Part shown: positions 1 through 64,000 of the stretch, piece after piece
How the letters are laid out: each line of letters opens with the position of its first letter
Position numbering within the stretch: the first letter of the stretch is position 1
From: Spartobacteria bacterium
GTDB lineage: Bacteria; Verrucomicrobiota; Verrucomicrobiia; Chthoniobacterales; UBA10450
Assembly: GCA_003169695.1 (NCBI GenBank)
Contig: PNAS01000056.1
Coordinates: 1 to 64,000 of the forward strand
Reading direction: 5' to 3'
Length of the DNA stretch: 64,000 bases
Position numbers and translations under genes: made by a program
Notes under the pieces: generated by a model
Databases searched by the model: none
Seen by the model: only the letters and a program-made list of their open reading frames with translations
What the model was told of the DNA's origin: nothing

Positions 1-857
1 GTGGGACTCGTCCAATCAAGCCGGTCCCCCGGAAGGAAAACATAGGTCGCTCTGATAGGAATCTTCTTTCTTGTATCGGTCACAATCGCTGTGCCATCCT
101 TGAGTTGGACCGTGCCGTCCGCTTGCAGAAATACGCGGAATGTATATCGGCCCGCCGCGTCGATCGACAACTCCACATGCACTGCGGTGTCCACCAACGT
201 CGTCGTGTAAGACCATCTCCCGACCAAAGCCGGGTCGACGGTGCCTTCGCCCAGAACCTTCGGCGCCGCCGCAGCGTCCGCTCCCTTGTTTGAGAAATGG
301 GTCCATGGCCGCCAGATCACTGCGACTGCTGCCAGCACAATGAGAAACGTCGCGATACCCAGCCACCACCGCTTATTCGATCCCGTTCGTCTGGATTGAC
401 TCCGACCGGCCGTGAGTATTGGGCCGGGCGGGAGCGTCGCGCCGGCCATGCTTTCCAGTTCCAGCATGGCCTTGATCTTCGCGGCAATCTCCTGGAGCCG
501 CCGCTCCAGAGGCGGGGAAAGCGCGTCGAGCCAGTGAATGTTTGAAAGAAAATACTGCAATGACCGGGCGGGCGCGACATCTTCCACGCGAATGGGAACG
601 ATGGTGACGCCGTAATCCGCAGCGCGCTCCACCTCACGGGCGATTTGACCCGATGTGTTCGCGTTTTCTGAAAAGATGAGCACCATCACGCGGCTATTCT
701 GAATCGCGTCAACGATGGCCGCGCCCCAAGCAGCGCCCGGCGGGACATCCCGCGGCGCCACCCAGCAACGCATTCCATTTGACTCGAAGGTGGCGCAAAC
801 CGCGTCGGCCACCGGCTTGTCTTTGCTGGAATGACTAATGAAAATGTCGTGCGCCAT
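1..857 (-). CDS. TIR-domain membrane protein, 3'-truncated by window edge
   Basis: The reading frame starts at ATG 857 and stays open to base 1 (285 codons visible). Residues 1-130 form a TIR domain. It begins MAHDIFISHSSKDK (box 1), continues through CWVAPRDVPPG, and has the pattern NSRVMVLIFSEN followed by QIAREVERA, whose Glu sits where TIR NADases carry their catalytic Glu. After a linker, a hydrophobic segment (WWLGIATFLIVLAAVAVIW, near residue 185) is probably a single membrane span. The visible part beyond it contains a GRWSYTTT-type beta-rich stretch resembling lipocalin-like domains. TIR proteins of this kind in bacteria are NAD-cleaving or signalling proteins, often in defence, but no partner is visible here. 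It lies 71 bp downstream of uvrC on the same strand. Function is inferred from the domain only. Confidence 0.85.
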   Translation of the reverse strand, partial: MAHDIFISHSSKDKPVADAVCATFESNGMRCWVAPRDVPPGAAWGAAIVDAIQNSRVMVLIFSENANTSGQIAREVERAADYGVTIVPIRVEDVAPARSLQYFLSNIHWLDALSPPLERRLQEIAAKIKAMLELESMAGATLPPGPILTAGRSQSRRTGSNKRWWLGIATFLIVLAAVAVIWRPWTHFSNKGADAAAAPKVLGEGTVDPALVGRWSYTTTLVDTAVHVELSIDAAGRYTFRVFLQADGTVQLKDGTAIVTDTRKKIPIRATYVFLPGDRLDWTSP

Positions 858-928
858 ATCGTGCGCCGGCTTCGCGTAGATCAAGCTCTATCCGTGCAAA
901 ATCCGGGTGTCGAGGCATAAGCCAATGG

Positions 929-2476
929 TTAGTGGCGTTCAAGAAAGCGATGAACATCTTCGGCTAATTTCGGGCCGATTCCTTCCGTGGACGCAATCTG
1001 TTCCACACTCGCTTTACGGAGCCGATTGACGGAGCCGAATTTCCGCAGCAACAGATTCTTGCGGTTCTGACTCACACCCGGGCAATCGTCGAGAATGCTT
1101 TCGCCGATTCGTTTCTTCATCAGCAGCTGGTGATAAGTATTAGCGAAACGGTGGGCTTCGTCTCGAATGCGTTGGAGCAAACGCAACGCGCCCGAGTCCG
1201 GTGGTAACATGAGAGGCAAGGCGCGGCCGGGGCGGTAAATTTCTTCATATTCTTTTGCGAGACCGATGATCGGGAGTTCGTGCAACCCGAGGCGCTGCAG
1301 TTCGCGGCACGCCGACGACAGTTGTCCCTTGCCGCCATCGACGATGATCAGATCTGGCAACCGGACCGCCACGAATATAGCGGTCGCGCGGTCGAGCGCT
1401 TCCGCCGGGTTTTCCTGCGAGAATTCGGCCGTATCCGGATTTGCGTCGCGCGCCTCGAGTAACACGCGCGAGTAACGGCGCCTGACAACTTCGGCCATGC
1501 TCGCAAAATCATCCTGACCTTCCACAGTCCGAATCCGGTAACGGCGGTAATTATCTTTGTCGGGAACTCCATTACGAAAACAAACCATCGAAGCGACGAC
1601 GTGCGTCGTGGAAATGTTTGAGATGTCGAAACATTCCATGACTGAAGGGAGGTGCGTGAGCTGGAGCGCGTCGCCCAGCGCCTGCACATCGTTCACCGGA
1701 TCGATCGTGCTGGGCAAACTATGGCGGGTGAATCGCCGAATCGGTTTCGTTGTGCGACGCAAATCATCCAGCATGTTGCGCAGCTCAGCTGCCTTCTCGA
1801 AATCGAGCTTCCCCGCCGACTTTCGCATCTCGTCTTCGACCGCCGCGATCATCTCACGCGAATGCCCCTCGAGAAAATCGCATGCCTGCGCGACACGCTC
1901 GCGATACAGCTCCGCGCTAATTTCGCTCAATCGCGTCGGAACCTGATAGGTCGCTGATTTCAGCTCACGTTCCGTGGGTGAGCCGCGGCCAAAAGTGAGC
2001 ACGCCAAACTTCTTGCGCATGAAGTTGAGCGTTTGCCGCAGCGCGCCCGCGTGCGCGTAAGGACCGAAATAACGTGCGCCGTCATCTTTTTTAAAACGCG
2101 CGAGGCGAAACCGCGGCCACTCCTCGGTCGGATCGACTTTGACGACGAGGAAGCGCTTATCATCGCGAAACGAAACATTGTAGCGCGGCCGATAGTCCTT
2201 GATCAATTTGCCTTCGAGCAAAAGCGACTCTGGCTCGCTTTGGACCGTGTGGGTCTCAAAGTCCCAGACCGCATCGAGCATCGCGCGCGTTTTGATGTCG
2301 GCCTGTGCCAGCTTGGAGGGCATGAAGTAAGAGCCGACGCGCTTACGCAGGTCTCGCGCTTTCCCCACGTAGATCACCCGATTGAACCGATCGCGCATCA
2401 AGTACACGCCCGGCTTGTGCGGCACATCATGCACTTTCTTGGTCAGGTCGGGTTTTTCTTTTTGGGACGAAGACAT
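929..2476 (-). CDS. uvrC: UvrABC system protein C (excinuclease subunit)
   Basis: Nucleotide excision repair nuclease that makes the dual incisions around a lesion after UvrA/UvrB recognition. Residues 15-95 are the GIY-YIG endonuclease (PGVYLM, IYVGKARDLRKRV). A UVR (UvrB-binding) motif lies near 210-240. The RNase H-like C-terminal nuclease follows with MECFDISN, IIVDGGKGQLSSA and RDEAHRFA, and a helix-hairpin-helix pair ends the protein. The frame is open upstream to 2863, but ATG 2476 is chosen because it gives the normal UvrC N-terminus and avoids overlapping the divergent flavoprotein gene at 2552. At 515 aa it is shorter than the usual 600 or so, and the Cys-rich motif normally found between the GIY-YIG and UVR domains is absent. 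Confidence 0.95.
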   Translation of the reverse strand: MSSSQKEKPDLTKKVHDVPHKPGVYLMRDRFNRVIYVGKARDLRKRVGSYFMPSKLAQADIKTRAMLDAVWDFETHTVQSEPESLLLEGKLIKDYRPRYNVSFRDDKRFLVVKVDPTEEWPRFRLARFKKDDGARYFGPYAHAGALRQTLNFMRKKFGVLTFGRGSPTERELKSATYQVPTRLSEISAELYRERVAQACDFLEGHSREMIAAVEDEMRKSAGKLDFEKAAELRNMLDDLRRTTKPIRRFTRHSLPSTIDPVNDVQALGDALQLTHLPSVMECFDISNISTTHVVASMVCFRNGVPDKDNYRRYRIRTVEGQDDFASMAEVVRRRYSRVLLEARDANPDTAEFSQENPAEALDRATAIFVAVRLPDLIIVDGGKGQLSSACRELQRLGLHELPIIGLAKEYEEIYRPGRALPLMLPPDSGALRLLQRIRDEAHRFANTYHQLLMKKRIGESILDDCPGVSQNRKNLLLRKFGSVNRLRKASVEQIASTEGIGPKLAEDVHRFLERH

Positions 2477-2551
2477 GCGCAACGATTTTACCTTAGAACC
2501 TCGCGGTGAAAAATGCGTTCTGCATTCGCCGCACTTGGAAGATAGTCGGCG

Positions 2552-3628
2552 ATGTTCGACGTGGCGATCGTGGGCAGCGGACCAGCTGGATCGAGCTGCG
2601 CCGCTTTTTGCGCCAAGGCCGGCCTGCGAGCGCTTCTGCTTGAACGCGAAATTTTTCCGCGCGAAAAAGTCTGCGGCGATTGTTTGAACCCGGCGTGCTG
2701 GCCGATTTTGCGGCGGCTCCAGTTGACGGAACGCGTTCAGATCTTGCCGCACGGCGTCCTCGATCGTGTCGAGTTCATTGGCATTGGTGGCCGAACCTTG
2801 GCCGTGACCTTGCCCGCTGGCGGCAAAGTTGAAATCGCAGTCAAGCGCAGCCTGTTCGATCAACTGATCATGAGGCGAGCGCGCGAACTCGGTGCGACTA
2901 TTTGCGAAGGGAGCACGGTGACAGCGTTAACTGCCCCGGGCGCGGCGACACAGAATTGGACGATCACCGCGGCGGCTAGAACCTTCGAGTCACGAGTGCT
3001 TGTCGCCGCCGATGGTCGGAACTCGACCATCGCCCGGCTTTGCAACTTGCTGCCACGAGGCGCGAAGGAGCGCATTGCGTTGCAAACTCGTCTTCCATTA
3101 CCGCACGACTTCGGGAATCGCGTCGTTCTCCAATTCCTGCCGGAAGGATATTCCGGCCAGGCCCCGGTTGGTGACGGCGAACTGAATCTTTGCTTGGTCA
3201 GCGTTCCACGCAAGATGCCCGCCTTGCGCTCCTGGGCTGAAACGCGCTTTGGAATTTCGCGCGAACACTCGTGGCGCACGATCACGCCGCTGACACGGGC
3301 CTCGATCACCGCCGGCCACGCTTCGCTCTTTTTGGTCGGTGATGCAGCGCGAGTTGTGGAGCCGTTCACTGGTGAAGGAATCTACTACGCGATTGCTTCG
3401 GGCGAGCTCGCCGCGGACGCGATTGTTTCTCAACGGAACGGGCGGGATGCAGCCGGCGTTGCGGTGGCTTACTCCGCGGCACATGCCAAACTTTATTGCG
3501 GAAGACTCTGGATCAATCGACTCGCGCGATCCGCCGTGTTATCTCCACGCGTCGCCTCGGGACTTCTGGAAGTGGCGCGATTTCAACCGGCAATGCTTAG
3601 ATTTCTCACAGCGAAAATCGTGCGTTGA
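2552..3628 (+). CDS. FAD-dependent oxidoreductase, geranylgeranyl reductase family
   Basis: 358-aa flavoprotein. The N-terminus has the Rossmann dinucleotide motif VGSGPAGSS followed by an Arg/Glu-rich LLLEREIFPREKVCGD segment, typical of the geranylgeranyl reductase/FixC-like group of the PHBH fold. The second FAD-binding motif, GDAARVVEPFTGEGI, lies near residue 265. Members reduce isoprenoid double bonds or hydroxylate quinone-like and polyketide substrates, and the substrate here cannot be read from the sequence. It is divergent from uvrC (75 bp apart) and convergent with folD. Menaquinone or lipid side-chain reduction is plausible because the window also contains mqnC, but that is inference. 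Confidence 0.85.
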   Translation: MFDVAIVGSGPAGSSCAAFCAKAGLRALLLEREIFPREKVCGDCLNPACWPILRRLQLTERVQILPHGVLDRVEFIGIGGRTLAVTLPAGGKVEIAVKRSLFDQLIMRRARELGATICEGSTVTALTAPGAATQNWTITAAARTFESRVLVAADGRNSTIARLCNLLPRGAKERIALQTRLPLPHDFGNRVVLQFLPEGYSGQAPVGDGELNLCLVSVPRKMPALRSWAETRFGISREHSWRTITPLTRASITAGHASLFLVGDAARVVEPFTGEGIYYAIASGELAADAIVSQRNGRDAAGVAVAYSAAHAKLYCGRLWINRLARSAVLSPRVASGLLEVARFQPAMLRFLTAKIVR

Positions 3629-3638
3629 ATTAGCGTCT

Positions 3639-4514
3639 CTACATTTGCCGGCAGGCCTTAATTGTGTTCGACATGAGCATCGCGATGGTCATCGGGCCCA
3701 CGCCTCCAGGCACTGGCGTAATCGCCGAAACTTTTTCCGATACTTCAGCAAAGGCGACGTCGCCCACCAAACGGTAGCCGCGCTCCATCGTCGGGTCATC
3801 GACTCGATTAATTCCCACATCGATGACGACGGCGCCATCGCGCACATGTTCCGCTCGAACGAAATGCGGCTGCCCAATCGCCGCGATGAGAATGTCAGCC
3901 GAACTGGTGATCTCAGCCAGACGACTGCTACGAGAATGGACCACCGTTACGGTCGCGTCCGCGCCCCGGCCTTTTCTCATCAACAAAAGTGCCAGCGGCT
4001 TACCCACGATCATGCTGCGCCCGAGAATAACGATGTGTGCGCCGGAGATTTCGATTCCGCTTTCGATCAGTAATCGTTGACAGCCCAGCGGCGTGCATGG
4101 GACGAATCCGCTTTCATCGCCGAGCGCGAGCTTCGCGACATTCAATGGATGAAAGCCGTCAACGTCCTTAGCCGGATCGAGCGCACGCACGATCGCCGCT
4201 TCATCGATCTGTTTCGGGGGCGGCGATTGAACGAGAATTCCGTGAATCGTGGAATCGCGATTCAACTCTTCCACGCGCGTGAGCAGTTCGGTTTGCGTCG
4301 TGTCGGCGGACAATTCGAGCTTCACCGAATGCAGCCCGAGACCTCGACACATCTTATCCTTTGAGCGCACATACGCACGCGAGGCCGGATTGTCTCCGAC
4401 GAGGACGACCGCCAGGCCCGGCGTCAGTCCGCGTTTTTTCAACTCCGCGATTTCACCGCGCAGATCAGCATAAACTTTTTCGGCGATGGTCCGGCCTTCA
4501 ATGAGATGTGGCAT
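3639..4514 (-). CDS. folD: Bifunctional methylenetetrahydrofolate dehydrogenase/cyclohydrolase
   Basis: Converts 5,10-methylene-THF to 10-formyl-THF through the methenyl intermediate in cytosolic one-carbon metabolism. The 291-aa length is normal. The catalytic Tyr and Lys are in the Y-x3-K motif near residues 48-52 (AYVRSKDK). ILVQSPPP and [10 protein letters not shown] are family signatures, and the Rossmann domain with [12 protein letters not shown] binds NAD(P). The C-terminal signature [10 protein letters not shown] is intact. Start ATG 4514 gives the standard [11 protein letters not shown] beginning. It is followed 39 bp downstream by the DUF374 acyltransferase region, with ubiX further upstream on the same strand. 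Confidence 0.97.
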
Positions 4515-4553
4515 TGCTGGGAATCTACCTTGGGTTTGGAGGCAACCCCTCCT

Positions 4554-5198
4554 TCATTTGCGTTCCACGAGGCTCATAATCGCATTTTGCAGACGCAGCC
4601 GTTGGTTTTCGAATTCGTCGGGAGTAGCTGTCGCCGCCATCCGAAGGGGTGGACCAAAGATAACCCGCACCGTGGAAAAGGGGCGCGGCAGAATGAAGCG
4701 GTCCCAGCTTTTGAAACGCCAGCAACTCGAGTATTCCATGTTCGCCGGCACGATCTCGGCGTCACACTTTTGCGCGAGAAAAATGACGCCTTGACCGAGT
4801 TGATAGACCGGCCCGCGCGGACCATCCGGCGTGATGACGATGTGTGTGCCGCTCGCGAAAACTTCGGCGAGTCGCAGCAAGGCGCTTGCACCGCGACGTG
4901 AAGTCGACCCGCGAATCGTGCCATAACCGAACCGTTCCACGAGCGCGGCGATCAGGCCGCCATCCCGACTCGCGCTGATTAAGGCAGCGGCGTGCCGTGG
5001 CGAAAGGAACCGGCGGAAAACCGATGGCAGTAAGAGAAGACGATTATGCCACACGGCGAAAATGAATGCGTGCTGAGCGCCTGCTTGTACCACTCCGCCA
5101 CGATCGTCCAAGTCGAAGCGCAAGGTGCGAACCCAGAGCCGGATCAGCCAATATCCGAAACCGATCAGGCACCGCGCCCACCATTCTTCGATTTTCAA
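4554..5198 (-). CDS. DUF374 lysophospholipid acyltransferase family protein
   Basis: 214-aa protein of the DUF374 branch of the PlsC-like acyltransferases. The N-terminus (GYWLIRLWVRTLRF) is a hydrophobic membrane-associating helix. The acyltransferase block 1 variant is AVWHNRLLLLP with the H-x4 motif modified as in DUF374. The block SRDGGLIAALVERFG and the ITPDGPRGP substrate loop follow. These proteins usually act in lipid A or phospholipid acylation at the inner membrane. Its start overlaps the ubiX stop by 4 bp (ATGA type), so the two are probably translationally coupled. The exact acyl acceptor is unknown. Confidence 0.9.
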   Translation of the reverse strand: MKIEEWWARCLIGFGYWLIRLWVRTLRFDLDDRGGVVQAGAQHAFIFAVWHNRLLLLPSVFRRFLSPRHAAALISASRDGGLIAALVERFGYGTIRGSTSRRGASALLRLAEVFASGTHIVITPDGPRGPVYQLGQGVIFLAQKCDAEIVPANMEYSSCWRFKSWDRFILPRPFSTVRVIFGPPLRMAATATPDEFENQRLRLQNAIMSLVERK

Positions 5199-5770
5199 TT
5201 TTGCGGACGCGCGTTTTTTTCCGCGTCGTCTTTCCAGCGGTAAGCGCGGGGATTTGGCAGTCCGATCTGATCAAGTATGCGCCAGACGACCGTGTCGGCT
5301 ACAGCGTCGACAGAACCCGGGCGGCTGTAGAACGACGGGATCGCGGGCAGGATAACGGCGCCCGCTTCCAGAAGGGTCACCACGTTGCGCGCGTGAATCA
5401 GACTCCACGGTGTTTCGCGCGGCACCAGGATCAATTTGCGCCGCTCTTTCAAGAAAACATCCGCGGCCCGGAGCAGCGCCGTGTCGCTGCAACCCGAGGC
5501 GACGCGGCCGAGCGTTGCCATCGAACAGGGGACGATCACCATGGCATCGAAGCGCGCGGAGCCGCTGACGAATGGGACGTTGAGATCGTTCTCGCTGTGC
5601 TCCGACACGCCGGATGGGACGACCAGCTTGTCGACCTCCTGCGCGGCGACCTGTTTCGCATGGCCGCTCATGACGAGGTGGACGTCGTTCGCGGCGCAAT
5701 CAATCTGGGCGAGCAAACGTTGCAGGTAAATCGTGCCGCTGGCGCCGGTCGCGGCGATGACGAATTTCAT
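5195..5770 (-). CDS. ubiX: Flavin prenyltransferase UbiX
   Basis: Makes prenylated FMN, the cofactor of UbiD-type decarboxylases. The 191-aa length is usual. The N-terminus KFVIAATGASGTIYLQRLL is the family signature for FMN binding, and internal motifs include IVPCSMATLGRVASG and LILVPRETPWSLIHARN. The C-terminus (WRILDQIGLPN) also matches. In bacteria using the futalosine route, UbiX supports a UbiD-type decarboxylation late in menaquinone synthesis. The mqnC gene near 59 kb fits that use, although no ubiD homologue is in the window. First gene of a two-gene overlap with the DUF374 acyltransferase. Confidence 0.95.
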   Translation of the reverse strand: MKFVIAATGASGTIYLQRLLAQIDCAANDVHLVMSGHAKQVAAQEVDKLVVPSGVSEHSENDLNVPFVSGSARFDAMVIVPCSMATLGRVASGCSDTALLRAADVFLKERRKLILVPRETPWSLIHARNVVTLLEAGAVILPAIPSFYSRPGSVDAVADTVVWRILDQIGLPNPRAYRWKDDAEKNARPQN

Positions 5771-5883
5771 CCGCCTAACAAATCACATTCGGCCGAGGAA
5801 CACTAGTCATCGCCGAGCCGGGTCTCAGCGTACCGCCATTTGCGTTTGAAATTACCCGCAAGCACGCGCAATTAGTGACGCAA

Positions 5884-6270
5884 ATGGTAAAGAAGCTTCT
5901 CCACACTCGTTATCGCGTGACCGACCTCGAAAAAACGGTCTATTTCTACAGAGACGTCCTCGGTCTGCGGGAAACGCGACGCCACACCTCTGGTCGCGGC
6001 TCGCAATTGGTTTTCTTTAAGGCGTCCGGCAGCGAGGAAGAAATCGAAATCTGCAAATTCGATGAAAGCGGTCCGGTTGTCGTGGGTCCTGATCTCACGC
6101 ATCTGGCTTTCGAGGTCGATGACATCGAGCAATTCGGCCGCGAGTCGGCAAAAAGAGGTTACCCGCTCTCGGACGGTCCGCACCCGAATGGCAAGGGCGG
6201 CGCGATTGCGTTCATCGATGCGCCGGAAGGCTACGAGATAGAGCTGATTCAACGCGAGCCTAGCGCCTAG
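5884..6270 (+). CDS. VOC-family glyoxalase/lactoylglutathione lyase-like protein
   Basis: Small single-domain (about 128 aa) vicinal-oxygen-chelate protein. It begins with the motif LLHTRYRVTDLEKTVYFYRD, which carries the first metal-ligand His, and continues with GRGSQLVFFK, THLAFEVDDIEQF (His ligand) and a final GYEIELIQ (Glu ligand), the standard ligand set of glyoxalase I. A GTG codon nine bases upstream (5875) is also in frame. ATG 5884 is preferred, though no strong Shine-Dalgarno is visible for either. Detoxification of methylglyoxal is the family role, but the substrate here is unproved. Transcribed toward the carboxypeptidase gene that follows after about 50 bp. Confidence 0.88.
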   Translation: MVKKLLHTRYRVTDLEKTVYFYRDVLGLRETRRHTSGRGSQLVFFKASGSEEEIEICKFDESGPVVVGPDLTHLAFEVDDIEQFGRESAKRGYPLSDGPHPNGKGGAIAFIDAPEGYEIELIQREPSA

Positions 6271-6321
6271 CCACATCCAATCGCTTACGTGCCCGAAAGC
6301 TCTGCCACTAGATTGCCGCCT

Positions 6322-7227
6322 ATGGAACACCCACGCGAATGGCCCGCAGTTTTTTGCACGATTCTGTGCGCGCTTCTTTGCGTAGCCGCAAAACCAAATC
6401 AGTTTAAACCCGTTCGGCCAACGGGAATTCCGGATTCTCCGGCGGCCCTGTCTAAGGGTGAACCTACTCTTAATGTCCCTGCCACCTTCTCGAAAATCGC
6501 TCCATCCACGCGCGCGGCTTCTGTGATGGTGATCGATGCGCGCTCGGGTGAAATATTTTACGAGAAAAATGCCGACGCGCCTCGCGCAGCCGCGAGCACG
6601 CAGAAACTATTGACCGCGCTGATCGTAGCGGAACGCGGCTTTCTCGACAGGTCGGTCCTGGTCGAGGCGGTCGATACGCTGGCGGAACCGGTCAAACTGA
6701 ACATCAAGCCAGGCGACACATATCAACGGATCGATTTGCTCCGCGCGCTTCTCGTGAAAAGCCCCAACGACGTTGCCCGATGTCTGGCGCGTGACTCGGC
6801 GGGAAGCGTAGAAGCTTTCGCGGAACTGATGAACGAAAAGGCTCGTCAGCTGGGCGCGACTCATTCGCATTTTTTGAACCCGAATGGTCTTCCCATACCT
6901 GATCAATACTCGACGGCGCGCGATCTTTCCATCATCGCCAGGGCCGCATACGCTAATTCCACAATTCGTTCCATTGTCTGCCTGCCACAGCTGGTTTTTC
7001 GGTATGCGAATGGCCGAACGCGCCAACTCGAAAACACAAACAAAGTCTTGAAGCGACTGCCGTACTGCAACGGTATGAAGACCGGTTACACGGAGGCGGC
7101 AGGCCATTGTTTGATCGCGAGCGGCGCTCGGCCGGGACGGGATATTATTGTGGTCGTGCTCGGTGACAGCAAAGCCGGTGTCTGGCAGGACGCTTCCGCG
7201 CTGCTTTCGTGGGGGCTTTGGATGTAA
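6322..7227 (+). CDS. D-alanyl-D-alanine carboxypeptidase (serine-type, peptidase S11)
   Basis: Periplasmic penicillin-binding protein that trims the terminal D-Ala of peptidoglycan stem peptides. All three active-site motifs are present, numbered from ATG 6322: S92-T-Q-K95 (AASTQKLL), S147-P-N149 and K253-T-G255 (MKTGYTEAAGH). The N-terminus WPAVFCTILCALLCVAA is a signal peptide. A GTG at 6289 would add eleven residues before it, so ATG 6322 is preferred. At 301 aa it lacks the long C-terminal beta domain and amphipathic anchor of DacA/PBP5, so it resembles the shorter DacF/PBP-like proteins. bioF starts 21 bp downstream. Confidence 0.92.
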   Translation: MEHPREWPAVFCTILCALLCVAAKPNQFKPVRPTGIPDSPAALSKGEPTLNVPATFSKIAPSTRAASVMVIDARSGEIFYEKNADAPRAAASTQKLLTALIVAERGFLDRSVLVEAVDTLAEPVKLNIKPGDTYQRIDLLRALLVKSPNDVARCLARDSAGSVEAFAELMNEKARQLGATHSHFLNPNGLPIPDQYSTARDLSIIARAAYANSTIRSIVCLPQLVFRYANGRTRQLENTNKVLKRLPYCNGMKTGYTEAAGHCLIASGARPGRDIIVVVLGDSKAGVWQDASALLSWGLWM

Positions 7228-7248
7228 CCTTCCGATCGCCACCGTCCG

Positions 7249-8442
7249 ATGAGCGATCTCTTTCACGATCAACTGCAGGCCCTCCGCGCCCAGTCGCTGC
7301 ACCGGAAACTGCGCGAGATTGGCGGCGCGCAAGGTCCGGAAGTTCGGATCGTCGGCCAGAAGCTCGTCAACTTTTCTTCAAACGATTATCTTGGCTTGGC
7401 CAATGATACGCGACTGCGAGAAGCCGCGATCGCCGGGATAGAAGAATTCGGGGTTGGGGCAGGCGCATCACGTTTGATCAGCGGCACGCAATCTCCGCAT
7501 GTCCGCCTTGAAGCCGCGCTCGCACGATGGAAAGAGACGCAATCGGCGATTTGTTTCAGTAGCGGTTACGCCGCGGCGATTGGGACGATTCCCGCGCTTG
7601 TCGGAAAACACGACGTCGTCTTATTGGATAAATTATCGCACGCGTCCCTCATTGACGGCGCCCGGTTGAGCGGAGCAATCCTGCGCGTTTTTCCACACAA
7701 CCATTTGGGCAAGCTCGAGAGCCACCTGGAATGGGCGCAACGCGAACAGCCGGGCAGGCGCATCCTCGTCGTGACCGAGTCTGTTTTTTCGATGGACGGA
7801 GATCGGGCTCCTTTACGGCGATTGATCGACTTGAAAAAGCGGTTCGGTGCAATGCTCTTTCTGGACGAGGCGCACGCGATCGGCGTCCTCGGAGAAAACG
7901 GTCGAGGGCTGGCTGCGGAGCAGGGTCTCGCGGGAGAGGTCGACGTGCAGATGGGAACGCTGAGCAAGGCCCTCGGCGTGAGTGGTGGCTACATTTGCGG
8001 ATCGCGCAGCTTGATCGAATGGCTCGTGAACCGAGCGCGCTCCTTCATTTTCTCGACTGCGCCGCCGCCAGCATTGGCCGCAGCGGCGGTGGCCGCGCTC
8101 GAGTTCCTGATATCAGACGAAGGCGAACAGCGGCGCCAATGCCTTTGGCGGAGAATCAAGACTCTGCGCGCTTCCCTTCCAGCAAACCAGGGACTCCCGA
8201 ACTCATCGGCTGACGGACACGAAGCGGGCAGCGCCGTTCATCCTTGGATCGTGGGTCACGAACAGCGCGCGATCGACCTGGCGCGATCCCTTCAAAGCGA
8301 GGGCTTTCTGGTCCCGGCCATCCGATATCCGACCGTTGCGAAAGGCTCGGCTCGGCTTCGGATCACGGTCACAGCCGCGCACGACGAGCCGCAAATTCAC
8401 GCGTTCTGCGTAGCACTCTCGCGCCACGCTGACGGCCCGTGA
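7249..8442 (+). CDS. bioF: 8-amino-7-oxononanoate synthase or related alpha-oxoamine synthase
   Basis: PLP enzyme that condenses an acyl thioester with an amino acid. In the biotin pathway it joins pimeloyl-ACP and L-alanine. Motifs: NDYLGLAND near residue 45, GAGASRLISGTQ, LFLDEAHAIGVLG (the Asp that contacts the PLP pyridine), and the Schiff-base lysine K240 in MGTLSKALGVSGG. The length of 397 aa fits. No other biotin gene is adjacent, so the related glycine C-acetyltransferase or a lipid-forming alpha-oxoamine synthase remains possible. BioF is favoured by the HNHLGKLE and LLDKLSHASLIDGA blocks. Confidence 0.88.
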   Translation: MSDLFHDQLQALRAQSLHRKLREIGGAQGPEVRIVGQKLVNFSSNDYLGLANDTRLREAAIAGIEEFGVGAGASRLISGTQSPHVRLEAALARWKETQSAICFSSGYAAAIGTIPALVGKHDVVLLDKLSHASLIDGARLSGAILRVFPHNHLGKLESHLEWAQREQPGRRILVVTESVFSMDGDRAPLRRLIDLKKRFGAMLFLDEAHAIGVLGENGRGLAAEQGLAGEVDVQMGTLSKALGVSGGYICGSRSLIEWLVNRARSFIFSTAPPPALAAAAVAALEFLISDEGEQRRQCLWRRIKTLRASLPANQGLPNSSADGHEAGSAVHPWIVGHEQRAIDLARSLQSEGFLVPAIRYPTVAKGSARLRITVTAAHDEPQIHAFCVALSRHADGP

Positions 8443-8451
8443 CGCTTCCGA

Positions 8452-8712
8452 TTACGGATTTCCGATGGCGTTAGTCCGCAGCAACGGCGAGGGAACGAGG
8501 GCCGGATTCTGAGTTGGGTCCATGGAACGGTCTGCCGACACATCTTCAGGGCCTTCTGCTGGCGGGGCCGGCTCGTTCAGGGTGGATGCACTCTCGCTGC
8601 TGGCGTAGCGAGTGGTCATTTCGCGGAGCGTCTCGCGTTTGGTCGTTTTTGTCGTTTCGCAGGCGGCAAGGAAGGCGACGGCAAGCAAACAAGCGGCAAT
8701 TTTGGTCATCAT
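8452..8712 (-). CDS. Small predicted lipoprotein
   Basis: 86-aa protein with an N-terminal signal (KIAACLLAVAFLAAC) ending in a lipobox whose Cys is near residue 18. The rest is short, polar and low-complexity (TTKTTKRETLRE, then Pro/Ala/Glu-rich), with no recognisable domain. Two adjacent ATG codons (8712 and 8709) are possible starts. It is convergent with bioF, only 9 bp away. AT-rich sequence upstream (about 8750-8785) could contain its promoter. Function unknown; it is probably a membrane-anchored exported peptide. Confidence 0.65.
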   Translation of the reverse strand: MMTKIAACLLAVAFLAACETTKTTKRETLREMTTRYASSESASTLNEPAPPAEGPEDVSADRSMDPTQNPALVPSPLLRTNAIGNP

Positions 8713-8842
8713 TTTAGGAACTCCGTGGAAGCGTTAGATCGGGTTTCTCCCGACGGTCTTTATAATTACTATATTTTAATCCTGGTTGGCAAGTACGATT
8801 TTTGTTGGCCAATCCGCGACTCATATTTGCGACCGCGCCTCG

Positions 8843-9712
8843 CTAAGAAAACCGGCCAAGAATCGCGCTGAGCTTGTCCTTGGTCGCTGCAGGCCAAAGT
8901 TTGCGGTTTGTCACCAGGGCCGAATCGAGCGCTCGATGTTCCGGCCAATCAGGTTCGGCCGGAAGGCGCGGGATCGCATCGACGAGAATTTTTTTCGCTG
9001 TTTCGGCGTTTGCGACCAAATGTTCGAAAACCGTGTGGGCGGAAACGGGTTCTTCTTCCACCTTCCAGCAATCGTAATCGGTAATCATAGCCAGAGTCGC
9101 GAGAGCGATCTCCGCCTCTCGCGCCAATTTCGCTTCGGGCAGATTAGTCATTCCAATGACGTCGAAGCCGTGGCGGCGATTCAACTCCGATTCCGCGCGC
9201 GTTGAAAAGGCGGGCCCGTCCATGTTCACGTAAGTTCCGCCGTTGTGGACCCTCACGCCCGACTCGCGAGCCGACTCGGCGAGAATGTGGCGCAAGTTGG
9301 TTGAGATCGGTTCTGCGAAGCTCACGTGCGCGGCGATGCCGCCTCCAAAAAATGTGTGCTCGGCGCGCTGACTTGTCCGATCGAAGAACTGCGAGGGCAA
9401 AAGTATATCGCGCGGCGCGTATTTTTCCTGCAAACTGCCAACCGCGGTCACGCAAATAATCCACCGAACGTTGAGCGAACGGAGCGCATAGATGTTGGCG
9501 CGATGATTCAGCTCGTGCGGAAGCAACCGATGTCCGCGTCCGTGCCGCGGCAAAAAATAAACCTGCCGTCCATGCATGTGCCCTGCGATGATCGTATCGG
9601 ATGGATCGCCAAAAGGCGTTTCGACGCGCTGCTCAGCAGGCTTCTCGACGCCCTCCATCTGATAAAGACCACTCCCACCGATGATCCCGATTGCCGGTAG
9701 ATTCTCGCTCAT
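8843..9712 (-). CDS. mtnP: S-methyl-5'-thioadenosine phosphorylase
   Basis: Cleaves methylthioadenosine to adenine and methylthioribose-1-phosphate in methionine salvage. The 289-aa protein starts with IGIIGGSGLYQMEGVE. It has the phosphate-binding FLPRHGRGHRLLPHELN block (Arg-His), the substrate loop MDGPAFSTRAES, the MTAP-type GMTNLPEAKLAREAEI stretch and the base-contacting TDYDCW motif. The frame remains open to 9817, but ATG 9712 gives the family N-terminus and leaves a 159-bp divergent gap before miaB. The NLPEAKLA motif favours MTAP over inosine/guanosine phosphorylase. Confidence 0.93.
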   Translation of the reverse strand: MSENLPAIGIIGGSGLYQMEGVEKPAEQRVETPFGDPSDTIIAGHMHGRQVYFLPRHGRGHRLLPHELNHRANIYALRSLNVRWIICVTAVGSLQEKYAPRDILLPSQFFDRTSQRAEHTFFGGGIAAHVSFAEPISTNLRHILAESARESGVRVHNGGTYVNMDGPAFSTRAESELNRRHGFDVIGMTNLPEAKLAREAEIALATLAMITDYDCWKVEEEPVSAHTVFEHLVANAETAKKILVDAIPRLPAEPDWPEHRALDSALVTNRKLWPAATKDKLSAILGRFS

Positions 9713-9871
9713 TGTGGGGATTAAATCTGAAACCGCGAGAGGATGGGAAGTCGAATGTAGACTCGCTTGCCGCGCTTGTCGCTTTGGTTGGCGTTCGCCG
9801 CGGCCAGCGCTTATCAATTTAGGGTCCTTCTAGCGCAGGCTACTGCTCTGTGTCACAATTCCGCTCTCTCG

Positions 9872-11227
9872 ATGCCGAAATTCTTTATCAAAACATACGG
9901 CTGCCAGATGAATGAGCGCGACTCGGAACAGGTCGCTCACTCGTTGATTGCGCGTGGTTACGAACGTGCGGCGCATGAGACCGAAGCGGACATCGTCCTC
10001 CTAAACACGTGCAGCGTTCGCGACATGGCTGATCAAAAAGCGCTCGGGAAGATGGGAATGCTCGGCCAGATCGCAAAGCGCCGGCCGGAAGTCGTTTTTG
10101 GATTTCTCGGATGCATGGCGCAGGCGCAGGGTAAGGCGCTCTTTGCCGGCCTGCCTCATGTGGACCTCGTTGTGGGCACACAAAAATTTCATCGCGTCGC
10201 GGATTACGTCGAAGAGCTGCTCGAGAAAAAACGGGCGCGGCGGATGGATGATCCCCGCTTCTCAATCTGCGATACCGGCGAAGAGACCGGCTCCGAGGAA
10301 ACCATTTGTGATCACGAACTGAAGAGTCAGCAGGCGACGGCTTTCGTTTCCATCATGCAAGGCTGCAACATGCATTGCACCTTTTGCATTGTGCCACGGA
10401 CACGCGGCCCGGAACGAAGTCGCTCGATCGAAGAAGTCGTGCGTGAGGTGCGCGAGCTCGTCGCGCACGACGTCAAGGAAGTGACACTCCTCGGCCAAAT
10501 AGTGAACCTGTTCGGGCGGCACGACATCCCGAAGGTGAATGGCAAAAGCCCCTTCGTCCAATTGCTCGAAGCGGTGCACGAGATCAACGGTCTGGAGCGG
10601 CTTCGCTTTACCTCCCCGCACCCAATCGGATTTCGCGACGACCTTATCCAGGCATTGGCTGATCTGCCGAAAATCGCCGAGCACGTTCATCTTCCGCTCC
10701 AATCTGGATCGAACCGTATTCTAAAGGCAATGCACCGTCCTTACACTGCTGAGAAGTACCGGTTGTTGGTCGATCGTATCCGTCAGGCGCGCGACGAAAT
10801 TGCAATCACGACTGATGTGATCGTCGGTTTTCCCGGTGAAGACGAAGAGGACTACGCGCAGACCCGGGATCTGGTTGAAGAGATTCAGTTCGATAATGCC
10901 TTTATCTTCCGCTATTCGACTCGGCGCGATACGCCGGCGGCGACAATGGCCGGGCAGGTTGATGAGCAGGTGAAAGAGCGGCGCAACCAGGACCTGCTGA
11001 ACGTTGTCGATGCGTCAGCGCGCCGCGCGAACAAGCGTTTGGTCGGGCGCGATGTCGAGATTCTGTGTGAAGGGCCGAGTCGGACGAATGCGGCGCGGTT
11101 GATGGGGCGCACCCGGACGAACAAGATCGTTGTCTTCGAAGGGAAACCGGAACACGTCGGCGAAATTTTCGAGGTCACTGTCAAACGGTCGAACGGATTC
11201 AGCTTGTATGGAAGGCCGGTCGTGTAA
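9872..11227 (+). CDS. miaB: tRNA-2-methylthio-N6-dimethylallyladenosine synthase
   Basis: Radical-SAM methylthiotransferase that adds the 2-methylthio group to i6A37 of tRNAs reading UNN codons. The N-terminal UPF0004 domain carries three cluster cysteines: C11 in YGCQMNERDSE, one in NTCSVRD and one in GFLGCMAQ. The radical-SAM cluster motif is C165-N-M-H-C169-T-F-C172. A TRAM RNA-binding domain forms the last 65 residues (RDVEILCEGPS to FSLYGRPV). ATG 9872 is chosen over the long upstream extension because the conserved MPKFFIKTYGCQMN beginning starts there. The length of 451 aa is normal. Confidence 0.96.
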   Translation: MPKFFIKTYGCQMNERDSEQVAHSLIARGYERAAHETEADIVLLNTCSVRDMADQKALGKMGMLGQIAKRRPEVVFGFLGCMAQAQGKALFAGLPHVDLVVGTQKFHRVADYVEELLEKKRARRMDDPRFSICDTGEETGSEETICDHELKSQQATAFVSIMQGCNMHCTFCIVPRTRGPERSRSIEEVVREVRELVAHDVKEVTLLGQIVNLFGRHDIPKVNGKSPFVQLLEAVHEINGLERLRFTSPHPIGFRDDLIQALADLPKIAEHVHLPLQSGSNRILKAMHRPYTAEKYRLLVDRIRQARDEIAITTDVIVGFPGEDEEDYAQTRDLVEEIQFDNAFIFRYSTRRDTPAATMAGQVDEQVKERRNQDLLNVVDASARRANKRLVGRDVEILCEGPSRTNAARLMGRTRTNKIVVFEGKPEHVGEIFEVTVKRSNGFSLYGRPVV

Positions 11228-11247
11228 ACCTCCTCTCCGACTCACGC

Positions 11248-11799
11248 ATGATTTATCACTTATCTCTTCAGACAGCTGGTGTTATCGCTGGCCTTTTCCT
11301 TTTGCTCATCAGCGTGCCGGGGCTGATCAAACCCGAACTCGCGCGCGGCTTTGCCCAGCGCTTGCCCCGGTCCCGCGTCGCTGGCTTCGCGCTCTTGACG
11401 GTCGATTTGTTTTGGAGCCTGTGGCTTCTCGCGACGATGGAAATGGGAGAGTTTTCCAGTTTTCGGCGGCCACTGCTCATCATCCTGCCCATTGGTTTCT
11501 TTCTTGTGTTGAGGTTCGTAGACGAGTTTCTTGTCGTCCGCGCCCTCGGCATGCTTTTTCTGCTGGGGGCCGAGCCGCTTCTCGATGCCGCTTTCTTTCG
11601 GACGGAACCAAGCCGGCTTTTCGTGACGGTGTTCGCATATCTCTTGATCGTCATTGGATTGTTTTGGGTCACGATGCCGTACCTATTACGCGATCAGATA
11701 AATTGGAGTGCACGCACCCCTGCACGCTGGCGTTTAACGCACGGCGTTGCCTTGCTCTACGGAGCAGCGATTCTCGCATGCGCCGTCACGCGATATTAG
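11248..11799 (+). CDS. Multi-span integral membrane protein of unknown function
   Basis: 183-aa very hydrophobic protein with about five or six predicted transmembrane segments: TAGVIAGLFLLLISVPGL, GFALLTVDLFWSLWLLA, PLLIILPIGFFLVLRF, a segment around ALGMLFLLGAEPLL, VFAYLLIVIGLFWVTM and a C-terminal GVALLYGAAILACAV. No catalytic motif or family signature was recognised. It begins 20 bp after miaB and is followed by the GT9 gene on the same strand, so co-transcription with either is possible. The conserved-looking FVDEFLVVRALG stretch may help a profile search. Confidence 0.75.
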   Translation: MIYHLSLQTAGVIAGLFLLLISVPGLIKPELARGFAQRLPRSRVAGFALLTVDLFWSLWLLATMEMGEFSSFRRPLLIILPIGFFLVLRFVDEFLVVRALGMLFLLGAEPLLDAAFFRTEPSRLFVTVFAYLLIVIGLFWVTMPYLLRDQINWSARTPARWRLTHGVALLYGAAILACAVTRY

Positions 11800-11840
11800 A
11801 TCTTCTCTAACGGCGTTCTATGGGCGCCGATTTGCGGCAT

Positions 11841-12755
11841 ATGAACCGCCTTCTCGTGATTCGCGGGGGCGCGATCGGGGACTTCATTCTCACGCTGCCG
11901 GCGATCAAGCTTTTACGCGATCGGTTCCTGCAGGCGCACATTGAAATCCTCGGTTACACACACATCACTGCCCTCGCCGAGAAGCGCTTCTATGCCGATG
12001 CGATTCGCTCCATCGAATATGGACCCCTCGCCAAGTTCTTCGCGAGGGACGCTGCGCTTCCGGCGGAGTTGACCGAGTACTTTAGCAGCTTCGATTTGAT
12101 CGTGAGCTACCTCTTTGATCCAGACGGGATCTTTCAAAGCAATCTGAAGCGCTGTGGAATCAAAATGTTTATTGCAGGCCCGCCGAAGATGAACGGCCAC
12201 GAGCATGCGGCGCTTCAGCTCGCCCGACCTATTGAACAGATCGGCTTACATTTGAAAAATCCCGCGGCGAGGATTTATCCCACCGAAGTGGATCGGGAGT
12301 TCGCCCTTGGTATCCTTGGCAATTCCAGCAAACCCGTCATCACGCTTCATCCGGGTAGCGGAAGCGAGACAAAAAATTGGCCGATCGAGAAGTGGAAGAA
12401 ACTTGGCAAACACCTCTTCTCAAGCGATCGCACGGTTCTCGTGGTGGCGGGTGAAGCGGACGAAGAGCGCGTGTGGCAGCTGGAGGCCGCTTGGAAAGAC
12501 AAGCCGGTTCGATTCGCGAAGCATCTCGCACTGCCCAACCTCGCCGCTTTGTTTGAAACCTCGATCGTGATCGGGCACGACAGCGGGGTTTCTCACATCG
12601 CGGCCGCGGTAGGCGCACGATCTATCGTGCTCTTCGGTCCAACTGATCCCGCAATTTGGGCGCCGGCGAATGAAAACGTAACGGTTCTGCGGGCGCCCGA
12701 AGGCGATTTGCGTTTACTCGCAGTCGACAAGGTCCTCGAGACGATTACGGGCTGA
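11841..12755 (+). CDS. Glycosyltransferase family 9 (ADP-heptose:LPS heptosyltransferase-like)
   Basis: 304-aa GT-B fold enzyme. The N-terminus MNRLLVIRGGAIGDFILTLPAIK is the GT9 hallmark, in which the GAIGD turn acts in the active site. The C-terminal domain has VITLHPGSGSETKNWP, the nucleotide-sugar binding segment, and VIGHDSGVSHIAAAVGA with VLFGPTDPAIWAP. GT9 enzymes add heptose to the LPS core on the cytoplasmic side of the inner membrane. An ATG at 11820 would add seven residues, but ATG 11841 gives the conserved start. Its specific acceptor is unknown. Confidence 0.9.
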   Translation: MNRLLVIRGGAIGDFILTLPAIKLLRDRFLQAHIEILGYTHITALAEKRFYADAIRSIEYGPLAKFFARDAALPAELTEYFSSFDLIVSYLFDPDGIFQSNLKRCGIKMFIAGPPKMNGHEHAALQLARPIEQIGLHLKNPAARIYPTEVDREFALGILGNSSKPVITLHPGSGSETKNWPIEKWKKLGKHLFSSDRTVLVVAGEADEERVWQLEAAWKDKPVRFAKHLALPNLAALFETSIVIGHDSGVSHIAAAVGARSIVLFGPTDPAIWAPANENVTVLRAPEGDLRLLAVDKVLETITG

Positions 12756-12774
12756 TTGCCGAGGCGGCACCGCT

Positions 12775-12810
12775 GTCATTCCGAGTCGCGCATACGACGA
12801 GGGACCTCGC
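12775..12810. repeat. Half-element of dispersed palindromic repeat
   Basis: The bases after the GT9 gene read GTCATTCCGAGTCGCG, followed by ACGACGAGGGACCTCGC. This matches the left arm of the intergenic palindrome family seen intact at 45819-45938 and 52576-52755. Only one arm is evident here. It sits between the convergent GT9 and dnaN genes and adds nothing readable as protein. Confidence 0.6.
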
Positions 12811-12841
12811 AAGTGTCCGCAACGACTGGGTTGAGCAAATG

Positions 12842-13939
12842 CTACGAGCTGATGCGCATTGGCATCAGTACGTAAAGAAACGGCGTTTGAATTTTCAGCA
12901 CGCCCGGGCTCATCTCATCGATCAGATCGAGAAACACTTCGTCCTCAGTCAGCGCTCGCAGCGGCGCCATGAAAAACTCCGGATTGAACGCGATCGAAAA
13001 CTCGCGGCCTTTGTAAGCCACTGCCAGCGACTCCTTCGCCTCGCCGACTTCCGGCGTGTTGGCGGTAATATCGATGTTGTTCTTGGTGAAATTCAGCTTG
13101 ATCGAGTTCGATTTATCGCTCGCCAGCAACGAAACGCGCCGCAGCGAATTCAGGAACGTCTCACGCTCGAGGGTGACGCGCTCCTTCGTCTCGGAGGGAA
13201 TGACCTGCTTATAATTCGGATAATTCCCTTCGATCAGCTTTGAAACCAGAAACGTATTGTTTAAGTCGAAAGCAATCTGGCCGCTGCCGACGCTGACTTT
13301 TACTTCGCCATCGTCCGTCAGGAGTCGCTGCAATTCCGTGACCGCTTTGGTCGGCACGATGATGTCCGCCTCATGGCTGCGCGGGAATTCGAGCTCGATG
13401 TCCACCATCGCCAGACGCCGGCCATCCGTCGCAACCAGCGTGAGCTTGTTTTCTTTCAGACTGAAGAGCAGGCCGTTGAGGACGTAACGCGTTTCGTCAG
13501 TCGAGATCGCATAGGACGTTTTTCGCAATCCATCGCGCAAATCCTTCTGCCGAATCGTGATGACCTTCGCGCTGTCAAATTTCGGCAAGGGCGGGAACTC
13601 TTCTTCCGGCAGGCCGAGGATCTTAAAAAAACTTTGGCCGCTTCGAATGGAAGCCGCGTTTTTCCCGTCGACCTCGACTTGAACTTCGCTCGAGGGCAGC
13701 TCGCGAATGATGGTGAAAAGACGCCGCGCCGGCAGCGTGGTCGCGCCTTCCTTTTCGATGTTCGCCTCGAAACTTCCACGGACGCCGACGTCCAGATCGG
13801 TTGTGGTCAAGTGGACTTCATTGCCTTTGGCCTGCAACAAAACGTTGGAAAGAATCGGAAGTGTCGTGCGAGTGCTGACGACGTTTTGCACTTGCTGCAA
13901 ACCTTCGAGCAACTTTTCTTTCGTGACGTTAAATTTCAT
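12842..13939 (-). CDS. dnaN: DNA polymerase III sliding clamp (beta subunit)
   Basis: Ring-shaped processivity factor. The 365-aa protein has the three-fold clamp architecture: it begins MKFNVTKEKLLEGLQQVQNVV, with RTTLPILSNVLLQA in domain 1, ARRLFTIIRELP, TSYAISTDETRYVLNGLLF in domain 2 and VATDGRRLAMV. It ends in the usual LIDEMSPGVLKIQTPFLYVLMPMRI segment that carries the hydrophobic partner-binding groove. It follows dnaA on the same strand with an 84-bp gap, the ancestral dnaA-dnaN order. Confidence 0.97.
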   Translation of the reverse strand: MKFNVTKEKLLEGLQQVQNVVSTRTTLPILSNVLLQAKGNEVHLTTTDLDVGVRGSFEANIEKEGATTLPARRLFTIIRELPSSEVQVEVDGKNAASIRSGQSFFKILGLPEEEFPPLPKFDSAKVITIRQKDLRDGLRKTSYAISTDETRYVLNGLLFSLKENKLTLVATDGRRLAMVDIELEFPRSHEADIIVPTKAVTELQRLLTDDGEVKVSVGSGQIAFDLNNTFLVSKLIEGNYPNYKQVIPSETKERVTLERETFLNSLRRVSLLASDKSNSIKLNFTKNNIDITANTPEVGEAKESLAVAYKGREFSIAFNPEFFMAPLRALTEDEVFLDLIDEMSPGVLKIQTPFLYVLMPMRISS

Positions 13940-14023
13940 GAAGGTACGAACAGCTAAGATGTAAGGCTTACGATTTTATTCGGCAACCGCAATCTGGCCA
14001 GTGGCGCGGAGAAGTCGCATTCC

Positions 14024-15382
14024 TCAACGCTGCAGAGCGCTGTCGATGAATGAGATAGTTTGCCGAATGTTGTCCTGTTCCTGCATGCGGCGCTTCACCA
14101 ATTTGCACGCGTGCAGCACGGTGCCATGATCGCGGCCGCCGAACGCATCTCCGATTTCGTTCAGCGACGCCTTGGTCAATTCCCTCGCGAGGTACATCGC
14201 GATTTGCCGCGGGAAAGCGATGTTGGCCGGGCGGCGTTTGCTCGTCATATCCGCCAGGCGCACGTCGTAATGTTCCGCCACGCGTCGCTGGATTTGTTCG
14301 ATCGTGACGGCATGCCGCGCTTCCTCCTGCAAAATATCTTTCAGGAGATGCTCGACAACGTCGTTGGTCAGCTCCTTGCCGCTGAGGGATGCAAACGACG
14401 CGACGCGCATGAGCGCACCTTCCAGCCGGCGGACGTTCGTGCGAATACGGATGGCCAGAAAGTCGAAAGTCTCTTCACGTAGTTTGATGCCGAGGGTGTG
14501 CGCTTTCTTGCGCAGGATCGCCATGCGCGTTTCCACATCGGGCGGCTGAAGCTCGGCGGTGAGCCCCCATTCGAAACGCGAAACCAGCCGGTGCTCGAGA
14601 TTCGCGATCTCGGAAGGCGGGCGGTCGCTCGAGAGCACAATCTGTTTATGCCCGTCAAAGAGCGTATTGAAGGTGTGAAAAAATTCTTCCTGCGAGCGCT
14701 CCTTGCCTCCGAGAAACTGAATGTCGTCGATCAGGAGCAGATCCGCCTGCCGATACCGCTTGCGAAATTTTACCAGATTGTTGTGCTGAATCGCGTCGAT
14801 AAATTCGTTGATGAAAAGTTCGCTGGAAAGGTACATAACCTTCGCGTTTTTCTTCTTCATCCCGACGTATTGGCCGATCGATTGCATCAGGTGCGTCTTA
14901 CCGAGCCCGACGCCCCCGTAAATGAAGAGAGGGTTATACGTCCGCGCGGGAGATTGCGCGACCGCGAGACTGGCCGCGTGCGCGATTTCGTTGTTCGGAC
15001 CGACGACGAATGATTCGAAACTGTTGCGCGGATTAAGCCCGAGCGCATTGCTGGATTGCTTGGCGTCCCGGGAATTCTCCCGTGCAAATTCCTTTCCTGG
15101 AATCTCAGGGAGACTCTCTTCGTCCAGTCCCTCGGAAGCCGAAGAAAATTTCACTTTCCGCGGCGCGCCAAAAGCGGTGACGATCGCCGCCTGCAACGCC
15201 GTCATATGATTACTTTCGATCCAGAATTGATAGATGTTATTTGGAACCCGAAACGTAAACGCGTCGTCCGTCGCATGGACGAGCTGAACCGCGGAAAACC
15301 AGCGCTTAAAAGTGTCCGGACTAACCTGCGGCTTTAGCGCTGCCGACAATTTCTGCCATAGCTGAGCGTAATTCTCGTCCAT
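14024..15382 (-). CDS. dnaA: Chromosomal replication initiator DnaA
   Basis: AAA+ initiator that binds DnaA boxes and melts the origin. Domain I is at residues 1-80 (YAQLWQKLSAALKPQVSPDTFKRWF). A linker with a Ser/Asn-rich stretch follows. Domain III carries Walker A (YGGVGLGKTHLMQSIG), Walker B (LLIDDIQFLGGK) and sensor 1 (IVLSSDRPPSEI). Domain IV ends with the DNA-binding signature in the form GGRDHGTVLHACK. The usual Thr after RDH is Gly here, at a residue that contacts DNA in the E. coli protein. The 452-aa length is normal. It lies immediately upstream of dnaN. Confidence 0.97.
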   Translation of the reverse strand: MDENYAQLWQKLSAALKPQVSPDTFKRWFSAVQLVHATDDAFTFRVPNNIYQFWIESNHMTALQAAIVTAFGAPRKVKFSSASEGLDEESLPEIPGKEFARENSRDAKQSSNALGLNPRNSFESFVVGPNNEIAHAASLAVAQSPARTYNPLFIYGGVGLGKTHLMQSIGQYVGMKKKNAKVMYLSSELFINEFIDAIQHNNLVKFRKRYRQADLLLIDDIQFLGGKERSQEEFFHTFNTLFDGHKQIVLSSDRPPSEIANLEHRLVSRFEWGLTAELQPPDVETRMAILRKKAHTLGIKLREETFDFLAIRIRTNVRRLEGALMRVASFASLSGKELTNDVVEHLLKDILQEEARHAVTIEQIQRRVAEHYDVRLADMTSKRRPANIAFPRQIAMYLARELTKASLNEIGDAFGGRDHGTVLHACKLVKRRMQEQDNIRQTISFIDSALQR

Positions 15383-15908
15383 ACCGACTTGTTAACAGCG
15401 TTAAGCAACCCGCCGCGCGGGAGGCGGAGGCAAGAGTTGCGAGGTAAAGTGTAATTGGGCAGCGTTGCCTTCCGGGAGGTCTGGAAGCAAGCTCTCTCGG
15501 AAAATCTGCATTCCACCCGCGAAATACGAGGGAAAAACGGTATGGGCAGTGGGATGCGATGGGCGCGGCACAGAGGGAGGCAAACTATCCTTCGTCGATC
15601 GGGTCGCTCTGGCGGGTATTATACTCATTCTAGCTCTTTGTAATTGCTCAAAACTGTTCACATCTTATTAACACCTGCTTTGTTCTCTCTCTGCCAGCGG
15701 CTTGAGATTAGAAACCGCGCAAAGATGCGACAAGCAAAAACCTGAACTTTATTTTTGTTTGCGAATCAAAAAAATCTTGACGAAAAATTCCAACGGGAGA
15801 TTGCCCGAATACGCTCGGAGATGCGTGCGCGGGCAGTTGACCCTATCCTGCCGAACGCGCAACGTTGCTCCCGAATTAGCGTTCGCCTCACTCGCCGCGG
15901 CTCCTGAA
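15383..15908. other. Non-coding stretch upstream of dnaA; candidate oriC
   Basis: A 526-bp stretch without a convincing gene lies between dnaA and the next gene on the opposite strand. The part around 15600-15800 is AT-rich against a GC-rich background. It holds three sites resembling DnaA boxes: TTGTTAACA (15389-15397), CTGTTCACA (15654-15662) and TTATTAACA (15665-15673). None is a perfect TTATCCACA. The position beside dnaA and the AT-rich patches fit an origin, but the box matches are weak and no cluster of repeats was found, so this is a candidate only. It must also contain the dnaA promoter. Confidence 0.3.
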
Positions 15909-16472
15909 ATGCGTCCCAATTCTTACCGCGGAATCAAGAACAGAGCGGGGAATGTGCGGTTTTTTTGGGCGGCCTCGGTCGCGCTTCTCATTTCTGTCCT
16001 CCCCGCGTGGGCCGTGGATGACATTCCGCCGCCATTCGGGTTCCACTGGAATGACTCGATGACGAAGGTCGAGCAGGTTCTCCTGGGCGCAAAAGCCAAG
16101 ATCGTCACGAAGATACGAAAGGAAAAACGCGAGGTGTGGACCGTCGAGGGACTTGTGCAGCCGGGTCTCAAGCGAACGCTCTTTACTTTCAAGGAAGGTT
16201 TTCTCGTCGAGGTGGAATTGCAGTACGAATACCCGGACTGGAGCATCGAGCGTTACAACGATCGGATGGGAGAAATCCGACGTTACTTCGACGCGAAGTT
16301 CGGAACAGGAAAATTGGTCTCGCGATCGCGCGACACCGACTCAGATGTGATCCAGACGCTGGTGGGCTATCAATGGATTGTCGGCGGAACGATGCTCGAA
16401 CTCTTCTATTTTTCCGCCCAGCGCGACCTGATGGTGTTCCGCAGCATTACCGTCACCTACAAGGCGATTTAG
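15909..16472 (+). CDS. Hypothetical secreted protein
   Basis: 187-aa protein from ATG 15909. The N-terminus has a basic stretch followed by FFWAASVALLISVLPAWAVDD, a signal peptide with a probable cut after AWA. The mature part starts PPPFGFHWNDSMTKVEQVLLG, a pattern seen in small periplasmic proteins that measure a per-residue match to a threshold. It continues with alternating beta-type segments (VEVELQYEYPDWS, YQWIVGGTMLELFYFS). No family was recognised with confidence. The frame extends upstream to 15702, but that part has no signal-like character. It is convergent with def. Confidence 0.7.
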   Translation: MRPNSYRGIKNRAGNVRFFWAASVALLISVLPAWAVDDIPPPFGFHWNDSMTKVEQVLLGAKAKIVTKIRKEKREVWTVEGLVQPGLKRTLFTFKEGFLVEVELQYEYPDWSIERYNDRMGEIRRYFDAKFGTGKLVSRSRDTDSDVIQTLVGYQWIVGGTMLELFYFSAQRDLMVFRSITVTYKAI

Positions 16473-16486
16473 GGTGGCGCGAGCTC

Positions 16487-16517
16487 CCAGCTTGCGAACC
16501 AACAGCACGCAAGCTGG
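16487..16517. repeat. Perfect 10-bp inverted repeat between convergent genes
   Basis: CCAGCTTGCG (16487-16496) and CGCAAGCTGG (16508-16517) form a perfect stem with an 11-base loop. It sits between the hypothetical secreted-protein gene and def, which converge. There is no T-run on either side, so it is not a classic terminator. It could be an RNA hairpin that stalls transcription from both sides or a dispersed palindrome. Confidence 0.5.
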
Positions 16518-16546
16518 ACTCCAATACCTACCCCTGGTCGCTTGCG

Positions 16547-17104
16547 CTACCTTTTCAACGTTTCCTTCTGCAATCGCTTTAGCCGGCTCGACAGACTGGC
16601 TTTCGCGACAGAGCTCATCCGGTCAATAAACAAGATGCCGTTCAAGTGATCGACTTCATGCTGTAAAGCGCGCGCGAGTAATCCCGCCGCCTCAATCTGG
16701 ACCGTTTCTCCTTCGATCGTCTCTGCTTCCACACGCACGGAAATGGCGCGATCAATGTCGGCGGTGATTTCGGGAAAACTAAGACAACCCTCATTGCCGG
16801 AGGTCGTCTCTTCGTCCAGTTGGAGTTTCGGGTTGAGCAACATCAGGGGCATCGCGCTCGCCGGGTCGACCTTCGTGCCATTCACCTTCATCGTGCTCGG
16901 GCGATCTTCGACCTGCGAAACGTCGAGCACGGTGAGCTGAAGCGCCGCGCCCACCTGTTGGGCGGCGAGACCGATGCCGTTCGCGGCATGCATCGTCTCC
17001 AGCATGTCGGCCGCAAGAGAGCGAATGCGCTCGTCCACTTGCTCGATCCGCTTGCCCTTCGCGCGCAAAATCGGGTTTCCGTATTTTACTATGGGCAATT
17101 TCAT
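16547..17104 (-). CDS. def: Peptide deformylase
   Basis: Metalloenzyme that removes the N-formyl group from nascent proteins. All three motifs are present in 185 aa: GIGLAAQQVG (motif 1), EGCLSFPEI (motif 2, Cys metal ligand) and QHEVDHLNG (motif 3, HExxH with both His ligands and the catalytic Glu). The C-terminus has a basic helix (LSSRLKRLQKE). Its ATG overlaps the exbD stop by 4 bp, placing it at the end of the tonB-exbB-exbD transcription unit. That is an unusual partner for a deformylase, which more often sits with fmt. Confidence 0.96.
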   Translation of the reverse strand: MKLPIVKYGNPILRAKGKRIEQVDERIRSLAADMLETMHAANGIGLAAQQVGAALQLTVLDVSQVEDRPSTMKVNGTKVDPASAMPLMLLNPKLQLDEETTSGNEGCLSFPEITADIDRAISVRVEAETIEGETVQIEAAGLLARALQHEVDHLNGILFIDRMSSVAKASLSSRLKRLQKETLKR

Positions 17105-17508
17105 TTTTCGCCATGCGTGAAAGCGGGCAGGTTTTTCACCCCGGCGAGCTTCAACGCGTCCATGACTTTAATGATCGTCCCAAACGAAGCTTTCTTGTCC
17201 GCTTGCAAAGCGAGGGCAGATTTGCGCGTGGGCGGCAAATTCCTCACGGAAGTTTCCAGCTCATCCGCGCTGATCACTTGGCCGTCGAGCCGGATTTCGT
17301 CATTCTCGTTCACGCTGACAATTGCGTGCTCGAGCTCAGCCGCCGCATTAGCCGCTGTTTTTGACTCTGGAAGATTGATCTGAACTTCAGGCTGATCTTT
17401 TTTGAAAGTGGTCGAGACGACGAAAAAGATGAGGAGAATCGTCAGGATATCGACGAGCGAAACGATGATGATGGAGGGCGCCCGCCTTTTCCGGACCGCG
17501 ATCTTCAT
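17101..17508 (-). CDS. exbD: Biopolymer transport protein ExbD/TolR (cluster 1)
   Basis: 135-aa inner-membrane protein of the proton-driven ExbB-ExbD-TonB motor. It has one N-terminal span (IIIVSLVDILTILLIFFVVST) containing the conserved Asp required for proton coupling (LVDILTILL). The periplasmic domain follows (VQINLPES, ALQADKKASFGTIIKVMDAL). Length is normal. It lies 22 bp downstream of exbB and overlaps def by 4 bp. Confidence 0.93.
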   Translation of the reverse strand: MKIAVRKRRAPSIIIVSLVDILTILLIFFVVSTTFKKDQPEVQINLPESKTAANAAAELEHAIVSVNENDEIRLDGQVISADELETSVRNLPPTRKSALALQADKKASFGTIIKVMDALKLAGVKNLPAFTHGEK

Positions 17509-17530
17509 GGCAACAAAACCGAGCGACGCG

Positions 17531-18220
17531 TCACACGAGTGGGGCGCTCGCGGGCACCGTTGAGCGCAGTGGTCGACCTTCCTCGCTGCCGGTTCGGCCG
17601 TAATAACACTTGGCGATCAAATCCGAGACGATCGATTCCATTTGGACAGAGAGCACTTCGACCTTTTTCGAAAAATAACTGAAGGCGATCAAGCTCGGCA
17701 CCGCGATGGAGAGTCCAAAAATGGTACAGTTCAGCGCCATGGAGATGCCGAGCGCGACGGCCTTTGTGTCCGCCGCACCGCTGCTCAAGCCCAGCCCCGA
17801 GAAAACCTGCACGAGTCCCGAGACGGTGCCGATCAAACCGATGAGCGGTGCGATTCCGGTAACGACTTCGAGGACGATCAGCCCGCGCTCCAGTCGCACC
17901 AACTCGGCGCGCGCTTTCGTTTGCGCGAACTCGATATTCTCCGATCGCGGCCAGCGCATATGCTGCAACGCGACGCGCGTGATTCGGGCAAGCGAGGAAT
18001 TGTCGTCATTCACGATGCGCATGAGCCGCTCCGCGCTCCCGCCGGGAACGAGCCTTTCGATTTCACTTTCAATCACCAGCGGTAAAACCTTTTTTTCCCG
18101 CAACGTCAGGACGCTTAGAACGATCGTTGTGACGGTCACAATCGAGCAGGCGAGCAGCGGCCACATGAAAAGGCCGCCTTTGGCGAAAAAGCTCACCATG
18201 GTCTGAAGTGTCTGTGTCAC
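17531..18220 (-). CDS. exbB: MotA/TolQ/ExbB proton channel protein (cluster 1)
   Basis: 229-aa polytopic membrane protein. The first hydrophobic segment (FFAKGGLFMWPLLACSIVTVTTIVLSV) is followed by a cytoplasmic region, then two long spans: LEVVTGIAPLIGLIGTVSGL (with the Thr/Gly-rich proton path) and ISMALNCTIFGLSIAVPSLIAFSYF. The length and order match ExbB/TolQ. It is followed by exbD and preceded by the TonB-like gene, so this is a complete energy-transducing set. Confidence 0.92.
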   Translation of the reverse strand: MTQTLQTMVSFFAKGGLFMWPLLACSIVTVTTIVLSVLTLREKKVLPLVIESEIERLVPGGSAERLMRIVNDDNSSLARITRVALQHMRWPRSENIEFAQTKARAELVRLERGLIVLEVVTGIAPLIGLIGTVSGLVQVFSGLGLSSGAADTKAVALGISMALNCTIFGLSIAVPSLIAFSYFSKKVEVLSVQMESIVSDLIAKCYYGRTGSEEGRPLRSTVPASAPLV

Positions 18221-18242
18221 GGGCAGCGGGCGAAGTCGGTCA

Positions 18243-19298
18243 TCATCGATTTGAGTAGGAGATAAAGGTAAAATCCACAGGCATTCTGCCCTCGGGCAAA
18301 GTCGCGATCAGGTCGGGCGGAATGGGAGGAATGTGCGCTTCCTGAAATGATTGCAAGCAGATGTTGGCGAAAGCTTCGTTCGCATTATTCGAGACGACCC
18401 GCAAATTTTGCACGTGCCCTTCCGCATCCACCTGCGCCTGGATGTTTGCCGTCCCGACGCTGACCAGGTCCCCTTTTGCATTCATGTAATAATACCAACG
18501 CGACCCGATCGCATCGGAAACTGTTTTTTGGTATCGCCCGAGCGGCGTTCCGACCGCGTTGACGGAGGAAGGGCCGCGATTTGTCAGGCGACCGGTAATT
18601 CGAGTCTCCTCCTTTTGCGCCTGATAATTCGAAGCTGACAGTTCTGGTTTGGGCCGCGGGGCCACTGGAGGCGCTGACTCTGTGACAACCGGGGGTGGAG
18701 AAGGCTCTGTTTCGTCCGGCGCCTTAATTGGTGGCGGCGGTGTTGACGTCAACATCGCCAATTGTTCGGGCTCTGGTGTAGTGACGGGCGCGGCTGTTGG
18801 CGTGGAGATGGGTACTTCCGAGGCCTTTGGTTTCGGCGGCGTGGTTGCCGCAGGCGCAGGCTTCGATTCCGGCGCGACAGTTGATTGCGGTTCGGGCTGC
18901 GGCTTCGATCCGTCGGTCGGCAGGGAAAACTGGTGCGTTTCCAGATTAACGACTGGACGTTCTTTGCCGTCCTGCGTCGGGAGCGGTGCATCGCCCGTGG
19001 CGGGAAGTTTACTTGCCGCGATCGAATTGGCGTTCGACTCGAAGGTCTGCTCTTTTGGCTTCTCCGCCGACTCCTTGGAGGGCTCCGTCTCCATAAACGG
19101 CGGATCTTTCGGCACGAGGGAAGGCGGTGTCGCGGATAGATCGACGATGGTGAGCTCAACCGGTTTGTCCTCAAGCGGAAGAGCGGGCGTAAACGCACTG
19201 CCGAACGCAGCGAGCGAGTACCCGACCGCGAGATGCAGAAACAGCGATATCAGAATCGCCAGCCCAAGTTTCCGGCGCTCTTTTGTTTGTTCCATCAT
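18243..19298 (-). CDS. TonB/TolA-like proline-rich energy transducer (cluster 1)
   Basis: 351-aa protein with an N-terminal membrane anchor (KLGLAILISLFLHLAVGYSLAAF), a long Pro/Ala/Thr/Glu-rich spacer (residues about 40-240) that could cross the periplasm, and a C-terminal domain (SRWYYYMNAKGDL, VQAQVDAEGH-type beta strands, IPPIPPDLIATLP) like the TonB/TolA C-terminal fold. It lies just upstream of exbB and exbD, which identifies the complex. Whether it serves TonB-dependent receptors or a Tol-like role is not decided by the sequence. The long frame includes no other domain. Confidence 0.85.
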   Translation of the reverse strand: MMEQTKERRKLGLAILISLFLHLAVGYSLAAFGSAFTPALPLEDKPVELTIVDLSATPPSLVPKDPPFMETEPSKESAEKPKEQTFESNANSIAASKLPATGDAPLPTQDGKERPVVNLETHQFSLPTDGSKPQPEPQSTVAPESKPAPAATTPPKPKASEVPISTPTAAPVTTPEPEQLAMLTSTPPPPIKAPDETEPSPPPVVTESAPPVAPRPKPELSASNYQAQKEETRITGRLTNRGPSSVNAVGTPLGRYQKTVSDAIGSRWYYYMNAKGDLVSVGTANIQAQVDAEGHVQNLRVVSNNANEAFANICLQSFQEAHIPPIPPDLIATLPEGRMPVDFTFISYSNR

Positions 19299-19347
19299 TC
19301 AGTGAGACCGCTCAGGATCGACGACTGCTCAACAATACTCTGGCCTG

Positions 19348-19368
19348 CAATTGAGAGCTCTCCAATTG
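19348..19368. promoter_or_regulatory. Near-palindrome upstream of tonB cluster 1
   Basis: CAATTGAGAGCTCTCCAATTG is an almost perfect palindrome (arms CAATTG and CAATTG around AGAGCTCT, with one base out of register). It lies about 50 bp upstream of the TonB-like start codon at 19298, a position suited to an operator or -35 region. The cognate regulator is unknown. Confidence 0.25.
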
Positions 19369-19418
19369 GTCCGATAATATCGCACATTGCATGGCCTAAC
19401 AACTGCGCCCTTCGGTCC

Positions 19419-20273
19419 TCACTTCGTGGCCACCCGGGGAACGGCGCCGCCTTTTCGCGCATGATGAAACAGGTATTGCTGCGCGTACCCGCCGTGTTCT
19501 CCGAAGTAGGTTTCACAAAAGGCGCGGAGCTGTGTTGCGGTTACTTTTCGTTTTCGAGAAAAGTATTTTTGTTTCAGGACGCGCTCGATCCAGACGTCGA
19601 TTGGAAACGCCCGCAACCGCTCGTAGGCAAAGAGCATCACACAACTAGCAACCTTTGCGCCCACGCCAGGCAGTTCACACAGATGGGCCCTCAGTGATTC
19701 ATCGGATAGCTCGCTCCATTGTTCGAGATCGGCGTCGCCAGAGGTAACGAGGCGCGCCGTCGCCAGCAGGGTTTTCGCCCGGTAACCGAGCGCGCACGCC
19801 CGCAAATCTTGGTCGGTGAGTTTCGCGATTCGACGGGGAGTTGGAAACGAATGCACTTCGCTATCAAGGACGCGCTGACGCCTGCCGTATCGAGTGCGCA
19901 ATGCTCGCGAGATTTGACGAATGTGCGCCACCTGCTTCATCGATGAGGTGATGAACGTGGCCAGACACTCCCAGCGTGGTTGCCGAATGATTCGCAAGCC
20001 TGCGCAAAAATCCCGCGCCGCGCACATTGCCGGGTCGTCGGGGAACGATCGGCAAATCTCCCTGAGCGGATGATCGAGTGCAAAATAGTACACGATCATT
20101 TTTGCCGTGACGCCGCTGAAAAAAAGCCGGTTCCGCCGTTGCTCCACATACACACCCTTCGCGCCGATAGTTCCTACGAAACCGTCGCCGCTCGTCTCCC
20201 AATGAAACACCTGTCCGGAGTCCAGGGTGCGCGCGAGATCAAAATCATCCGCGGTGATATGCGCCAGCCTCAT
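19419..20273 (-). CDS. 8-oxoguanine DNA glycosylase-like HhH-GPD protein
   Basis: Base-excision repair enzyme of the OGG1/AlkA family. The N-terminal TBP-like domain includes LDSGQVFHWE, typical of OGG1-like proteins. The HhH-GPD core has ELPGVGAKVASCVMLFAYE, where the Lys aligns with the OGG1 catalytic lysine, and RAFPIDVWIERVL, with the catalytic Asp. The SSMKQVAHIRQ stretch corresponds to the OGG1 base-contact helix. The ATG start at 20273 (MRLAHIT, 284 aa) is preferred to the upstream GTG at 20297. It lies 120 bp upstream of the tonB cluster on the same strand. Confidence 0.88.
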   Translation of the reverse strand: MRLAHITADDFDLARTLDSGQVFHWETSGDGFVGTIGAKGVYVEQRRNRLFFSGVTAKMIVYYFALDHPLREICRSFPDDPAMCAARDFCAGLRIIRQPRWECLATFITSSMKQVAHIRQISRALRTRYGRRQRVLDSEVHSFPTPRRIAKLTDQDLRACALGYRAKTLLATARLVTSGDADLEQWSELSDESLRAHLCELPGVGAKVASCVMLFAYERLRAFPIDVWIERVLKQKYFSRKRKVTATQLRAFCETYFGEHGGYAQQYLFHHARKGGAVPRVATK

Positions 20274-20278
20274 GAGAT

Positions 20279-20387
20279 TTGATCCGCAGATTAACACGGA
20301 TCAGCATGGATTTGGCGAACGCCACTTCAGTGTCACATGAAAATCCGAGTTTCATCCGTGTTCATCCGTGGCTAAATACTTCGTCCC
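20279..20387. repeat. Intergenic repeat with mirrored ATCCGTGTT arms
   Basis: Between the glycosylase and the symporter lie GATTAACACGGATCAGCATGG and, about 50 bp on, CATCCGTGTTCATCCGTGG. The arms AACACGGAT and ATCCGTGTT are exact reverse complements. Short phrases of this type recur in intergenic DNA of many bacteria, so it may be a dispersed repeat, but no second copy was found in this window. Confidence 0.4.
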
Positions 20388-21986
20388 ATGGATCTCCGCC
20401 TCGCCATCGATACCGGCGTTCTCCTTCTCTACTTAATCGTCATCATCTTCATCGGCCTGCGCATGGGCCGAAAGGAGGACAATCTCGAAGATTTTGCGCT
20501 CGCCGGGCGGCGCATCCCATGGTGGGCGGTGCTCGCTTCCCTGGTGGCGGCCGAAACCAGCGCCGGCACATTTTTCGGCACGCCCGGAGAGGGCTTCGCG
20601 CTGCGCAACTACACTTACCTGCAACTCGCCTTCGGCACGATCATCGGACGCGTTCTCGTCAGCTACATTTTCATCAAGCCGTATTACGACTACAAGGTTT
20701 TCTCGATTTACGAATACCTGACCGCGCGGTTCGGCGTCGCGAGTAAGAATGCGGCCTCCGCTGTTTTCATGATAACGCGTCTGCTCGCTTCCGGGGCGCG
20801 GTTGTATGTGGCCGCGATCGCATTCGCCCTAGCCTACGAGATGATCAGCGGTGCTCGACCAAACCAAACGCAAACGCTCTGGATTTATATCGGGGCCACT
20901 GTTGCCGTCGTCCTTCTCACTGCCATTTACACCACGTTCGGTGGAATCAAGGCCGTCATTTGGACCGATTTGATTCAAGCCTCGATCATGATTGGTAGCG
21001 CGGTGATCGCGCTTGGTTTGCTTTACTTCGCGATTCCCGGCGGCTGGCACGAAATCGTGCAACGCCACGGCGATTTCCATGCTTCGGATCTCATCGCCAC
21101 CGGTCTCGATCCCGCCAGGCATGGCTGGGACAAATGGAAAGGCATGTTCGAGACCGAGTACACAATCTTTGCCGGTTTGATCGGGGCCGTATTCATCACC
21201 ATGGCCACCCACGGCACCGATCAAGACATGGTGCAGCGAATGTTAACTGCGAAAGATATACGTCGGAGCCGGCGTTCCCTCATTTTCTCCGGACTCGCCG
21301 ACATCCCAATCGCGCTCACGTTTCTCAGCATTGGATTGCTGCTCTGGGTTTATTATCAAGCCCATCCGGATCCGACGCTGCCCAAGAGCCCGAACGAAAC
21401 CTTCTGTCACTTCATCCTCTATCAAATGCCCGTGGGCCTTCGCGGATTGCTCCTCGCTGGAATTTTCGCCACCGCCATGGGATCGCTCAGCACTGCGTTG
21501 AACGCGCTCGCCACCAGTTTTACGCGCGATTGGTACGAGCCTTACCTCAACCCCGCGGCGACCGACGCGCAGAGCTTGCGCGCCGTGCGGTGGGCGACCG
21601 TCTGGTTTTCCGTTCTGATGATCATTGTTGCGTCAACGACGGCCTATCTCGTCATCGTGCACCCGAACGTTCGGATCATCCCAATTGTGCTCGGAATTTG
21701 GGGCTATACCTACGGCTCATTGCTCGGTGTTTTTTTTGCAGGAATGCTCACCAAAATGCGCGGAAACGATCGCGGTAACATTATCGCCATGATTCTCGGT
21801 TTTCTTGTCGTGGCAATCCTGAGCGGTTTGCCGAACAACGTCGCCGGAATCTTCGGCACGAAATTCTACCAACAGCCGAGCTGGCTGCCGGTGATGGAAT
21901 TCCCCTGGTGGATTTTCTTCGGCACCATCGTCACGTTTCTTGTGGCGATTCTTTTCCGGAGCCGTCCGCATCAGCGGCCAGCTTGA
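20388..21986 (+). CDS. Sodium:solute symporter (SSS family)
   Basis: 532-aa protein with about 13 predicted transmembrane spans. It begins with a span ending [10 protein letters not shown] and [21 protein letters not shown], a family signature. [37 protein letters not shown] and [26 protein letters not shown] (the SSS signature with the conserved Ser/Thr sodium ligands) follow. Family members carry sugars, amino acids, carboxylates or nucleosides with sodium; the substrate here is not evident. Its 3' end overlaps the 3' end of aspS on the other strand by 56 bp. Start ATG 20388 gives the normal N-terminus. Confidence 0.92.
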
Positions 21987-23730
21987 TTCCCAGATCGCGC
22001 AACTGGCGCGCATCGACGGCGGTCGGCGAATGGGACATCAAATCGATGCCGCGGTTGTTTTTCGGGAAGGCGATCACCTCGCGGATGCTTTCTTCGCCGC
22101 AGATCAACATCACGATGCGGTCGAGGCCCAAGGCGATGCCGCCATGCGGCGGCGCACCCAGGCGAAAGGCGCGGAGAAGATGGCCGAAAAGCGTCTCCTG
22201 ATCTTCCTCGCTCACGCCGAGCGCGGCGAAGATTTTTGCCTGCAAGTCGGGCTCGTGAATCCGGATGCTGCCGCCGCCGAGCTCCACGCCGTTGAGCACG
22301 ACATCGTATGCTTCCGCGCGCACCTCGCGATATCGTTCCGCTTCGAGTTTCTCGATGTCTTCCGCTTTCGGCCGCGTGAAGGGATGATGCACCGCATTCC
22401 ACTTGTTCTCCTCCGCGCTGAATGCCATCAGCGGAAAGTCGGTCACCCAAAGAAAGTCGAGCTGTTCCGAGCCGGCGGTCAGTTTCTGCATCTCAGCGAT
22501 TCGAGTGCGAAGCCGGCCGAGCACTTCGCAGACAACGTCCCATTTGTCCGCAGCGAACAGGATCAGATCGCCTTCTTCGACCAGCAGCTTCGAGCGCAGC
22601 GCTTCCTTTTCGGCAGCGCCGAAAAACTTCACGATCGGTGATTTCCACTCGCCGTTTTCCACTTTGATGAAGGCGAGTCCCTTTGCGCCATAATGCTTGG
22701 CCATCGCGGTGAGTTCGTCGCTCTGACCGATCGTGAGGTTCGCAAATCCTTTCGCATTGATCGCCTTGACCGCGCCGCCAGCATCGAGCGCGCCGCGAAA
22801 CATCTTGAAAGTGCTTGCTTGAAAGATCTCGCCCAGGTCGGTGAGGCGCATGGCGAAACGCCGGTCGGGCTTGTCGCTCCCGTATTCGTCCATCGCCTCC
22901 GCGTGGGTGAGCCGCGGGAAGGGCGTGGGAACCTCGACGCCGCGTCCCGCGCGAAAGAGCGCGGCGAGCAAACCTTCCACCAGGAGAAAAATGTCGTCGG
23001 GCGTGACGAACGAAGCCTCGATGTCAATCTGGGTAAATTCCGGCTGGCGATCGGCGCGCAGATCTTCATCGCGAAAACATTTCGCGATCTGAAAATATTT
23101 CTCGATCCCGCCCACCATGAGTAACTGTTTGTATTGCTGCGGCGCCTGCGGCAGTGCGTAAAACTTCCCTTTTGTCAGACGGCTCGGGACCAGAAAATCG
23201 CGGGCGCCTTCCGGCGTGCTCTTGGAAAGAATCGGGGTTTCAATTTCCACGAATCCTTTTGCATCGAGGAAATCGCGCGTGGCTTTCGTGACCTTGTGAC
23301 GCAGCCGAAGATTGTGCGTCATCTGCGGTCGGCGCAGATCGAAGTAACGATAGCTGAGCCGCAGGTCTTCGTTGCTGACTTCGGCATCGAGCGGGAACGG
23401 AAGAACGTCTGCCCGATTCAGGATCCGCAAATTGTCGGGGACGAGCTCGATGTCACCGGTAGGCAGCTTCGGGTTTTCCGTCCCCGGCACGCGCGCTGAG
23501 ACTTTGCCTTCAACTTCAATCACGTCTTCGTGCCGCAGGTGATGGGCCTGAGCGGCGATCTCGGCATTTTCCTCCGGCCGAAAAACTACCTGGGTCAGGC
23601 CCTCGCGATCTCGCAGATCGATGAAGATCACGCCGCCGTGATCACGCCGAACGTGCACCCAGCCGGCCAGCATCGCGGTGCGGCCGATGTCGCCCTTGCG
23701 GAGTTCGTTGCAATGGTGGGTGCGGTACAT
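21931..23730 (-). CDS. aspS: Aspartyl-tRNA synthetase
   Basis: Class II synthetase of 599 aa. The N-terminal OB-fold anticodon-binding domain has [22 protein letters not shown]. Class II motif 1 is in the [22 protein letters not shown] block, motif 2 in [25 protein letters not shown], and motif 3 in [15 protein letters not shown]. The bacterial GAD insertion domain lies between motifs 2 and 3. The size and insertion are those of bacterial AspRS; whether it is discriminating cannot be judged here. The last 56 bp overlap the end of the convergent symporter gene. hisS lies 87 bp upstream of its start. Confidence 0.97.
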
Positions 23731-23749
23731 GATGCGCGATCAACCTGCC

Positions 23750-23834
23750 CATTCTGAGCGAAACAAAGAATCTCGCAAGCGATGTCGATGCCGAAAGTAG
23801 TTTGCGAGGCCCCTCGCTTACGCTCGGGATGACA
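23750..23834. repeat. Dispersed palindromic repeat overlapping the hisS stop codon
   Basis: The arms CATTCTGAGCG (23750-23760) and CGCTCGGGATGAC (from 23821) and the inner CTCGCAAGC / TTGCGAGGCCC pairs form an imperfect palindrome of the same family as at 45819. It fills the hisS-aspS gap. Its right arm extends across the end of hisS, so the last residues of HisRS (SSRA) are encoded by the repeat. Confidence 0.65.
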
Positions 23835-25074
23835 GAAGCGTGGCGACGCGTGCGGGGAGTTCTTCGCGGGGCACAAGGCTCTGGTCGCCCGTGCACAAGT
23901 CTTTGAGTTTCAATTGCGGCCACTCGTCGCCGAACAGAACCGCGAGACGCGCGCCCAGTTGCTCGGCAGTCTGAAATTGTTTTCCGACTTTCGCGGGTGT
24001 CAGCGAATAATCTACGCGATAGCCGTTATCGCGGAGCGTTTGGATAAGTTGCAAAGCGTCAGGTCGCCGTTCCTCCTTTGCGATCACAGCGTAAATCTGG
24101 AGGTCATGCTGCGATTGAATCGCTTCCTCCATTTTTTTGCGGGCAGAGGGAACCTCCTTGATCAGCTCTCCCAAGACGACGTCGCCCATGGCGAAACCAA
24201 CTGCCGGGAAATCCACGGCACCATCGCTCAATTGATGAATGAGTGTGTCGTAGCGTCCACCACCGGCGATAGCGCGGAATTTCCGAGGGCGATCAAAAAC
24301 TTCAAAGACCACACCGGTATAATAGGCCAGTCCGCGTACGATCCGCAGGTTGAATTCGCAATACTGGAGCAGGTCACGCGTCTCTAATTGCTCACGTAAC
24401 GGAGCAAACCACTCCAGATTCGCATTCGCGAGAAAGGCCATTAATCGCGCCACTGAAACCCCAAAAAGCTCTAATTTGGGTTGAATCTTTTCAACCTCTT
24501 CGCGATCAAGCTTGTCGATCACGTTCAAGAAATCGGCCTTTTGCTCGGGACCAATTCCAAAGTCAGGTAAGAATCGGTCCCAAGCGGCTCGATCGCTGAT
24601 TCGCACGACGAAATCGTCGGCCGCCAATCCAACCTCCCTCAGCAAGTCAATACACAGCGCGATCAACTCGACATCCGCACCTGACGATTGGTCCCCGATG
24701 ATGTCGCAGTTAAGTTGAAAATGTTCGCGCAAGCGACCGCGCTGTTGTTTCTCATATCGGAAACATTGCGGGATGGAGAACCACTTGAGCGGTTTCTTAA
24801 ACTCGCGCTCATGCGCCGCAATCACGCGCGCCAGCGTGGGCGTTAATTCCGGCCGCATCGCCACTTCGCGTTCGCCCTTGTCGGTAAAACTAAAGAGCTG
24901 CGCAACGATCTCCGGCCCGCTCTTCTTCTTGTAAAGATCAGTCGGTTCCAGGACCGGGCCATCCCACTCGACAAAGCCGTAGCGGCGACAAACCTCGCGC
25001 CAACGCGCGAAAATGTAATTCCGCGCCGCGCAATCGTTTGGCAGAAAATCACGGAAGCCAGGGAGCGATTGCAT
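23818..25074 (-). CDS. hisS: Histidyl-tRNA synthetase
   Basis: Class II synthetase of 418 aa. It starts MQSLPGFRDFLPND. Motif 1 lies in GFVEWDGPVLEPTDLY, motif 2 in QCFRYEKQQRGRLREHFQLNCD, the HisA motif in VRGLAYYTGVVFEVFD and motif 3 in DFPAVGFAMGDVVL. The C-terminal anticodon domain follows (DNGYRVDYSLTPAKVGKQFQTAE). The final four residues lie within a dispersed repeat. aspS is downstream on the same strand, a common hisS-aspS arrangement. Confidence 0.97.
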   Translation of the reverse strand: MQSLPGFRDFLPNDCAARNYIFARWREVCRRYGFVEWDGPVLEPTDLYKKKSGPEIVAQLFSFTDKGEREVAMRPELTPTLARVIAAHEREFKKPLKWFSIPQCFRYEKQQRGRLREHFQLNCDIIGDQSSGADVELIALCIDLLREVGLAADDFVVRISDRAAWDRFLPDFGIGPEQKADFLNVIDKLDREEVEKIQPKLELFGVSVARLMAFLANANLEWFAPLREQLETRDLLQYCEFNLRIVRGLAYYTGVVFEVFDRPRKFRAIAGGGRYDTLIHQLSDGAVDFPAVGFAMGDVVLGELIKEVPSARKKMEEAIQSQHDLQIYAVIAKEERRPDALQLIQTLRDNGYRVDYSLTPAKVGKQFQTAEQLGARLAVLFGDEWPQLKLKDLCTGDQSLVPREELPARVATLLSSRA

Positions 25075-25233
25075 GGAATCAATAAGTCAGGTTGGCGAGA
25101 GGGCGGGCGAGGTAAAGGGAACCGCACCCTGTGCGGATTACGAAATGAGAGTGCGGTTGAATAAACTCCAGCTTCGGGCAGTCGGATGAATGCACGACGG
25201 AGACCATCCGTTTAACCACAGCAAAGGACAAAT

Positions 25234-25674
25234 ATGAAACAAAACAGATTGATTAAATTATTGGCAGCCGGAGCCGTCAGCGCAATCGCGCTTACCACAG
25301 CTTTCGCGCAAACATCCTCAACCACCACCACGACCAACCCAGCGGTCCCTGTGACGAGCAGCTCATCGACCACAACATCGACCAGCACAATGGACGCGTC
25401 GGGCACTATCACAACCTACACGCCGGGCTCGGATTACATCTCCTTCCGCACGGAGACAAGTAGCGCGCCGGTGAAGTATTATTACACCAAGAGCACGACG
25501 ATCGTTGATCCGGAAGGCAAGACGGTTGAGTGGTCCATGCTCAAGCCTGACATGCCGGTGAGATACACCTACGTGAAAGAAGGCGACCGCATGGTGATCA
25601 GCAAGATCACGCTGACGAAGCCAGTGTCGTATTACGAAAAGACGACCACAACGACGACTACGACCAAGCCCTAA
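25234..25674 (+). CDS. Small secreted Ser/Thr-rich protein, copy 1 of tandem duplication
   Basis: 146-aa exported protein. The first 26 residues (KQNRLIKLLAAGAVSAIALTTAFAQ) are a signal peptide. A Ser/Thr-rich linker follows, then a short domain starting GTITTYTPGSDYISFRTETSS with KYYYTKSTTIVDPEGKTVEW and VRYTYVKEGDRMVISKITLT, and a Thr-rich tail. No enzyme motif is visible. An AAAGGA ribosome-binding site lies 7 bp before ATG 25234. A paralogue with the same signal and core lies 761 bp downstream. A strong rho-independent terminator follows the gene. Confidence 0.85.
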   Translation: MKQNRLIKLLAAGAVSAIALTTAFAQTSSTTTTTNPAVPVTSSSSTTTSTSTMDASGTITTYTPGSDYISFRTETSSAPVKYYYTKSTTIVDPEGKTVEWSMLKPDMPVRYTYVKEGDRMVISKITLTKPVSYYEKTTTTTTTTKP

Positions 25675-25707
25675 CGGCAAGCGTAGTAGGTTCGAACTGA
25701 AATTGAG

Positions 25708-25743
25708 AATACCCGCGGAACGTGTTTCCGTGGGTATTTTTTT
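25708..25743 (+). terminator. Rho-independent terminator of copy 1
   Basis: Stem AATACCCGCGGAA / TTCCGTGGGTATT with a CGTGT loop, followed by a run of T ending at 25743. One stem position is a G-T (wobble) pair. It lies about 33 bp after the stop codon of the small secreted-protein gene, and copy 2 has the equivalent hairpin at 26404. Confidence 0.92.
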
Positions 25744-25785
25744 CGTTGTAGGGCGTGTTGCTGACCCCGCCCTGCAGGAGACAGT

Positions 25786-25872
25786 TTAGTGGCCGCAGCC
25801 GTTGGGGAATTTCTGGTGCCATTTCCAGACGCTTCCGATGATCGCTTCGAGGCTTGGAATTGCCAGCGGTAT
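25786..25872 (-). pseudogene. galE 3'-end remnant left by tandem duplication
   Basis: Read on the minus strand, this stretch gives PSLEAIIGSVWKWHQKFPNG and ends with a stop codon at 25786. It matches the C-terminus of the intact galE at 26474 (QSLEAIIESAWKWRQKFPNG). There is no start and no further galE sequence to the right, where the upstream flank of the second small-protein gene begins. It is a scar of the duplication that produced the two small genes. Confidence 0.85.
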
Positions 25873-25994
25873 TATTTGATTGCAAGTTCAAACCCGGCAG
25901 GGTGGAATGCGACCGCACTCTACGCCGGCCACCTTGGAGTAGTCGGACAAATGCACGACGGAGAGCATCCGTTTAACCAAAGCAAAGGACAAAT

Positions 25995-26333
25995 ATGAAA
26001 CAAAACAGATTAATTAGATTATTGGCAGCCGGAGCCGTCAGCGCAATCGCGCTTACCACAGCTTTCGCGCAGGATTCGGCGATATCGACGAACGCAATCA
26101 CCGGGGCGGGAACGATCACGGCTTATACGCCGGGCTCGAACACCATCTCGCTCCGCACAAAAACAGGCAGCCAGCCGGTCAACTATCGCTACACCAGCAG
26201 TACGAGGTTCGTGGATTCGGCAGGCAAAACGGCGCTGCCGTCCACGCTTAAGCCTGACATGTTGGTGAAATTCACCTATGTGAAAGAACGCGACGGCATG
26301 GTGATCCGCACGATCACGCTGACGTCCCGCTAG
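25995..26333 (+). CDS. Small secreted protein, copy 2 of tandem duplication
   Basis: 112-aa paralogue of the gene at 25234. The signal peptide is almost identical (KQNRLIRLLAAGAVSAIALT), and the core (GTITAYTPGSNTISLRTKTG, LVKFTYVKERDGMVIRTITL) is diverged but clearly homologous. It lacks most of the Ser/Thr-rich linker, and the Thr-rich tail is lost by an early TAG at 26331. A tail-like sequence remains in another frame after the stop. The AAAGGA ribosome-binding site and upstream sequence are shared with copy 1. Function unknown. Confidence 0.82.
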   Translation: MKQNRLIRLLAAGAVSAIALTTAFAQDSAISTNAITGAGTITAYTPGSNTISLRTKTGSQPVNYRYTSSTRFVDSAGKTALPSTLKPDMLVKFTYVKERDGMVIRTITLTSR

Positions 26334-26403
26334 GAAAGAAAGAGACGACGACCACCACGAGCAAGGCCTAACCGGAGGCCAGTAGTTTCGACCTGAAATC
26401 TAA

Positions 26404-26439
26404 AACACCCGCGGAACGTGTTTCCGCGGGTGTTTTTTT
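26404..26439 (+). terminator. Rho-independent terminator of copy 2
   Basis: Perfect 13-bp stem AACACCCGCGGAA / TTCCGCGGGTGTT with a CGTGT loop and a run of seven T. It is the duplicate of the hairpin at 25708; one base pair differs in a compensatory way (T-A there, C-G here). Confidence 0.93.
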
Positions 26440-26445
26440 GCTCAA

Positions 26446-26466
26446 GGGCGGGTCGCTGACCCGCCC
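26446..26466. repeat. Perfect palindrome between copy 2 terminator and galE
   Basis: GGGCGGGTC and GACCCGCCC flank a GCT loop, giving a perfect 9-bp stem just beyond the 3' end of galE. The degenerate equivalent after copy 1 (near 25751-25772) reads GGGCGTGTTGCTGACCCCGCCC. It could help terminate galE transcripts, but there is no T-run on that strand. Confidence 0.55.
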
Positions 26467-26473
26467 TCCAGAT

Positions 26474-27445
26474 CTAATCCCCGTAGCCGTTCGGAAATTT
26501 CTGGCGCCATTTCCAAGCGCTTTCGATGATCGCTTCAAGGCTTTGGAATTGCGGACGCCAGCCTAGCTCCCGCTGAATCTTCTCCGAAGCTGCGATAAGT
26601 CGCGGCGGATCGCCCGCGCGCCGAGGCTTCTCCACTACCGGAATTTTGTGGCCGGTCACTCTGCGACAGCACTCGATCACTTCGCGCACGCTCGAACCAC
26701 CGCCGGTGCCAAGATTGTAGAGCTCACTCTTGGGCGCCTTCAACGCGAGAATGTGCGCGTGCGCCAAATCCAGAATATGAATGTAATCGCGGATGCACGT
26801 GCCATCCGGGGTGTCGTAATCGGTGCCGTAGATCTCCACATGAGGCATTAGGCCCAGCGCGACCTTCAAGACATTTGGAATCAGGTGTGTCTCGATGCGG
26901 TGTTCTTCGCCGAAATTCTCTGAAGCGCCCGCGGCGTTGAAGTAGCGGAGCGCGACAAAGCGCAAACCATGAATTTCGCCATACCAGCGCAAGATTTTCT
27001 CGAACGCTAGCTTCGATTCCCCATACGGGTTGATCGGACGCGGCGGCAATGTCTCGTCGATCGGCAATCGTTCCGGCGGACCAAAAATGGCGCAGGTCGA
27101 TGAAAAGACGAGCTGCTTTCGGCCGGTCGCGATCATGGCATCGAGGAGATTCAAGCCGTGCCCGATGTTGTTGCGAAAATATTTCGAGGGATTCTCCATC
27201 GACTCTCCGACCAGGGCGCTCGCGGCAAAGTGCATGACTGCCTCTGGTTGGAACGCAGCCAGCGTCGATTGAATCCGATCGCAGTCCGCTAGATCGCCTT
27301 CGGTAAACTGCGCCCGGGAATCAACCGCGCGACGATGTCCCTCCGTCAGGTTGTCGAATATGCCAACGGTGTGGCCCTCGTTGAGCAACAGTTCAGCGCA
27401 GACGCTGCCGATGTAGCCTGCTCCGCCGACAACGAGAACTTTCAT
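26474..27445 (-). CDS. galE: UDP-glucose 4-epimerase
   Basis: Interconverts UDP-glucose and UDP-galactose for polysaccharide and LPS synthesis. Short-chain dehydrogenase fold of 323 aa: NAD motif GGAGYIGS near residue 7-14, NLTEGHRRAV, catalytic SST (residues 115-117) and Y141-x3-K145 (PYGESK), then RYFNAAGA and DGTCIRDYIHILDLA as in GalE. The C-terminal end is duplicated as a remnant at 25786. It stands alone here, convergent with the small secreted-protein genes. Confidence 0.95.
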   Translation of the reverse strand: MKVLVVGGAGYIGSVCAELLLNEGHTVGIFDNLTEGHRRAVDSRAQFTEGDLADCDRIQSTLAAFQPEAVMHFAASALVGESMENPSKYFRNNIGHGLNLLDAMIATGRKQLVFSSTCAIFGPPERLPIDETLPPRPINPYGESKLAFEKILRWYGEIHGLRFVALRYFNAAGASENFGEEHRIETHLIPNVLKVALGLMPHVEIYGTDYDTPDGTCIRDYIHILDLAHAHILALKAPKSELYNLGTGGGSSVREVIECCRRVTGHKIPVVEKPRRAGDPPRLIAASEKIQRELGWRPQFQSLEAIIESAWKWRQKFPNGYGD

Positions 27446-27502
27446 CGGGGAAGTTGTGGCGCTCCTGCGCGCGGTGTCAAAACAAACCGCGCGCGCAGCT
27501 CG

Positions 27503-27997
27503 TTAACCTTTGTTTGCTTCAATCCCGGCGATCATGCGCCGAACAAGCCCATTTTTCCTGCGGGGCGCAAGGACTTCAAGACTCTGCTGCTTTGATCCCC
27601 ATTCCAGAATATCGATGTCGACACGCCGGACACCCCACAAGCGCATCGCGCGGCGACTGGTCTTGTAGAGGTCGATCGTGTTCGTGCCAACCAATGCGCC
27701 ACCATAATCGTCGATTATGTAACGGTCTTGCGTGCCGACGATTTGGAAGCGTGTGCCGAGTGGAAAACGCGACCAGTCGGCGGCCGCACTCATTTGGTTT
27801 TGACCGGATAAGGAGCGGCCGATCGCGTTACGCCCACCGCCTCTTTCCGTGTGTGTGTAAGCGGTCGTTCGCACATTCGAAATACGGTTTCCATAGGCGG
27901 TTGGGGCTTGTCTTGTGGACGGTGAGGTTGGCGTCTCGCAACTCGTGATCAGACAAGTAAGCGCCCCGAAACCGGCGAATTTCAGATATGTCGACAT
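27503..27997 (-). CDS. 3D-domain lipoprotein
   Basis: 164-aa protein from ATG 27997. The N-terminus FAGFGALTCLITSC is a lipoprotein signal with the lipid-accepting Cys near residue 20. The mature part has RTTAYTHTERGG, WSRFPLGTRFQI and YIIDDYGGALVGTNTIDLYK, the Asp-rich pattern of the 3D domain found at the C-terminus of MltA-type lytic transglycosylases and in YuiC/RpfB-like proteins. A role in peptidoglycan is suggested but not shown, since the MltA barrel itself is absent. The frame is open further upstream to 28183, but those codons overlap the divergent phosphoesterase gene. Confidence 0.82.
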   Translation of the reverse strand: MSTYLKFAGFGALTCLITSCETPTSPSTRQAPTAYGNRISNVRTTAYTHTERGGGRNAIGRSLSGQNQMSAAADWSRFPLGTRFQIVGTQDRYIIDDYGGALVGTNTIDLYKTSRRAMRLWGVRRVDIDILEWGSKQQSLEVLAPRRKNGLVRRMIAGIEANKG

Positions 27998-28072
27998 CGG
28001 CGCGGAAAACCGCTCATTACCGATTGAAGGCAGGGGTGGCAAGCGATAATTTGCGCGGCTTATTGGCTTAAC

Positions 28073-28729
28073 ATGTCGACATTTCGTGCGAACCAGGCGC
28101 TCGTCGCCGATGAAATCTTGCTCGACGGCCGTCTCGTGCTTTTTCATCAGCGCGAGCGCTGGCTCGTCGTGGCTGATCTGCATTTCGGCTACGAATTGAG
28201 CCAGCGCGCGGCTGGCCGGCTTGTTCCGCTGTGGGGCATGGCGTCGATCTCGGAGCGCCTGCTCCAGTTAGTCGCTGAATATCGGCCGAGCCGTCTGATT
28301 ATTCTCGGTGATCTGGTGCACGACCAGACCGCGGCACTGAAAGCTCGCGAGCTGCTCGAACGGATCCGGAATTTTTGCGAGCCGATCGTCGTGGCAGGAA
28401 ACCACGATCGGCAGCTGCACGGCGAAATCGATTTGTTCGACTCTTGGGAAACCGAGCGCTTTTATTTTCATCACGGTCATTGCGCGGCTGAGCCGTCGGA
28501 TCGAATCCAGATCATTGGGCATCATCATCCGGCTGGAACGATCTCAGATGGCGCCGGTCTCCGGTTGAAATGTCCGGCTTTCGTCCAGCAATCGCGTTGC
28601 TGGATCATGCCAGCCTTTTCCCCCTGGGCGAGTGGCACCAAATGGGCGCAAGACGAACCAAGCCGGGTATGGCTTTGCACGCCGGAACGGATTTTGCGAC
28701 TCCCGGAAACCGAACCCGCGCAGATCTAG
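28073..28729 (+). CDS. Calcineurin-like metallophosphoesterase (PdeM-type)
   Basis: 218-aa protein with the metal-binding motifs of the family: VADLHFGYE (D-x-H), ILGDLVHDQ, VAGNHDRQL and IIGHHHPAG. The order and spacing, and the N-terminal LVADEILLDGRLVLFHQRERWLVV block, match the group annotated as PdeM or ligase-associated DNA damage response phosphoesterase. No ATP-dependent ligase, helicase or exonuclease partner is adjacent, so the repair association is only by family. Its 3' end is 5 bp from the convergent mscL stop codon. Confidence 0.88.
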   Translation: MSTFRANQALVADEILLDGRLVLFHQRERWLVVADLHFGYELSQRAAGRLVPLWGMASISERLLQLVAEYRPSRLIILGDLVHDQTAALKARELLERIRNFCEPIVVAGNHDRQLHGEIDLFDSWETERFYFHHGHCAAEPSDRIQIIGHHHPAGTISDGAGLRLKCPAFVQQSRCWIMPAFSPWASGTKWAQDEPSRVWLCTPERILRLPETEPAQI

Positions 28730-28734
28730 GTGAT

Positions 28735-29196
28735 CTAAACGCGTGCCGTCCCAGCCATCTCCGACGTGCAGTGCGGGCAGCGCGTGGCTTTGATCGGAAT
28801 AGTCATCGCGCAAAAAGGGCACTCTTTCGATACCGGAGCGGCCGCTCCCGGTTTGGGTCGCTTCATCTTATTGAGGGCCCGGAGGAGCAGAAAAATGCAA
28901 AACGAAACAATCAAGAAATTGACGACGAGGGTGACAAAATTTCCGTAGTTCCAGGTAACGGCGCCGGCCTTTGCCGCATCGCCGGCGGTTTTGAATGCGC
29001 CTCCACCGGGTGCGTCGCGCAGCACGACAAATTTGTTTGAGAAGTCCAGCCCGCCGGTCAGGAGGCTGAGCGGCGGCATGATGATGTCCTTCACCAACGA
29101 GGCGACAATTCCTCCGAAGGCCGCGCCGATGATGACGCCCACAGCCATGTCGACCGCGTTTCCTTTGATCGCGAATTCCTTGAATTCTTTGAGCAT
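28735..29196 (-). CDS. mscL: Large-conductance mechanosensitive channel with C-terminal zinc ribbon
   Basis: Homopentameric inner-membrane safety valve that opens on hypo-osmotic shock. The N-terminus FKEFAIKGNAVDMAVGVIIGAAFGGIVASLV is the canonical first helix, and FVTLVVNFLIVSFCIFLLL is the second. After the usual cytoplasmic linker the tail has CPFC at C126/C129 and CPHC at C140/C143, a four-cysteine zinc-ribbon pattern in place of the plain charged helix. At 153 aa it is slightly longer than E. coli MscL. It lies 13 bp upstream of the leuS stop on the same strand as leuS. Confidence 0.93.
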   Translation of the reverse strand: MLKEFKEFAIKGNAVDMAVGVIIGAAFGGIVASLVKDIIMPPLSLLTGGLDFSNKFVVLRDAPGGGAFKTAGDAAKAGAVTWNYGNFVTLVVNFLIVSFCIFLLLRALNKMKRPKPGAAAPVSKECPFCAMTIPIKATRCPHCTSEMAGTARV

Positions 29197-29209
29197 GACC
29201 GAGCTGTAC

Positions 29210-31789
29210 TTAACCGGTCACGACATTGACAAGCTTTTTGGGGACGACGACGACCTTGCGAATCGTCTGCCCGCCAACGGCATTTTGCACTTTCTTATTA
29301 GCGAGCGCCGCCGTTTCGAGCGCGGCGTCTGTGGCGTCGAGAGCGACGGTAATCTTGTCACGTAGCTTTCCGTTCACCTGCAAAACGATCTCGATTTCGT
29401 CTTCGATCAAGAGGCGCTCATCGTGGTCGGGCCAGCGCTGCCTGGTGATGTCGCCGCTAACGCCGGGGAACTTTTCGGCCAGGGTTTGCCAAAGCTCCGA
29501 AGTAAGATGGGGCGCAAACGGATTAAGCAGAATCAAAAGTGTGCGGAGCGCGGAGACAGGTTTGACCGGCGTGTTCGTGAGCGCGTTCACCAGAATCATC
29601 ATCTGCGAGATCGCGGTATTGAAGGAAAGCGTTTCGATATCGCCGCTAACCTTCTTGATTGTGGCGTGCAGGATTTTGAGCTCGGATTTCTGCGGATCGA
29701 CTTCCTGCACCTCGCCGGAAAGAATCCATTCGCCGGCTTGATTTTCCTCCATAATCAGACGCCAGACGCGCGCGAGAAATCGCGAAACGCCTTCGACGCC
29801 CTTCATGCTCCAGGGCTTCATCTGCTCGAGTGGGCCCATGAACATCTCGTAACAGCGAAACGAATCCGCGCCGTAGATTTCAATCACATCGATCGGGTCG
29901 ATCACGTTGCCCCAGCGCTTTGACATCTTGCGGCCGTCCTCCCCGAGAATCATGCCTTGATTGACGAGGCGTTGGAATGGCTCGGGTGTCGAGAGGTACT
30001 CGAGATCGAAGAGCACTTTGTGCCAAAACCGCGCATACAAGAGATGCAGCACCGCATGCTCGACGCCGCCGATGTAGAGATCGACTCCGCCCGGTTTTCC
30101 TCCGCCCATCCAATACTGCTCTGGCTCCGGGCCCACGAACCGTTTTTCGTTCTGCGGATCGCAGAACCGAAGGTAGTACCAGCACGAGCCGGCCCATTGA
30201 GGCATTGTATTCGTTTCGCGCGACGCGGTGTCTGAATGACGAATCCAATCTTTCGCTTTCGCCAGCGGCGGTTCGCCGGTCCCGGTCGGTTTGAAATCCT
30301 CGAGTGCCGGTGGTTCCAGCGGCAGTTCCGATTCCGGCAGCGCTTCATGTTTGCCATCGCGCCAGATGATCGGGAACGGTTCGCCCCAATAGCGCTGCCG
30401 CGAGAACAACCAATCGCGCAATTTGTAGTTGATCGACCGCGCGCCGAGCTCGCGTTCTTCCAGCCAGTCGGTGATTTTTTGTTTCGCGGCTTCCGTCGGC
30501 AGGTTTTCGATCAGCGGGGAATTGATTGCGGTGCCGTCGCCGACAAACCCGAGAGATTCCTGTCCGGCCGGCGCTTGGAGGACGATTCGAACCGGCAGAT
30601 CAAATCTTTGCGCGAATTCCAAATCGCGCGCGTCATGTGCGGGCACGCCCATAATGGCGCCGGTGCCGTAACCCATCAGCACGTAATCCGCGATCCAGAT
30701 CGGAGTGCGTTCGAAGTTCGCAGGGTTTATTGCGAATGCGCCAGTGAACGCCCCGGTCTTTTCCTTGGAAAGATCGGTGCGTTCGAGATCGGATTTCGCG
30801 GCAATCCCAGCGCGATAGGCTTCGATTGAGTCACGTTGCTCTTCTGTCGTGATCTGATCGACGAGTGGATTTTCCGGAGCGACCACCATGTAAGTCGCGC
30901 CGTAGAGTGTGTCGGGCCGCGTTGTGAACACCTTAATGTGAGGTCGGCGGATCCTTTCTCCGAGTTGGAGAGGCGCATCTGGCCCGATCTCAAATTTGAT
31001 TTCCGCGCCCTCGCTGCGGCCGATCCAGTTTCGTTGGAGCGCTTTGATCGAGTCCGGCCAATCCAGGCTTTCCAATTCGTCCAGGAGACGATCGGCGAAC
31101 GCGGTGATGCGCAGCATCCATTGGCGCATCGGACGGCGGACAACCGGAAAACCGCCGACTTCGCTTTTGCCTTCGATGACCTCCTCGTTCGCCAGGACGG
31201 TGCCTAATTCCTGACACCAATTTACAGGGACTTCCGCCACATAAGCGAGGCGCACGCCGTCGGGATCAGCGCCGTGATAACTGGAGATGCGCTCAGCCTT
31301 TTTTGTCTCCGGGTTAAACCACGAATTGTATATCTGAAGAAAAATCCACTGCGTCCATTTATAGTAGGCAGGATCGGTCGTGTTTACTTCGCGTTCCCAA
31401 TCGTAGGAAAAGCCGATGCGTTTGAGTTGCGACTTGAATTTCGCAACGTTGTCGCGCGTGGTGATGATTGGATGCTGGCCGGTTTTGATCGCATACTGCT
31501 CGGCGGGGAGGCCAAATGCGTCCCAGCCCATCGGGTGAAGCACGTTGAAACCGCGCAGGCGCTTGTAGCGCGCGATAATGTCCGTCGCGGTGTAACCCTC
31601 GGGATGTCCGACGTGCAAACCCGCGCCACTCGGATACGGAAACATATCGAGCACATAAAATTTCGGCTTCGCCGGATCGAAATTCTCTTCGCCCGGATTC
31701 GGTGCGCGGAACGAGCGATTCTTGTCCCACGTCGCCTGCCATTTAAGCTCGATCTGATCGAAAGGATAAGGTTTGCGGCGCTCGTTCAT
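29210..31789 (-). CDS. leuS: Leucyl-tRNA synthetase
   Basis: Class I synthetase of 859 aa. The HIGH-type motif is in [16 protein letters not shown] near residue 55-70. The editing CP1 domain lies around residues 230-420 ([29 protein letters not shown]). The catalytic core resumes with [21 protein letters not shown], and the KMSKS loop is [10 protein letters not shown]. The C-terminal anticodon and appended domains follow. Length and order are those of bacterial LeuRS. The terminal MscL gene overlaps no codons but sits only 13 bp downstream. Confidence 0.97.
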
Positions 31790-31872
31790 GAGGAAAGAAT
31801 CAGGAACACAGGAAATCAGGAAAGAAACTGAAAAATTTCCTGCCTTCCTCTTTTCCTAATTCATTTTAATTG

Positions 31873-32463
31873 ATGCACCAGTTTTTGCTCGCGACCCGCA
31901 ACTCGCACAAGACGCGAGAATTCGCGGAGATTCTCGGTGATGGGTTTGATGTTCAAGACCTGGCGGATATAGTGGAATTACCGGTGGTAGAGGAAACCGG
32001 TCTCACGTTCAAGGCGAACGCGATCCTGAAAGCGGTCGAGACCTCGAAGCATTTCCCGGAGCTTGTTGTCGCGGATGACTCGGGTCTCCAAGTGGATGGA
32101 TTGGATGGCGCGCCCGGAATCTATGCCGCGCGTTACGCCGGTGAGCACGCCACTGATGCAGCCAACATCGCGAAACTTCTCGCTGAGCTAACCCGACGTG
32201 ATCCCGCCCCACGTTCAGCGCGCTTCCGATGTTTCCTGGCGCTCGCGCGACAGGGCGAGGTCTTAGGAATCTTCGAGGGTGTTATCGAGGGAGCAATCGT
32301 CAATGCGCCTCGGGGATCGGCCGGATTTGGGTACGATCCCGTCTTCCAGCCGCAGGGATTCAAACAGACATTCGCTGAGCTTTCTCCGGTCGAGAAAAAT
32401 CGGATCAGTCACCGCGCACGAGCCATCCGGTTGTTGCGGACCGCGTTGCTCGCCCAGTCCTGA
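31873..32463 (+). CDS. rdgB: XTP/dITP pyrophosphatase (Ham1/RdgB)
   Basis: Cleans the nucleotide pool by hydrolysing deaminated purine triphosphates. The 196-aa protein starts MHQFLLATRNSHKTREFAEIL, the family start with the Asn/Lys substrate contact. It has EETGLTFKANAILKA, VVADDSGLQVDGLDGAPGIYAARYAG (the metal-binding DDSGL motif) and GFGYDPVFQPQG with the later SHRARAIRLL. A TTG just upstream is in frame, but ATG 31873 is preferred. It diverges from leuS. Confidence 0.95.
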   Translation: MHQFLLATRNSHKTREFAEILGDGFDVQDLADIVELPVVEETGLTFKANAILKAVETSKHFPELVVADDSGLQVDGLDGAPGIYAARYAGEHATDAANIAKLLAELTRRDPAPRSARFRCFLALARQGEVLGIFEGVIEGAIVNAPRGSAGFGYDPVFQPQGFKQTFAELSPVEKNRISHRARAIRLLRTALLAQS

Positions 32464-32475
32464 TCCGGCGGGAAC

Positions 32476-32964
32476 TCAGGGCTTATTTGGTGGCGGGGGT
32501 GGAGCGCCGGGCGGCCCCGGCGGCGGCACTGTCCCTGCAGATCCCGTAACGGAAGCTGCCTTGATTTGATAGCCGATCTTTGTGATGCCAGCCAATCGCA
32601 CCTTGTCGAGCAGCCCGATCACGTCTCCGTGCATGGCGAGTGTTTCGGCGCTGAGGGAAACCTTCACGTCTTTATTGCCTTCATGAAGCTGATAAAGCTT
32701 CGGCAGGACATCGGAATCGAGGACGGGGGCGTTGTCGAAATAGACGAGGCCACCTTCAGTCACGCGGATCGAGACGTAATCTTTTTTTTCGTTAGGCGGC
32801 GGTGGCGGAGAGTTGGCGCTCGGAAGATTCACGGGGATGCCCTTCATGTGGGTCTGGCTCAAGCTGACCATCATGAAGCTGGCAAGCAAAAAGAACATGA
32901 TGTCGATCAAGGGGATGATCTCAATGCGCGCTTTCTTGTGGGGAATTGGCGATCGCATTCTCAT
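32476..32964 (-). CDS. ExbD/TolR-like protein (cluster 2, second copy)
   Basis: 162-aa protein with one N-terminal span (IEIIPLIDIMFFLLASFMMVSL) containing the conserved Asp, followed by a Pro/Asn-rich spacer (GIPVNLPSANSPPPPPN) and a periplasmic domain (VYFDNAPVL-type beta strands, VIGLLDKVRLAGI). It ends in a Pro/Gly-rich tail. It closely resembles the ExbD at 33636 (both start with IPHKKARIEIIPLIDIMFF), so the two are probably duplicates in one operon. Confidence 0.9.
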   Translation of the reverse strand: MRMRSPIPHKKARIEIIPLIDIMFFLLASFMMVSLSQTHMKGIPVNLPSANSPPPPPNEKKDYVSIRVTEGGLVYFDNAPVLDSDVLPKLYQLHEGNKDVKVSLSAETLAMHGDVIGLLDKVRLAGITKIGYQIKAASVTGSAGTVPPPGPPGAPPPPPNKP

Positions 32965-32986
32965 GGTTTAGTGCGGCTTAAAGAAA

Positions 32987-33628
32987 TTAATACTGCGCCC
33001 CGCTCATCGTGAAGGTAATCGGGGTGCGAACTCTGGAGACAGTTCCCGGTTTGAAGCGCCACCGGCGGAACGCGCTGGTGGCGGCATTGTCCAGAATCGG
33101 GCTGCCTGTGCTTTGCGCCATATCTGCGCCCGTCACGCTACCGCTGCCGGGATCAATAGTCATCACGCAGACGCCGCTGCCGGTGATTTTGGAGCGCCGT
33201 GCTTCATACGGATACTCCGGTCGAGGAGCGCTCACTGCCATCACTTTCGCAGAAGACATGGACATCGGTCCGATGGGTCCGACCGGCTTTGGTTTCGCGA
33301 TGGGTGCCACGGGCTTGTTGGAAGGCGGGTTCTTGGGCGGCGGCGTGGGCTTTTCCTCGACGAACTCAGGCTTTTGATCTGGTATTGCCTCGGGCGGCGG
33401 CGGCGGGGGAGGTTCTTCTTCGGGAGGCGGCGTGGGTTGCGGCGGCTCCGGCTGTTGCTCAATCGACACCTCCACTGTGGCCTCGGGAATGTCCGTTAGG
33501 TCTACGATCTTTTCCTTCGGGTGAATTGAGGCAATCGCGACGGCGGCGAAGTGAATCGCAGCGGCGCCGCTGATAGCTGCCCAGACGTGCCATCTTGGCG
33601 GGGGCCGATAGAGGAGTGGTCCGGCCAT
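32987..33628 (-). CDS. TonB family protein (cluster 2)
   Basis: 213-aa protein with an N-terminal anchor (WHVWAAISGAAAIHFAAVAIASI), a Pro/Glu spacer (PEPPQPTPPPEEEPPPPPP) and a C-terminal TonB domain. The domain has PRPEYPYEARRSKITGSG, in which YP-x-EAR is the typical TonB start, and DNAATSAFRRWRFKPG. It sits between two exbD genes downstream of exbB, so it should couple the proton motive force to outer-membrane receptors. No TonB-dependent receptor is in the window. Confidence 0.92.
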   Translation of the reverse strand: MAGPLLYRPPPRWHVWAAISGAAAIHFAAVAIASIHPKEKIVDLTDIPEATVEVSIEQQPEPPQPTPPPEEEPPPPPPPEAIPDQKPEFVEEKPTPPPKNPPSNKPVAPIAKPKPVGPIGPMSMSSAKVMAVSAPRPEYPYEARRSKITGSGVCVMTIDPGSGSVTGADMAQSTGSPILDNAATSAFRRWRFKPGTVSRVRTPITFTMSGAQY

Positions 33629-33635
33629 GGCGTCT

Positions 33636-34073
33636 TTACTTTCCTCCGCCGGGGACGCCGGAGGTCGCCTGGCTCTTAATCTCGAACGATATCTTGTTGA
33701 AACCGGACGAGCGGATCTGATCCAGCACTCGAGTGACGTTGCCGTGAACGGCTTCCCGGTCGCCGCGAATGAAAATTTTCGCTTCGGGATTAGTAGCGTA
33801 AACCTTCCTCAGCCGAGGAAGAACCTCCTCGAGCGGAATTTTTTCTTTATCAAAGTAGGTGTAGCCATCCTTGTCCACGGAAAGGCTGACGTAATCCTTT
33901 TTCGATTGCGTCTTGCCGGAGGCGCCGATGGGCAGGGCCACCTTCATGCCCTTCATGGTCGTCTGGCTTAGGCTCACCATCATGAAACTCGCGAGCAGAA
34001 AGAACATGATGTCGATCAACGGGATGATCTCGATTCGCGCTTTCTTATGCGGGATAGGTGAGGCGACGTTCAT
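33636..34073 (-). CDS. ExbD/TolR-like protein (cluster 2, first copy)
   Basis: 145-aa protein starting with a short cytoplasmic piece (SPIPHKKARIEIIPLIDIMFF) and one span carrying the conserved Asp. The periplasmic part has MKVALPIGASGKTQSKKDYVSLSVDKDG, IFIRGDREAVHGNVTRVLDQI and a short tail. It is nearly identical to the second ExbD in its first 35 residues. It begins 7 bp downstream of the exbB stop and lies 7 bp upstream of tonB. Confidence 0.92.
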   Translation of the reverse strand: MNVASPIPHKKARIEIIPLIDIMFFLLASFMMVSLSQTTMKGMKVALPIGASGKTQSKKDYVSLSVDKDGYTYFDKEKIPLEEVLPRLRKVYATNPEAKIFIRGDREAVHGNVTRVLDQIRSSGFNKISFEIKSQATSGVPGGGK

Positions 34074-34080
34074 GCGAGCC

Positions 34081-35031
34081 TTAAATCGAGGATTTGGTCG
34101 CTGAGCTTGGAGTTGCTCCCGAGATCTCCACGTCGGTGTGACCCGTCTTGTTTTGAGCTTCCAACATAACTTCCAGATTCGTCGCAGCTGTCTGCAGTTC
34201 GAACTCTAAGTTAGACACTCGAGACGTGAAAAAGTTAAACGGAATCAACGAGAAAATCGCGATGCCAAGACCGCAGGCGGTGGCGATGAGCGCTTCCGCG
34301 ATACCGCCGGTGACGGCTTGCACAGCGAGCTCTTCATTGCCGAGGAAGCTGAATGACTTCATCAGACCAGTGATCGTTCCCAACAGACCGAGTAATGGGG
34401 CGAGAGTCACCAACGTGTCCATGACGACTAGGAACCGGCCGGCCCGTTTGATCTCGATGCCGGCGGCGACTTGCAGCGCACCCTGGAGCGAGGCGTGCTG
34501 GTGATTCAAGCCATTCCACATCATGCGCAGAACGGGATCGCGCGAGTCGCGTGACAGGCGGGAAGCTTCGGCCACGTCGCCGACTTCGATCGCGGTAAAG
34601 ACCTTCTCGATCCGCTTGGGATCGCGGCGCATCCAGCGGCCGAGCCACCAGAAAATGCGCTCGAGCACAACCGCCAGGGCAGTGAGCGAGACGATGAGGA
34701 TCGGCCACATGATCGGGCCGCCTTTGCGGAAATTATCGACAAAGAAATTCTTATCAATCGCGCTCTCTGGGATTGCGGCGGCCGATGGACTAGCGCTTGC
34801 CGCCGGAGAAACGCTCGCGGTTGTCGTCGCTGGCGACATTGCGGCTGTGACCGGTGTCATGCCTGCTGCTGGCGAAATCGCCGGAGCAGCGGGGCTCGTC
34901 ATGGTCGCCGGGGCGGTGGGCGGGGCCCCCGCTGGATTGGCTGGCGACGTGCCAGGAGGTGGTGGCGGTTGGCCGAAAGAAGTCAACATGAGTGTGACGG
35001 AGCAGAGGCTGGCGATTAGCAGTGTTTTCAT
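34081..35031 (-). CDS. MotA/TolQ/ExbB proton channel with secreted Pro/Ala-rich N-terminus (cluster 2)
   Basis: 316-aa protein. From ATG 35031 it starts with a signal-like segment (LLIASLCSVTLMLTSFGQ), then a Pro/Ala/Thr/Ser-rich region (residues about 20-95). The channel part has GGPIMWPILIVSLTALAVVLERIFW, RFLVVMDTLVTLAPLLGLLGTITGLM and TGGIAEALIATACGLGIAIFSLIPF. Such an N-terminal exported extension is common in Ton-system ExbB of Verrucomicrobiota and Bacteroidota-type clusters, but its role is unknown. Upstream in-frame codons to 35187 look non-coding, so ATG 35031 is preferred. Confidence 0.9.
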   Translation of the reverse strand: MKTLLIASLCSVTLMLTSFGQPPPPPGTSPANPAGAPPTAPATMTSPAAPAISPAAGMTPVTAAMSPATTTASVSPAASASPSAAAIPESAIDKNFFVDNFRKGGPIMWPILIVSLTALAVVLERIFWWLGRWMRRDPKRIEKVFTAIEVGDVAEASRLSRDSRDPVLRMMWNGLNHQHASLQGALQVAAGIEIKRAGRFLVVMDTLVTLAPLLGLLGTITGLMKSFSFLGNEELAVQAVTGGIAEALIATACGLGIAIFSLIPFNFFTSRVSNLEFELQTAATNLEVMLEAQNKTGHTDVEISGATPSSATKSSI

Positions 35032-35250
35032 AAGGTTGATTGGAAAGTTTCTTTCCCGGCTCGAATTCCGATGAGGATTTACGGTTTGTTTATCCTCAAA
35101 GAGGCCGGGGCGAGTCCAGCAAAACTTTCGCGTTTGTCTTTTCGACGCTCGGATCATGGCGGACCCTCTAATGTTAGTTCGCATCATCCGACCGTTTGGG
35201 ATGCAGCTTAGGATAAGGAAATTGCGGCTGGAAAGAACTATTTTCGCGGA

Positions 35251-36015
35251 TTAGCGCGCAAAGCCGACGGAATTGCAGAGCGGCGACCACTCACCTATGC
35301 GTGCCTCGAGTTCATCACCCGCGCGAATCGGACCGACCCCGGAAGGCGTGCCGGTCAAGATAAGATCGCCTGGCGCGAGTGTGATCGATTGGCTGGCGAA
35401 AGAGACAATCTCCGCCACGGAATAGATCATCTGGCTCGTGCGTGCCTGTTGTTTCACTTCGCCGTTCTGCCGAAGCGTGATCGGCAGATCGCTGACGTCG
35501 AGATCTGTATGAACGAACGGTCCCACGGGCGTGTACGTGTCGAATGATTTGCAACGTCCGAATTGCTTCTCGGATTTCTGCAAATCACGGTCGCTGATGT
35601 CTTCGGCAATCGTGTAGCCATAAACGTGTTCGAGCGCGTGCTCGACGCTCACATTCTTAGTGGTCGCGCCGATCATCACTGCCAGCTCGACTTCAAAATC
35701 AGTTTGATGTTCGGGGAATGCTATCGCGATCGTGCCATTGTGTGGCAGAAGCGAGCTGGGCGCCTTGAACCAGATCAACGGTGTGCCGAGCGGCGTCCGC
35801 TTCATCTCCGCGATGTGGTCGGCATAGTTCAGCCCGACCGCGACGAGCTTCGACGGCGTGACCGGAAGAGCTACCTCAACCAGGGAAAGCTTTGTAACTT
35901 CGCCGGTCGGTTCGATGTCGATCCAATACGCGTTCTCGAGCACGTGCACCTCGTCACCGCGCACCTCGCCGTAGAAAAATTCCTCGCCTAATTTGAAACC
36001 GCCGAATGTTCTCAT
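35251..36015 (-). CDS. Fumarylacetoacetate hydrolase (FAH) family protein
   Basis: 254-aa protein of the FAH superfamily. The metal-binding Glu-x-Glu is in DFEVELAVMIG. SKLVAVGLNYADHIAEM, GYTIAEDISDRDLQKSEKQFG and LILTGTPSGVGPIRAGDE are family segments. Members are dioxygenated-ring hydrolases, oxaloacetate decarboxylases or isomerases; the substrate cannot be told. ATG 36015 gives the plain start. The longer frame to 36063 runs into the dispersed palindrome at 36022, so it is rejected. Confidence 0.9.
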   Translation of the reverse strand: MRTFGGFKLGEEFFYGEVRGDEVHVLENAYWIDIEPTGEVTKLSLVEVALPVTPSKLVAVGLNYADHIAEMKRTPLGTPLIWFKAPSSLLPHNGTIAIAFPEHQTDFEVELAVMIGATTKNVSVEHALEHVYGYTIAEDISDRDLQKSEKQFGRCKSFDTYTPVGPFVHTDLDVSDLPITLRQNGEVKQQARTSQMIYSVAEIVSFASQSITLAPGDLILTGTPSGVGPIRAGDELEARIGEWSPLCNSVGFAR

Positions 36016-36021
36016 CGCGTT

Positions 36022-36128
36022 GTCATCCCGCGCCGCGAAGACGGCGATGGATCTCACAATCAAAGCTTAGACCACACAAGCCACTGTGTCCCAGTCTGTG
36101 AGAGGTTCCTCGCTCCGCTCGGAGTGAC
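36022..36128. repeat. Dispersed palindromic repeat
   Basis: Left arm GTCATCCCGCGCCGCG with ACGGCGATGGATCTCACA, right arm TGTGAGAGGTTCCTCGCTCCGCTCGGAGTGAC. The arms are imperfect inverted copies. It occupies the gap between the FAH gene start and the end of the phosphodiester glycosidase gene, both on the minus strand. Member of the family at 12775, 23750, 45819, 48988 and 52576. Confidence 0.65.
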
Positions 36129-36138
36129 GGCGGGGATT

Positions 36139-36903
36139 CTAGCGGGAGCTGACGCCGACAAAATCGCGCACCGCTTTTTGCTCGGGAATGGAGAAGACGC
36201 TTCCGTCTTTGCCCTTGAACCAGAAAGCGCTTGATGAACCGCCATCGAGATTGAGGGCGCGCTGGACCTTGAAATCGCCGATCCCGCCTGAAAGAATATC
36301 GGACAATTCCGCGAGCGAAACCTCCGAGCAGTAGCCGAGCGCAGCGCGGTCGCCGCTCCCAATCGCGGCAAAAGTTCTGCGCGCCGCGCGAGTCGCCTCC
36401 AGACCCGCAACTCGATGGCCGCGATCGACCAGAAACGGACCGCACTCAAGGGCCGCGGACGGCTTGAGTTTTTTCGAAAATTCACCGGCACGGACAATCT
36501 GAACGGAATTGTCGGAAAAAATGAGCACGCCGCTCAATAGTCGGCCGCGCACCAATCGCGCCGTCATTTTGCCGTCCACGACGCGCAGACCAAGCGGCGC
36601 GAAGTTGGGATCGAAATAGCCGCCATTTACTCCAGCCAGGCATTTCGCGGCCGGCATTGCTTCAGCGAGGCTGCTCGTGCCGTCGGGATTGTCAATCACG
36701 CGAAGCTGACAGGACTTTGGCGAAAACAGCGCCAGCTCCAGATTCGCGCTCTCGCCGCTGTCCGAATCTTCGAGAACAACATGACGATGGATGAGGCTCG
36801 GCGCAGAGGACGACTCACTACGCGAATCTTTCTCGATCCACGCGGCGGGCGTGCTGAGCGCCGCCAGTAAGAACAGGAAAACCGCCGCGCTACGCCTTGG
36901 CAC
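36139..36903 (-). CDS. Phosphodiester glycosidase family protein (NAGPA domain)
   Basis: 254-aa exported protein with a signal peptide (AAVFLFLLAALSTPAAW). The domain has KCLAGVNGGYFDPNFAPLGLRV, where GVNGGYF is the family hallmark, then a middle part with LECGPFLVDRG and RRTFAAIGSGDRAALGYCSEVS, and ends ALNLDGGSSSAFWFKG with the conserved DGGSS. The family includes lysosomal N-acetylglucosamine-1-phosphodiester alpha-N-acetylglucosaminidase; bacterial members act on exopolysaccharide or wall phosphodiesters. Its start overlaps the TPR gene stop by 14 bp. Confidence 0.9.
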   Translation of the reverse strand: MPRRSAAVFLFLLAALSTPAAWIEKDSRSESSSAPSLIHRHVVLEDSDSGESANLELALFSPKSCQLRVIDNPDGTSSLAEAMPAAKCLAGVNGGYFDPNFAPLGLRVVDGKMTARLVRGRLLSGVLIFSDNSVQIVRAGEFSKKLKPSAALECGPFLVDRGHRVAGLEATRAARRTFAAIGSGDRAALGYCSEVSLAELSDILSGGIGDFKVQRALNLDGGSSSAFWFKGKDGSVFSIPEQKAVRDFVGVSSR

Positions 36904-38896
36904 TGTATTTGTCGATCAATGCTTGAAAGCGCGGATCTTTGCGCAACGGATCCCAAACGGGATCGATCTTGAGAAGCGGGGCGGTAATGCCAGCGGGAGT
37001 GTTTAGTGAATGCTCGATCAGCTGAAGCGCCAGATCGATTTCGCCCGTCCAGGTATAAATTTGCGCGAGTTCAATCGTCATGGCGGGCCCATCGAAGGCG
37101 TCTTTCGATTCCGGGAGCAGCTCCGTCGCGCGTTTTCCCTCCTGAATGGCGTCTTCCTTGCGTCCGAGCGCGGCGAAAATCACACCGAGTTGAGCGTGGT
37201 GCCCCGCATCGTTCGGATTTTCGCGAACTTGTTGCTCTACGAAAACCCGTGCCCGTTCCATCGCTTCCCGCGCCTTCGCTTTGTCGTTCGTAAAAAAATA
37301 GCAAATTCCTTCGAGCAGGGCTTTGGGCGTTGGTGAGCCGTTCTCGCCATGAAGCATGTCTCCCTTGAGTTTTTGTAAGAGAGCGAGAGCCTCCGAAAAA
37401 TTCCTCTGATAAAAAAACATGCCCACACGGACTTCAGTAATCATGCCCTCTGGGTCGAATCCTTCCGGAACTCTGGCCAGCGCCTGTTCGCCGACGCTCA
37501 GGTCGCCCTTCCAATCGATCGCGAGTTTCGACTTGAGAGCCCGCAAACCTACCGAAGCCGGCGCTAACTCAAGCCCGCGATCGTAGGTCTTGAGGGCAGC
37601 CTCATAATTCTTTACCGCCGCGTAATTGATTCCAAGGTTTTGCAAAACCCACGGATCCTTCGGATTGACCGAAGCCGCCTTCTCGAAATTTGCAGTCGAG
37701 TCCGCCCATTGCCCCTTTCGTCGCTGGATCGCGCCAAGCGAGAGGTACACTTCTGCATCATTCGGCAGCCCGCTTTGCGCGATCTTGAACTCGCTCAAAG
37801 CACGATCGTAATCCAGATCGCCGTAATAATAACAGTATCCGAGCGCCAGGTGCGCCTCCGGTAAATTGGGCTGCAATCTTAGCGCCTGCTCCGCCAGAGT
37901 CCGCGCCTTCGCGCGCCGCGATGCACTTGGATCGAAGGAATGAAAAATCCAGCTTTCGATGTGCGAGAGGCGGGCACAAGCCAGCGCGAAATTCGGATCG
38001 AGATCGAGAGCGCGCTGGTAGAGTTGCTCGGCCTGCTTCAGCTTTTCAACCTCTTCCGGAACAAACAAGTTCATTGCCTGGATATAGGCGAGGTAAGCCT
38101 CACCATTTTCGGTCGGCTTACGGGTCATCTGCGCTTTCTCAGTCGGCGAGAGCTTCGCTTGCAATTCGCCGGCAATTTTTTGCGCCAGATCGCTCTGGAT
38201 GGCGAAGACGTCGGTCAGGTCTCGATCGTAATCGTTCGCCCAAATGTGTTCGTCGGTGGTCGCATCGATCAACTGCACATTCACGCGTATCCGATTGGCC
38301 GAGCGTCGTACGCTCCCCTCTAGAATCGCGGAAACACCGAGCGCTTTGCCGATCTCGCGCACGTTATTCGCTTTACCTCGATACTGCATGACCGAGGTGC
38401 GTGAAATAACTTTGAGGTCACCGATTTTTGAAAGATTGGTCAGGATATCGTCCTGGATGCCATCAGCGAAAAACGCGTTGTCTTTGTCGTCGCTGAAGTT
38501 CTCGAACGGCAGCACTGCGATCGATTTGTCGATCTTTCGTGCCGAAGCGCGCGGGAGAAGAAAGAAACCCGCGAGCAACGACACGGCAAGACCCAGACTC
38601 ACGAGCAAGAACACATTCCTTCGTCGGCGCAGAAGCGTTTGTCCGGCGGGTCGAGGTGTGACCTCTTCCGTTGCCTGTATGCCAGCCGGAGTGACGTCAA
38701 ACGCCCATGCTAGGACTAGCGCAATCGGGAAACCAGCGAGCAGGAGTACCACTACGAGGCGCAACGCCCAGCTTGGAAGTTCCCATGCGGGGAATACCGC
38801 GGAAGCAAGCTGGATGACGCCCCCCGCGACGACGGCGTAAGCCGCCGCAACGCGATAAACCTTCCGGCGTTGCAGCTCCTTAAAGAATGTGCTCAC
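36890..38896 (-). CDS. Large TPR protein with membrane-anchored FlgO/TolB-like N-terminus
   Basis: 668-aa protein. The first 110 residues contain FFKELQRRKVYRVAAAYAVVAG and two hydrophobic segments ending FPIALVLAWAFDVTPAGIQ, a segment common in Verrucomicrobiota proteins of the adenylate-cyclase/TPR class. A third span lies near 115-130. A FlgO/TolB-amino-like domain follows (KSIAVLPFENFSDDKDNAFFADGIQDDILT, TSVMQYRGK, GVSAILEGSVRRSANRIRVNVQLID). After that come TPR repeats over residues about 270-660 (YLSLGAIQRRKGQWADS, NLGINYAAVKNYEAAL, HAQLGVIFAALGRKEDAI). There is no cyclase domain. Its 3' end overlaps the glycosidase start by 14 bp. Confidence 0.88.
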   Translation of the reverse strand: MSTFFKELQRRKVYRVAAAYAVVAGGVIQLASAVFPAWELPSWALRLVVVLLLAGFPIALVLAWAFDVTPAGIQATEEVTPRPAGQTLLRRRRNVFLLVSLGLAVSLLAGFFLLPRASARKIDKSIAVLPFENFSDDKDNAFFADGIQDDILTNLSKIGDLKVISRTSVMQYRGKANNVREIGKALGVSAILEGSVRRSANRIRVNVQLIDATTDEHIWANDYDRDLTDVFAIQSDLAQKIAGELQAKLSPTEKAQMTRKPTENGEAYLAYIQAMNLFVPEEVEKLKQAEQLYQRALDLDPNFALACARLSHIESWIFHSFDPSASRRAKARTLAEQALRLQPNLPEAHLALGYCYYYGDLDYDRALSEFKIAQSGLPNDAEVYLSLGAIQRRKGQWADSTANFEKAASVNPKDPWVLQNLGINYAAVKNYEAALKTYDRGLELAPASVGLRALKSKLAIDWKGDLSVGEQALARVPEGFDPEGMITEVRVGMFFYQRNFSEALALLQKLKGDMLHGENGSPTPKALLEGICYFFTNDKAKAREAMERARVFVEQQVRENPNDAGHHAQLGVIFAALGRKEDAIQEGKRATELLPESKDAFDGPAMTIELAQIYTWTGEIDLALQLIEHSLNTPAGITAPLLKIDPVWDPLRKDPRFQALIDKYSAKA

Positions 38897-39167
38897 GGTG
38901 AACCATCTGAGTTCCTGGCCAAAAATAAAGGCGGTTCATTTCCTGGCGAGTTTTCACACTCGCTGCGCAAGTCCATGAGTGCCAGTCTAGAGCCTGGTCT
39001 TGCCTTCACTCAACAGTTTCTCGAAGCGCGGGGTCGTTGCGTAAACGCGCAATCTGGATGAGCTGCCAGCTCACGACTCCATAAGACCGCCACATAAGCA
39101 TTTCTTCGTTGTACTCGGCGAAGAACTTTTTTGGATTCGCGGTGTTTCGCTGGAGCGCCTTTCGTCT

Positions 39168-40103
39168 CTATTTTACACCGGTAGCGAAAACGGTCTGGAA
39201 ATGCGGGCTCTGCTTTTCCCGCGAGACCACCGTCACTTCGATGTTCTTGAAGCCGGTCGATTCGAGAAACTGGTGGAGCTGCACTTCGCTGAAGCCGAGC
39301 CAATGATCCGCGTAAAGCTCACGTGCACGCTCGAAGCGATGGCTGAGCAAATCCAGGATCACGATCCGTCCGCCTTTTCGCAACATCCGGTAAGCGCTCG
39401 CGATCGCGTGCTCGGGATGAATCGCGTGATGCAAGGCCTGACTCAGAATCGCGAGGTCGATCGTGCCTTTGGTGATCGGCGGATCTTCGATATCTCCGAG
39501 TCGGTATTCCAGGTTCGCGAAGCCGTGCTGCTTCGCGAGTTTCGAGCCGAACTCGACCATCTTCGGGGAGTTATCGACGGCGATCACCTTGCGCGCGGTT
39601 TTTGCGAGGAGTTGGGCCAGGGTTCCCTCGCCAGCGCCAAGGTCGGCCACGGTTAGTGGCGGCAACAAACTAATCACGGTGTGGGCGAGCGCCTGCCACG
39701 AACGGCCCGGAACGTAACTCCGGCCGAACTTTCCCGCCAGCTCGTCAAAGTATTCGCGCGCTTTATCGCGGCGTTTGCGAAGCGCGAGCTGCAACGCTAT
39801 GCGATCGCGCGCCGTTTCCGGCATTTCGCGAGCGAGCACGCGGGTGAGCTCCTTCACTTGCGCGCGTGCGGGATTCCGCTCCTCCTTCTCCGTCAGCCCG
39901 TAGTAAACATTTTTCCCGGCGCGGCGATCTTCCACCACGCCCGCGCGCTTCAATTGCGCGAGATGACTCGAGATACGCGATTGCCCCATGCCGAGAATTT
40001 CCTGCAGCTCCGCCACCGAAAGCTCCTCTTCTTCGAGCAGCAAGAGCATGCGGAGCCGGGTCGGGTCCGCCAGCAGACGGAGAAAATTAATGGTTGACGC
40101 CAT
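39168..40103 (-). CDS. ArsR-type regulator fused to SAM-dependent methyltransferase
   Basis: 311-aa two-domain protein. Residues 1-80 are an ArsR winged helix (NFLRLLADPTRLRMLLLLEEEELSVAELQEIL, then SRISSHLAQLKRAGVVEDRRAGKNVYYGL). The remainder is a class I methyltransferase with motif I VADLGAGEGTLAQLLAK, IAVDNSPKMVEFG, LGDIEDPP and AILSQALHHAIHPEHAI. It is divergent from metK-ahcY. ArsR-family regulators of the SAM cycle (SahR-type) sense S-adenosylhomocysteine in other bacteria, so control of metK/ahcY is plausible. Here the methyltransferase domain might bind SAM or SAH as a sensor or catalyse a reaction. No metal-binding Cys pair of classical ArsR is evident. Confidence 0.9.
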   Translation of the reverse strand: MASTINFLRLLADPTRLRMLLLLEEEELSVAELQEILGMGQSRISSHLAQLKRAGVVEDRRAGKNVYYGLTEKEERNPARAQVKELTRVLAREMPETARDRIALQLALRKRRDKAREYFDELAGKFGRSYVPGRSWQALAHTVISLLPPLTVADLGAGEGTLAQLLAKTARKVIAVDNSPKMVEFGSKLAKQHGFANLEYRLGDIEDPPITKGTIDLAILSQALHHAIHPEHAIASAYRMLRKGGRIVILDLLSHRFERARELYADHWLGFSEVQLHQFLESTGFKNIEVTVVSREKQSPHFQTVFATGVK

Positions 40104-40115
40104 TTTGCTCCTCCA

Positions 40116-40152
40116 CGATATATCGACGTATCATGATTGGTCAATATGATCA
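40116..40152. promoter_or_regulatory. Palindrome cluster between ArsR-methyltransferase gene and metK
   Basis: Within 37 bp of the divergent intergenic region lie CGATATATCG (40116-40125), a perfect palindrome, ATCATGAT (40130-40137), another perfect palindrome, and TGATCA (40147-40152). ArsR-family operators are typically AT-rich imperfect inverted repeats near a shared promoter. The position is right for autoregulation and metK control. The binding protein is inferred from context only. Confidence 0.45.
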
Positions 40153-40208
40153 GTCGATGGTGTTCTCGTCTCAAACCCAACTCTCACCTTTTCAACTCGC
40201 TTTCGTCC

Positions 40209-41408
40209 ATGCTCCGACGCTTCATTTTTGCTTCCGAATCCGTTGGCGAAGGTCATCCGGATAAAGTTTGCGACACCATTTCCGACGCCGTCCTGGACGC
40301 CTGCCTTCGGCAGGATCGCAAAAGCCGCGTCGCCTGTGAGACCTACGCGAAAAGCAACGTGGTCATCGTTGGCGGCGAGATCACTATTCCGAATCTGCCG
40401 AAGGGTAAACACCTGGAAGACGTCATCCCGATTAACCAGATCGTGCGCGAGACCGTGCGGGACATCGGCTACATCCACGACGACGACGTGTTTCACGCCA
40501 GGAAAATTTTCGTTAATACCGTCATCACTGATCAGTCGCACGATATCTCCCAAGGTGTTGATGCGAAGAAGGCGAAGGGCAAACAAACCTCCGAACAGGG
40601 GGCGGGCGACCAGGGTTTAATGTTTGGTTTCGCGTGCGATGACACTCCGGAATTGATGCCGGCTCCCATCATGTTCGCGCACCGGCTTGGCCGCGAGTTG
40701 ACTCGCGTGCGCAAGAGCGGGAAAGCGGAGTGGCTGCGCCCCGACGCGAAATCGCAGGTGTCCGTCATCTATGACAACGGAAAGCCAGTCGGCATCTCCA
40801 ACGTTGTCATCTCGACGCAACACACTGAAGACATCAGCCACGACGAGATCGAAAAATTCTGCATCGAAAAAATCATCCGCAAAATGCTACCGAAATCAAT
40901 GGTCAACGGCACAACGCGGTTTCTCATCAATCCAACTGGACGTTTCGTCATTGGCGGGCCGCAAGGCGATACCGGGCTGACCGGCCGCAAGATCATCGTC
41001 GACAGCTACGGCGGCTGGGGCCGTCACGGCGGTGGCGCGTTTTCCGGCAAGGACCCGAGCAAGGTCGATCGCAGCGCCGCTTACATGGGACGCTGGGTGG
41101 CGAAGAATGTGGTCGCGGCAGGCCTCGCCACCCGTTGCGAGATTCAATTCGCTTACGCCATCGGGCATCCCGATCCGGTGAGCATGAACATCAACACCTT
41201 CGGCACAAACACCGTGCCCGAAGAAGCAATCGAGCGCGCGGTTAATCGCACCTTCTCCTTTAAACCTGCCGAAATCATCCAGCAGCTCGATCTGCTCCGC
41301 CCTATTTACAGCAAGACCACGAACTACGGCCACTTCGGCAAAGACGATCCGGACATTACCTGGGAAAAAACCGACAAAACCGCGGCGCTTAAGAAAGCGG
41401 CGCGATAA
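40209..41408 (+). CDS. metK: S-adenosylmethionine synthetase
   Basis: Makes SAM from methionine and ATP. The 399-aa protein has [28 protein letters not shown] at its start, [23 protein letters not shown] (catalytic-loop motif) and later [47 protein letters not shown], all diagnostic of MetK. An in-frame frame extends upstream to 40137, but ATG 40209 gives the normal beginning. ahcY follows 12 bp downstream, so the two are co-transcribed. Confidence 0.97.
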
Positions 41409-41420
41409 CTAAGCAAATTT

Positions 41421-42854
41421 ATGAGCACCCAAACGGCGACAAAAACTAAAGCTAACGACTACAAAATCGCGGACATTAGTCTGGCCGATTGGGGTCGCAA
41501 GGAAATTTTCATCGCGGAAAAGGAAATGCCGGGCCTCATGGCAATCCGCGAAAAATACGCGCTGGCTAAACCGCTCGCGGGCGTGCGCGTGACCGGTTCG
41601 CTGCACATGACGATCCAGACCGCGGTGCTGATTGAGACGCTGGTCGCTCTTGGCGCGAGTGTTCGCTGGGCGAGTTGCAACATTTTCTCCACGCAAGACC
41701 ACGCAGCCGCCGCGATCGCGAAAGCAGGCGTGCCGGTCTTCGCGTGGAAAGGCGAGAGCCTCGAGGAATATTGGTGGTGCACCAATCAGGCGATTTCGTT
41801 CCCGGACGACAAAGGTCCGCAGCTGGTCGTTGATGACGGTGGTGACGTGACCCTCTTCATTCACAAAGGCTACGAGCTGGAAGAAGGCGGCGACTGGGTG
41901 AAATCGCCTTCCTCTAATAAAGAGGAGCAAGTCATCAAGGATCTCCTGCAGGAAGTGCAGCGGGAGAATCCCTATCGCTGGCACGAGATGGTTAAGGAAT
42001 GGCGCGGCGTTTCTGAAGAAACGACGACCGGTGTGCATCGTCTTTATAAGATGAAGCAGATGAACCAGCTGCTCGTTCCGGCGATCAACGTGAACGATTC
42101 GGTCACAAAATCGAAGTTCGATAATCTTTACGGCTGCCGCCATTCGCTCGTCGACGGCCTTAACCGCGCGCTCGATGTCATGATCGCGGGCAAAGTCGCG
42201 GTGATCTGCGGCTACGGCGACGTGGGCAAAGGCTGCGCGCAATCATTGCGTGGGCAGGGTGCGCGTGTCGTGATCACCGAGATCGATCCGATTAACGCGC
42301 TCCAAGCCGCAATGGAAGGTTACGAAGTTACCACGATCGAAGACACGCTCGGCCGCGGCGATATTTACGTGAGCACGACCGGCAACGTCGACATCATCAC
42401 GCTCGAGCATATGGAGCGAATGAAAGATCAAGCGATCGTTTGCAACATCGGGCATTTCGATAACGAGATTCAGGTCGACTCGCTGAACGAGCGCAAAGAC
42501 ATCAAGCGCACGAACATCAAACCGCAGGTGGATAAGTACACCTTCCCGGACGGCCACGAGATTTTCATGCTGGCCGAGGGCCGGCTCGTGAATCTCGGTT
42601 GCGCGACAGGCCACCCGAGCTTCGTCATGTCGAACTCGTTCTCGAACCAAGTGCTGGCGCAACTCGATCTTTGGAAGAACAAGGACATCTACAAAATCGG
42701 CGTCTACGTTCTCTCGAAAGAACTCGACGAAGAAGTCGCACGTCTGCACTTGCAAAAGATCGGCGTGAAACTGACCAGGCTAACAACGAAGCAGGCCGAC
42801 TATCTCGGCATCCCGATCGAAGGCCCGTACAAGTCCGAGCACTACCGTTATTAG
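41421..42854 (+). CDS. ahcY: Adenosylhomocysteinase
   Basis: Hydrolyses S-adenosylhomocysteine to adenosine and homocysteine, closing the SAM cycle. The 477-aa protein has [26 protein letters not shown]-like substrate-binding residues near its start, then [49 protein letters not shown] (NAD-binding). The C-terminal [21 protein letters not shown] and the final KSEHYRY are the family ends. It is the second gene of the metK-ahcY unit. Confidence 0.97.
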
Positions 42855-43035
42855 AGCTGCGGTGTTTTCCGCCGCGAACCCGTTTGGTTATCTAGTGTCG
42901 AGTCGGTGTTCGTACGGAAAGAAGAGCGCGCTACTTGTTTCGATCCTTGTTTTTGAAGCTGTAATCCGCAAGTTCCCAATCGTACTTGATTTGCTCGACC
43001 TCAGTCATGGATATTGACGGGGCGCACTACCGGCA

Positions 43036-43662
43036 CTACGCGAGCGAGCGTTGCGCGGAAATAAAGTTGGCCAATTCCTGACTTCCCAAGTCGGGGGAAG
43101 CCTGGAGATCGCGGAGCATTCCGTCTTGATCGGCCTGTGATCGGTTCTGGCCGAACTTGAACTTCGCTTCGATCCTCGTGATCTGAATCGTAAAGCCCAC
43201 GATGGCTTTCAGCATCGCTTCGATAGCCGTATCAGGAAGTGTTATCTTCCATGGAACCGGACGGTGCGATTCATACTTGGTGGTCGTGTCATTGACGACC
43301 TTGCGCAGGACGCTCGCGTCCTCAATGACTTTGGCCATTCCATACACATGGACGACCGCATAGTTCCATGTCGGGACCGTCTCCTGCATGACATAAGACG
43401 ACGGGCTAATGTAGGAGTGCGGGCCGTGGAAAATGCACAGCACTTCCTGACCCGACGCGAAGTGGCGCCATTGCTCATTCGCGCGCGCCATGTGACTGCG
43501 CAAGACCCCGTGACCCTCGTTTGCTTGATCGAAAAGGACGGGCAAGTGACTGGCCCAAAACTGCCTGTCGTTATGGGTGACGACTGTGGCGAAGCCATGG
43601 CTCTGGATGAACGAGTTGATCCGTCCTCCATCGCGGATGCGATTAGCACTGGGGATATACAT
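43036..43662 (-). CDS. PaiB-type FMN-binding negative transcriptional regulator family protein
   Basis: 208-aa protein of the PaiB family (split-barrel FMN-binding fold). The beginning MYIPSANRIRDGG and the middle SHGFATVVTHNDRQFWASHLPVLFD, HMARANEQWRHFASGQEVLCIFHGPHSYISPSSYV and VPTWNYAVVHVYGMAKVIED are the family blocks. The name comes from a Bacillus regulator of sporulation and degradative enzymes, but many members are probably flavoproteins. Its start overlaps the PAP2 stop by 20 bp. It is the last gene of a four-gene minus-strand run. Confidence 0.9.
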   Translation of the reverse strand: MYIPSANRIRDGGRINSFIQSHGFATVVTHNDRQFWASHLPVLFDQANEGHGVLRSHMARANEQWRHFASGQEVLCIFHGPHSYISPSSYVMQETVPTWNYAVVHVYGMAKVIEDASVLRKVVNDTTTKYESHRPVPWKITLPDTAIEAMLKAIVGFTIQITRIEAKFKFGQNRSQADQDGMLRDLQASPDLGSQELANFISAQRSLA

Positions 43663-44335
43663 TCAAGATCCTGATGTCTTTCTTTCCGCTGTTGCCGGCG
43701 ATGGGTTCCCTGGCGGTTTGCGCCGGTTTCATCCGGAAGAGCCAGATGAAAAAAAGCGTAACAGCTGCTGCGATCGCGATAGAACCGAGCACATCGCTGC
43801 ACCAGTGATCGTTCACGCCCACTCGGGCGACGGAGATGAAGAGTGGGATGATCAAGAGCGGGCTGCGATAACGCGGGAATAGGAACGCGAGCGGGAAAAA
43901 CAGACCCCAGAAGTGCGCGCCGTGGCCGGAAGGAAATGAGTTGCCGTGGCCACTGAAGAATTTCCGATCCCAGTTGCCCGCTTGAATGACTTCGAACGGG
44001 CGCAGTCGCTCGAAAACACTCTTCAGCGCTCCAGCAGCGATGCGTGTCGCAAATTGCGCGCAGGCGACAAACAACAGCATCCAGGCGGCCGAACGGGTAC
44101 ATTTCCAGGCGAAGAGAATGAGGCCGGCGGTTAACAAGGCGTAGGTGAGCGCATATTTGGCAATCGGGAAACCGGAAATTACCTCGAGCAATGATGTGCC
44201 TTGCTGCAAGATGGCGGACGATCTTCCCCCAACTCGCTGAACGAAGGCTGCGACTGGTTGATCGAAAAAGAAAATGCTCAGAAAGGTCAGCGCAAGACTG
44301 ACGAGAATGCTGTAACTAATCTGGCGGCGATTCAT
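43643..44335 (-). CDS. PAP2-superfamily membrane phosphatase
   Basis: 230-aa polytopic membrane protein with the three PAP2 active-site motifs: KSVFERLRPFE (K-x6-RP), SFPSGHGAHF (PSGH) and SVARVGVNDHWCSDVLGS (SR-x5-H-x3-D variant). Six hydrophobic segments flank these. Members dephosphorylate undecaprenyl pyrophosphate, phosphatidylglycerol-P or lipid A at the periplasmic face. The gene overlaps GNAT by 20 bp at its start and PaiB-type by 20 bp at its end. Confidence 0.92.
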   Translation of the reverse strand: MNRRQISYSILVSLALTFLSIFFFDQPVAAFVQRVGGRSSAILQQGTSLLEVISGFPIAKYALTYALLTAGLILFAWKCTRSAAWMLLFVACAQFATRIAAGALKSVFERLRPFEVIQAGNWDRKFFSGHGNSFPSGHGAHFWGLFFPLAFLFPRYRSPLLIIPLFISVARVGVNDHWCSDVLGSIAIAAAVTLFFIWLFRMKPAQTAREPIAGNSGKKDIRILNVYPQC

Positions 44336-44879
44336 TGCTTGGGGTTACGAGATTCTTGGACATCCGCACCACTGGCAAGCTTAACCCGTTCACGAGCGGC
44401 ACTTCGTAACGCTCACCCGTTTGATAGTCGAACGCCTGATAAAACGGCACGCCGGGCAACGTCGCGACCAATTCGACCGAGCGAAACTGCGCCGCGCGAA
44501 TTGCATCCTCGCAGGCCAAAAGAATCGCGCGGGCCAGACCGCGTCGCGCATGCTCGGGGTGAACAAAGAAGGCGCGAATGCGGGCGGCGTCCTGGAGCGG
44601 ATCGAGGAGTGCATCCTCCCCCGTCCGTGCGGCATCGCTTCCGAAAAGCGACAGGCGTTTGCTCCACCCGCCGCACGCGATGAGCGCTCCACCTTTCTCC
44701 GCAACGAAGTAAGTCTGGTCGCGAATCAACTGCCGATCCACGCCGAAGACCGATCCGAGCGCCCCTTTCATTTGCGCTTCCGAGTAGTAGGCCGATTGGA
44801 GCTCGCGAACTGAACGTCCGATCAGCGCCTCAAGCTCTGGGATGTCGCTGTCGTATGCGAGACGCAGTGACCAATCCAT
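44316..44879 (-). CDS. GNAT-family N-acetyltransferase
   Basis: 187-aa protein from ATG 44879. The acetyl-CoA-binding loop is IRAFFVHPEHARRGLARAILLACE (R-x2-G-x-A pattern), followed by FRSVELVATLPGVPFYQAFDYQTGERYE, the usual end of GNAT motif B. A conserved GGALIACGGWSKRL strand precedes the loop. Substrate not evident. The frame is open farther upstream (to 45083), but that would overlap the methyltransferase gene. It overlaps the PAP2 gene by 20 bp and lies 10 bp after the methyltransferase stop. Confidence 0.88.
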   Translation of the reverse strand: MDWSLRLAYDSDIPELEALIGRSVRELQSAYYSEAQMKGALGSVFGVDRQLIRDQTYFVAEKGGALIACGGWSKRLSLFGSDAARTGEDALLDPLQDAARIRAFFVHPEHARRGLARAILLACEDAIRAAQFRSVELVATLPGVPFYQAFDYQTGERYEVPLVNGLSLPVVRMSKNLVTPSNESPPD

Positions 44880-44889
44880 CGCGAGCTGT

Positions 44890-45738
44890 CTACTCGCGGC
44901 GGGCGATGATTTCGAGAAACATTGGTGTTGTGAACCACGACTGCGGATCGGCATCCGCTGCCCGGAATTCGCGCAACACCTCCGACCCCTCAGCCTGTGT
45001 GAGCCGGCCCAGCTCCTGCAAACGCACGACGTTGATCTCGATGAAACTGGCCGGCCATTGCCAGGCGTAATCGCGCGGTGCAACCGTGCGCACGCGCGGA
45101 TGGATCTCGATCACGCGCATCCCGGCCTCGCGCAAAAGACCGGGCAAGGCGCGTGCTACGTCCGGCTCACCGCCAGTCGCGCGCCAGCTCGCCATCACTT
45201 CCTGCGCGAATTTCTCCAGCGCCGGTCGCGTCGGCATGAAGCGAAAAGTTTCGTAATCGCTGTATTCGTGAAAAATGGCGAGTCCACCGGGCCGCAACGC
45301 GCCCGCGATGTTGCCGATCAGTTTCGCCGGCGAAGAGACAAAGGAAGCCACCCACCTGCACCAGCTGGCGTCGAAACCCGGTTGGCCTAACGAAGCTTCC
45401 ATCAAATCCGCCTGGCGAAACTCGACATTGGTCAAACCACGCCGGCGGCATCTTTCCCGCGCCGCGTCCAGGAAGCGCGCCGAACGTTCGATCGCGAGGA
45501 CCGAGCCGGTCGGTCCGACAATCTCCGCCAGGTCAGCCGTTGCGTAACCGGGGCCGGCGCCGACATCGATCACCCGCCAGCCATGCGTGATCCCGACGCG
45601 CTGCCAGCATTCGGTCACGACTGGCCGCCAGACTCGGTGCTGCAATCCGAGCCGATCGAGTTCCTCGTCGTTCGTTCCCAGGACGTAGTCGCTGTCGGCT
45701 TTTTCCGTCACGACCGATTGGTCCTTCTGCTGCGGCAC
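44890..45738 (-). CDS. Class I SAM-dependent methyltransferase (UbiE-like)
   Basis: 282-aa enzyme. Motif I is VIDVGAGPGYATADLAEIVGPTGSVLAIERSARF, motif II is near FRQADLMEASLG, and the C-terminal portion includes IFHEYSDYETFRFMP. Such enzymes methylate small molecules, quinones or lipids. No diagnostic substrate motif is present. First gene of the overlapping methyltransferase-GNAT-PAP2-PaiB run, which suggests one mRNA although the functions look unrelated. Confidence 0.88.
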   Translation of the reverse strand: MPQQKDQSVVTEKADSDYVLGTNDEELDRLGLQHRVWRPVVTECWQRVGITHGWRVIDVGAGPGYATADLAEIVGPTGSVLAIERSARFLDAARERCRRRGLTNVEFRQADLMEASLGQPGFDASWCRWVASFVSSPAKLIGNIAGALRPGGLAIFHEYSDYETFRFMPTRPALEKFAQEVMASWRATGGEPDVARALPGLLREAGMRVIEIHPRVRTVAPRDYAWQWPASFIEINVVRLQELGRLTQAEGSEVLREFRAADADPQSWFTTPMFLEIIARRE

Positions 45739-45818
45739 GTAGGAGGCATGGGCAACTCACGCGTCGGCTAGTGGGAAAAACAAGGACGGAATTCCGGCGG
45801 CGAATTCGCGTCATTTCT

Positions 45819-45938
45819 GTCATCCCGAGCCGCGTAGACGGCGAGGGACCTCTCAACTGCAAACCGCGCTACACTCGTTACGAGGAGCTTCAACTCCGGT
45901 TGCGAGGTCCCTTGGCGCTGCGCCAGCCTCGGGATGAC
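45819..45938. repeat. Dispersed palindromic repeat (best-preserved copy)
   Basis: 120 bp with left arm GTCATCCCGAGCCGCG, GACGGCGAGGGACCTC, and right arm GAGGTCCCTTGGCGCTGC, CAGCCTCGGGATGAC. The left end GTCATCCCGAG and the right end CTCGGGATGAC are exact reverse complements. The centre contains ACGAGGAGCTTCAACTCC. It occupies the gap between the methyltransferase and the next hypothetical gene. Confidence 0.8.
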
Positions 45939-45987
45939 GGACTTTGAATCGGGTGCGGTCGTTGGCTCCTGCGTGGGTTAAATCACA

Positions 45988-46437
45988 TCACCGCTCTTGG
46001 TAAACGGTAATTTGATAATCGACCAAATCCTCCCTGAACTCTTCGTCAAAGCTAACAACAATGGCTCTGCCGGGGAAATCGCGCGCGAGTTTGCAGGACG
46101 ACATGTCTCGCAACAGACGTCCGAGATGGAGAACAACCTCGCGGGTCGCTTCGAACTGACTGTTCGTAAACAAATCGAGGATATGCCGGTGGTTCAAGGT
46201 AGCCTCAACCGCTGTGCGGTCTCCATCTGTGCTCAGCATCCAATTGTCGAACGCCGCGCTTGGACAATCGACAAACAGCACGCAGTCGTCGTGAATCCTG
46301 AACTCCGGCCAGAAGATTTGCCCGTAAGCAATCGCATGGTCGAACCGTCCCACAGCGGCAATCCACGATTCAACATCAGTGTCCCACTGCTTCAACTCTG
46401 GAATCAACTGGGTGAAATCGGGCATGGGAGGTTTCAT
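45988..46437 (-). CDS. Hypothetical protein
   Basis: 149-aa protein with no recognised family. It is mostly acidic, with beta/alpha alternation (AIAYGQIFWPEFRIHDDCVLFVDCPSAAF, TLNHRHILDLFTNSQFE, REVVLHLGRLLRDM, AIVVSFDEEFREDLVDYQITVY). Neither signal peptide nor membrane span is visible. It runs against an overlapping frame on the plus strand that has less protein-like composition, so this strand is preferred. The frame starts 30 bp from creD on the same strand; function cannot be named. Confidence 0.6.
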   Translation of the reverse strand: MKPPMPDFTQLIPELKQWDTDVESWIAAVGRFDHAIAYGQIFWPEFRIHDDCVLFVDCPSAAFDNWMLSTDGDRTAVEATLNHRHILDLFTNSQFEATREVVLHLGRLLRDMSSCKLARDFPGRAIVVSFDEEFREDLVDYQITVYQER

Positions 46438-46466
46438 CGAGTACGCTTTCGCACTCGACTAGAAAA

Positions 46467-47855
46467 TTAGTTTCCATCCCGCGCGTACCAATCAACCTTG
46501 CGCGTCACGTACATGACCAGAGCCAGCACGAGGAAGAGGGCGATCGTTCCCATGAGAAGCGCGTAGTCCTGTTGCCGTAACGTAATATACAGAAACGTGT
46601 AAACGCCCAGGAGTCCGCCGCCGATCATGAGGGTGCGCATTCCTCCGCCGAGGAAATGACTGCAATACCAGGTGATGAGACCGGTGGCCGCGACCGTTGC
46701 AATCAAATAGGACAAGCTGAAACCGATAAACTCCGAGGCCGAAAGCAGCGCGAGGTAGAACAAGCAAAGTGCCGCCCCCACCATCAGGTACTGCAAAGGA
46801 TGGATCTTCTGACGCGCGGTGATTTCAAAAAGGAAGAATGTCGTGAAGATGAGCACGAAGAAGAGGACGCCATATTTGATCGAGCGCTCCACGTAGCGAT
46901 AGGCATCGAGGATTTTTAGAAACTCCGTCCCGAAAAGAGAGGCCGACACCGAGGTGGTCGTGAACCGTTCGTTCCCGACCAGGCTCGTCCAGTGTTGCGG
47001 ATAATCGCGGCCGTAATACGAAACCTTCCACTTGGCCTCGAAGCCATCCGGCCGAACCGACCGTTCCGCCGGCAGGAAAGCGCCGCGAAATCCGGGGTCC
47101 GGCCAATTCGATTTCAGTGATACCTGATTTTGCACCCCGAATGGAGCGAAGAAAATTCCACCGCTGCCATTGATATCGACCGCGATGGAAAAGGCGCTGG
47201 CGGCGAGCGGCTGCTCCGCCGCAAGCGGTGCCGTGATCCCGGTGGTGTATCCCGGCAACTGAGATCCTGGCTGGAGCAACTTTTTGGCTCCGCCCCAATC
47301 GAGGACAAGTCCCTCGCGAGTGCCGCGCAAATCGCTCACGGCCAGTGTGACAGCGGCATCTTTCCACTGCACATCGGCCGATTCGATTTTGAGCGCGGCC
47401 ATGTCGGGCGCGGCGAACCGCCCGGCGATCGTGATCTGTCCCCGAAAAACCGCGGCGTCGTAGATTCCGCGGTGGAGCGTTTGCGTTTGCACGTCGCCGG
47501 TAATGTCGAGCTGTTCCGGCAGGAAATACGCGGTCGCCACGGTTGTCTCCGCGACCTCGCGGGTCTCGACGCGACCGTCCGGCAGCGTCACCGAGCGGAC
47601 GACAGTGCCGTGATGCAGGTACGGAACGCACAGGACTGGCCCGATAATATTTTGTTCCTTGCCCCACGAAGCCGTGATGTCGGCGACCGCTTCATTCCTG
47701 CGCGCAAGGCGATCGTTCAACACTCCTTCGATCATGAGGAGCGGAATGAGCATAAGCAAAATGAGCGCGCCGACGCCGAGCAATTTGAACATCGTGCTGT
47801 TCCGCCGGGTGAAGGAGGGCTGTGACTTGGGGAGGGGCGGAGGCGCGTCGGGCAT
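46467..47855 (-). CDS. creD: Inner membrane protein CreD family
   Basis: 462-aa inner-membrane protein of the CreD family, known in E. coli as a member of the CreBC regulon linked to envelope stress. The N-terminal span is MFKLLGVGALILLMLIPLLMIEG, followed by a large periplasmic part (ITASWGKEQNIIGPVLCVPY, MKSNWPDPGFRGAFLP-like segments) and six C-terminal spans (YGVLFFVLIFTTFFLFEI, HPLQYLMVGAALCLFYLAL, IGFSLSYLIATVAATGLITWY and so on). ATG 47855 (MPDAPPPLP) gives a short cytoplasmic start; the frame from 47981 adds a non-family extension. It is divergent from the DUF2167 gene, a pairing often seen. Confidence 0.9.
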   Translation of the reverse strand: MPDAPPPLPKSQPSFTRRNSTMFKLLGVGALILLMLIPLLMIEGVLNDRLARRNEAVADITASWGKEQNIIGPVLCVPYLHHGTVVRSVTLPDGRVETREVAETTVATAYFLPEQLDITGDVQTQTLHRGIYDAAVFRGQITIAGRFAAPDMAALKIESADVQWKDAAVTLAVSDLRGTREGLVLDWGGAKKLLQPGSQLPGYTTGITAPLAAEQPLAASAFSIAVDINGSGGIFFAPFGVQNQVSLKSNWPDPGFRGAFLPAERSVRPDGFEAKWKVSYYGRDYPQHWTSLVGNERFTTTSVSASLFGTEFLKILDAYRYVERSIKYGVLFFVLIFTTFFLFEITARQKIHPLQYLMVGAALCLFYLALLSASEFIGFSLSYLIATVAATGLITWYCSHFLGGGMRTLMIGGGLLGVYTFLYITLRQQDYALLMGTIALFLVLALVMYVTRKVDWYARDGN

Positions 47856-47995
47856 CGAGCGAGATTGCTCAAACGAAGCCTCATCCGCAATGAAATATGC
47901 GCGGTCAGGCTGGGCGAAACTCAGGCGGATGAAATTGTTTTGCGCTCCGGCGATTATCATTTCACAACGAATCTGGTTCACCTAATTTCCGCGGA

Positions 47996-48889
47996 ATGAA
48001 GCTGCCAGCTCTTGTTGCCCTCCTTGCCGCAGTCACCATTTCGATCGTTCCGGTTTGCGCTCAGGATCGACCGAAAACCAAAGAAGACGCTCAGGCGCTG
48101 GCCGCGAAGCTGAGATTTCAGCGTGGCGAAGTCGTTCTGAAAAATGGCCTGGCGACGCTGAAAATTCCCGAGGGAGTCGAGTTTCTCGACGGACGGGACG
48201 CGCAGACCGTCCTGGTAAAATTGTGGGGCAATCCGCCGATGGCCGATCCGCTGGGGCTGCTCATGCCGGTCAATGTCGGCCCGCTTAACCCGGAGTCGTG
48301 GGCGGTGATTATTACCTACGAAGAGGAAGGCTACGTCAAAGACAAGGATGCGGAGAAGATCGACTACGTGGATTTGCTCAAGCAGATGCAAAAAGATACT
48401 CGCGAGGCGAACAAGGAACGCGAGAAGCAGGGATATGCCGCGGTCGAGCTGGTGGGGTGGGCCGCGCCACCTCATTACGATCAGGCGGTGCACAAACTTT
48501 ATTGGGCGAAGCAATTGAAATTCGGCGGCGGGAACGAGGACACGTTGAACTACAACATCCGCATTCTCGGACGCAGGGGCGTGCTGGTGTTGAACGCCGT
48601 CGCTGCGATGGCCCAACTTCCCGAGATCGAAAGGAACGCGCCCATGATTCTGGCGGCGATCGACTTCAATCCGGGCAACCGCTACGCCGATTTCAGCGAG
48701 GCGTCCGGCGACAAAGTGGCGTCGTACGGGATTGCGGCGCTGGTCGCCGGCGGAGTGGCGGCGAAGCTCGGTCTGTTCAAAGGGCTCTGGGTCTTGCTCC
48801 TCGGAGCGAAGAAATTTGTCATTATCGGCGTCGTGGCCTTGACGGCCTTCGTCCGCAAACTGTTCGGCAAAAACAAACCAACGACCTGA
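47996..48889 (+). CDS. DUF2167 membrane protein
   Basis: 297-aa protein with a signal peptide (LPALVALLAAVTISIVPVCAQ) and a DUF2167 domain (LRFQRGEVVLKNGLATLKIPEGVEFLDG, LMPVNVGPLNPESWAVIITYEEEGYVKDKDAEKIDYVDLLKQMQKD). It ends with two hydrophobic spans (YGIAALVAGGVAAKLGLF, FVIIGVVALTAFVRKL). The function is unknown; homologues are found beside CreD-like genes and stress genes. Divergent from creD with a 140-bp shared promoter region. Confidence 0.85.
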   Translation: MKLPALVALLAAVTISIVPVCAQDRPKTKEDAQALAAKLRFQRGEVVLKNGLATLKIPEGVEFLDGRDAQTVLVKLWGNPPMADPLGLLMPVNVGPLNPESWAVIITYEEEGYVKDKDAEKIDYVDLLKQMQKDTREANKEREKQGYAAVELVGWAAPPHYDQAVHKLYWAKQLKFGGGNEDTLNYNIRILGRRGVLVLNAVAAMAQLPEIERNAPMILAAIDFNPGNRYADFSEASGDKVASYGIAALVAGGVAAKLGLFKGLWVLLLGAKKFVIIGVVALTAFVRKLFGKNKPTT

Positions 48890-48987
48890 TCTGACGGAGC
48901 TCGCGTCCGGTACGGCTATCGAGAGCGTGCGTCGATCGGACGCAAGGGTTGATCCAGGGGAACTGTGGGTGACGCGCATAACGTTTT

Positions 48988-49109
48988 GTCATCCTGAGCG
49001 GAGCGAAGCGGAGTCAAAGGATCTCTTATTTCTGCGAGGGTGCGCCAGCGCCCGAGATCCTCGCCGACGCTCGCAAAAGTAAGAGGTCCTTCGACAGGCT
49101 CAGGATGAC
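48988..49109. repeat. Dispersed palindromic repeat
   Basis: Left arm GTCATCCTGAGCGGAGCG, right arm CTTCGACAGGCTCAGGATGAC. The inner segments (GGAGTCAAAGGATCTCTT and AAGAGGTCCTTCGAC) also pair imperfectly. The same ends recur as a half-element at 49183-49240. The stretch 48890-49335 between the DUF2167 gene and the MFS gene contains these elements and otherwise nothing recognised. Confidence 0.7.
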
Positions 49110-49182
49110 AAAAATGGGAAATTGCGCTGCCGATCACGCTTCGCGGGCAGCGAGAGATGGAAGGCCGGGCTTCGCCGACTTT

Positions 49183-49240
49183 GTCGGTTGCGTTACGGCT
49201 TCGCTGCGTTTCGCTTTTGCGAAACTCCGCTCAGAATGAC
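49183..49240. repeat. Partial palindromic repeat element
   Basis: GTCGGTTGCG to CTCCGCTCAGAATGAC, with an internal GCGTTTCGCTTTTGCGAAAC palindrome. Reads as the right half of the dispersed family next to a full copy at 48988. Confidence 0.5.
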
Positions 49241-49335
49241 AAAGGGCTGAGTCTGGCGTTTGACCGCGGTTTGTAAGCCGCTCCTTAATTGCCATCGTGC
49301 GGGTCTTCTGCGAATGACTCGACTCGAAGGACAAT

Positions 49336-50589
49336 ATGAAACACCGCAAAGCCGCCGTCCTTTTCATCTTCATCACGGTGACATTGGACATGCTGGCGCT
49401 CGGGTTGATCGCGCCGGTCCTGCCGAAACTGGTGCTCAATTTCCTCGGCGGCGATGCGCCGACCGCGGCGAAAATGTTCGGCATTTTCGGAACGGTCTTC
49501 GCGCTCATGCAGTTCTTTTTTTCGCCGGTGCTGGGCGTGTTGTCAGATCGGTTCGGTCGGCGACCGGTGATCCTTCTCTCGAATCTTGGACTCGGTCTCG
49601 ACTATATCGTGATGGCGCTGGCTCCGACGATCGGCTGGCTTTTTCTCGGACGAGTCATCTCGGGAATCACGGCAGCCAGCATTTCGACGGGCACGGCGTA
49701 CGTCTCGGATGTGGTTCCTCCGGAAAAACGCGCGGGCGCTTTCGGAATGATTGGGGCGGCGTTCGGCGTTGGGTTCGTCCTGGGACCGGCCCTGGGCGGT
49801 TTGCTGGGAAATTCCGATCCGCGGCTGCCGTTTTGGATCGCCGGGGGACTGAGCCTGGCAAATGCGCTCTACGGATATCTCGTTCTGCCGGAATCGTTGC
49901 CGCCGGAAAAACGCCAGGCGTTCACGTTGCGGCGCGCGAACCCGGTGGGCGCGCTCGTGCTGCTGCGTTCCCATCCGGAATTATTCCGGCTCGCCACGAT
50001 TCAATTCATCGGCTACGTCGCGCACGAAGTCTTCAACGTCTGGGCGCTCTACGCGATTTTTCGTTACGCCTGGAGAGAGGGAATGATCGGACTTTCGCTC
50101 GCGCTGGTTGGCGCCTGTTCGATCGTGATTTCCGCTGGCTTGGTGAAACCGATTATTTCGCGTCTCGGTGAACGGCGAACGCTTTATGTTGGCCAGTTTT
50201 TCGGAGCGCTTGGAATGGTCCTGGCGGGCCTGGCGCGAAATACGACGTTCTTCTTCCTCTCCATTCCAGTGATGATGCTCTGGACGATCTCGAGCCCTGC
50301 GGCGCAGGGAATGATGACGCGTCGCGTGAGCGAATCGGAACAAGGCGAACTGCAAGGCGCGATCAACAGTCTGGCGAGCCTCGCCTGGATTATCGGCCCG
50401 GGATTGTTCACGTTTACGTTCGCCTATTTCATCAACCCAGAGCACGCATGGAACCTTCCGGGGGCGCCGTGGTACCTCGGTGGGTTTCTGCTCTTTGGGG
50501 CCATGGCCCTGGCGACGCGGATTCCCCGCTTGCCGGCTGGAACGGGGACGGTCGCGGTCGTGCCGCCGGCGCCGTTGGACGTGCACTGA
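49336..50589 (+). CDS. MFS transporter, TetA-like (12 TMS)
   Basis: 417-aa major facilitator with about 12 spans. It begins FIFITVTLDMLALGLIAPVLPKLV, then GVLSDRFGRRPVILLSN (motif A between TM2 and TM3), GRVISGITAASISTGTAYVSDVVPPEKRAGAFGMIGAAFGVGFVLGPALGG (motif C), and the second half has GLVKPIISRLGERRTLYVG and MMLWTISSPAAQGMMTRRV. This resembles the tetracycline/drug-exporter branch. The actual substrate is unknown, and the sequence does not establish resistance. Confidence 0.88.
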   Translation: MKHRKAAVLFIFITVTLDMLALGLIAPVLPKLVLNFLGGDAPTAAKMFGIFGTVFALMQFFFSPVLGVLSDRFGRRPVILLSNLGLGLDYIVMALAPTIGWLFLGRVISGITAASISTGTAYVSDVVPPEKRAGAFGMIGAAFGVGFVLGPALGGLLGNSDPRLPFWIAGGLSLANALYGYLVLPESLPPEKRQAFTLRRANPVGALVLLRSHPELFRLATIQFIGYVAHEVFNVWALYAIFRYAWREGMIGLSLALVGACSIVISAGLVKPIISRLGERRTLYVGQFFGALGMVLAGLARNTTFFFLSIPVMMLWTISSPAAQGMMTRRVSESEQGELQGAINSLASLAWIIGPGLFTFTFAYFINPEHAWNLPGAPWYLGGFLLFGAMALATRIPRLPAGTGTVAVVPPAPLDVH

Positions 50590-50665
50590 ACAGATTGCGG
50601 GATTTGTTTGTCGGCCCGAGCAAGAAATTGCTGGAACATAGGAGACGGATGGGCGATCAAAAAAC

Positions 50666-51094
50666 ATGCTGAGCCGAAGTGCGATGGGCCTGACCAGACG
50701 CTGGGCGACTGTGCTTCTCACGATCACGGCCTGGATACTTCTGTCCAACCACTGCGCCCTCGGCCTGAGCGGTCCGGGCGTGAGTTCAGATTCGGAAAAG
50801 GGCGGATGCCCAATGCATTCTGCGCCGGCGAAAGAGAAGCCGGCGGCAAATATTCCTTGCTGCAAAGAGTTATGCGCGGTCACGCTTCACGCGACGAAGA
50901 GCGTTACAATTCTGGCGAGACAATCGGTCGGTGCGCAGGATTACCTTGCGGCGGTTTTTGTCATTCCGCCCCGCGTGGCTCTTCCTCCGGCTTCTCTGGA
51001 CACCGGGCCGCCTCGAGCGCGCAGCTTCGCGGAATCGGTTCTTCAGCACAGCGTGCTCGCGCACGGCCCTCCGGCGATTTTCCATCGCGTGTAG
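50666..51094 (+). CDS. Cys-rich small exported protein
   Basis: 142-aa protein. The N-terminus (ATVLLTITAWILLSNHCALGLSG) is a signal peptide or anchor. The mature part has GGCPMHSAPAKE and IPCCKELCAVT, a Cys/Met/His cluster. The rest is Ala/Pro-rich and ends without a domain. Such proteins often accompany metal-handling genes, and the next gene encodes an outer-membrane barrel with Met/His-rich ends, so a copper or related metal role is plausible but not shown. No homologous catalytic motif was recognised. Confidence 0.6.
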   Translation: MLSRSAMGLTRRWATVLLTITAWILLSNHCALGLSGPGVSSDSEKGGCPMHSAPAKEKPAANIPCCKELCAVTLHATKSVTILARQSVGAQDYLAAVFVIPPRVALPPASLDTGPPRARSFAESVLQHSVLAHGPPAIFHRV

Positions 51095-51240
51095 TGGCAG
51101 GCGATTCGCCTGTTTCCCGCTGACTCGGTGCGAGGCGGCCGCCATTACAGGCGAGAAATGCCGACGGCCTTTCGGTCGTTCCTTAAACGCGGGGATTCCC
51201 CGTCGTACGACGCAACCCACGAACCTTTCCCAACTTCGAT

Positions 51241-52557
51241 ATGAAAAATCCATTTACTTCCAATCTCGCCGCTGCGGCCGTTTTCACGGCAGCGATAGCG
51301 ATCGCGCCCGGCGCTTTGGGCGACGGAATGGCCATGCAATCTTCGGTGAACCTGGCTGAGCCGATGAGTCGCGAGAGTTCCGGCTCGAGTTGGGTGCCTG
51401 ATTCGACGCCGCTGTATGGCAAGATGCTGATGTTAGGCGACGACATGCTCATGCTGCATGGCGGGATCTTTCCGCGTTACGTGAATGCAAGCACCCGGCG
51501 CGGCGACGATCGGATCGATGGGCCGAACTGGTTCATGGCCATGTATTCGCACCCGATTGGAGACAACGCGCAATTGGGATTTCGCGGGATGATGAGCCTC
51601 GATCTCCTCACGGAAGGAGGGCGCGGATATCCGCTTCTGTTTCAGACCGGTGAGACGTGGAATGGCGAGGCGCTGCACGATCGCCAGCATCCGCATGACT
51701 TGTTTGATGAGATCTCATTGAGCTATTCGCAAAAGTTTGGACCTGATTTCTCCGCCTACCTTTATGCCGGTTATCCGGGTGAGCCGGCGCTGGGGCCGCC
51801 AGCATTCATGCATCGCCTCTCCGCCATGGATAATCCGGATGCGCCGCTCAGTCATCATTGGCAGGATTCAACGCATGTGACCTTCGGAGTTGTCACACTC
51901 GGTGCGGTTTGGCGCGATCTGAAAATCGAAGGGAGCGCCTTCAAGGGGCGGGAACCGGATGAAGTGCGTTACGATTTTGATCGGCCGAAGCTCGATTCGT
52001 TCAGCGGGCGAATTTCGTGGAATCCGACCAGTAATCTGGCGCTGCAAGTTTCCCACGGTTTTATCAAAAGCCCGGAAGAGCTGGAGCCGGAGGCGAACCG
52101 CCACCGCACCACGGCTTCGCTCATATATAATGTACCGCTCGGTCCGGACAGGAACTGGTCGAACTCGTTTGTCTGGGGCCAGAATCGCGACAGTGGTCAC
52201 GGCACGACGCAGTCGTTCCTGGTCGAGTCTAATTATCAGCGCGGCCGCGATGCGTTTTACGCGCGGTTCGAGCATGTCGAAAAACCGGGGTCCGAGCTTG
52301 TGCTCGCCGGGATCGATAACGAACGCATCTTCCCCATCAATGCTTACACGGTCGGATATGTGCGCGATCTCGCGCATGGAGGAGGAATCGATGTCGGCCT
52401 TGGCGGACAGTTCACAATCAACGATGTGCCGGACGGGCTGGATCGATATTATGGAAACGATCTGCCGTGCTCATTCCAGATTTTCCTGCGCATCCGGCCG
52501 TCGCTTATGAGCGATCACGGCATGACGCACAGCGAAATGGCGCCTAACGAGAAGTAG
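51241..52557 (+). CDS. Putative outer-membrane beta-barrel protein, Met/His-rich
   Basis: 438-aa protein with a signal peptide (LAAAAVFTAAIAIAPGALGDG). The N-terminus is Met-rich (GMAMQSS, KMLMLGDDMLMLHGG), followed by many alternating-hydrophobic strands such as DNAQLGFRGMMSLDLL, ISLSYSQKFGPDFSAYLYAGYPG, HVTFGVVTLGAVWRDLKIEG and HTVGYVRDLAHGGGIDVGLGGQFTI-like segments, typical of a barrel. The tail is SDHGMTHSEM. Related proteins are found in copper-resistance neighbourhoods, but no copper ATPase or CopA-type gene is in this window. It follows the Cys-rich exported protein on the same strand after 146 bp. Confidence 0.7.
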   Translation: MKNPFTSNLAAAAVFTAAIAIAPGALGDGMAMQSSVNLAEPMSRESSGSSWVPDSTPLYGKMLMLGDDMLMLHGGIFPRYVNASTRRGDDRIDGPNWFMAMYSHPIGDNAQLGFRGMMSLDLLTEGGRGYPLLFQTGETWNGEALHDRQHPHDLFDEISLSYSQKFGPDFSAYLYAGYPGEPALGPPAFMHRLSAMDNPDAPLSHHWQDSTHVTFGVVTLGAVWRDLKIEGSAFKGREPDEVRYDFDRPKLDSFSGRISWNPTSNLALQVSHGFIKSPEELEPEANRHRTTASLIYNVPLGPDRNWSNSFVWGQNRDSGHGTTQSFLVESNYQRGRDAFYARFEHVEKPGSELVLAGIDNERIFPINAYTVGYVRDLAHGGGIDVGLGGQFTINDVPDGLDRYYGNDLPCSFQIFLRIRPSLMSDHGMTHSEMAPNEK

Positions 52558-52575
52558 AGCGACGCACGAGTAGTT

Positions 52576-52755
52576 GTCATCCCGAGTCGCGCAGACGGGA
52601 CCGCGAACATGGGAGGAGCGCCGACCTGGCAATCGCAGATCGATTTCCGAGAAGCCAAAGATGGTCACACATAGCTGAGTGGTTGAACATTTCCCCGCTT
52701 GCGTTGGCGCGAGGTATTGTTGCGAGGTCCTCGTCGTCTGCGCGGCTCGGATGAC
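52576..52755. repeat. Dispersed palindromic repeat, long copy
   Basis: Ends GTCATCCCGAGTCGCGCAGACGG and CGTCTGCGCGGCTCGGATGAC, which are near-perfect reverse complements over about 20 bp. The centre of about 135 bp is not shared with other copies. It fills most of the gap between the barrel gene and the S9 peptidase. Confidence 0.75.
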
Positions 52756-52816
52756 AGCGCGTTTTCAATCGAACAAAGCTTGTGAGGTTCTTTGCTTCCG
52801 CGCAGATTAACCGCGC

Positions 52817-55129
52817 ATGAAACACCGATTTTCGCTAGGCTGTTTTCTTTTCCTGTTATCGATCAGCGCCGCCGCCCTCAGCAGCAACGCGACCGCCGAA
52901 AAGCGCAACATTACCGAGAAGGACCTTTTCAATTTCGTCTGGATCGGCGATGCGCAGGTCTCGCCGGACGGCTCGCGGGTGGCTTTCGTGCGCGTAACGG
53001 TCAACGAAAAGAAGGAGGGTTATAATACCTCCATCTGGACCGTACCGGCCGCCGGGAAGGAAGAACCTCATCGCCTAACGAGTGGTGAGCGCGATTCATC
53101 ACCTCGCTGGTCGCCCGATGGAAAGTATCTCGTCTTTACGCGCTCGACCGAGAAGGACGGGAAGCCGGAGCCGCCGCAACTGTTCATGCTCTCGATGGCG
53201 GGTGGCGACGCTTTTCCCTTTACCACTTTGCCCAAAGGCGCGGGTGATCCGAGGTGGTCGCCAGATGGGAAAGCGATCGCTTTCACCAGCACGACTAACC
53301 CCGAGGATCTGGCGAAGCAGGAAAAGAAAAAGCGCAAAGAAGAGGAGTTGAAGCAGGCGGTCGCGGCCGAAGCATCGCCATCGTCGGGCAAGGACAGTGG
53401 GAAGGAAAAGCAGAAGCCCGCGGAGGCCGCGGTGAAACAAGCGGAATCGGAAGCCGAGCACGAAAGCGACATCCACATCGTGACCCGCGCGGTGTATCGG
53501 GGGAATGACGAAGGCTACTACGATTTCAAACGGCCGCAGCACATCTGGGTTGTGCAGGCGCCGCGCAACGCCGACGAGAAAGTGCAGCCGAAGCAACTGA
53601 CGAGCGGCCGTTTCGACGAGGGCGCGACTCTTTGGTCGAAAGATGGCGCGCAGATTTATTTCACGTCGCTCCATAACGACGAGCCGTACTACGAGCGCCC
53701 TAAGACGGAGCTTTATTCGATCCCGGCGAGTGGCGGAGAGGCCGCGAAGCTGACGACAATCGAAATGGACACCGGCGAATTTGCGCTCAGCCCGGATGGT
53801 AAACAGATCGCGTTCATTGCTTCGGCGGAGCAGCCGGTCAATTCCTACACGCAGCCCGATTTGTGGGTGCTCGATCTGGTGAAGGACGCGAAGCCGCGGA
53901 ATCTCACCACCGCCTTTGACTGGGATGTCGGTGCGAGCGTCTTCGGAGATAACGACGCTCCCCGCGGCGGTGGGGGAAACGTTCCGATCTGGACGCCCGA
54001 CGGCAAGAGCATCGTCGAGAACTTCGCGAAGGAAGGACAAACGAATCTAGGCTCGTTCGATGTCGCGACCGGAGCAGTCACGGAAATCACGAAAGGGAAT
54101 CAAGCCATCGTGCGGTTTCGCGCGGCGCCTGACACTTCGAAGCTGGTTTATTTTCTCTCCACGGCGACGCGGATCGGCGACCTATTCTGGCTTGATCGCG
54201 TAAGCGGCGAAGCGCGTCAGCTCACGCACAGCAACGACGAATTGTTCAGTCAGCTCAACCTGACTGAGCCGGAAGAAATCCGGTATCAGAGTTTCGATGG
54301 GAAACGTATCCAAGCCTGGTTGCAAAAGCCGCCGGGATTCGATCCGGCCAAGAAGTATCCGCTCATTCTAAATATCCACGGTGGCCCGCACGCGGCGTAT
54401 GGATACATTTTCGAACACGAGTTTCAGTGGATGGCGGCGAAGGGCTACGTTGTGCTTTATCCGAATCCGCGCGGGAGCACCAGCTATGGCCAGGATTTTG
54501 GAAACGTGATCCAGTTCCATTACCCGGGCGACGATTACAAAGACCTGATGCTCGGCGTGGATGAAGGGATCAAGCGGGGATACATCGACGCGAAAAAACT
54601 CGGCGTGACTGGCGGCAGCGGTGGCGGGCTGTTGACGAACTGGGTCGTGGGTCACACCGACCGTTTCGCGGCCGGGGTCTCACAGCGCGATATCGCGAGC
54701 TGGACCGATTGGTGGTACACGGCCGATTTTACCCTCTTCCAGCCTACCTGGTTCAAAGCGCCGCCCTTTCAAGATCCGGAAGATTTCAAAGCGCGCTCGC
54801 CGATCACGTACATCAAAGATGTGAAAACGCCGTTGATGTTGATTTTGGGCGAGAACGATTACCGCACGCCTCCCGGCGCGGGTGGCGAACAAATGTTTCG
54901 CGCGCTGAAGTTCCGGAGGATTCCAACCGTGATGGTGAAGTTTCCAAATGAAACGCACGAACTGTCGCGCTCCGGCGGGCCGTGGCATCGTGTGGAAAGA
55001 CTGGAGCACATTGTTGGTTGGTTCGATCGGTGGCTGATGGGAACGGCGAAGCCGGAATATGACGTCGCGCCGGAGGGCGAAGTGTCAGTGAAACCAAGCG
55101 CCGCTCCGAAAGCGAAACCGCCGCTCTGA
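52817..55129 (+). CDS. S9-family prolyl oligopeptidase/dipeptidyl aminopeptidase-like serine peptidase
   Basis: 770-aa exported peptidase. The signal peptide is LGCFLFLLSISAAALSSNATA. The N-terminal half is a beta-propeller of TolB/WD-like repeats (SPRWSPDGKYLVFTRS, DPRWSPDGKAIAFTST, FALSPDGKQIAFIAS, PIWTPDGKSIVENF). The alpha/beta-hydrolase half has the catalytic triad Ser601 in GVTGGSGGGLLTNW, Asp681 in LGENDYRTP and His714 in NETHELSR. A charged Lys/Glu-rich insert (residues about 170-215) is unusual. The preference for short peptides is known for the family, but the substrate is not. glpX follows after 103 bp. Confidence 0.92.
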   Translation: MKHRFSLGCFLFLLSISAAALSSNATAEKRNITEKDLFNFVWIGDAQVSPDGSRVAFVRVTVNEKKEGYNTSIWTVPAAGKEEPHRLTSGERDSSPRWSPDGKYLVFTRSTEKDGKPEPPQLFMLSMAGGDAFPFTTLPKGAGDPRWSPDGKAIAFTSTTNPEDLAKQEKKKRKEEELKQAVAAEASPSSGKDSGKEKQKPAEAAVKQAESEAEHESDIHIVTRAVYRGNDEGYYDFKRPQHIWVVQAPRNADEKVQPKQLTSGRFDEGATLWSKDGAQIYFTSLHNDEPYYERPKTELYSIPASGGEAAKLTTIEMDTGEFALSPDGKQIAFIASAEQPVNSYTQPDLWVLDLVKDAKPRNLTTAFDWDVGASVFGDNDAPRGGGGNVPIWTPDGKSIVENFAKEGQTNLGSFDVATGAVTEITKGNQAIVRFRAAPDTSKLVYFLSTATRIGDLFWLDRVSGEARQLTHSNDELFSQLNLTEPEEIRYQSFDGKRIQAWLQKPPGFDPAKKYPLILNIHGGPHAAYGYIFEHEFQWMAAKGYVVLYPNPRGSTSYGQDFGNVIQFHYPGDDYKDLMLGVDEGIKRGYIDAKKLGVTGGSGGGLLTNWVVGHTDRFAAGVSQRDIASWTDWWYTADFTLFQPTWFKAPPFQDPEDFKARSPITYIKDVKTPLMLILGENDYRTPPGAGGEQMFRALKFRRIPTVMVKFPNETHELSRSGGPWHRVERLEHIVGWFDRWLMGTAKPEYDVAPEGEVSVKPSAAPKAKPPL

Positions 55130-55232
55130 GGCGGTGCGTCCGCGGAATCAGGGATGACAGGGTGGCGGCGGGCCGAGGTCTGGCACCGAGAGTTGGCTTG
55201 TCGAATTCTCCCGGCGATGCAGAATAACCGCG

Positions 55233-56297
55233 ATGAGAATTCGGCGGCAAAACTATCACGACATCGAGCGCATTATTGAGTTCGATTTCGTGCGCGCGAC
55301 TGAGGCCGCCGCGCTGAACTCGTTGCCGTGGCTCGGACGCGGCGAGAAAGAAAAAGCCGACGCGGCGGCGTGCGATGCGCTTCGCGGAATGTTCGATCTC
55401 ATGAATATCTGCGGCGAGGTCGTGATCGGCGAAGGAATCAAGGACGACGCGCCTGGCATTTTCAAAGGCGAACAACTCGGAACATGGGTGCCGGGATCGC
55501 CGCCGTTCGACATCGCGCTCGACCCGATAGACGGCACAACCAACATTTCAAAGGGCGCGCCAAATTCGATCAGCTGCATCGCGGCGGCGAGCCCGGAGGA
55601 AGGAGTGAAGGTGGCGCTGCGAGATATCCCCTCGTTCTATATGATGAAGCTGGCGTACGGGCCGCGCGTGCTTCAGCACATGCAGATCAGTGGGATCGCA
55701 ACGATCAAGATCGAGAGTCCGATCGAGGAGACGCTGCTCGTGGTTGCGCAAGCATTGAACAAACGCGTTCAGGATGTTGTCGTGACGATGCTCGATCGGC
55801 CGCGGCACCAAGAAATTGTGGCCGAGATTCGCACGGTGGGCGCTTCGTTGCGGCTGATTAGCGACGGCGATATCGCGGCGGCGATGGCGCCATCGCTTAC
55901 CGACAGCGGCATAGACCTTTATCTCGGGATTGGCGGAGCGCCGGAAGCGGTGCTGGCCGCGGCGGGAATCAAATGCCTCGGCGGCGATATGCAATGCGTG
56001 ATGTGGCCGCGCGATGAGAAGGAGCGCAAGAGTCTCATAGCCGACGGGCACGGAGCCGATCTCGGCCGCGTTTTTTTCGCCGACGATCTCGCGAACGGCA
56101 AGAACATCATTTTTTGCGCGACGGGAATTAGTGACAGCGCGTTACTGCGTGGCGTAAAATCGCAGGGTGCAACGGCGACAACGTACTCAATTTTAATGCG
56201 GGCCAAGAGCCGAACGGTGCGATTCATTCGGGCTTCGCACGACCTGCAGAACAAAACGATTCGGCTGCGCTCGGATAATCGCGAACATAGGATTTAG
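55233..56297 (+). CDS. glpX: Class II fructose-1,6-bisphosphatase
   Basis: GlpX-type enzyme of gluconeogenesis, 354 aa. Motifs: VRATEAAALNSLPWLGRGEKEKADAAA at the start, GEVVIGEGIKDDAPG, the metal/phosphate-binding DPIDGTTNISKGAPNSIS, and later GIGGAPEAVLAAAGIKCLGGDMQCVMW, with the final RAKSRTVRFIRASHDLQNK. The residues around the class II catalytic core are intact. It could also act on sedoheptulose bisphosphate. It follows the S9 peptidase, without an evident link. Confidence 0.95.
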   Translation: MRIRRQNYHDIERIIEFDFVRATEAAALNSLPWLGRGEKEKADAAACDALRGMFDLMNICGEVVIGEGIKDDAPGIFKGEQLGTWVPGSPPFDIALDPIDGTTNISKGAPNSISCIAAASPEEGVKVALRDIPSFYMMKLAYGPRVLQHMQISGIATIKIESPIEETLLVVAQALNKRVQDVVVTMLDRPRHQEIVAEIRTVGASLRLISDGDIAAAMAPSLTDSGIDLYLGIGGAPEAVLAAAGIKCLGGDMQCVMWPRDEKERKSLIADGHGADLGRVFFADDLANGKNIIFCATGISDSALLRGVKSQGATATTYSILMRAKSRTVRFIRASHDLQNKTIRLRSDNREHRI

Positions 56298-56483
56298 AGC
56301 AATCGCGCTCGGACCACCCCGAAAAAGAACACAGTGGAGCGCTTTCTCGATTCGGTCGGAATATACGTGGGTGAGCGCAGCTAACACCCCGACAGCGAAC
56401 CGGACTCACCCAGCCGAAGGCTATTCGACATCTCTGCTCGACATCCTGTGGATCGTCTGGTCAAATTCCCAACACCTTCGCTT

Positions 56484-56879
56484 ATGAGACAAATATCCAA
56501 AACCGAGCTGTCGCCAGACAATGGCTGTATCATCGACACGAAATGGAAAGTGGGCCCGTTGAGTTACCATGCCTGCGCGGGCGTAATCGGGCAGGAACCC
56601 GCGGTGCATAACGCCCCGATGCCGGAAATTGTGGTCTACGATCACGTCGGATTCAAGGGTGCTTACGCCCGCACGAACCTCAGTTTCCATTTTCTGGGCG
56701 ATTTTTGGAACGACCGGATCAGCTCGCTTATCATCGTGAGCGGTGTCTGGCGATTTCATCGCGATGAATATTACAAGGGCGATTCGTGGGACCTCGGGCC
56801 GGGATTCTATGAATGCTTCTTCAAAGACAAGGGGCCCGATGATGTCATCAGCTCCTTCCAGGCTATCTCGCTGACTTAA
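56484..56879 (+). CDS. Beta/gamma-crystallin-like (peptidase inhibitor I36-type) protein
   Basis: 131-aa protein from ATG 56484. The recognisable part is a Greek-key beta/gamma-crystallin pair: VVYDHVGFKGAYARTNLSF, then LGDFWNDRISSLIIVSGVW and FHRDEYYKGDSWDLGPGFY, with the typical (Y/F)-x-G and N/D-D-x-S-S calcium-motif shape in NDRISSLIIVSG. No signal peptide is seen, so the protein may be cytoplasmic or secreted by other means. A GTG at 56448 would extend it. Bacterial relatives bind calcium or inhibit peptidases. Confidence 0.75.
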   Translation: MRQISKTELSPDNGCIIDTKWKVGPLSYHACAGVIGQEPAVHNAPMPEIVVYDHVGFKGAYARTNLSFHFLGDFWNDRISSLIIVSGVWRFHRDEYYKGDSWDLGPGFYECFFKDKGPDDVISSFQAISLT

Positions 56880-56927
56880 CAACAAAGATCGGGGCAATCG
56901 CGAACCCCGAGCCGGGCGATTGCATTG

Positions 56928-57878
56928 TTATTTTCCCATTGCCGCGGCGGCGATCGCGGCGACCGCTTCGGAGCAACCCCACGAGAACGTAAAGCCAGAA
57001 CCGCCGTGGCCGTAATCGTGAATGAGTGGGCGGCCGTCGCACAATTGCGCGCGCTCAAGGCGAACACCGGAACGACGAAACGGACGGAGACCGACGCGTT
57101 CGCCGAGCACATCCAGCTTGTTGATTTCGAGAACGCGGCTGCATTCGGCGACGATGCGTGCAGTGGCCAACGGATCGACAGTGCAATCATCGCTCAGTTG
57201 GTTGGTGCCCCCGAAGACGCAATCCTTTGTCCGCGGAATGGCGTACATGAGTGGAGAGTCGTTGCAAACCACCGCGTAGGGGAGGTCGATTCTTGGCACG
57301 ATCGCGATCTGGCCGCGATGCGGCTCAAGATCGGAGTCTTGCACCAGTGCCCGCGCACCGATACCGGTGCAATTGATGACGAGATCGAACGAAGGATTGA
57401 CGTCTTCCAGTTTGGCAACGCATCTGTTTGAGTGAATCTCGCCGCCCGCGTAGGCGAAACGTTGCGCGAGGTAATCGAGGTAAATGGTCGTGTCCATCAG
57501 TGGCACATTCAGCCTGAAACCCGAGACGAATGCCGCGGGAATTTCAGAGCGGAGCCGTCTCGCTCCAAGTGGCGGCGCCCATTCAGGAATTTCGATTTCA
57601 CCGGCGCGTGAGAATGTCCGCAGTTCGATGATCGAAACGCCGCTGCCCGCATCGCGCGCGAGATCAAGGAGCGTGTGGTAGGTTTCCAGCGCCCAGGCGA
57701 TCGTCCGGTCGGGAGGCCCGGCATCGTAGGGATACCAAATGGCGGCTGCTGCGGCGGAAGTGGTGCCTGGCCCAATTTGCTTTGCAAAGATCGCAGTGCG
57801 ATACCCGCGTTCGGCGAGTAAAACCGCGCAGGTTAATCCTGCAACGCCCGCGCCCACGATGGCAACTGTCTGCGCCAT
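56928..57878 (-). CDS. FAD-dependent D-amino-acid oxidase family protein
   Basis: 316-aa flavoenzyme. The N-terminus TVAIVGAGVAGLTCAVLLAERGY is the FAD motif, followed by AAAAIWYPYDAGPPDRTIAWALETYH, NCTGIGARALVQDSDLEPHRGQI and the C-terminal GLRPFRRSGVRLE and HDYGHGGSGFTFSWGCSE, in the same order as in eukaryotic DAAO. These are the family's substrate- and FAD-contacting blocks, with the GHGGSG motif near the end. It oxidises D-amino acids or related amines. Divergent from the alpha/beta hydrolase gene. Confidence 0.88.
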   Translation of the reverse strand: MAQTVAIVGAGVAGLTCAVLLAERGYRTAIFAKQIGPGTTSAAAAAIWYPYDAGPPDRTIAWALETYHTLLDLARDAGSGVSIIELRTFSRAGEIEIPEWAPPLGARRLRSEIPAAFVSGFRLNVPLMDTTIYLDYLAQRFAYAGGEIHSNRCVAKLEDVNPSFDLVINCTGIGARALVQDSDLEPHRGQIAIVPRIDLPYAVVCNDSPLMYAIPRTKDCVFGGTNQLSDDCTVDPLATARIVAECSRVLEINKLDVLGERVGLRPFRRSGVRLERAQLCDGRPLIHDYGHGGSGFTFSWGCSEAVAAIAAAAMGK

Positions 57879-57987
57879 GGCGAAAGTCTTAGGGCTGGTC
57901 TTCCCACTGCCAACCCAAAAAGCGAAGCCGGGAGCCGGGACGGAAAATGCGTGCCAAGAATAAACGGATATTTAAACTACGCCGGTA

Positions 57988-58872
57988 ATGAGCTGGAGAA
58001 CTCGCACGCTACTAAGAACGACAATTACGGTGGCGGCTTTGATCTCTTCGGCGGCACGATCATTCGCGGGCTCGCCTGCGCCTGAGTCGCGCTTCGCCCA
58101 GGTCGATGGCTCAAAGGTGCATTACACGAATTACGGCGCCGGAGAGAATGCGCTTCTCTTCGTGCATGGCTGGAGCTGCGACGAAACGTTCTGGGTTGGG
58201 CAGGCCTCCGCTCTCGCAAGCAAATTCCACGTCATCACAATCGATTTGCCCGGCCATGGCCAGAGCGATAAACCGCAGGTCCATTACACAATGGACCTTT
58301 ATGCACGCGCAATCGATGAGGTCTTGCGCGACGCAAGAGCGAAATCGGCCACGCTGGTCGGCCATAGCAACGGAACGCCTGTAATCCGGCAGTTTTATCG
58401 GAGGTTTCCCGAGAAAACGCGTGCTCTCGTCATCGTCGATGGCGGGCTGCGTCCCTTTGGAGACAAAGCGACGATGGAGAAATTCGTCGCAACGTTGAAA
58501 GCGCCGAATTATGAAGAGAACGCGGGCCGCATGATTGACGGAATGGTACGCCCGATCCAGGACGCGCCGCTCCGCGAGAGAATAAAAGTCGCGATGCTGC
58601 GCACGCCGCAGTTTGTGGCGGCGAGCGAAATGGAGGGGACGCTCGATCCGGAATTGTGGCGTCCGGACAAAATCACGGTGCCGGTGTTGATGATCCTGGC
58701 CAAGCAACCGGTCTGGACGCCGGAGTATGAGAACTTCGTGCGCGGGCTGGTGCCTGATCTCGATTACCAGACGTGGGCGAGCGTGAGCCACTTCCTCATG
58801 ATGGAAAAACCTAATGAATTCAACGCTGCTCTGACGGCGTTTCTGGAGAAGCATGGGCTCGCGAAGAATTAG
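57988..58872 (+). CDS. Alpha/beta-hydrolase fold protein, exported
   Basis: 294-aa protein with a signal peptide (LLRTTITVAALISSAARSFAG). Motifs: LFVHGWSCDETFW (oxyanion HG), LVGHSNGTPVIRQF with nucleophile Ser127, and WASVSHFLMMEKP with the catalytic His. The Asp of the triad is probably in the LMILAKQPVWTPEYE region, but this is not certain. Substrate unknown; homologues include esterases and haloperoxidase-like enzymes. mqnC lies 81 bp downstream. Confidence 0.88.
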   Translation: MSWRTRTLLRTTITVAALISSAARSFAGSPAPESRFAQVDGSKVHYTNYGAGENALLFVHGWSCDETFWVGQASALASKFHVITIDLPGHGQSDKPQVHYTMDLYARAIDEVLRDARAKSATLVGHSNGTPVIRQFYRRFPEKTRALVIVDGGLRPFGDKATMEKFVATLKAPNYEENAGRMIDGMVRPIQDAPLRERIKVAMLRTPQFVAASEMEGTLDPELWRPDKITVPVLMILAKQPVWTPEYENFVRGLVPDLDYQTWASVSHFLMMEKPNEFNAALTAFLEKHGLAKN

Positions 58873-58953
58873 CGTCTGAGCGCGCCCCGGCTGCGATTGG
58901 CGCAGGGCTGATGATGGACGTGCGATGAGGGCAGAGTTCAGCTAGATTACAGC

Positions 58954-60045
58954 ATGGTCGCTCTTCTGAGAGATGAGTTGAGTGAGAAAGTGCTCGCGGG
59001 CGAACGCATTTCGGCCGCACAAGCCCTCAAACTGTACCACTGGCCGCTCGAGGCGCTGGGTGTGCTCGCAAATGCACGCCGCGATCTGGCGAAACGGGCG
59101 AGTTACGACGAGCGCGGCTGCGAGATCGTGACTTACATCGTCGATCGGAACATCAATTACACAAACGTCTGCAACGTTTACTGCAAATTCTGCGCGTTTT
59201 ATCGGACCGAGAAAGACGAAGACCACTACGTGCTCAGCCGCGAGCAGCTCGATCAAAAGCTCGACGAACTTTCCGCCGTGGGCGGTGTTCAAATCCTAAT
59301 GCAAGGCGGACACCACCCGAAGTTATCGTTCGATTGGTACCTCGATTTGCTCCGGCACATTTGCGAAAAATATCCGCATATTAATATCCACGGCTTCAGC
59401 CCGCCGGAGCTTCAGCATTTCGCGCATCTCTTCGGCATGCCGCTGCGGGAAGTGATCTCGCAATTCAAAGACGCCGGGTTGGGATCAATCCCTGGCGGTG
59501 GCGGCGAGATTCTGGTCGACCGTGTGCGGGAACGGATCTCGCCGCTGAAATGCAATTCCGACGCGTGGCTCGAAGTGATGCAGACGGCACACGAGATCGG
59601 TTTGAATTCGAGTGCGACCATGATGTTCGGCCACGTCGAAACGATCGAAGATCGCATCGAACACCTGCAGCGGTTGCGCGATCAGCAGGACAAGAGCGGC
59701 GGATTCACGGCGTTTATCTGCTGGACGTTTCAACCGGAAAACACCGTCCTGAAAGTCGACCGGCGGACCGGCGTTTCGGAATACCTTCGGATGCAGGCGC
59801 TCGCACGTATTTTCCTGGACAACATTCCGAATATCCAAAGCTCGTGGGTGACGCAAGGGCCGGAGATCGGCCAGGTGGCCCTGAAGTACGGCGCGAATGA
59901 TTTCGGATCCGTGATGATGGAGGAAAACGTCGTGAGCAGCGCGGGGACGACGTTTCGCCTGGATGCAGAACAGATTGAGACCTTGATTCGCGATGCCGGC
60001 TACGAACCGCGCCGCAGGAATAATTGGTACGAGCTCTTGAATTAG
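58954..60045 (+). CDS. mqnC: Cyclic dehypoxanthine futalosine synthase
   Basis: Radical-SAM enzyme of the futalosine route to menaquinone; it cyclises dehypoxanthine futalosine. The 363-aa protein has the [4Fe-4S] motif C73-N-V-Y-C77-K-F-C80, GGVQILMQGGHHPKLSFDWYLDLLRHI, GLGSIPGGGGEILVDRVRERISP and TAFICWTFQPENT, which are diagnostic of MqnC rather than MqnE. It indicates menaquinone synthesis without the classical MenA-type route, consistent with ubiX at 5195. No other mqn gene is nearby. Confidence 0.94.
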   Translation: MVALLRDELSEKVLAGERISAAQALKLYHWPLEALGVLANARRDLAKRASYDERGCEIVTYIVDRNINYTNVCNVYCKFCAFYRTEKDEDHYVLSREQLDQKLDELSAVGGVQILMQGGHHPKLSFDWYLDLLRHICEKYPHINIHGFSPPELQHFAHLFGMPLREVISQFKDAGLGSIPGGGGEILVDRVRERISPLKCNSDAWLEVMQTAHEIGLNSSATMMFGHVETIEDRIEHLQRLRDQQDKSGGFTAFICWTFQPENTVLKVDRRTGVSEYLRMQALARIFLDNIPNIQSSWVTQGPEIGQVALKYGANDFGSVMMEENVVSSAGTTFRLDAEQIETLIRDAGYEPRRRNNWYELLN

Positions 60046-60179
60046 CGCCGACCAGTGCGTTCTTCTTCACCCCGCGCCCTGAGCCGCAGCCAAATCCCGC
60101 CTTGACGATGCCCACCTTCTTACCCATCAATACCGCCTGCGCCGCGTCGGATACGAATGACGCCCGGGGATTTTACCTT

Positions 60180-62507
60180 ATGAAACAATTTGTCGGTTCG
60201 ATTCGTCGCCCAGCCATGTCCATTCTGCTCGGGGTCGCCTTAGGATTCCTGAGCGGTGTGTTGGTTTATGGGCAGGAGGCGCCGAGTCAGCAGGGGCCAC
60301 CGATGATCCGGTCCGTCGAGATTCAATACGTCGGACCGCAAACGATTTCCAAGGAGCGGGTCACAGCGCAGATTCGCACGAAGGCAGGCCAGCCGTATTC
60401 CGAGTCGCTCGCCGAACTAGACATTCGTGCGCTCTACGCCACGGGCGCGGTGCAAAATGTCAGGATTTTCGCCGAGCCGGAGGGTGATGGCGTGAAGGTG
60501 ATGGTCGTTCTCCAGACGCGCTCACTCGTGCATGAAATCGAAATTGCCGGGGCCGAGCGGGTTAGTGCGAAAAAGCTGCGCAAGAACATCGACATCAAGA
60601 TCAATGGGCCGCTGAACGAAGAGGAACTCGAAAAAGGGCGGCAAAAAATCATCGACATTTACCAGGCGAAAGGCTTCACCAACATCGACGTCAAGTTCCA
60701 TGTCGACACCGATGAAGCGCGCGGAACTTCCCGCGTGATCTATACGATCAACGAAGGGGTGAAAGGCACGATCAGCGCAATCCGTTTTGAAGGGAACACA
60801 AAGTTCGGGGACCGCATCCTGCGCAAGCAGATGAAGACCAAGGGCAAGACGCTCTATTCGCTCATAGATAAATCCGGACGGCTCGATGAAACACAGCTCG
60901 AGCAGGACATCAATTCCATCCGTGAATGGTACCAGGATCACGGCTACATCGATGTCGAGGTCAAAGAGACCCGGCGAGAGCGCGCCAAGGGAAGGATGAC
61001 CATTGTAGTCGTGCTGGCAGAAGGACCGCAATATCACGTCGGCAAACTGACCATCACCGGGACAAAGGCCGCGACCGAGCAGAAGGTGCGCGCCCTTTTG
61101 AAAATGAAAGAAGGCAGCGTTTACTCGCCTAAACAGATTCGTGACGATTCGAAAAAAATCGCCGACGCCTACGGAAGCGGCGGCTACGTAGATTTGCAAG
61201 TAACGCCGCAGGGAACGCCGGCCGGCCCAAACACGGTCGACGTCAAATACACCATTGAGGAGGGCAACCCTTCGTTCGTCCAACGAATCAACATTGTCGG
61301 AAACACGCGCACAAAAGACAAAGTGATCCGGCGCGAAGTGCTGATCGCACCAGGCGACATCTTCAACAGCGTGCGGGTCGAAACGACCAAGAAACGGCTT
61401 GATAACCTTGGCTACTTTTCGAAGGTCGAAACTTACCCTGAAGACACCGGCGTGACGGGGCGCAAGGATCTCATTGTCCAGGTGGAGGAAAAACGCACTG
61501 GGTCCCTCAACTTCGGCGCGGGCTTTAGCACCGTCGATCAACTGGTCGGGTTCGTCGAATTGACTCAAGGCAATTTTGATTTGATGAATTGGCCGGGCTT
61601 CACTGGCGCGGGACAAAAGTTTCGCGCCCGTATCCAATACGGCACACAACGCAAAGATTTCGTTCTCTCGCTCACGGAGCCGTATTTTCTCGATCGTCGT
61701 CTTTCCCTTGGGGGCCAAATCTTTTACAGCGAAGCAGACTATCTCAGTACCCTTTATAACCAGGAGAACTATGGATTCTCCATCGACACCCGGAAGTCGC
61801 TCGGTCCCTTCGTGTCCGTGAGTCTGCAGTACCGGCTCGAGGCGACCAAGCTCATCAATGTGTCGTCTGCCGCCTCGAATGCGCTTCTCATCGAAGCGGG
61901 ATCGGAGACGAAAAGCCAGATCACCCCGTCCATTGTCTTCGACACCCGCGACAATCCCTTTCTGAGCAGACGCGGCACGCGAGTCCTCTTCACGCCTTTC
62001 ATCTCGGGCGGACCGCTGGGCGGGAACACTCAGATTTACGGATTCAGCCTCGAGGCCGCGCAATTTTTCCACCTCTGGAAAGACTCGATTCTCCAGCTCC
62101 AGGGTGCGATCGCGACGGTGGACACATGGGGCGGCGGTAATGAAGTTCGGATTTACGACCGCCTTTTTCTCGGGGGTTCGAATGATTTGCGCGGCTTCAA
62201 TTTTCGCGATGTTAGTCCACGGGATATCAGCGGCGAGCCGCTCGGAGGTCAATCGCTCGCCCGGGCTACCGCGGAATACACTGTTCCGATCATCGAAAAA
62301 GCGCGAGTGGCCATCTTCTACGATACGGGTTTCGTGAATGCCCCTTCGTGGGATTTCAACATGAATCATATCGTCTCGGATGTTGGCGTTGGTCTTCGGC
62401 TCGACCTGCCGATCGGACCAATTCGAATCGATTACGGCATTCCCATTCAAAAAGATGTGAACCAGGGAAACGGGAAGTTCAACTTTAACGTCGGTTATCA
62501 ATTTTGA
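60180..62507 (+). CDS. bamA: Outer-membrane protein assembly factor BamA
   Basis: Inserts beta-barrel proteins into the outer membrane. The 775-aa protein has a signal (MSILLGVALGFLSGVLVYG), five POTRA-type repeats (residues about 45-425; VDVKFHVDTDEARGTSRVIYTINEG and VDVKYTIEEGNPSFVQRINIVGNTRTKDKVIRREV are examples), and a barrel with NFGAGFSTVDQLVGFVELTQGNF, RGTRVLFTPFISGG, FLGGSNDLRGFNFRDVSPRD (the (V/I)RG(F/Y) loop motif) and the C-terminal IDYGIPIQKD and FNFNVGYQF, whose aromatic end is the barrel signature. The frame extends upstream to 60024, but ATG 60180 is chosen. Skp/OmpH follows. Confidence 0.95.
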   Translation: MKQFVGSIRRPAMSILLGVALGFLSGVLVYGQEAPSQQGPPMIRSVEIQYVGPQTISKERVTAQIRTKAGQPYSESLAELDIRALYATGAVQNVRIFAEPEGDGVKVMVVLQTRSLVHEIEIAGAERVSAKKLRKNIDIKINGPLNEEELEKGRQKIIDIYQAKGFTNIDVKFHVDTDEARGTSRVIYTINEGVKGTISAIRFEGNTKFGDRILRKQMKTKGKTLYSLIDKSGRLDETQLEQDINSIREWYQDHGYIDVEVKETRRERAKGRMTIVVVLAEGPQYHVGKLTITGTKAATEQKVRALLKMKEGSVYSPKQIRDDSKKIADAYGSGGYVDLQVTPQGTPAGPNTVDVKYTIEEGNPSFVQRINIVGNTRTKDKVIRREVLIAPGDIFNSVRVETTKKRLDNLGYFSKVETYPEDTGVTGRKDLIVQVEEKRTGSLNFGAGFSTVDQLVGFVELTQGNFDLMNWPGFTGAGQKFRARIQYGTQRKDFVLSLTEPYFLDRRLSLGGQIFYSEADYLSTLYNQENYGFSIDTRKSLGPFVSVSLQYRLEATKLINVSSAASNALLIEAGSETKSQITPSIVFDTRDNPFLSRRGTRVLFTPFISGGPLGGNTQIYGFSLEAAQFFHLWKDSILQLQGAIATVDTWGGGNEVRIYDRLFLGGSNDLRGFNFRDVSPRDISGEPLGGQSLARATAEYTVPIIEKARVAIFYDTGFVNAPSWDFNMNHIVSDVGVGLRLDLPIGPIRIDYGIPIQKDVNQGNGKFNFNVGYQF

Positions 62508-62564
62508 ACGAATGATTGCGGTCGCGGTCTAATCCCTTTCCAGCAACCTATTTTACCTCTGTTT

Positions 62565-63209
62565 ATGAAAAAATTTCTCCTTCTCGCCCTGGCCGCCGGT
62601 CTTGCGTTTCCAGCAGCGAGCTTCGCCCAAGGCACGCTCAAAATCGGCACTGTCGACATGCAGCGCGCGTTCAAGGAATACAACAAAACAAAGGACGCTG
62701 AGAATAAAGTCAACGATGCGAAAAATGCCGCCAAAAAGGAATTCGACGACCGGACGGATGGATACAAAAAAGCCCTGGACGAAATCAACAAGCTCAATCA
62801 GCAGCTTGACGCTCCGGCGTTGAGCGCGGACGCCAAAGCCCAAAAGGCCAAGGAGCGGGACGAAAAGATCGCGAACATCAAGACCATGGAGCGCGAGATC
62901 AATGAATTTCGTCAAACTCGCGAGCAACAGCTGCAACAGCAGGCCATGCGGATGAGGGAAGGCATCGTCAAGGAAATCACGGACCTCGTGTTGGAACGCG
63001 TGAAGTCGAATGGCATGGATTTGGTCTTCGATAAATCCGGCCTGAGCACGAACTATGTGCCCGTGCTTCTCTACTCCAAGGACAACGCGGACTTCACCAC
63101 CGAGATAATTACCGCGCTCAACAAAAAAGCAGCGAGTACAACTGAAAAGCCGGCCACTACGTCGACGTCTCCTGCGGCGAGTCCCGCCAAATCAACCACG
63201 AAGCCTTAA
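62565..63209 (+). CDS. OmpH/Skp-type periplasmic chaperone
   Basis: 214-aa exported protein with a signal peptide (KKFLLLALAAGLAFPAASFAQ, cut after residue 21). The mature part begins GTLKIGTVDMQRAFKEYNKTKDAE, matching the OmpH/Skp core, followed by a long charged coiled-coil (KAKERDEKIANIKTMEREINEFRQTREQQLQQQ). A short beta end follows (VLLYSKDNADFTTEI), then a Ser/Thr/Pro-rich tail. It lies 58 bp after bamA, the usual bamA-skp order, and chaperones unfolded outer-membrane proteins. The tail is an extra feature of this copy. Confidence 0.9.
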   Translation: MKKFLLLALAAGLAFPAASFAQGTLKIGTVDMQRAFKEYNKTKDAENKVNDAKNAAKKEFDDRTDGYKKALDEINKLNQQLDAPALSADAKAQKAKERDEKIANIKTMEREINEFRQTREQQLQQQAMRMREGIVKEITDLVLERVKSNGMDLVFDKSGLSTNYVPVLLYSKDNADFTTEIITALNKKAASTTEKPATTSTSPAASPAKSTTKP

Positions 63210-63235
63210 GAAGCCCACCCTTCTTTTCGAGAGTG

Positions 63236-63264
63236 AAAACACGCGGCATCTCCGCGTGTTTTTT
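63236..63264 (+). terminator. Rho-independent terminator after OmpH/Skp gene
   Basis: Stem AAAACACGCGG / CCGCGTGTTTT with a CATCT loop, then a T-run. It lies 26 bp after the chaperone stop codon and ends the bamA-skp unit. Confidence 0.92.
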
Positions 63265-63337
63265 ATGCGCCGGTCAATCTACCGCTTATGACGCGTACAC
63301 GTTCGAACTTGATCGTGGGCACTGGGGAGGATCATCT

Positions 63338-64000
63338 GTGAGATTGGGCGTCCGGAACGTCGCGAACATATTTTCGCTGCTCCTGTTGTTCGCTTCCGCG
63401 GCTTTGGGCGCGAGGTGGGAGGCGACGGTGACCGCTTCCTCGCCCCCCAGTTTTCCAGGGCCCCGATCGATGCACGCAAAATACGGCTTCGGTTGGAGCG
63501 GGTTCCCGGGAGCTGCGGCTGATGTGCGGTTGACCAAGGCGTCAGGCGATCGGTTGCAACTCGACGGGACGATTCATACGACCGGATTGGTTCGGGCGCT
63601 TTGGAAATTCGACGCCACTCATACATCGCGTGTGGATGCCGGCACATTGCATCCTCTCGAAATGAAGCAGATCGAAAATGTTCGGAACAAGAAAATCGTC
63701 ACGAGTTTGTCGTTCGATTCAAGCGGCGTTACCTCGAGGGAAACCGAGACGCCAAGCAAGAGCGTGGGTCCGAAAATTCGGCGCTTCGACTCCTCCAACC
63801 TGTTCGATTTGTATTCCGCGTTACTCTACCTAAGAAGCCAGCCGCTGCAGGATCGCAGTATCCAACGAATTGTCGTCTATCCGGCCACATCCGCTTATTT
63901 GGCCACAGTCACCGTGCTCGGCCGCGAACGGCTCACTGGACCGTCGGGAGCCTACAATGCCATCAAGCTCGATTTGCAGTTGAGCAAGATCGGAAAAAAT
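63338..64000 (+). CDS. DUF3108 domain exported protein, 3'-truncated by window edge
   Basis: The frame begins at GTG 63338, preceded by a strong Shine-Dalgarno (GGGGAGG, 63324-63330) with a 7-base spacer, and is open to the window end (221 codons). The N-terminus (VANIFSLLLLFASAALG) is a signal peptide. The domain reads KYGFGWSGFPGAAADVRL, VYPATSAYLATVTVLGRERLTG and GAYNAIKLDLQLSKIG, which match DUF3108. The family is periplasmic and of unknown function. The short frame ATG 63288 ends on a TGA that overlaps this GTG. Confidence 0.85.
   Translation, partial: MRLGVRNVANIFSLLLLFASAALGARWEATVTASSPPSFPGPRSMHAKYGFGWSGFPGAAADVRLTKASGDRLQLDGTIHTTGLVRALWKFDATHTSRVDAGTLHPLEMKQIENVRNKKIVTSLSFDSSGVTSRETETPSKSVGPKIRRFDSSNLFDLYSALLYLRSQPLQDRSIQRIVVYPATSAYLATVTVLGRERLTGPSGAYNAIKLDLQLSKIGKN

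Follow-up and report, generated by a model that had tools for sequence, protein, structure and literature searches.

The DNA analyzed here, a window of 64,000 nucleotides, is part of a 66-kb contig in a draft genome of 85 contigs, and the locus under study lies between hisS (23818–25074, minus strand), the divergent left neighbor identified by a TIGR00442 match and by synteny, and an intact galE for UDP-glucose 4-epimerase (26474–27445, minus strand; TIGR01179, 395 bits). Two plus-strand open reading frames are found in between, with starts at 25234 and 25995, in agreement with the distance of 761 bp between start codons given in an initial annotation of this DNA. The first of these, copy 1 (25234–25674), encodes a 146-residue secreted protein composed of a signal peptide, a Ser/Thr linker, an OB-like barrel and a Thr-rich tail. 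It is preceded on the same strand by a conserved promoter-like block recognized in alignments, TTACGAAA-N-GTGCGGTTGAATAAA (25134–25166), and by a conserved 5′ leader with a short hairpin, ACGGA-loop-TCCGT (25168–25233), and is followed by a terminator (25705–25745). The second, copy 2 (25995–26333), is a truncated, fast-evolving duplicate of 112 residues, the tail of which is readable out of frame downstream. Its leader (25929–25994, plus strand) keeps the hairpin with the upstream promoter-like block deleted, and its terminator-like hairpin (26381–26440, plus strand) adjoins the genuine galE end.

Within the hisS–galE interval, a segment of about 0.7 kb comprising the 5′ leader, the small secreted-protein gene, the terminator and the 3′ end of galE occurs twice in tandem. 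That upstream sequence, signal peptide, core and terminator are common to both genes had been noted from the start, and repeat detection recovered them in register, as leader plus signal peptide (25168–25310/25929–26071, 93%), core (25377–25617/26084–26324, 76%) and terminator (25685–25743/26381–26439, 86%), together with the galE end (25793–25855/26481–26543, 87%). The spacer between terminator and galE is homologous too: compared with the window by blastn, 25746–25930 matched 26445–26552 (E=9e-22) and gave no other significant match. This analysis also delimited a duplicated galE-proximal spacer with a small inverted repeat (25746–25792). The two copies run head-to-tail and are colinear over coding and non-coding flanks, with a galE fragment at the join and the intact galE after the last copy.

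The galE fragment between the copies is a decaying scar on the minus strand (25793–25868; ...KFPNGCGH-stop, with the last codons and the stop just left of 25793). Its alignment with the galE 3′ end scored 106, whereas none of 5000 dinucleotide shuffles scored above 48; the galE-like minus-strand stretch pointed out here in the initial annotation is thus far beyond chance, and tblastn matched the galE C-terminus to it at 81–84% amino acid identity. Whereas the assignment to the galE C-terminus could be upheld, the position originally given for the stop had to be corrected: the scar reads ...WKWHQKFPNGCGH-stop, with the stop three codons past PNG, likewise as in galE itself, which ends ...PNGYGD-stop. 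The frame of the scar is broken by a one-base deletion directly upstream of PSLEA.

Gene, terminator and galE end, the parts first proposed as the unit, are all duplicated, but the unit reaches further to the left; it includes the leader, and its left edge is probably at or near the hisS start codon, to judge from the stretch upstream of the copy 2 leader. This stretch (25869–25928) would contain the duplication junction and a remnant of the ancestral hisS-upstream spacer, as seen by local alignment with the spacer of genome G002, and in the genus alignment it keeps some of the spacer between hisS and the small gene (GCGACCGCACTCTACGC versus GCGACCGCGCTCGACGC in G002). The alignment bettered all but 14 of 5000 shuffles and, since G002 was picked as the best of the ten genomes examined, we regard the strength of this match as moderate. 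On its galE side the join has GGAATTGC as its end, and the sequence at the start of hisS is GATTGCAT; a shared sequence of 4–5 bases at the join, with ATTGC at both edges, is plausible. The literature on RecA-independent junctions offered nothing directly usable.

For comparison with relatives, the neighboring genes were searched by tblastn in 29 loci from other genomes; the close relatives that could be read comprised seven species from the genus plus about 22 further genomes of the family, with soil metagenome genomes of Verrucomicrobia/Chthoniobacterales/Spartobacteria being the relatives having the same locus. Where the fetched stretch reached, the gene order was aspS–hisS–gene–galE–3D-domain gene. 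At each of these loci the small gene was single, and no more than one galE end was present (L024, L030 and L031 gave no galE match inside the fetched stretch); two copies were seen only in the window genome. Among 83 family genomes, the leader motif was found at the hisS–galE locus only, once in each of the 20 other genomes that matched, and twice solely in the window genome, and the reversed leader pattern, used as control, gave zero matches. Two copies with no scar, the arrangement named at the outset as contrary to a duplication of this kind, were seen in none of the relatives checked, all of which had one copy and no scar. Because relatives keep one gene here and the leader motif is doubled only in the window genome, the duplication is specific to this lineage; on the sequence comparisons made, it is a real and mechanistically ordinary tandem duplication. 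The draft state of this metagenome-assembled genome could bring an assembly artefact to mind, but the copies differ by about 24% in the core, the 66-kb contig that contains them continues normally to either side, and synteny with the relatives is intact, and we find such an origin hardly credible.

Distant paralogues of the small secreted family also lie side by side elsewhere (G012:C171, G030:C190, G011:C90, G035:C26 and G014:C140), and tandem copies of the family have therefore arisen more than once in family members. Three members of the genus, G004, G006 and G001 (L014–L016), share a core allele, such as YYYSPKETVLVDSEGATVDWKYLR, that differs from those of the remaining members and of other genera; recombination at this locus, or a derived type, may lie behind it.

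The scar further allowed the event to be dated. Differences between scar and galE were derived on the scar side in nine cases and on the galE side in three, with four undecided, and scar-side divergence was 0.13–0.19 substitutions per site. Synonymous sites of galE have accumulated about 0.41 per lineage since the split from G003, the nearest sampled species, and the duplication would therefore date back over roughly one-third to one-half of the time to that split, an estimate from few sites with which the absence of the scar from G002 and G003 agrees. That the event is not recent, as first stated, is borne out by the divergence of the copies and of the scar. We propose that a head-to-tail duplication of some 0.7 kb took place in a single lineage of a genus of soil Chthoniobacterales. 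The duplicated stretch would begin around the hisS start codon and end some 70 bp within the galE 3′ end, and the join was presumably made through the few bases shared at both edges. That hisS and galE were both left intact, with part of galE lodged between the copies, can be read directly at the locus.

The region upstream of the small gene is well conserved in its own right. The block TTACGAAA...GTGCGGTTGAATAAA is present in nearly all relatives, and copy 2 has lost this block, of about 29 nt; because a consensus promoter scan made no call at 25134–25166, its role as a promoter is putative. In the second leader hairpin, pairing reached 96% and three pairs had changed on both sides, whereas a candidate hairpin in the leader's first part was rejected as weak, at 66.7% of cells paired. 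The hairpin with compensatory changes sits before the ribosome-binding site, the leader (25134–25233) is conserved across L008–L036, and a search of Rfam gave no match above the gathering score. The signal-peptide codons (25234–25311) had a dS of 0.06–0.33 between species, compared with 0.8–1.8 in galE, and this low synonymous divergence suggests that the beginning of the small gene is constrained at the nucleotide level. Mean identity between species was 94% for the leader and 91% for the signal peptide versus 78% for the core. The two copies are nearly identical in their 5′ parts; gene conversion was weighed as a cause and set aside, since species resemble one another just as closely over this stretch.

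Copy 1 was predicted to form a disordered linker followed by a five-strand barrel of OB type, as seen in the predicted model. The core fold most resembled 2qcp (VIA Z 10.3, rmsd 2.0 over 74 residues), with the next unrelated OB folds at about 8, and hence the periplasmic OB-fold proteins CusF/SilF, to which the likeness is one of predicted core fold, sequence identity to CusF being 14–16%. The copper site of CusF consists of His36, Met47 and Met49. As residues 51–146 of copy 1 contain neither His nor Cys, copy 1 has no His/Met/Trp copper site and its core cannot match the site of CusF, which uses His. The CusF_Ec profile gave no match for copy 1 and a subthreshold one for copy 2 (E=0.083, 13.2 bits against a cut-off of 27). 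Searches of Pfam and NCBIfam found no family for either copy, the PDB held no sequence relative, a plasmid search gave no match, and some relatives showed weak matches to New_glue or MerB.

Regarding selection, copy 1, on the hisS side, is the conserved orthologue. Its protein is 94% identical to that of G002, it has changed none of 27 near-invariant core residues and its dN against orthologues is 0.02–0.07; it has stayed under the usual strong purifying selection, with its full promoter-leader region kept. Copy 2, about 58% identical to copy 1, no longer has the Ser/Thr linker; a frameshift and a premature TAG have cost it the Thr-rich tail, and 11 of the 27 near-invariant residues are altered. 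Core differences between the copies were derived in copy 2 in 32 cases and in copy 1 in five; dS between the cores was 0.49, like that between species, and dN 0.23. In two-ratio codon models run with two topologies, omega was 0.46–0.53 on copy 2 compared with 0.05 elsewhere (LRT 23–25), a tenfold relaxation of constraint, and an omega fixed at 1 on copy 2 was not rejected (LRT 2.2–3.4), with the point estimate below 1. In a tree of the 74-codon core, no placement of copy 2 was supported, and its origin from copy 1 consequently rests on the shared flanks.

Copy 2 thereby displays relaxed or neutral coding evolution and a disabling lesion relative to its orthologues, as in a pseudogene in the making. 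The initial annotation took the divergence of the copies to suggest that the extra one is kept; divergence of both copies is in itself no evidence of retention, and the relaxed constraint, the loss of the promoter-like block, the frameshift truncation and the changes at near-invariant residues leave that view unsupported. We consider it rather probable that copy 2 is redundant and, having lost the promoter-like block, linker and tail, is decaying towards a pseudogene. A less probable but still sizeable possibility is that the same duplication left copy 2 as a reduced secreted protein of signal peptide and barrel, diverging in function and expressed from a new promoter or by readthrough. This would accord with a reading frame that is still open and truncated directly after the last predicted strand, a core still predicted as a barrel at a pLDDT of about 90, an omega that is not 1 and the distant paralogues elsewhere in the genomes, some in tandem. 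Yet 40 neutral substitutions would leave the frame open with a chance of about 0.32, and an open frame is as such no sign of retention; neutrality was not rejected, and the deleted promoter-like block and the altered core residues argue against such a protein. The signal peptide, leader hairpin and ribosome-binding region are nearly unchanged in copy 2 and, given the signal peptide and the predicted CusF-like OB barrel, some reduced function may persist.

The neighboring hisS has a history of its own. Window hisS (23818–25074) showed 64–70% identity to every other genus member, those being 71–87% identical among themselves, and in a hisS tree it fell outside the clade of most genus members, grouped with G006 and a g10 genome. 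The adjoining aspS was 95% identical to that of G007 and galE 90% to that of G003. A divergent and tree-outlying hisS between genes close to the genus suggests in-place replacement by a foreign allele. One could thus envisage that a foreign fragment with hisS, copy 1 and a galE end recombined beside a native copy 2, replacing the native hisS, and the upstream spacer of copy 2 is in fact closer to that of G002 than to that of copy 1. However, the close match of copy 1 to the G002 protein sets it apart from the divergent hisS, a foreign block predicts copy 1 and not copy 2 as the outlier, and G006 also has an outlying hisS, yet one copy and no scar. We therefore hold such an import to be very improbable, and retain a tandem duplication within the lineage as the preferred origin.

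With all orthologues of the gene being single-copy, the locus illustrates a short tandem duplication with particular clarity, in that the galE fragment both fixes the unit and serves as a neutral clock. It also exposes an uncharacterized family, namely a conserved secreted protein with a predicted OB barrel, a fixed hisS–galE position and a highly conserved leader. As a speculative and unlikely combination, copy 2 could be a stripped-down secreted barrel retained in a new role soon after duplication, with the conserved leader acting in the bacterial family as a hitherto undescribed RNA or translation-control element confined to this locus. The usual fate of duplicates is loss or inactivation of one copy (PMC3857721). 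Small tandem segmental duplications share with this locus the head-to-tail copies, the adjacent-gene fragment between them, and one conserved and one relaxed copy; nothing here differs in kind from those known, and the present case is only unusually legible, because the neighboring galE end marks the unit.
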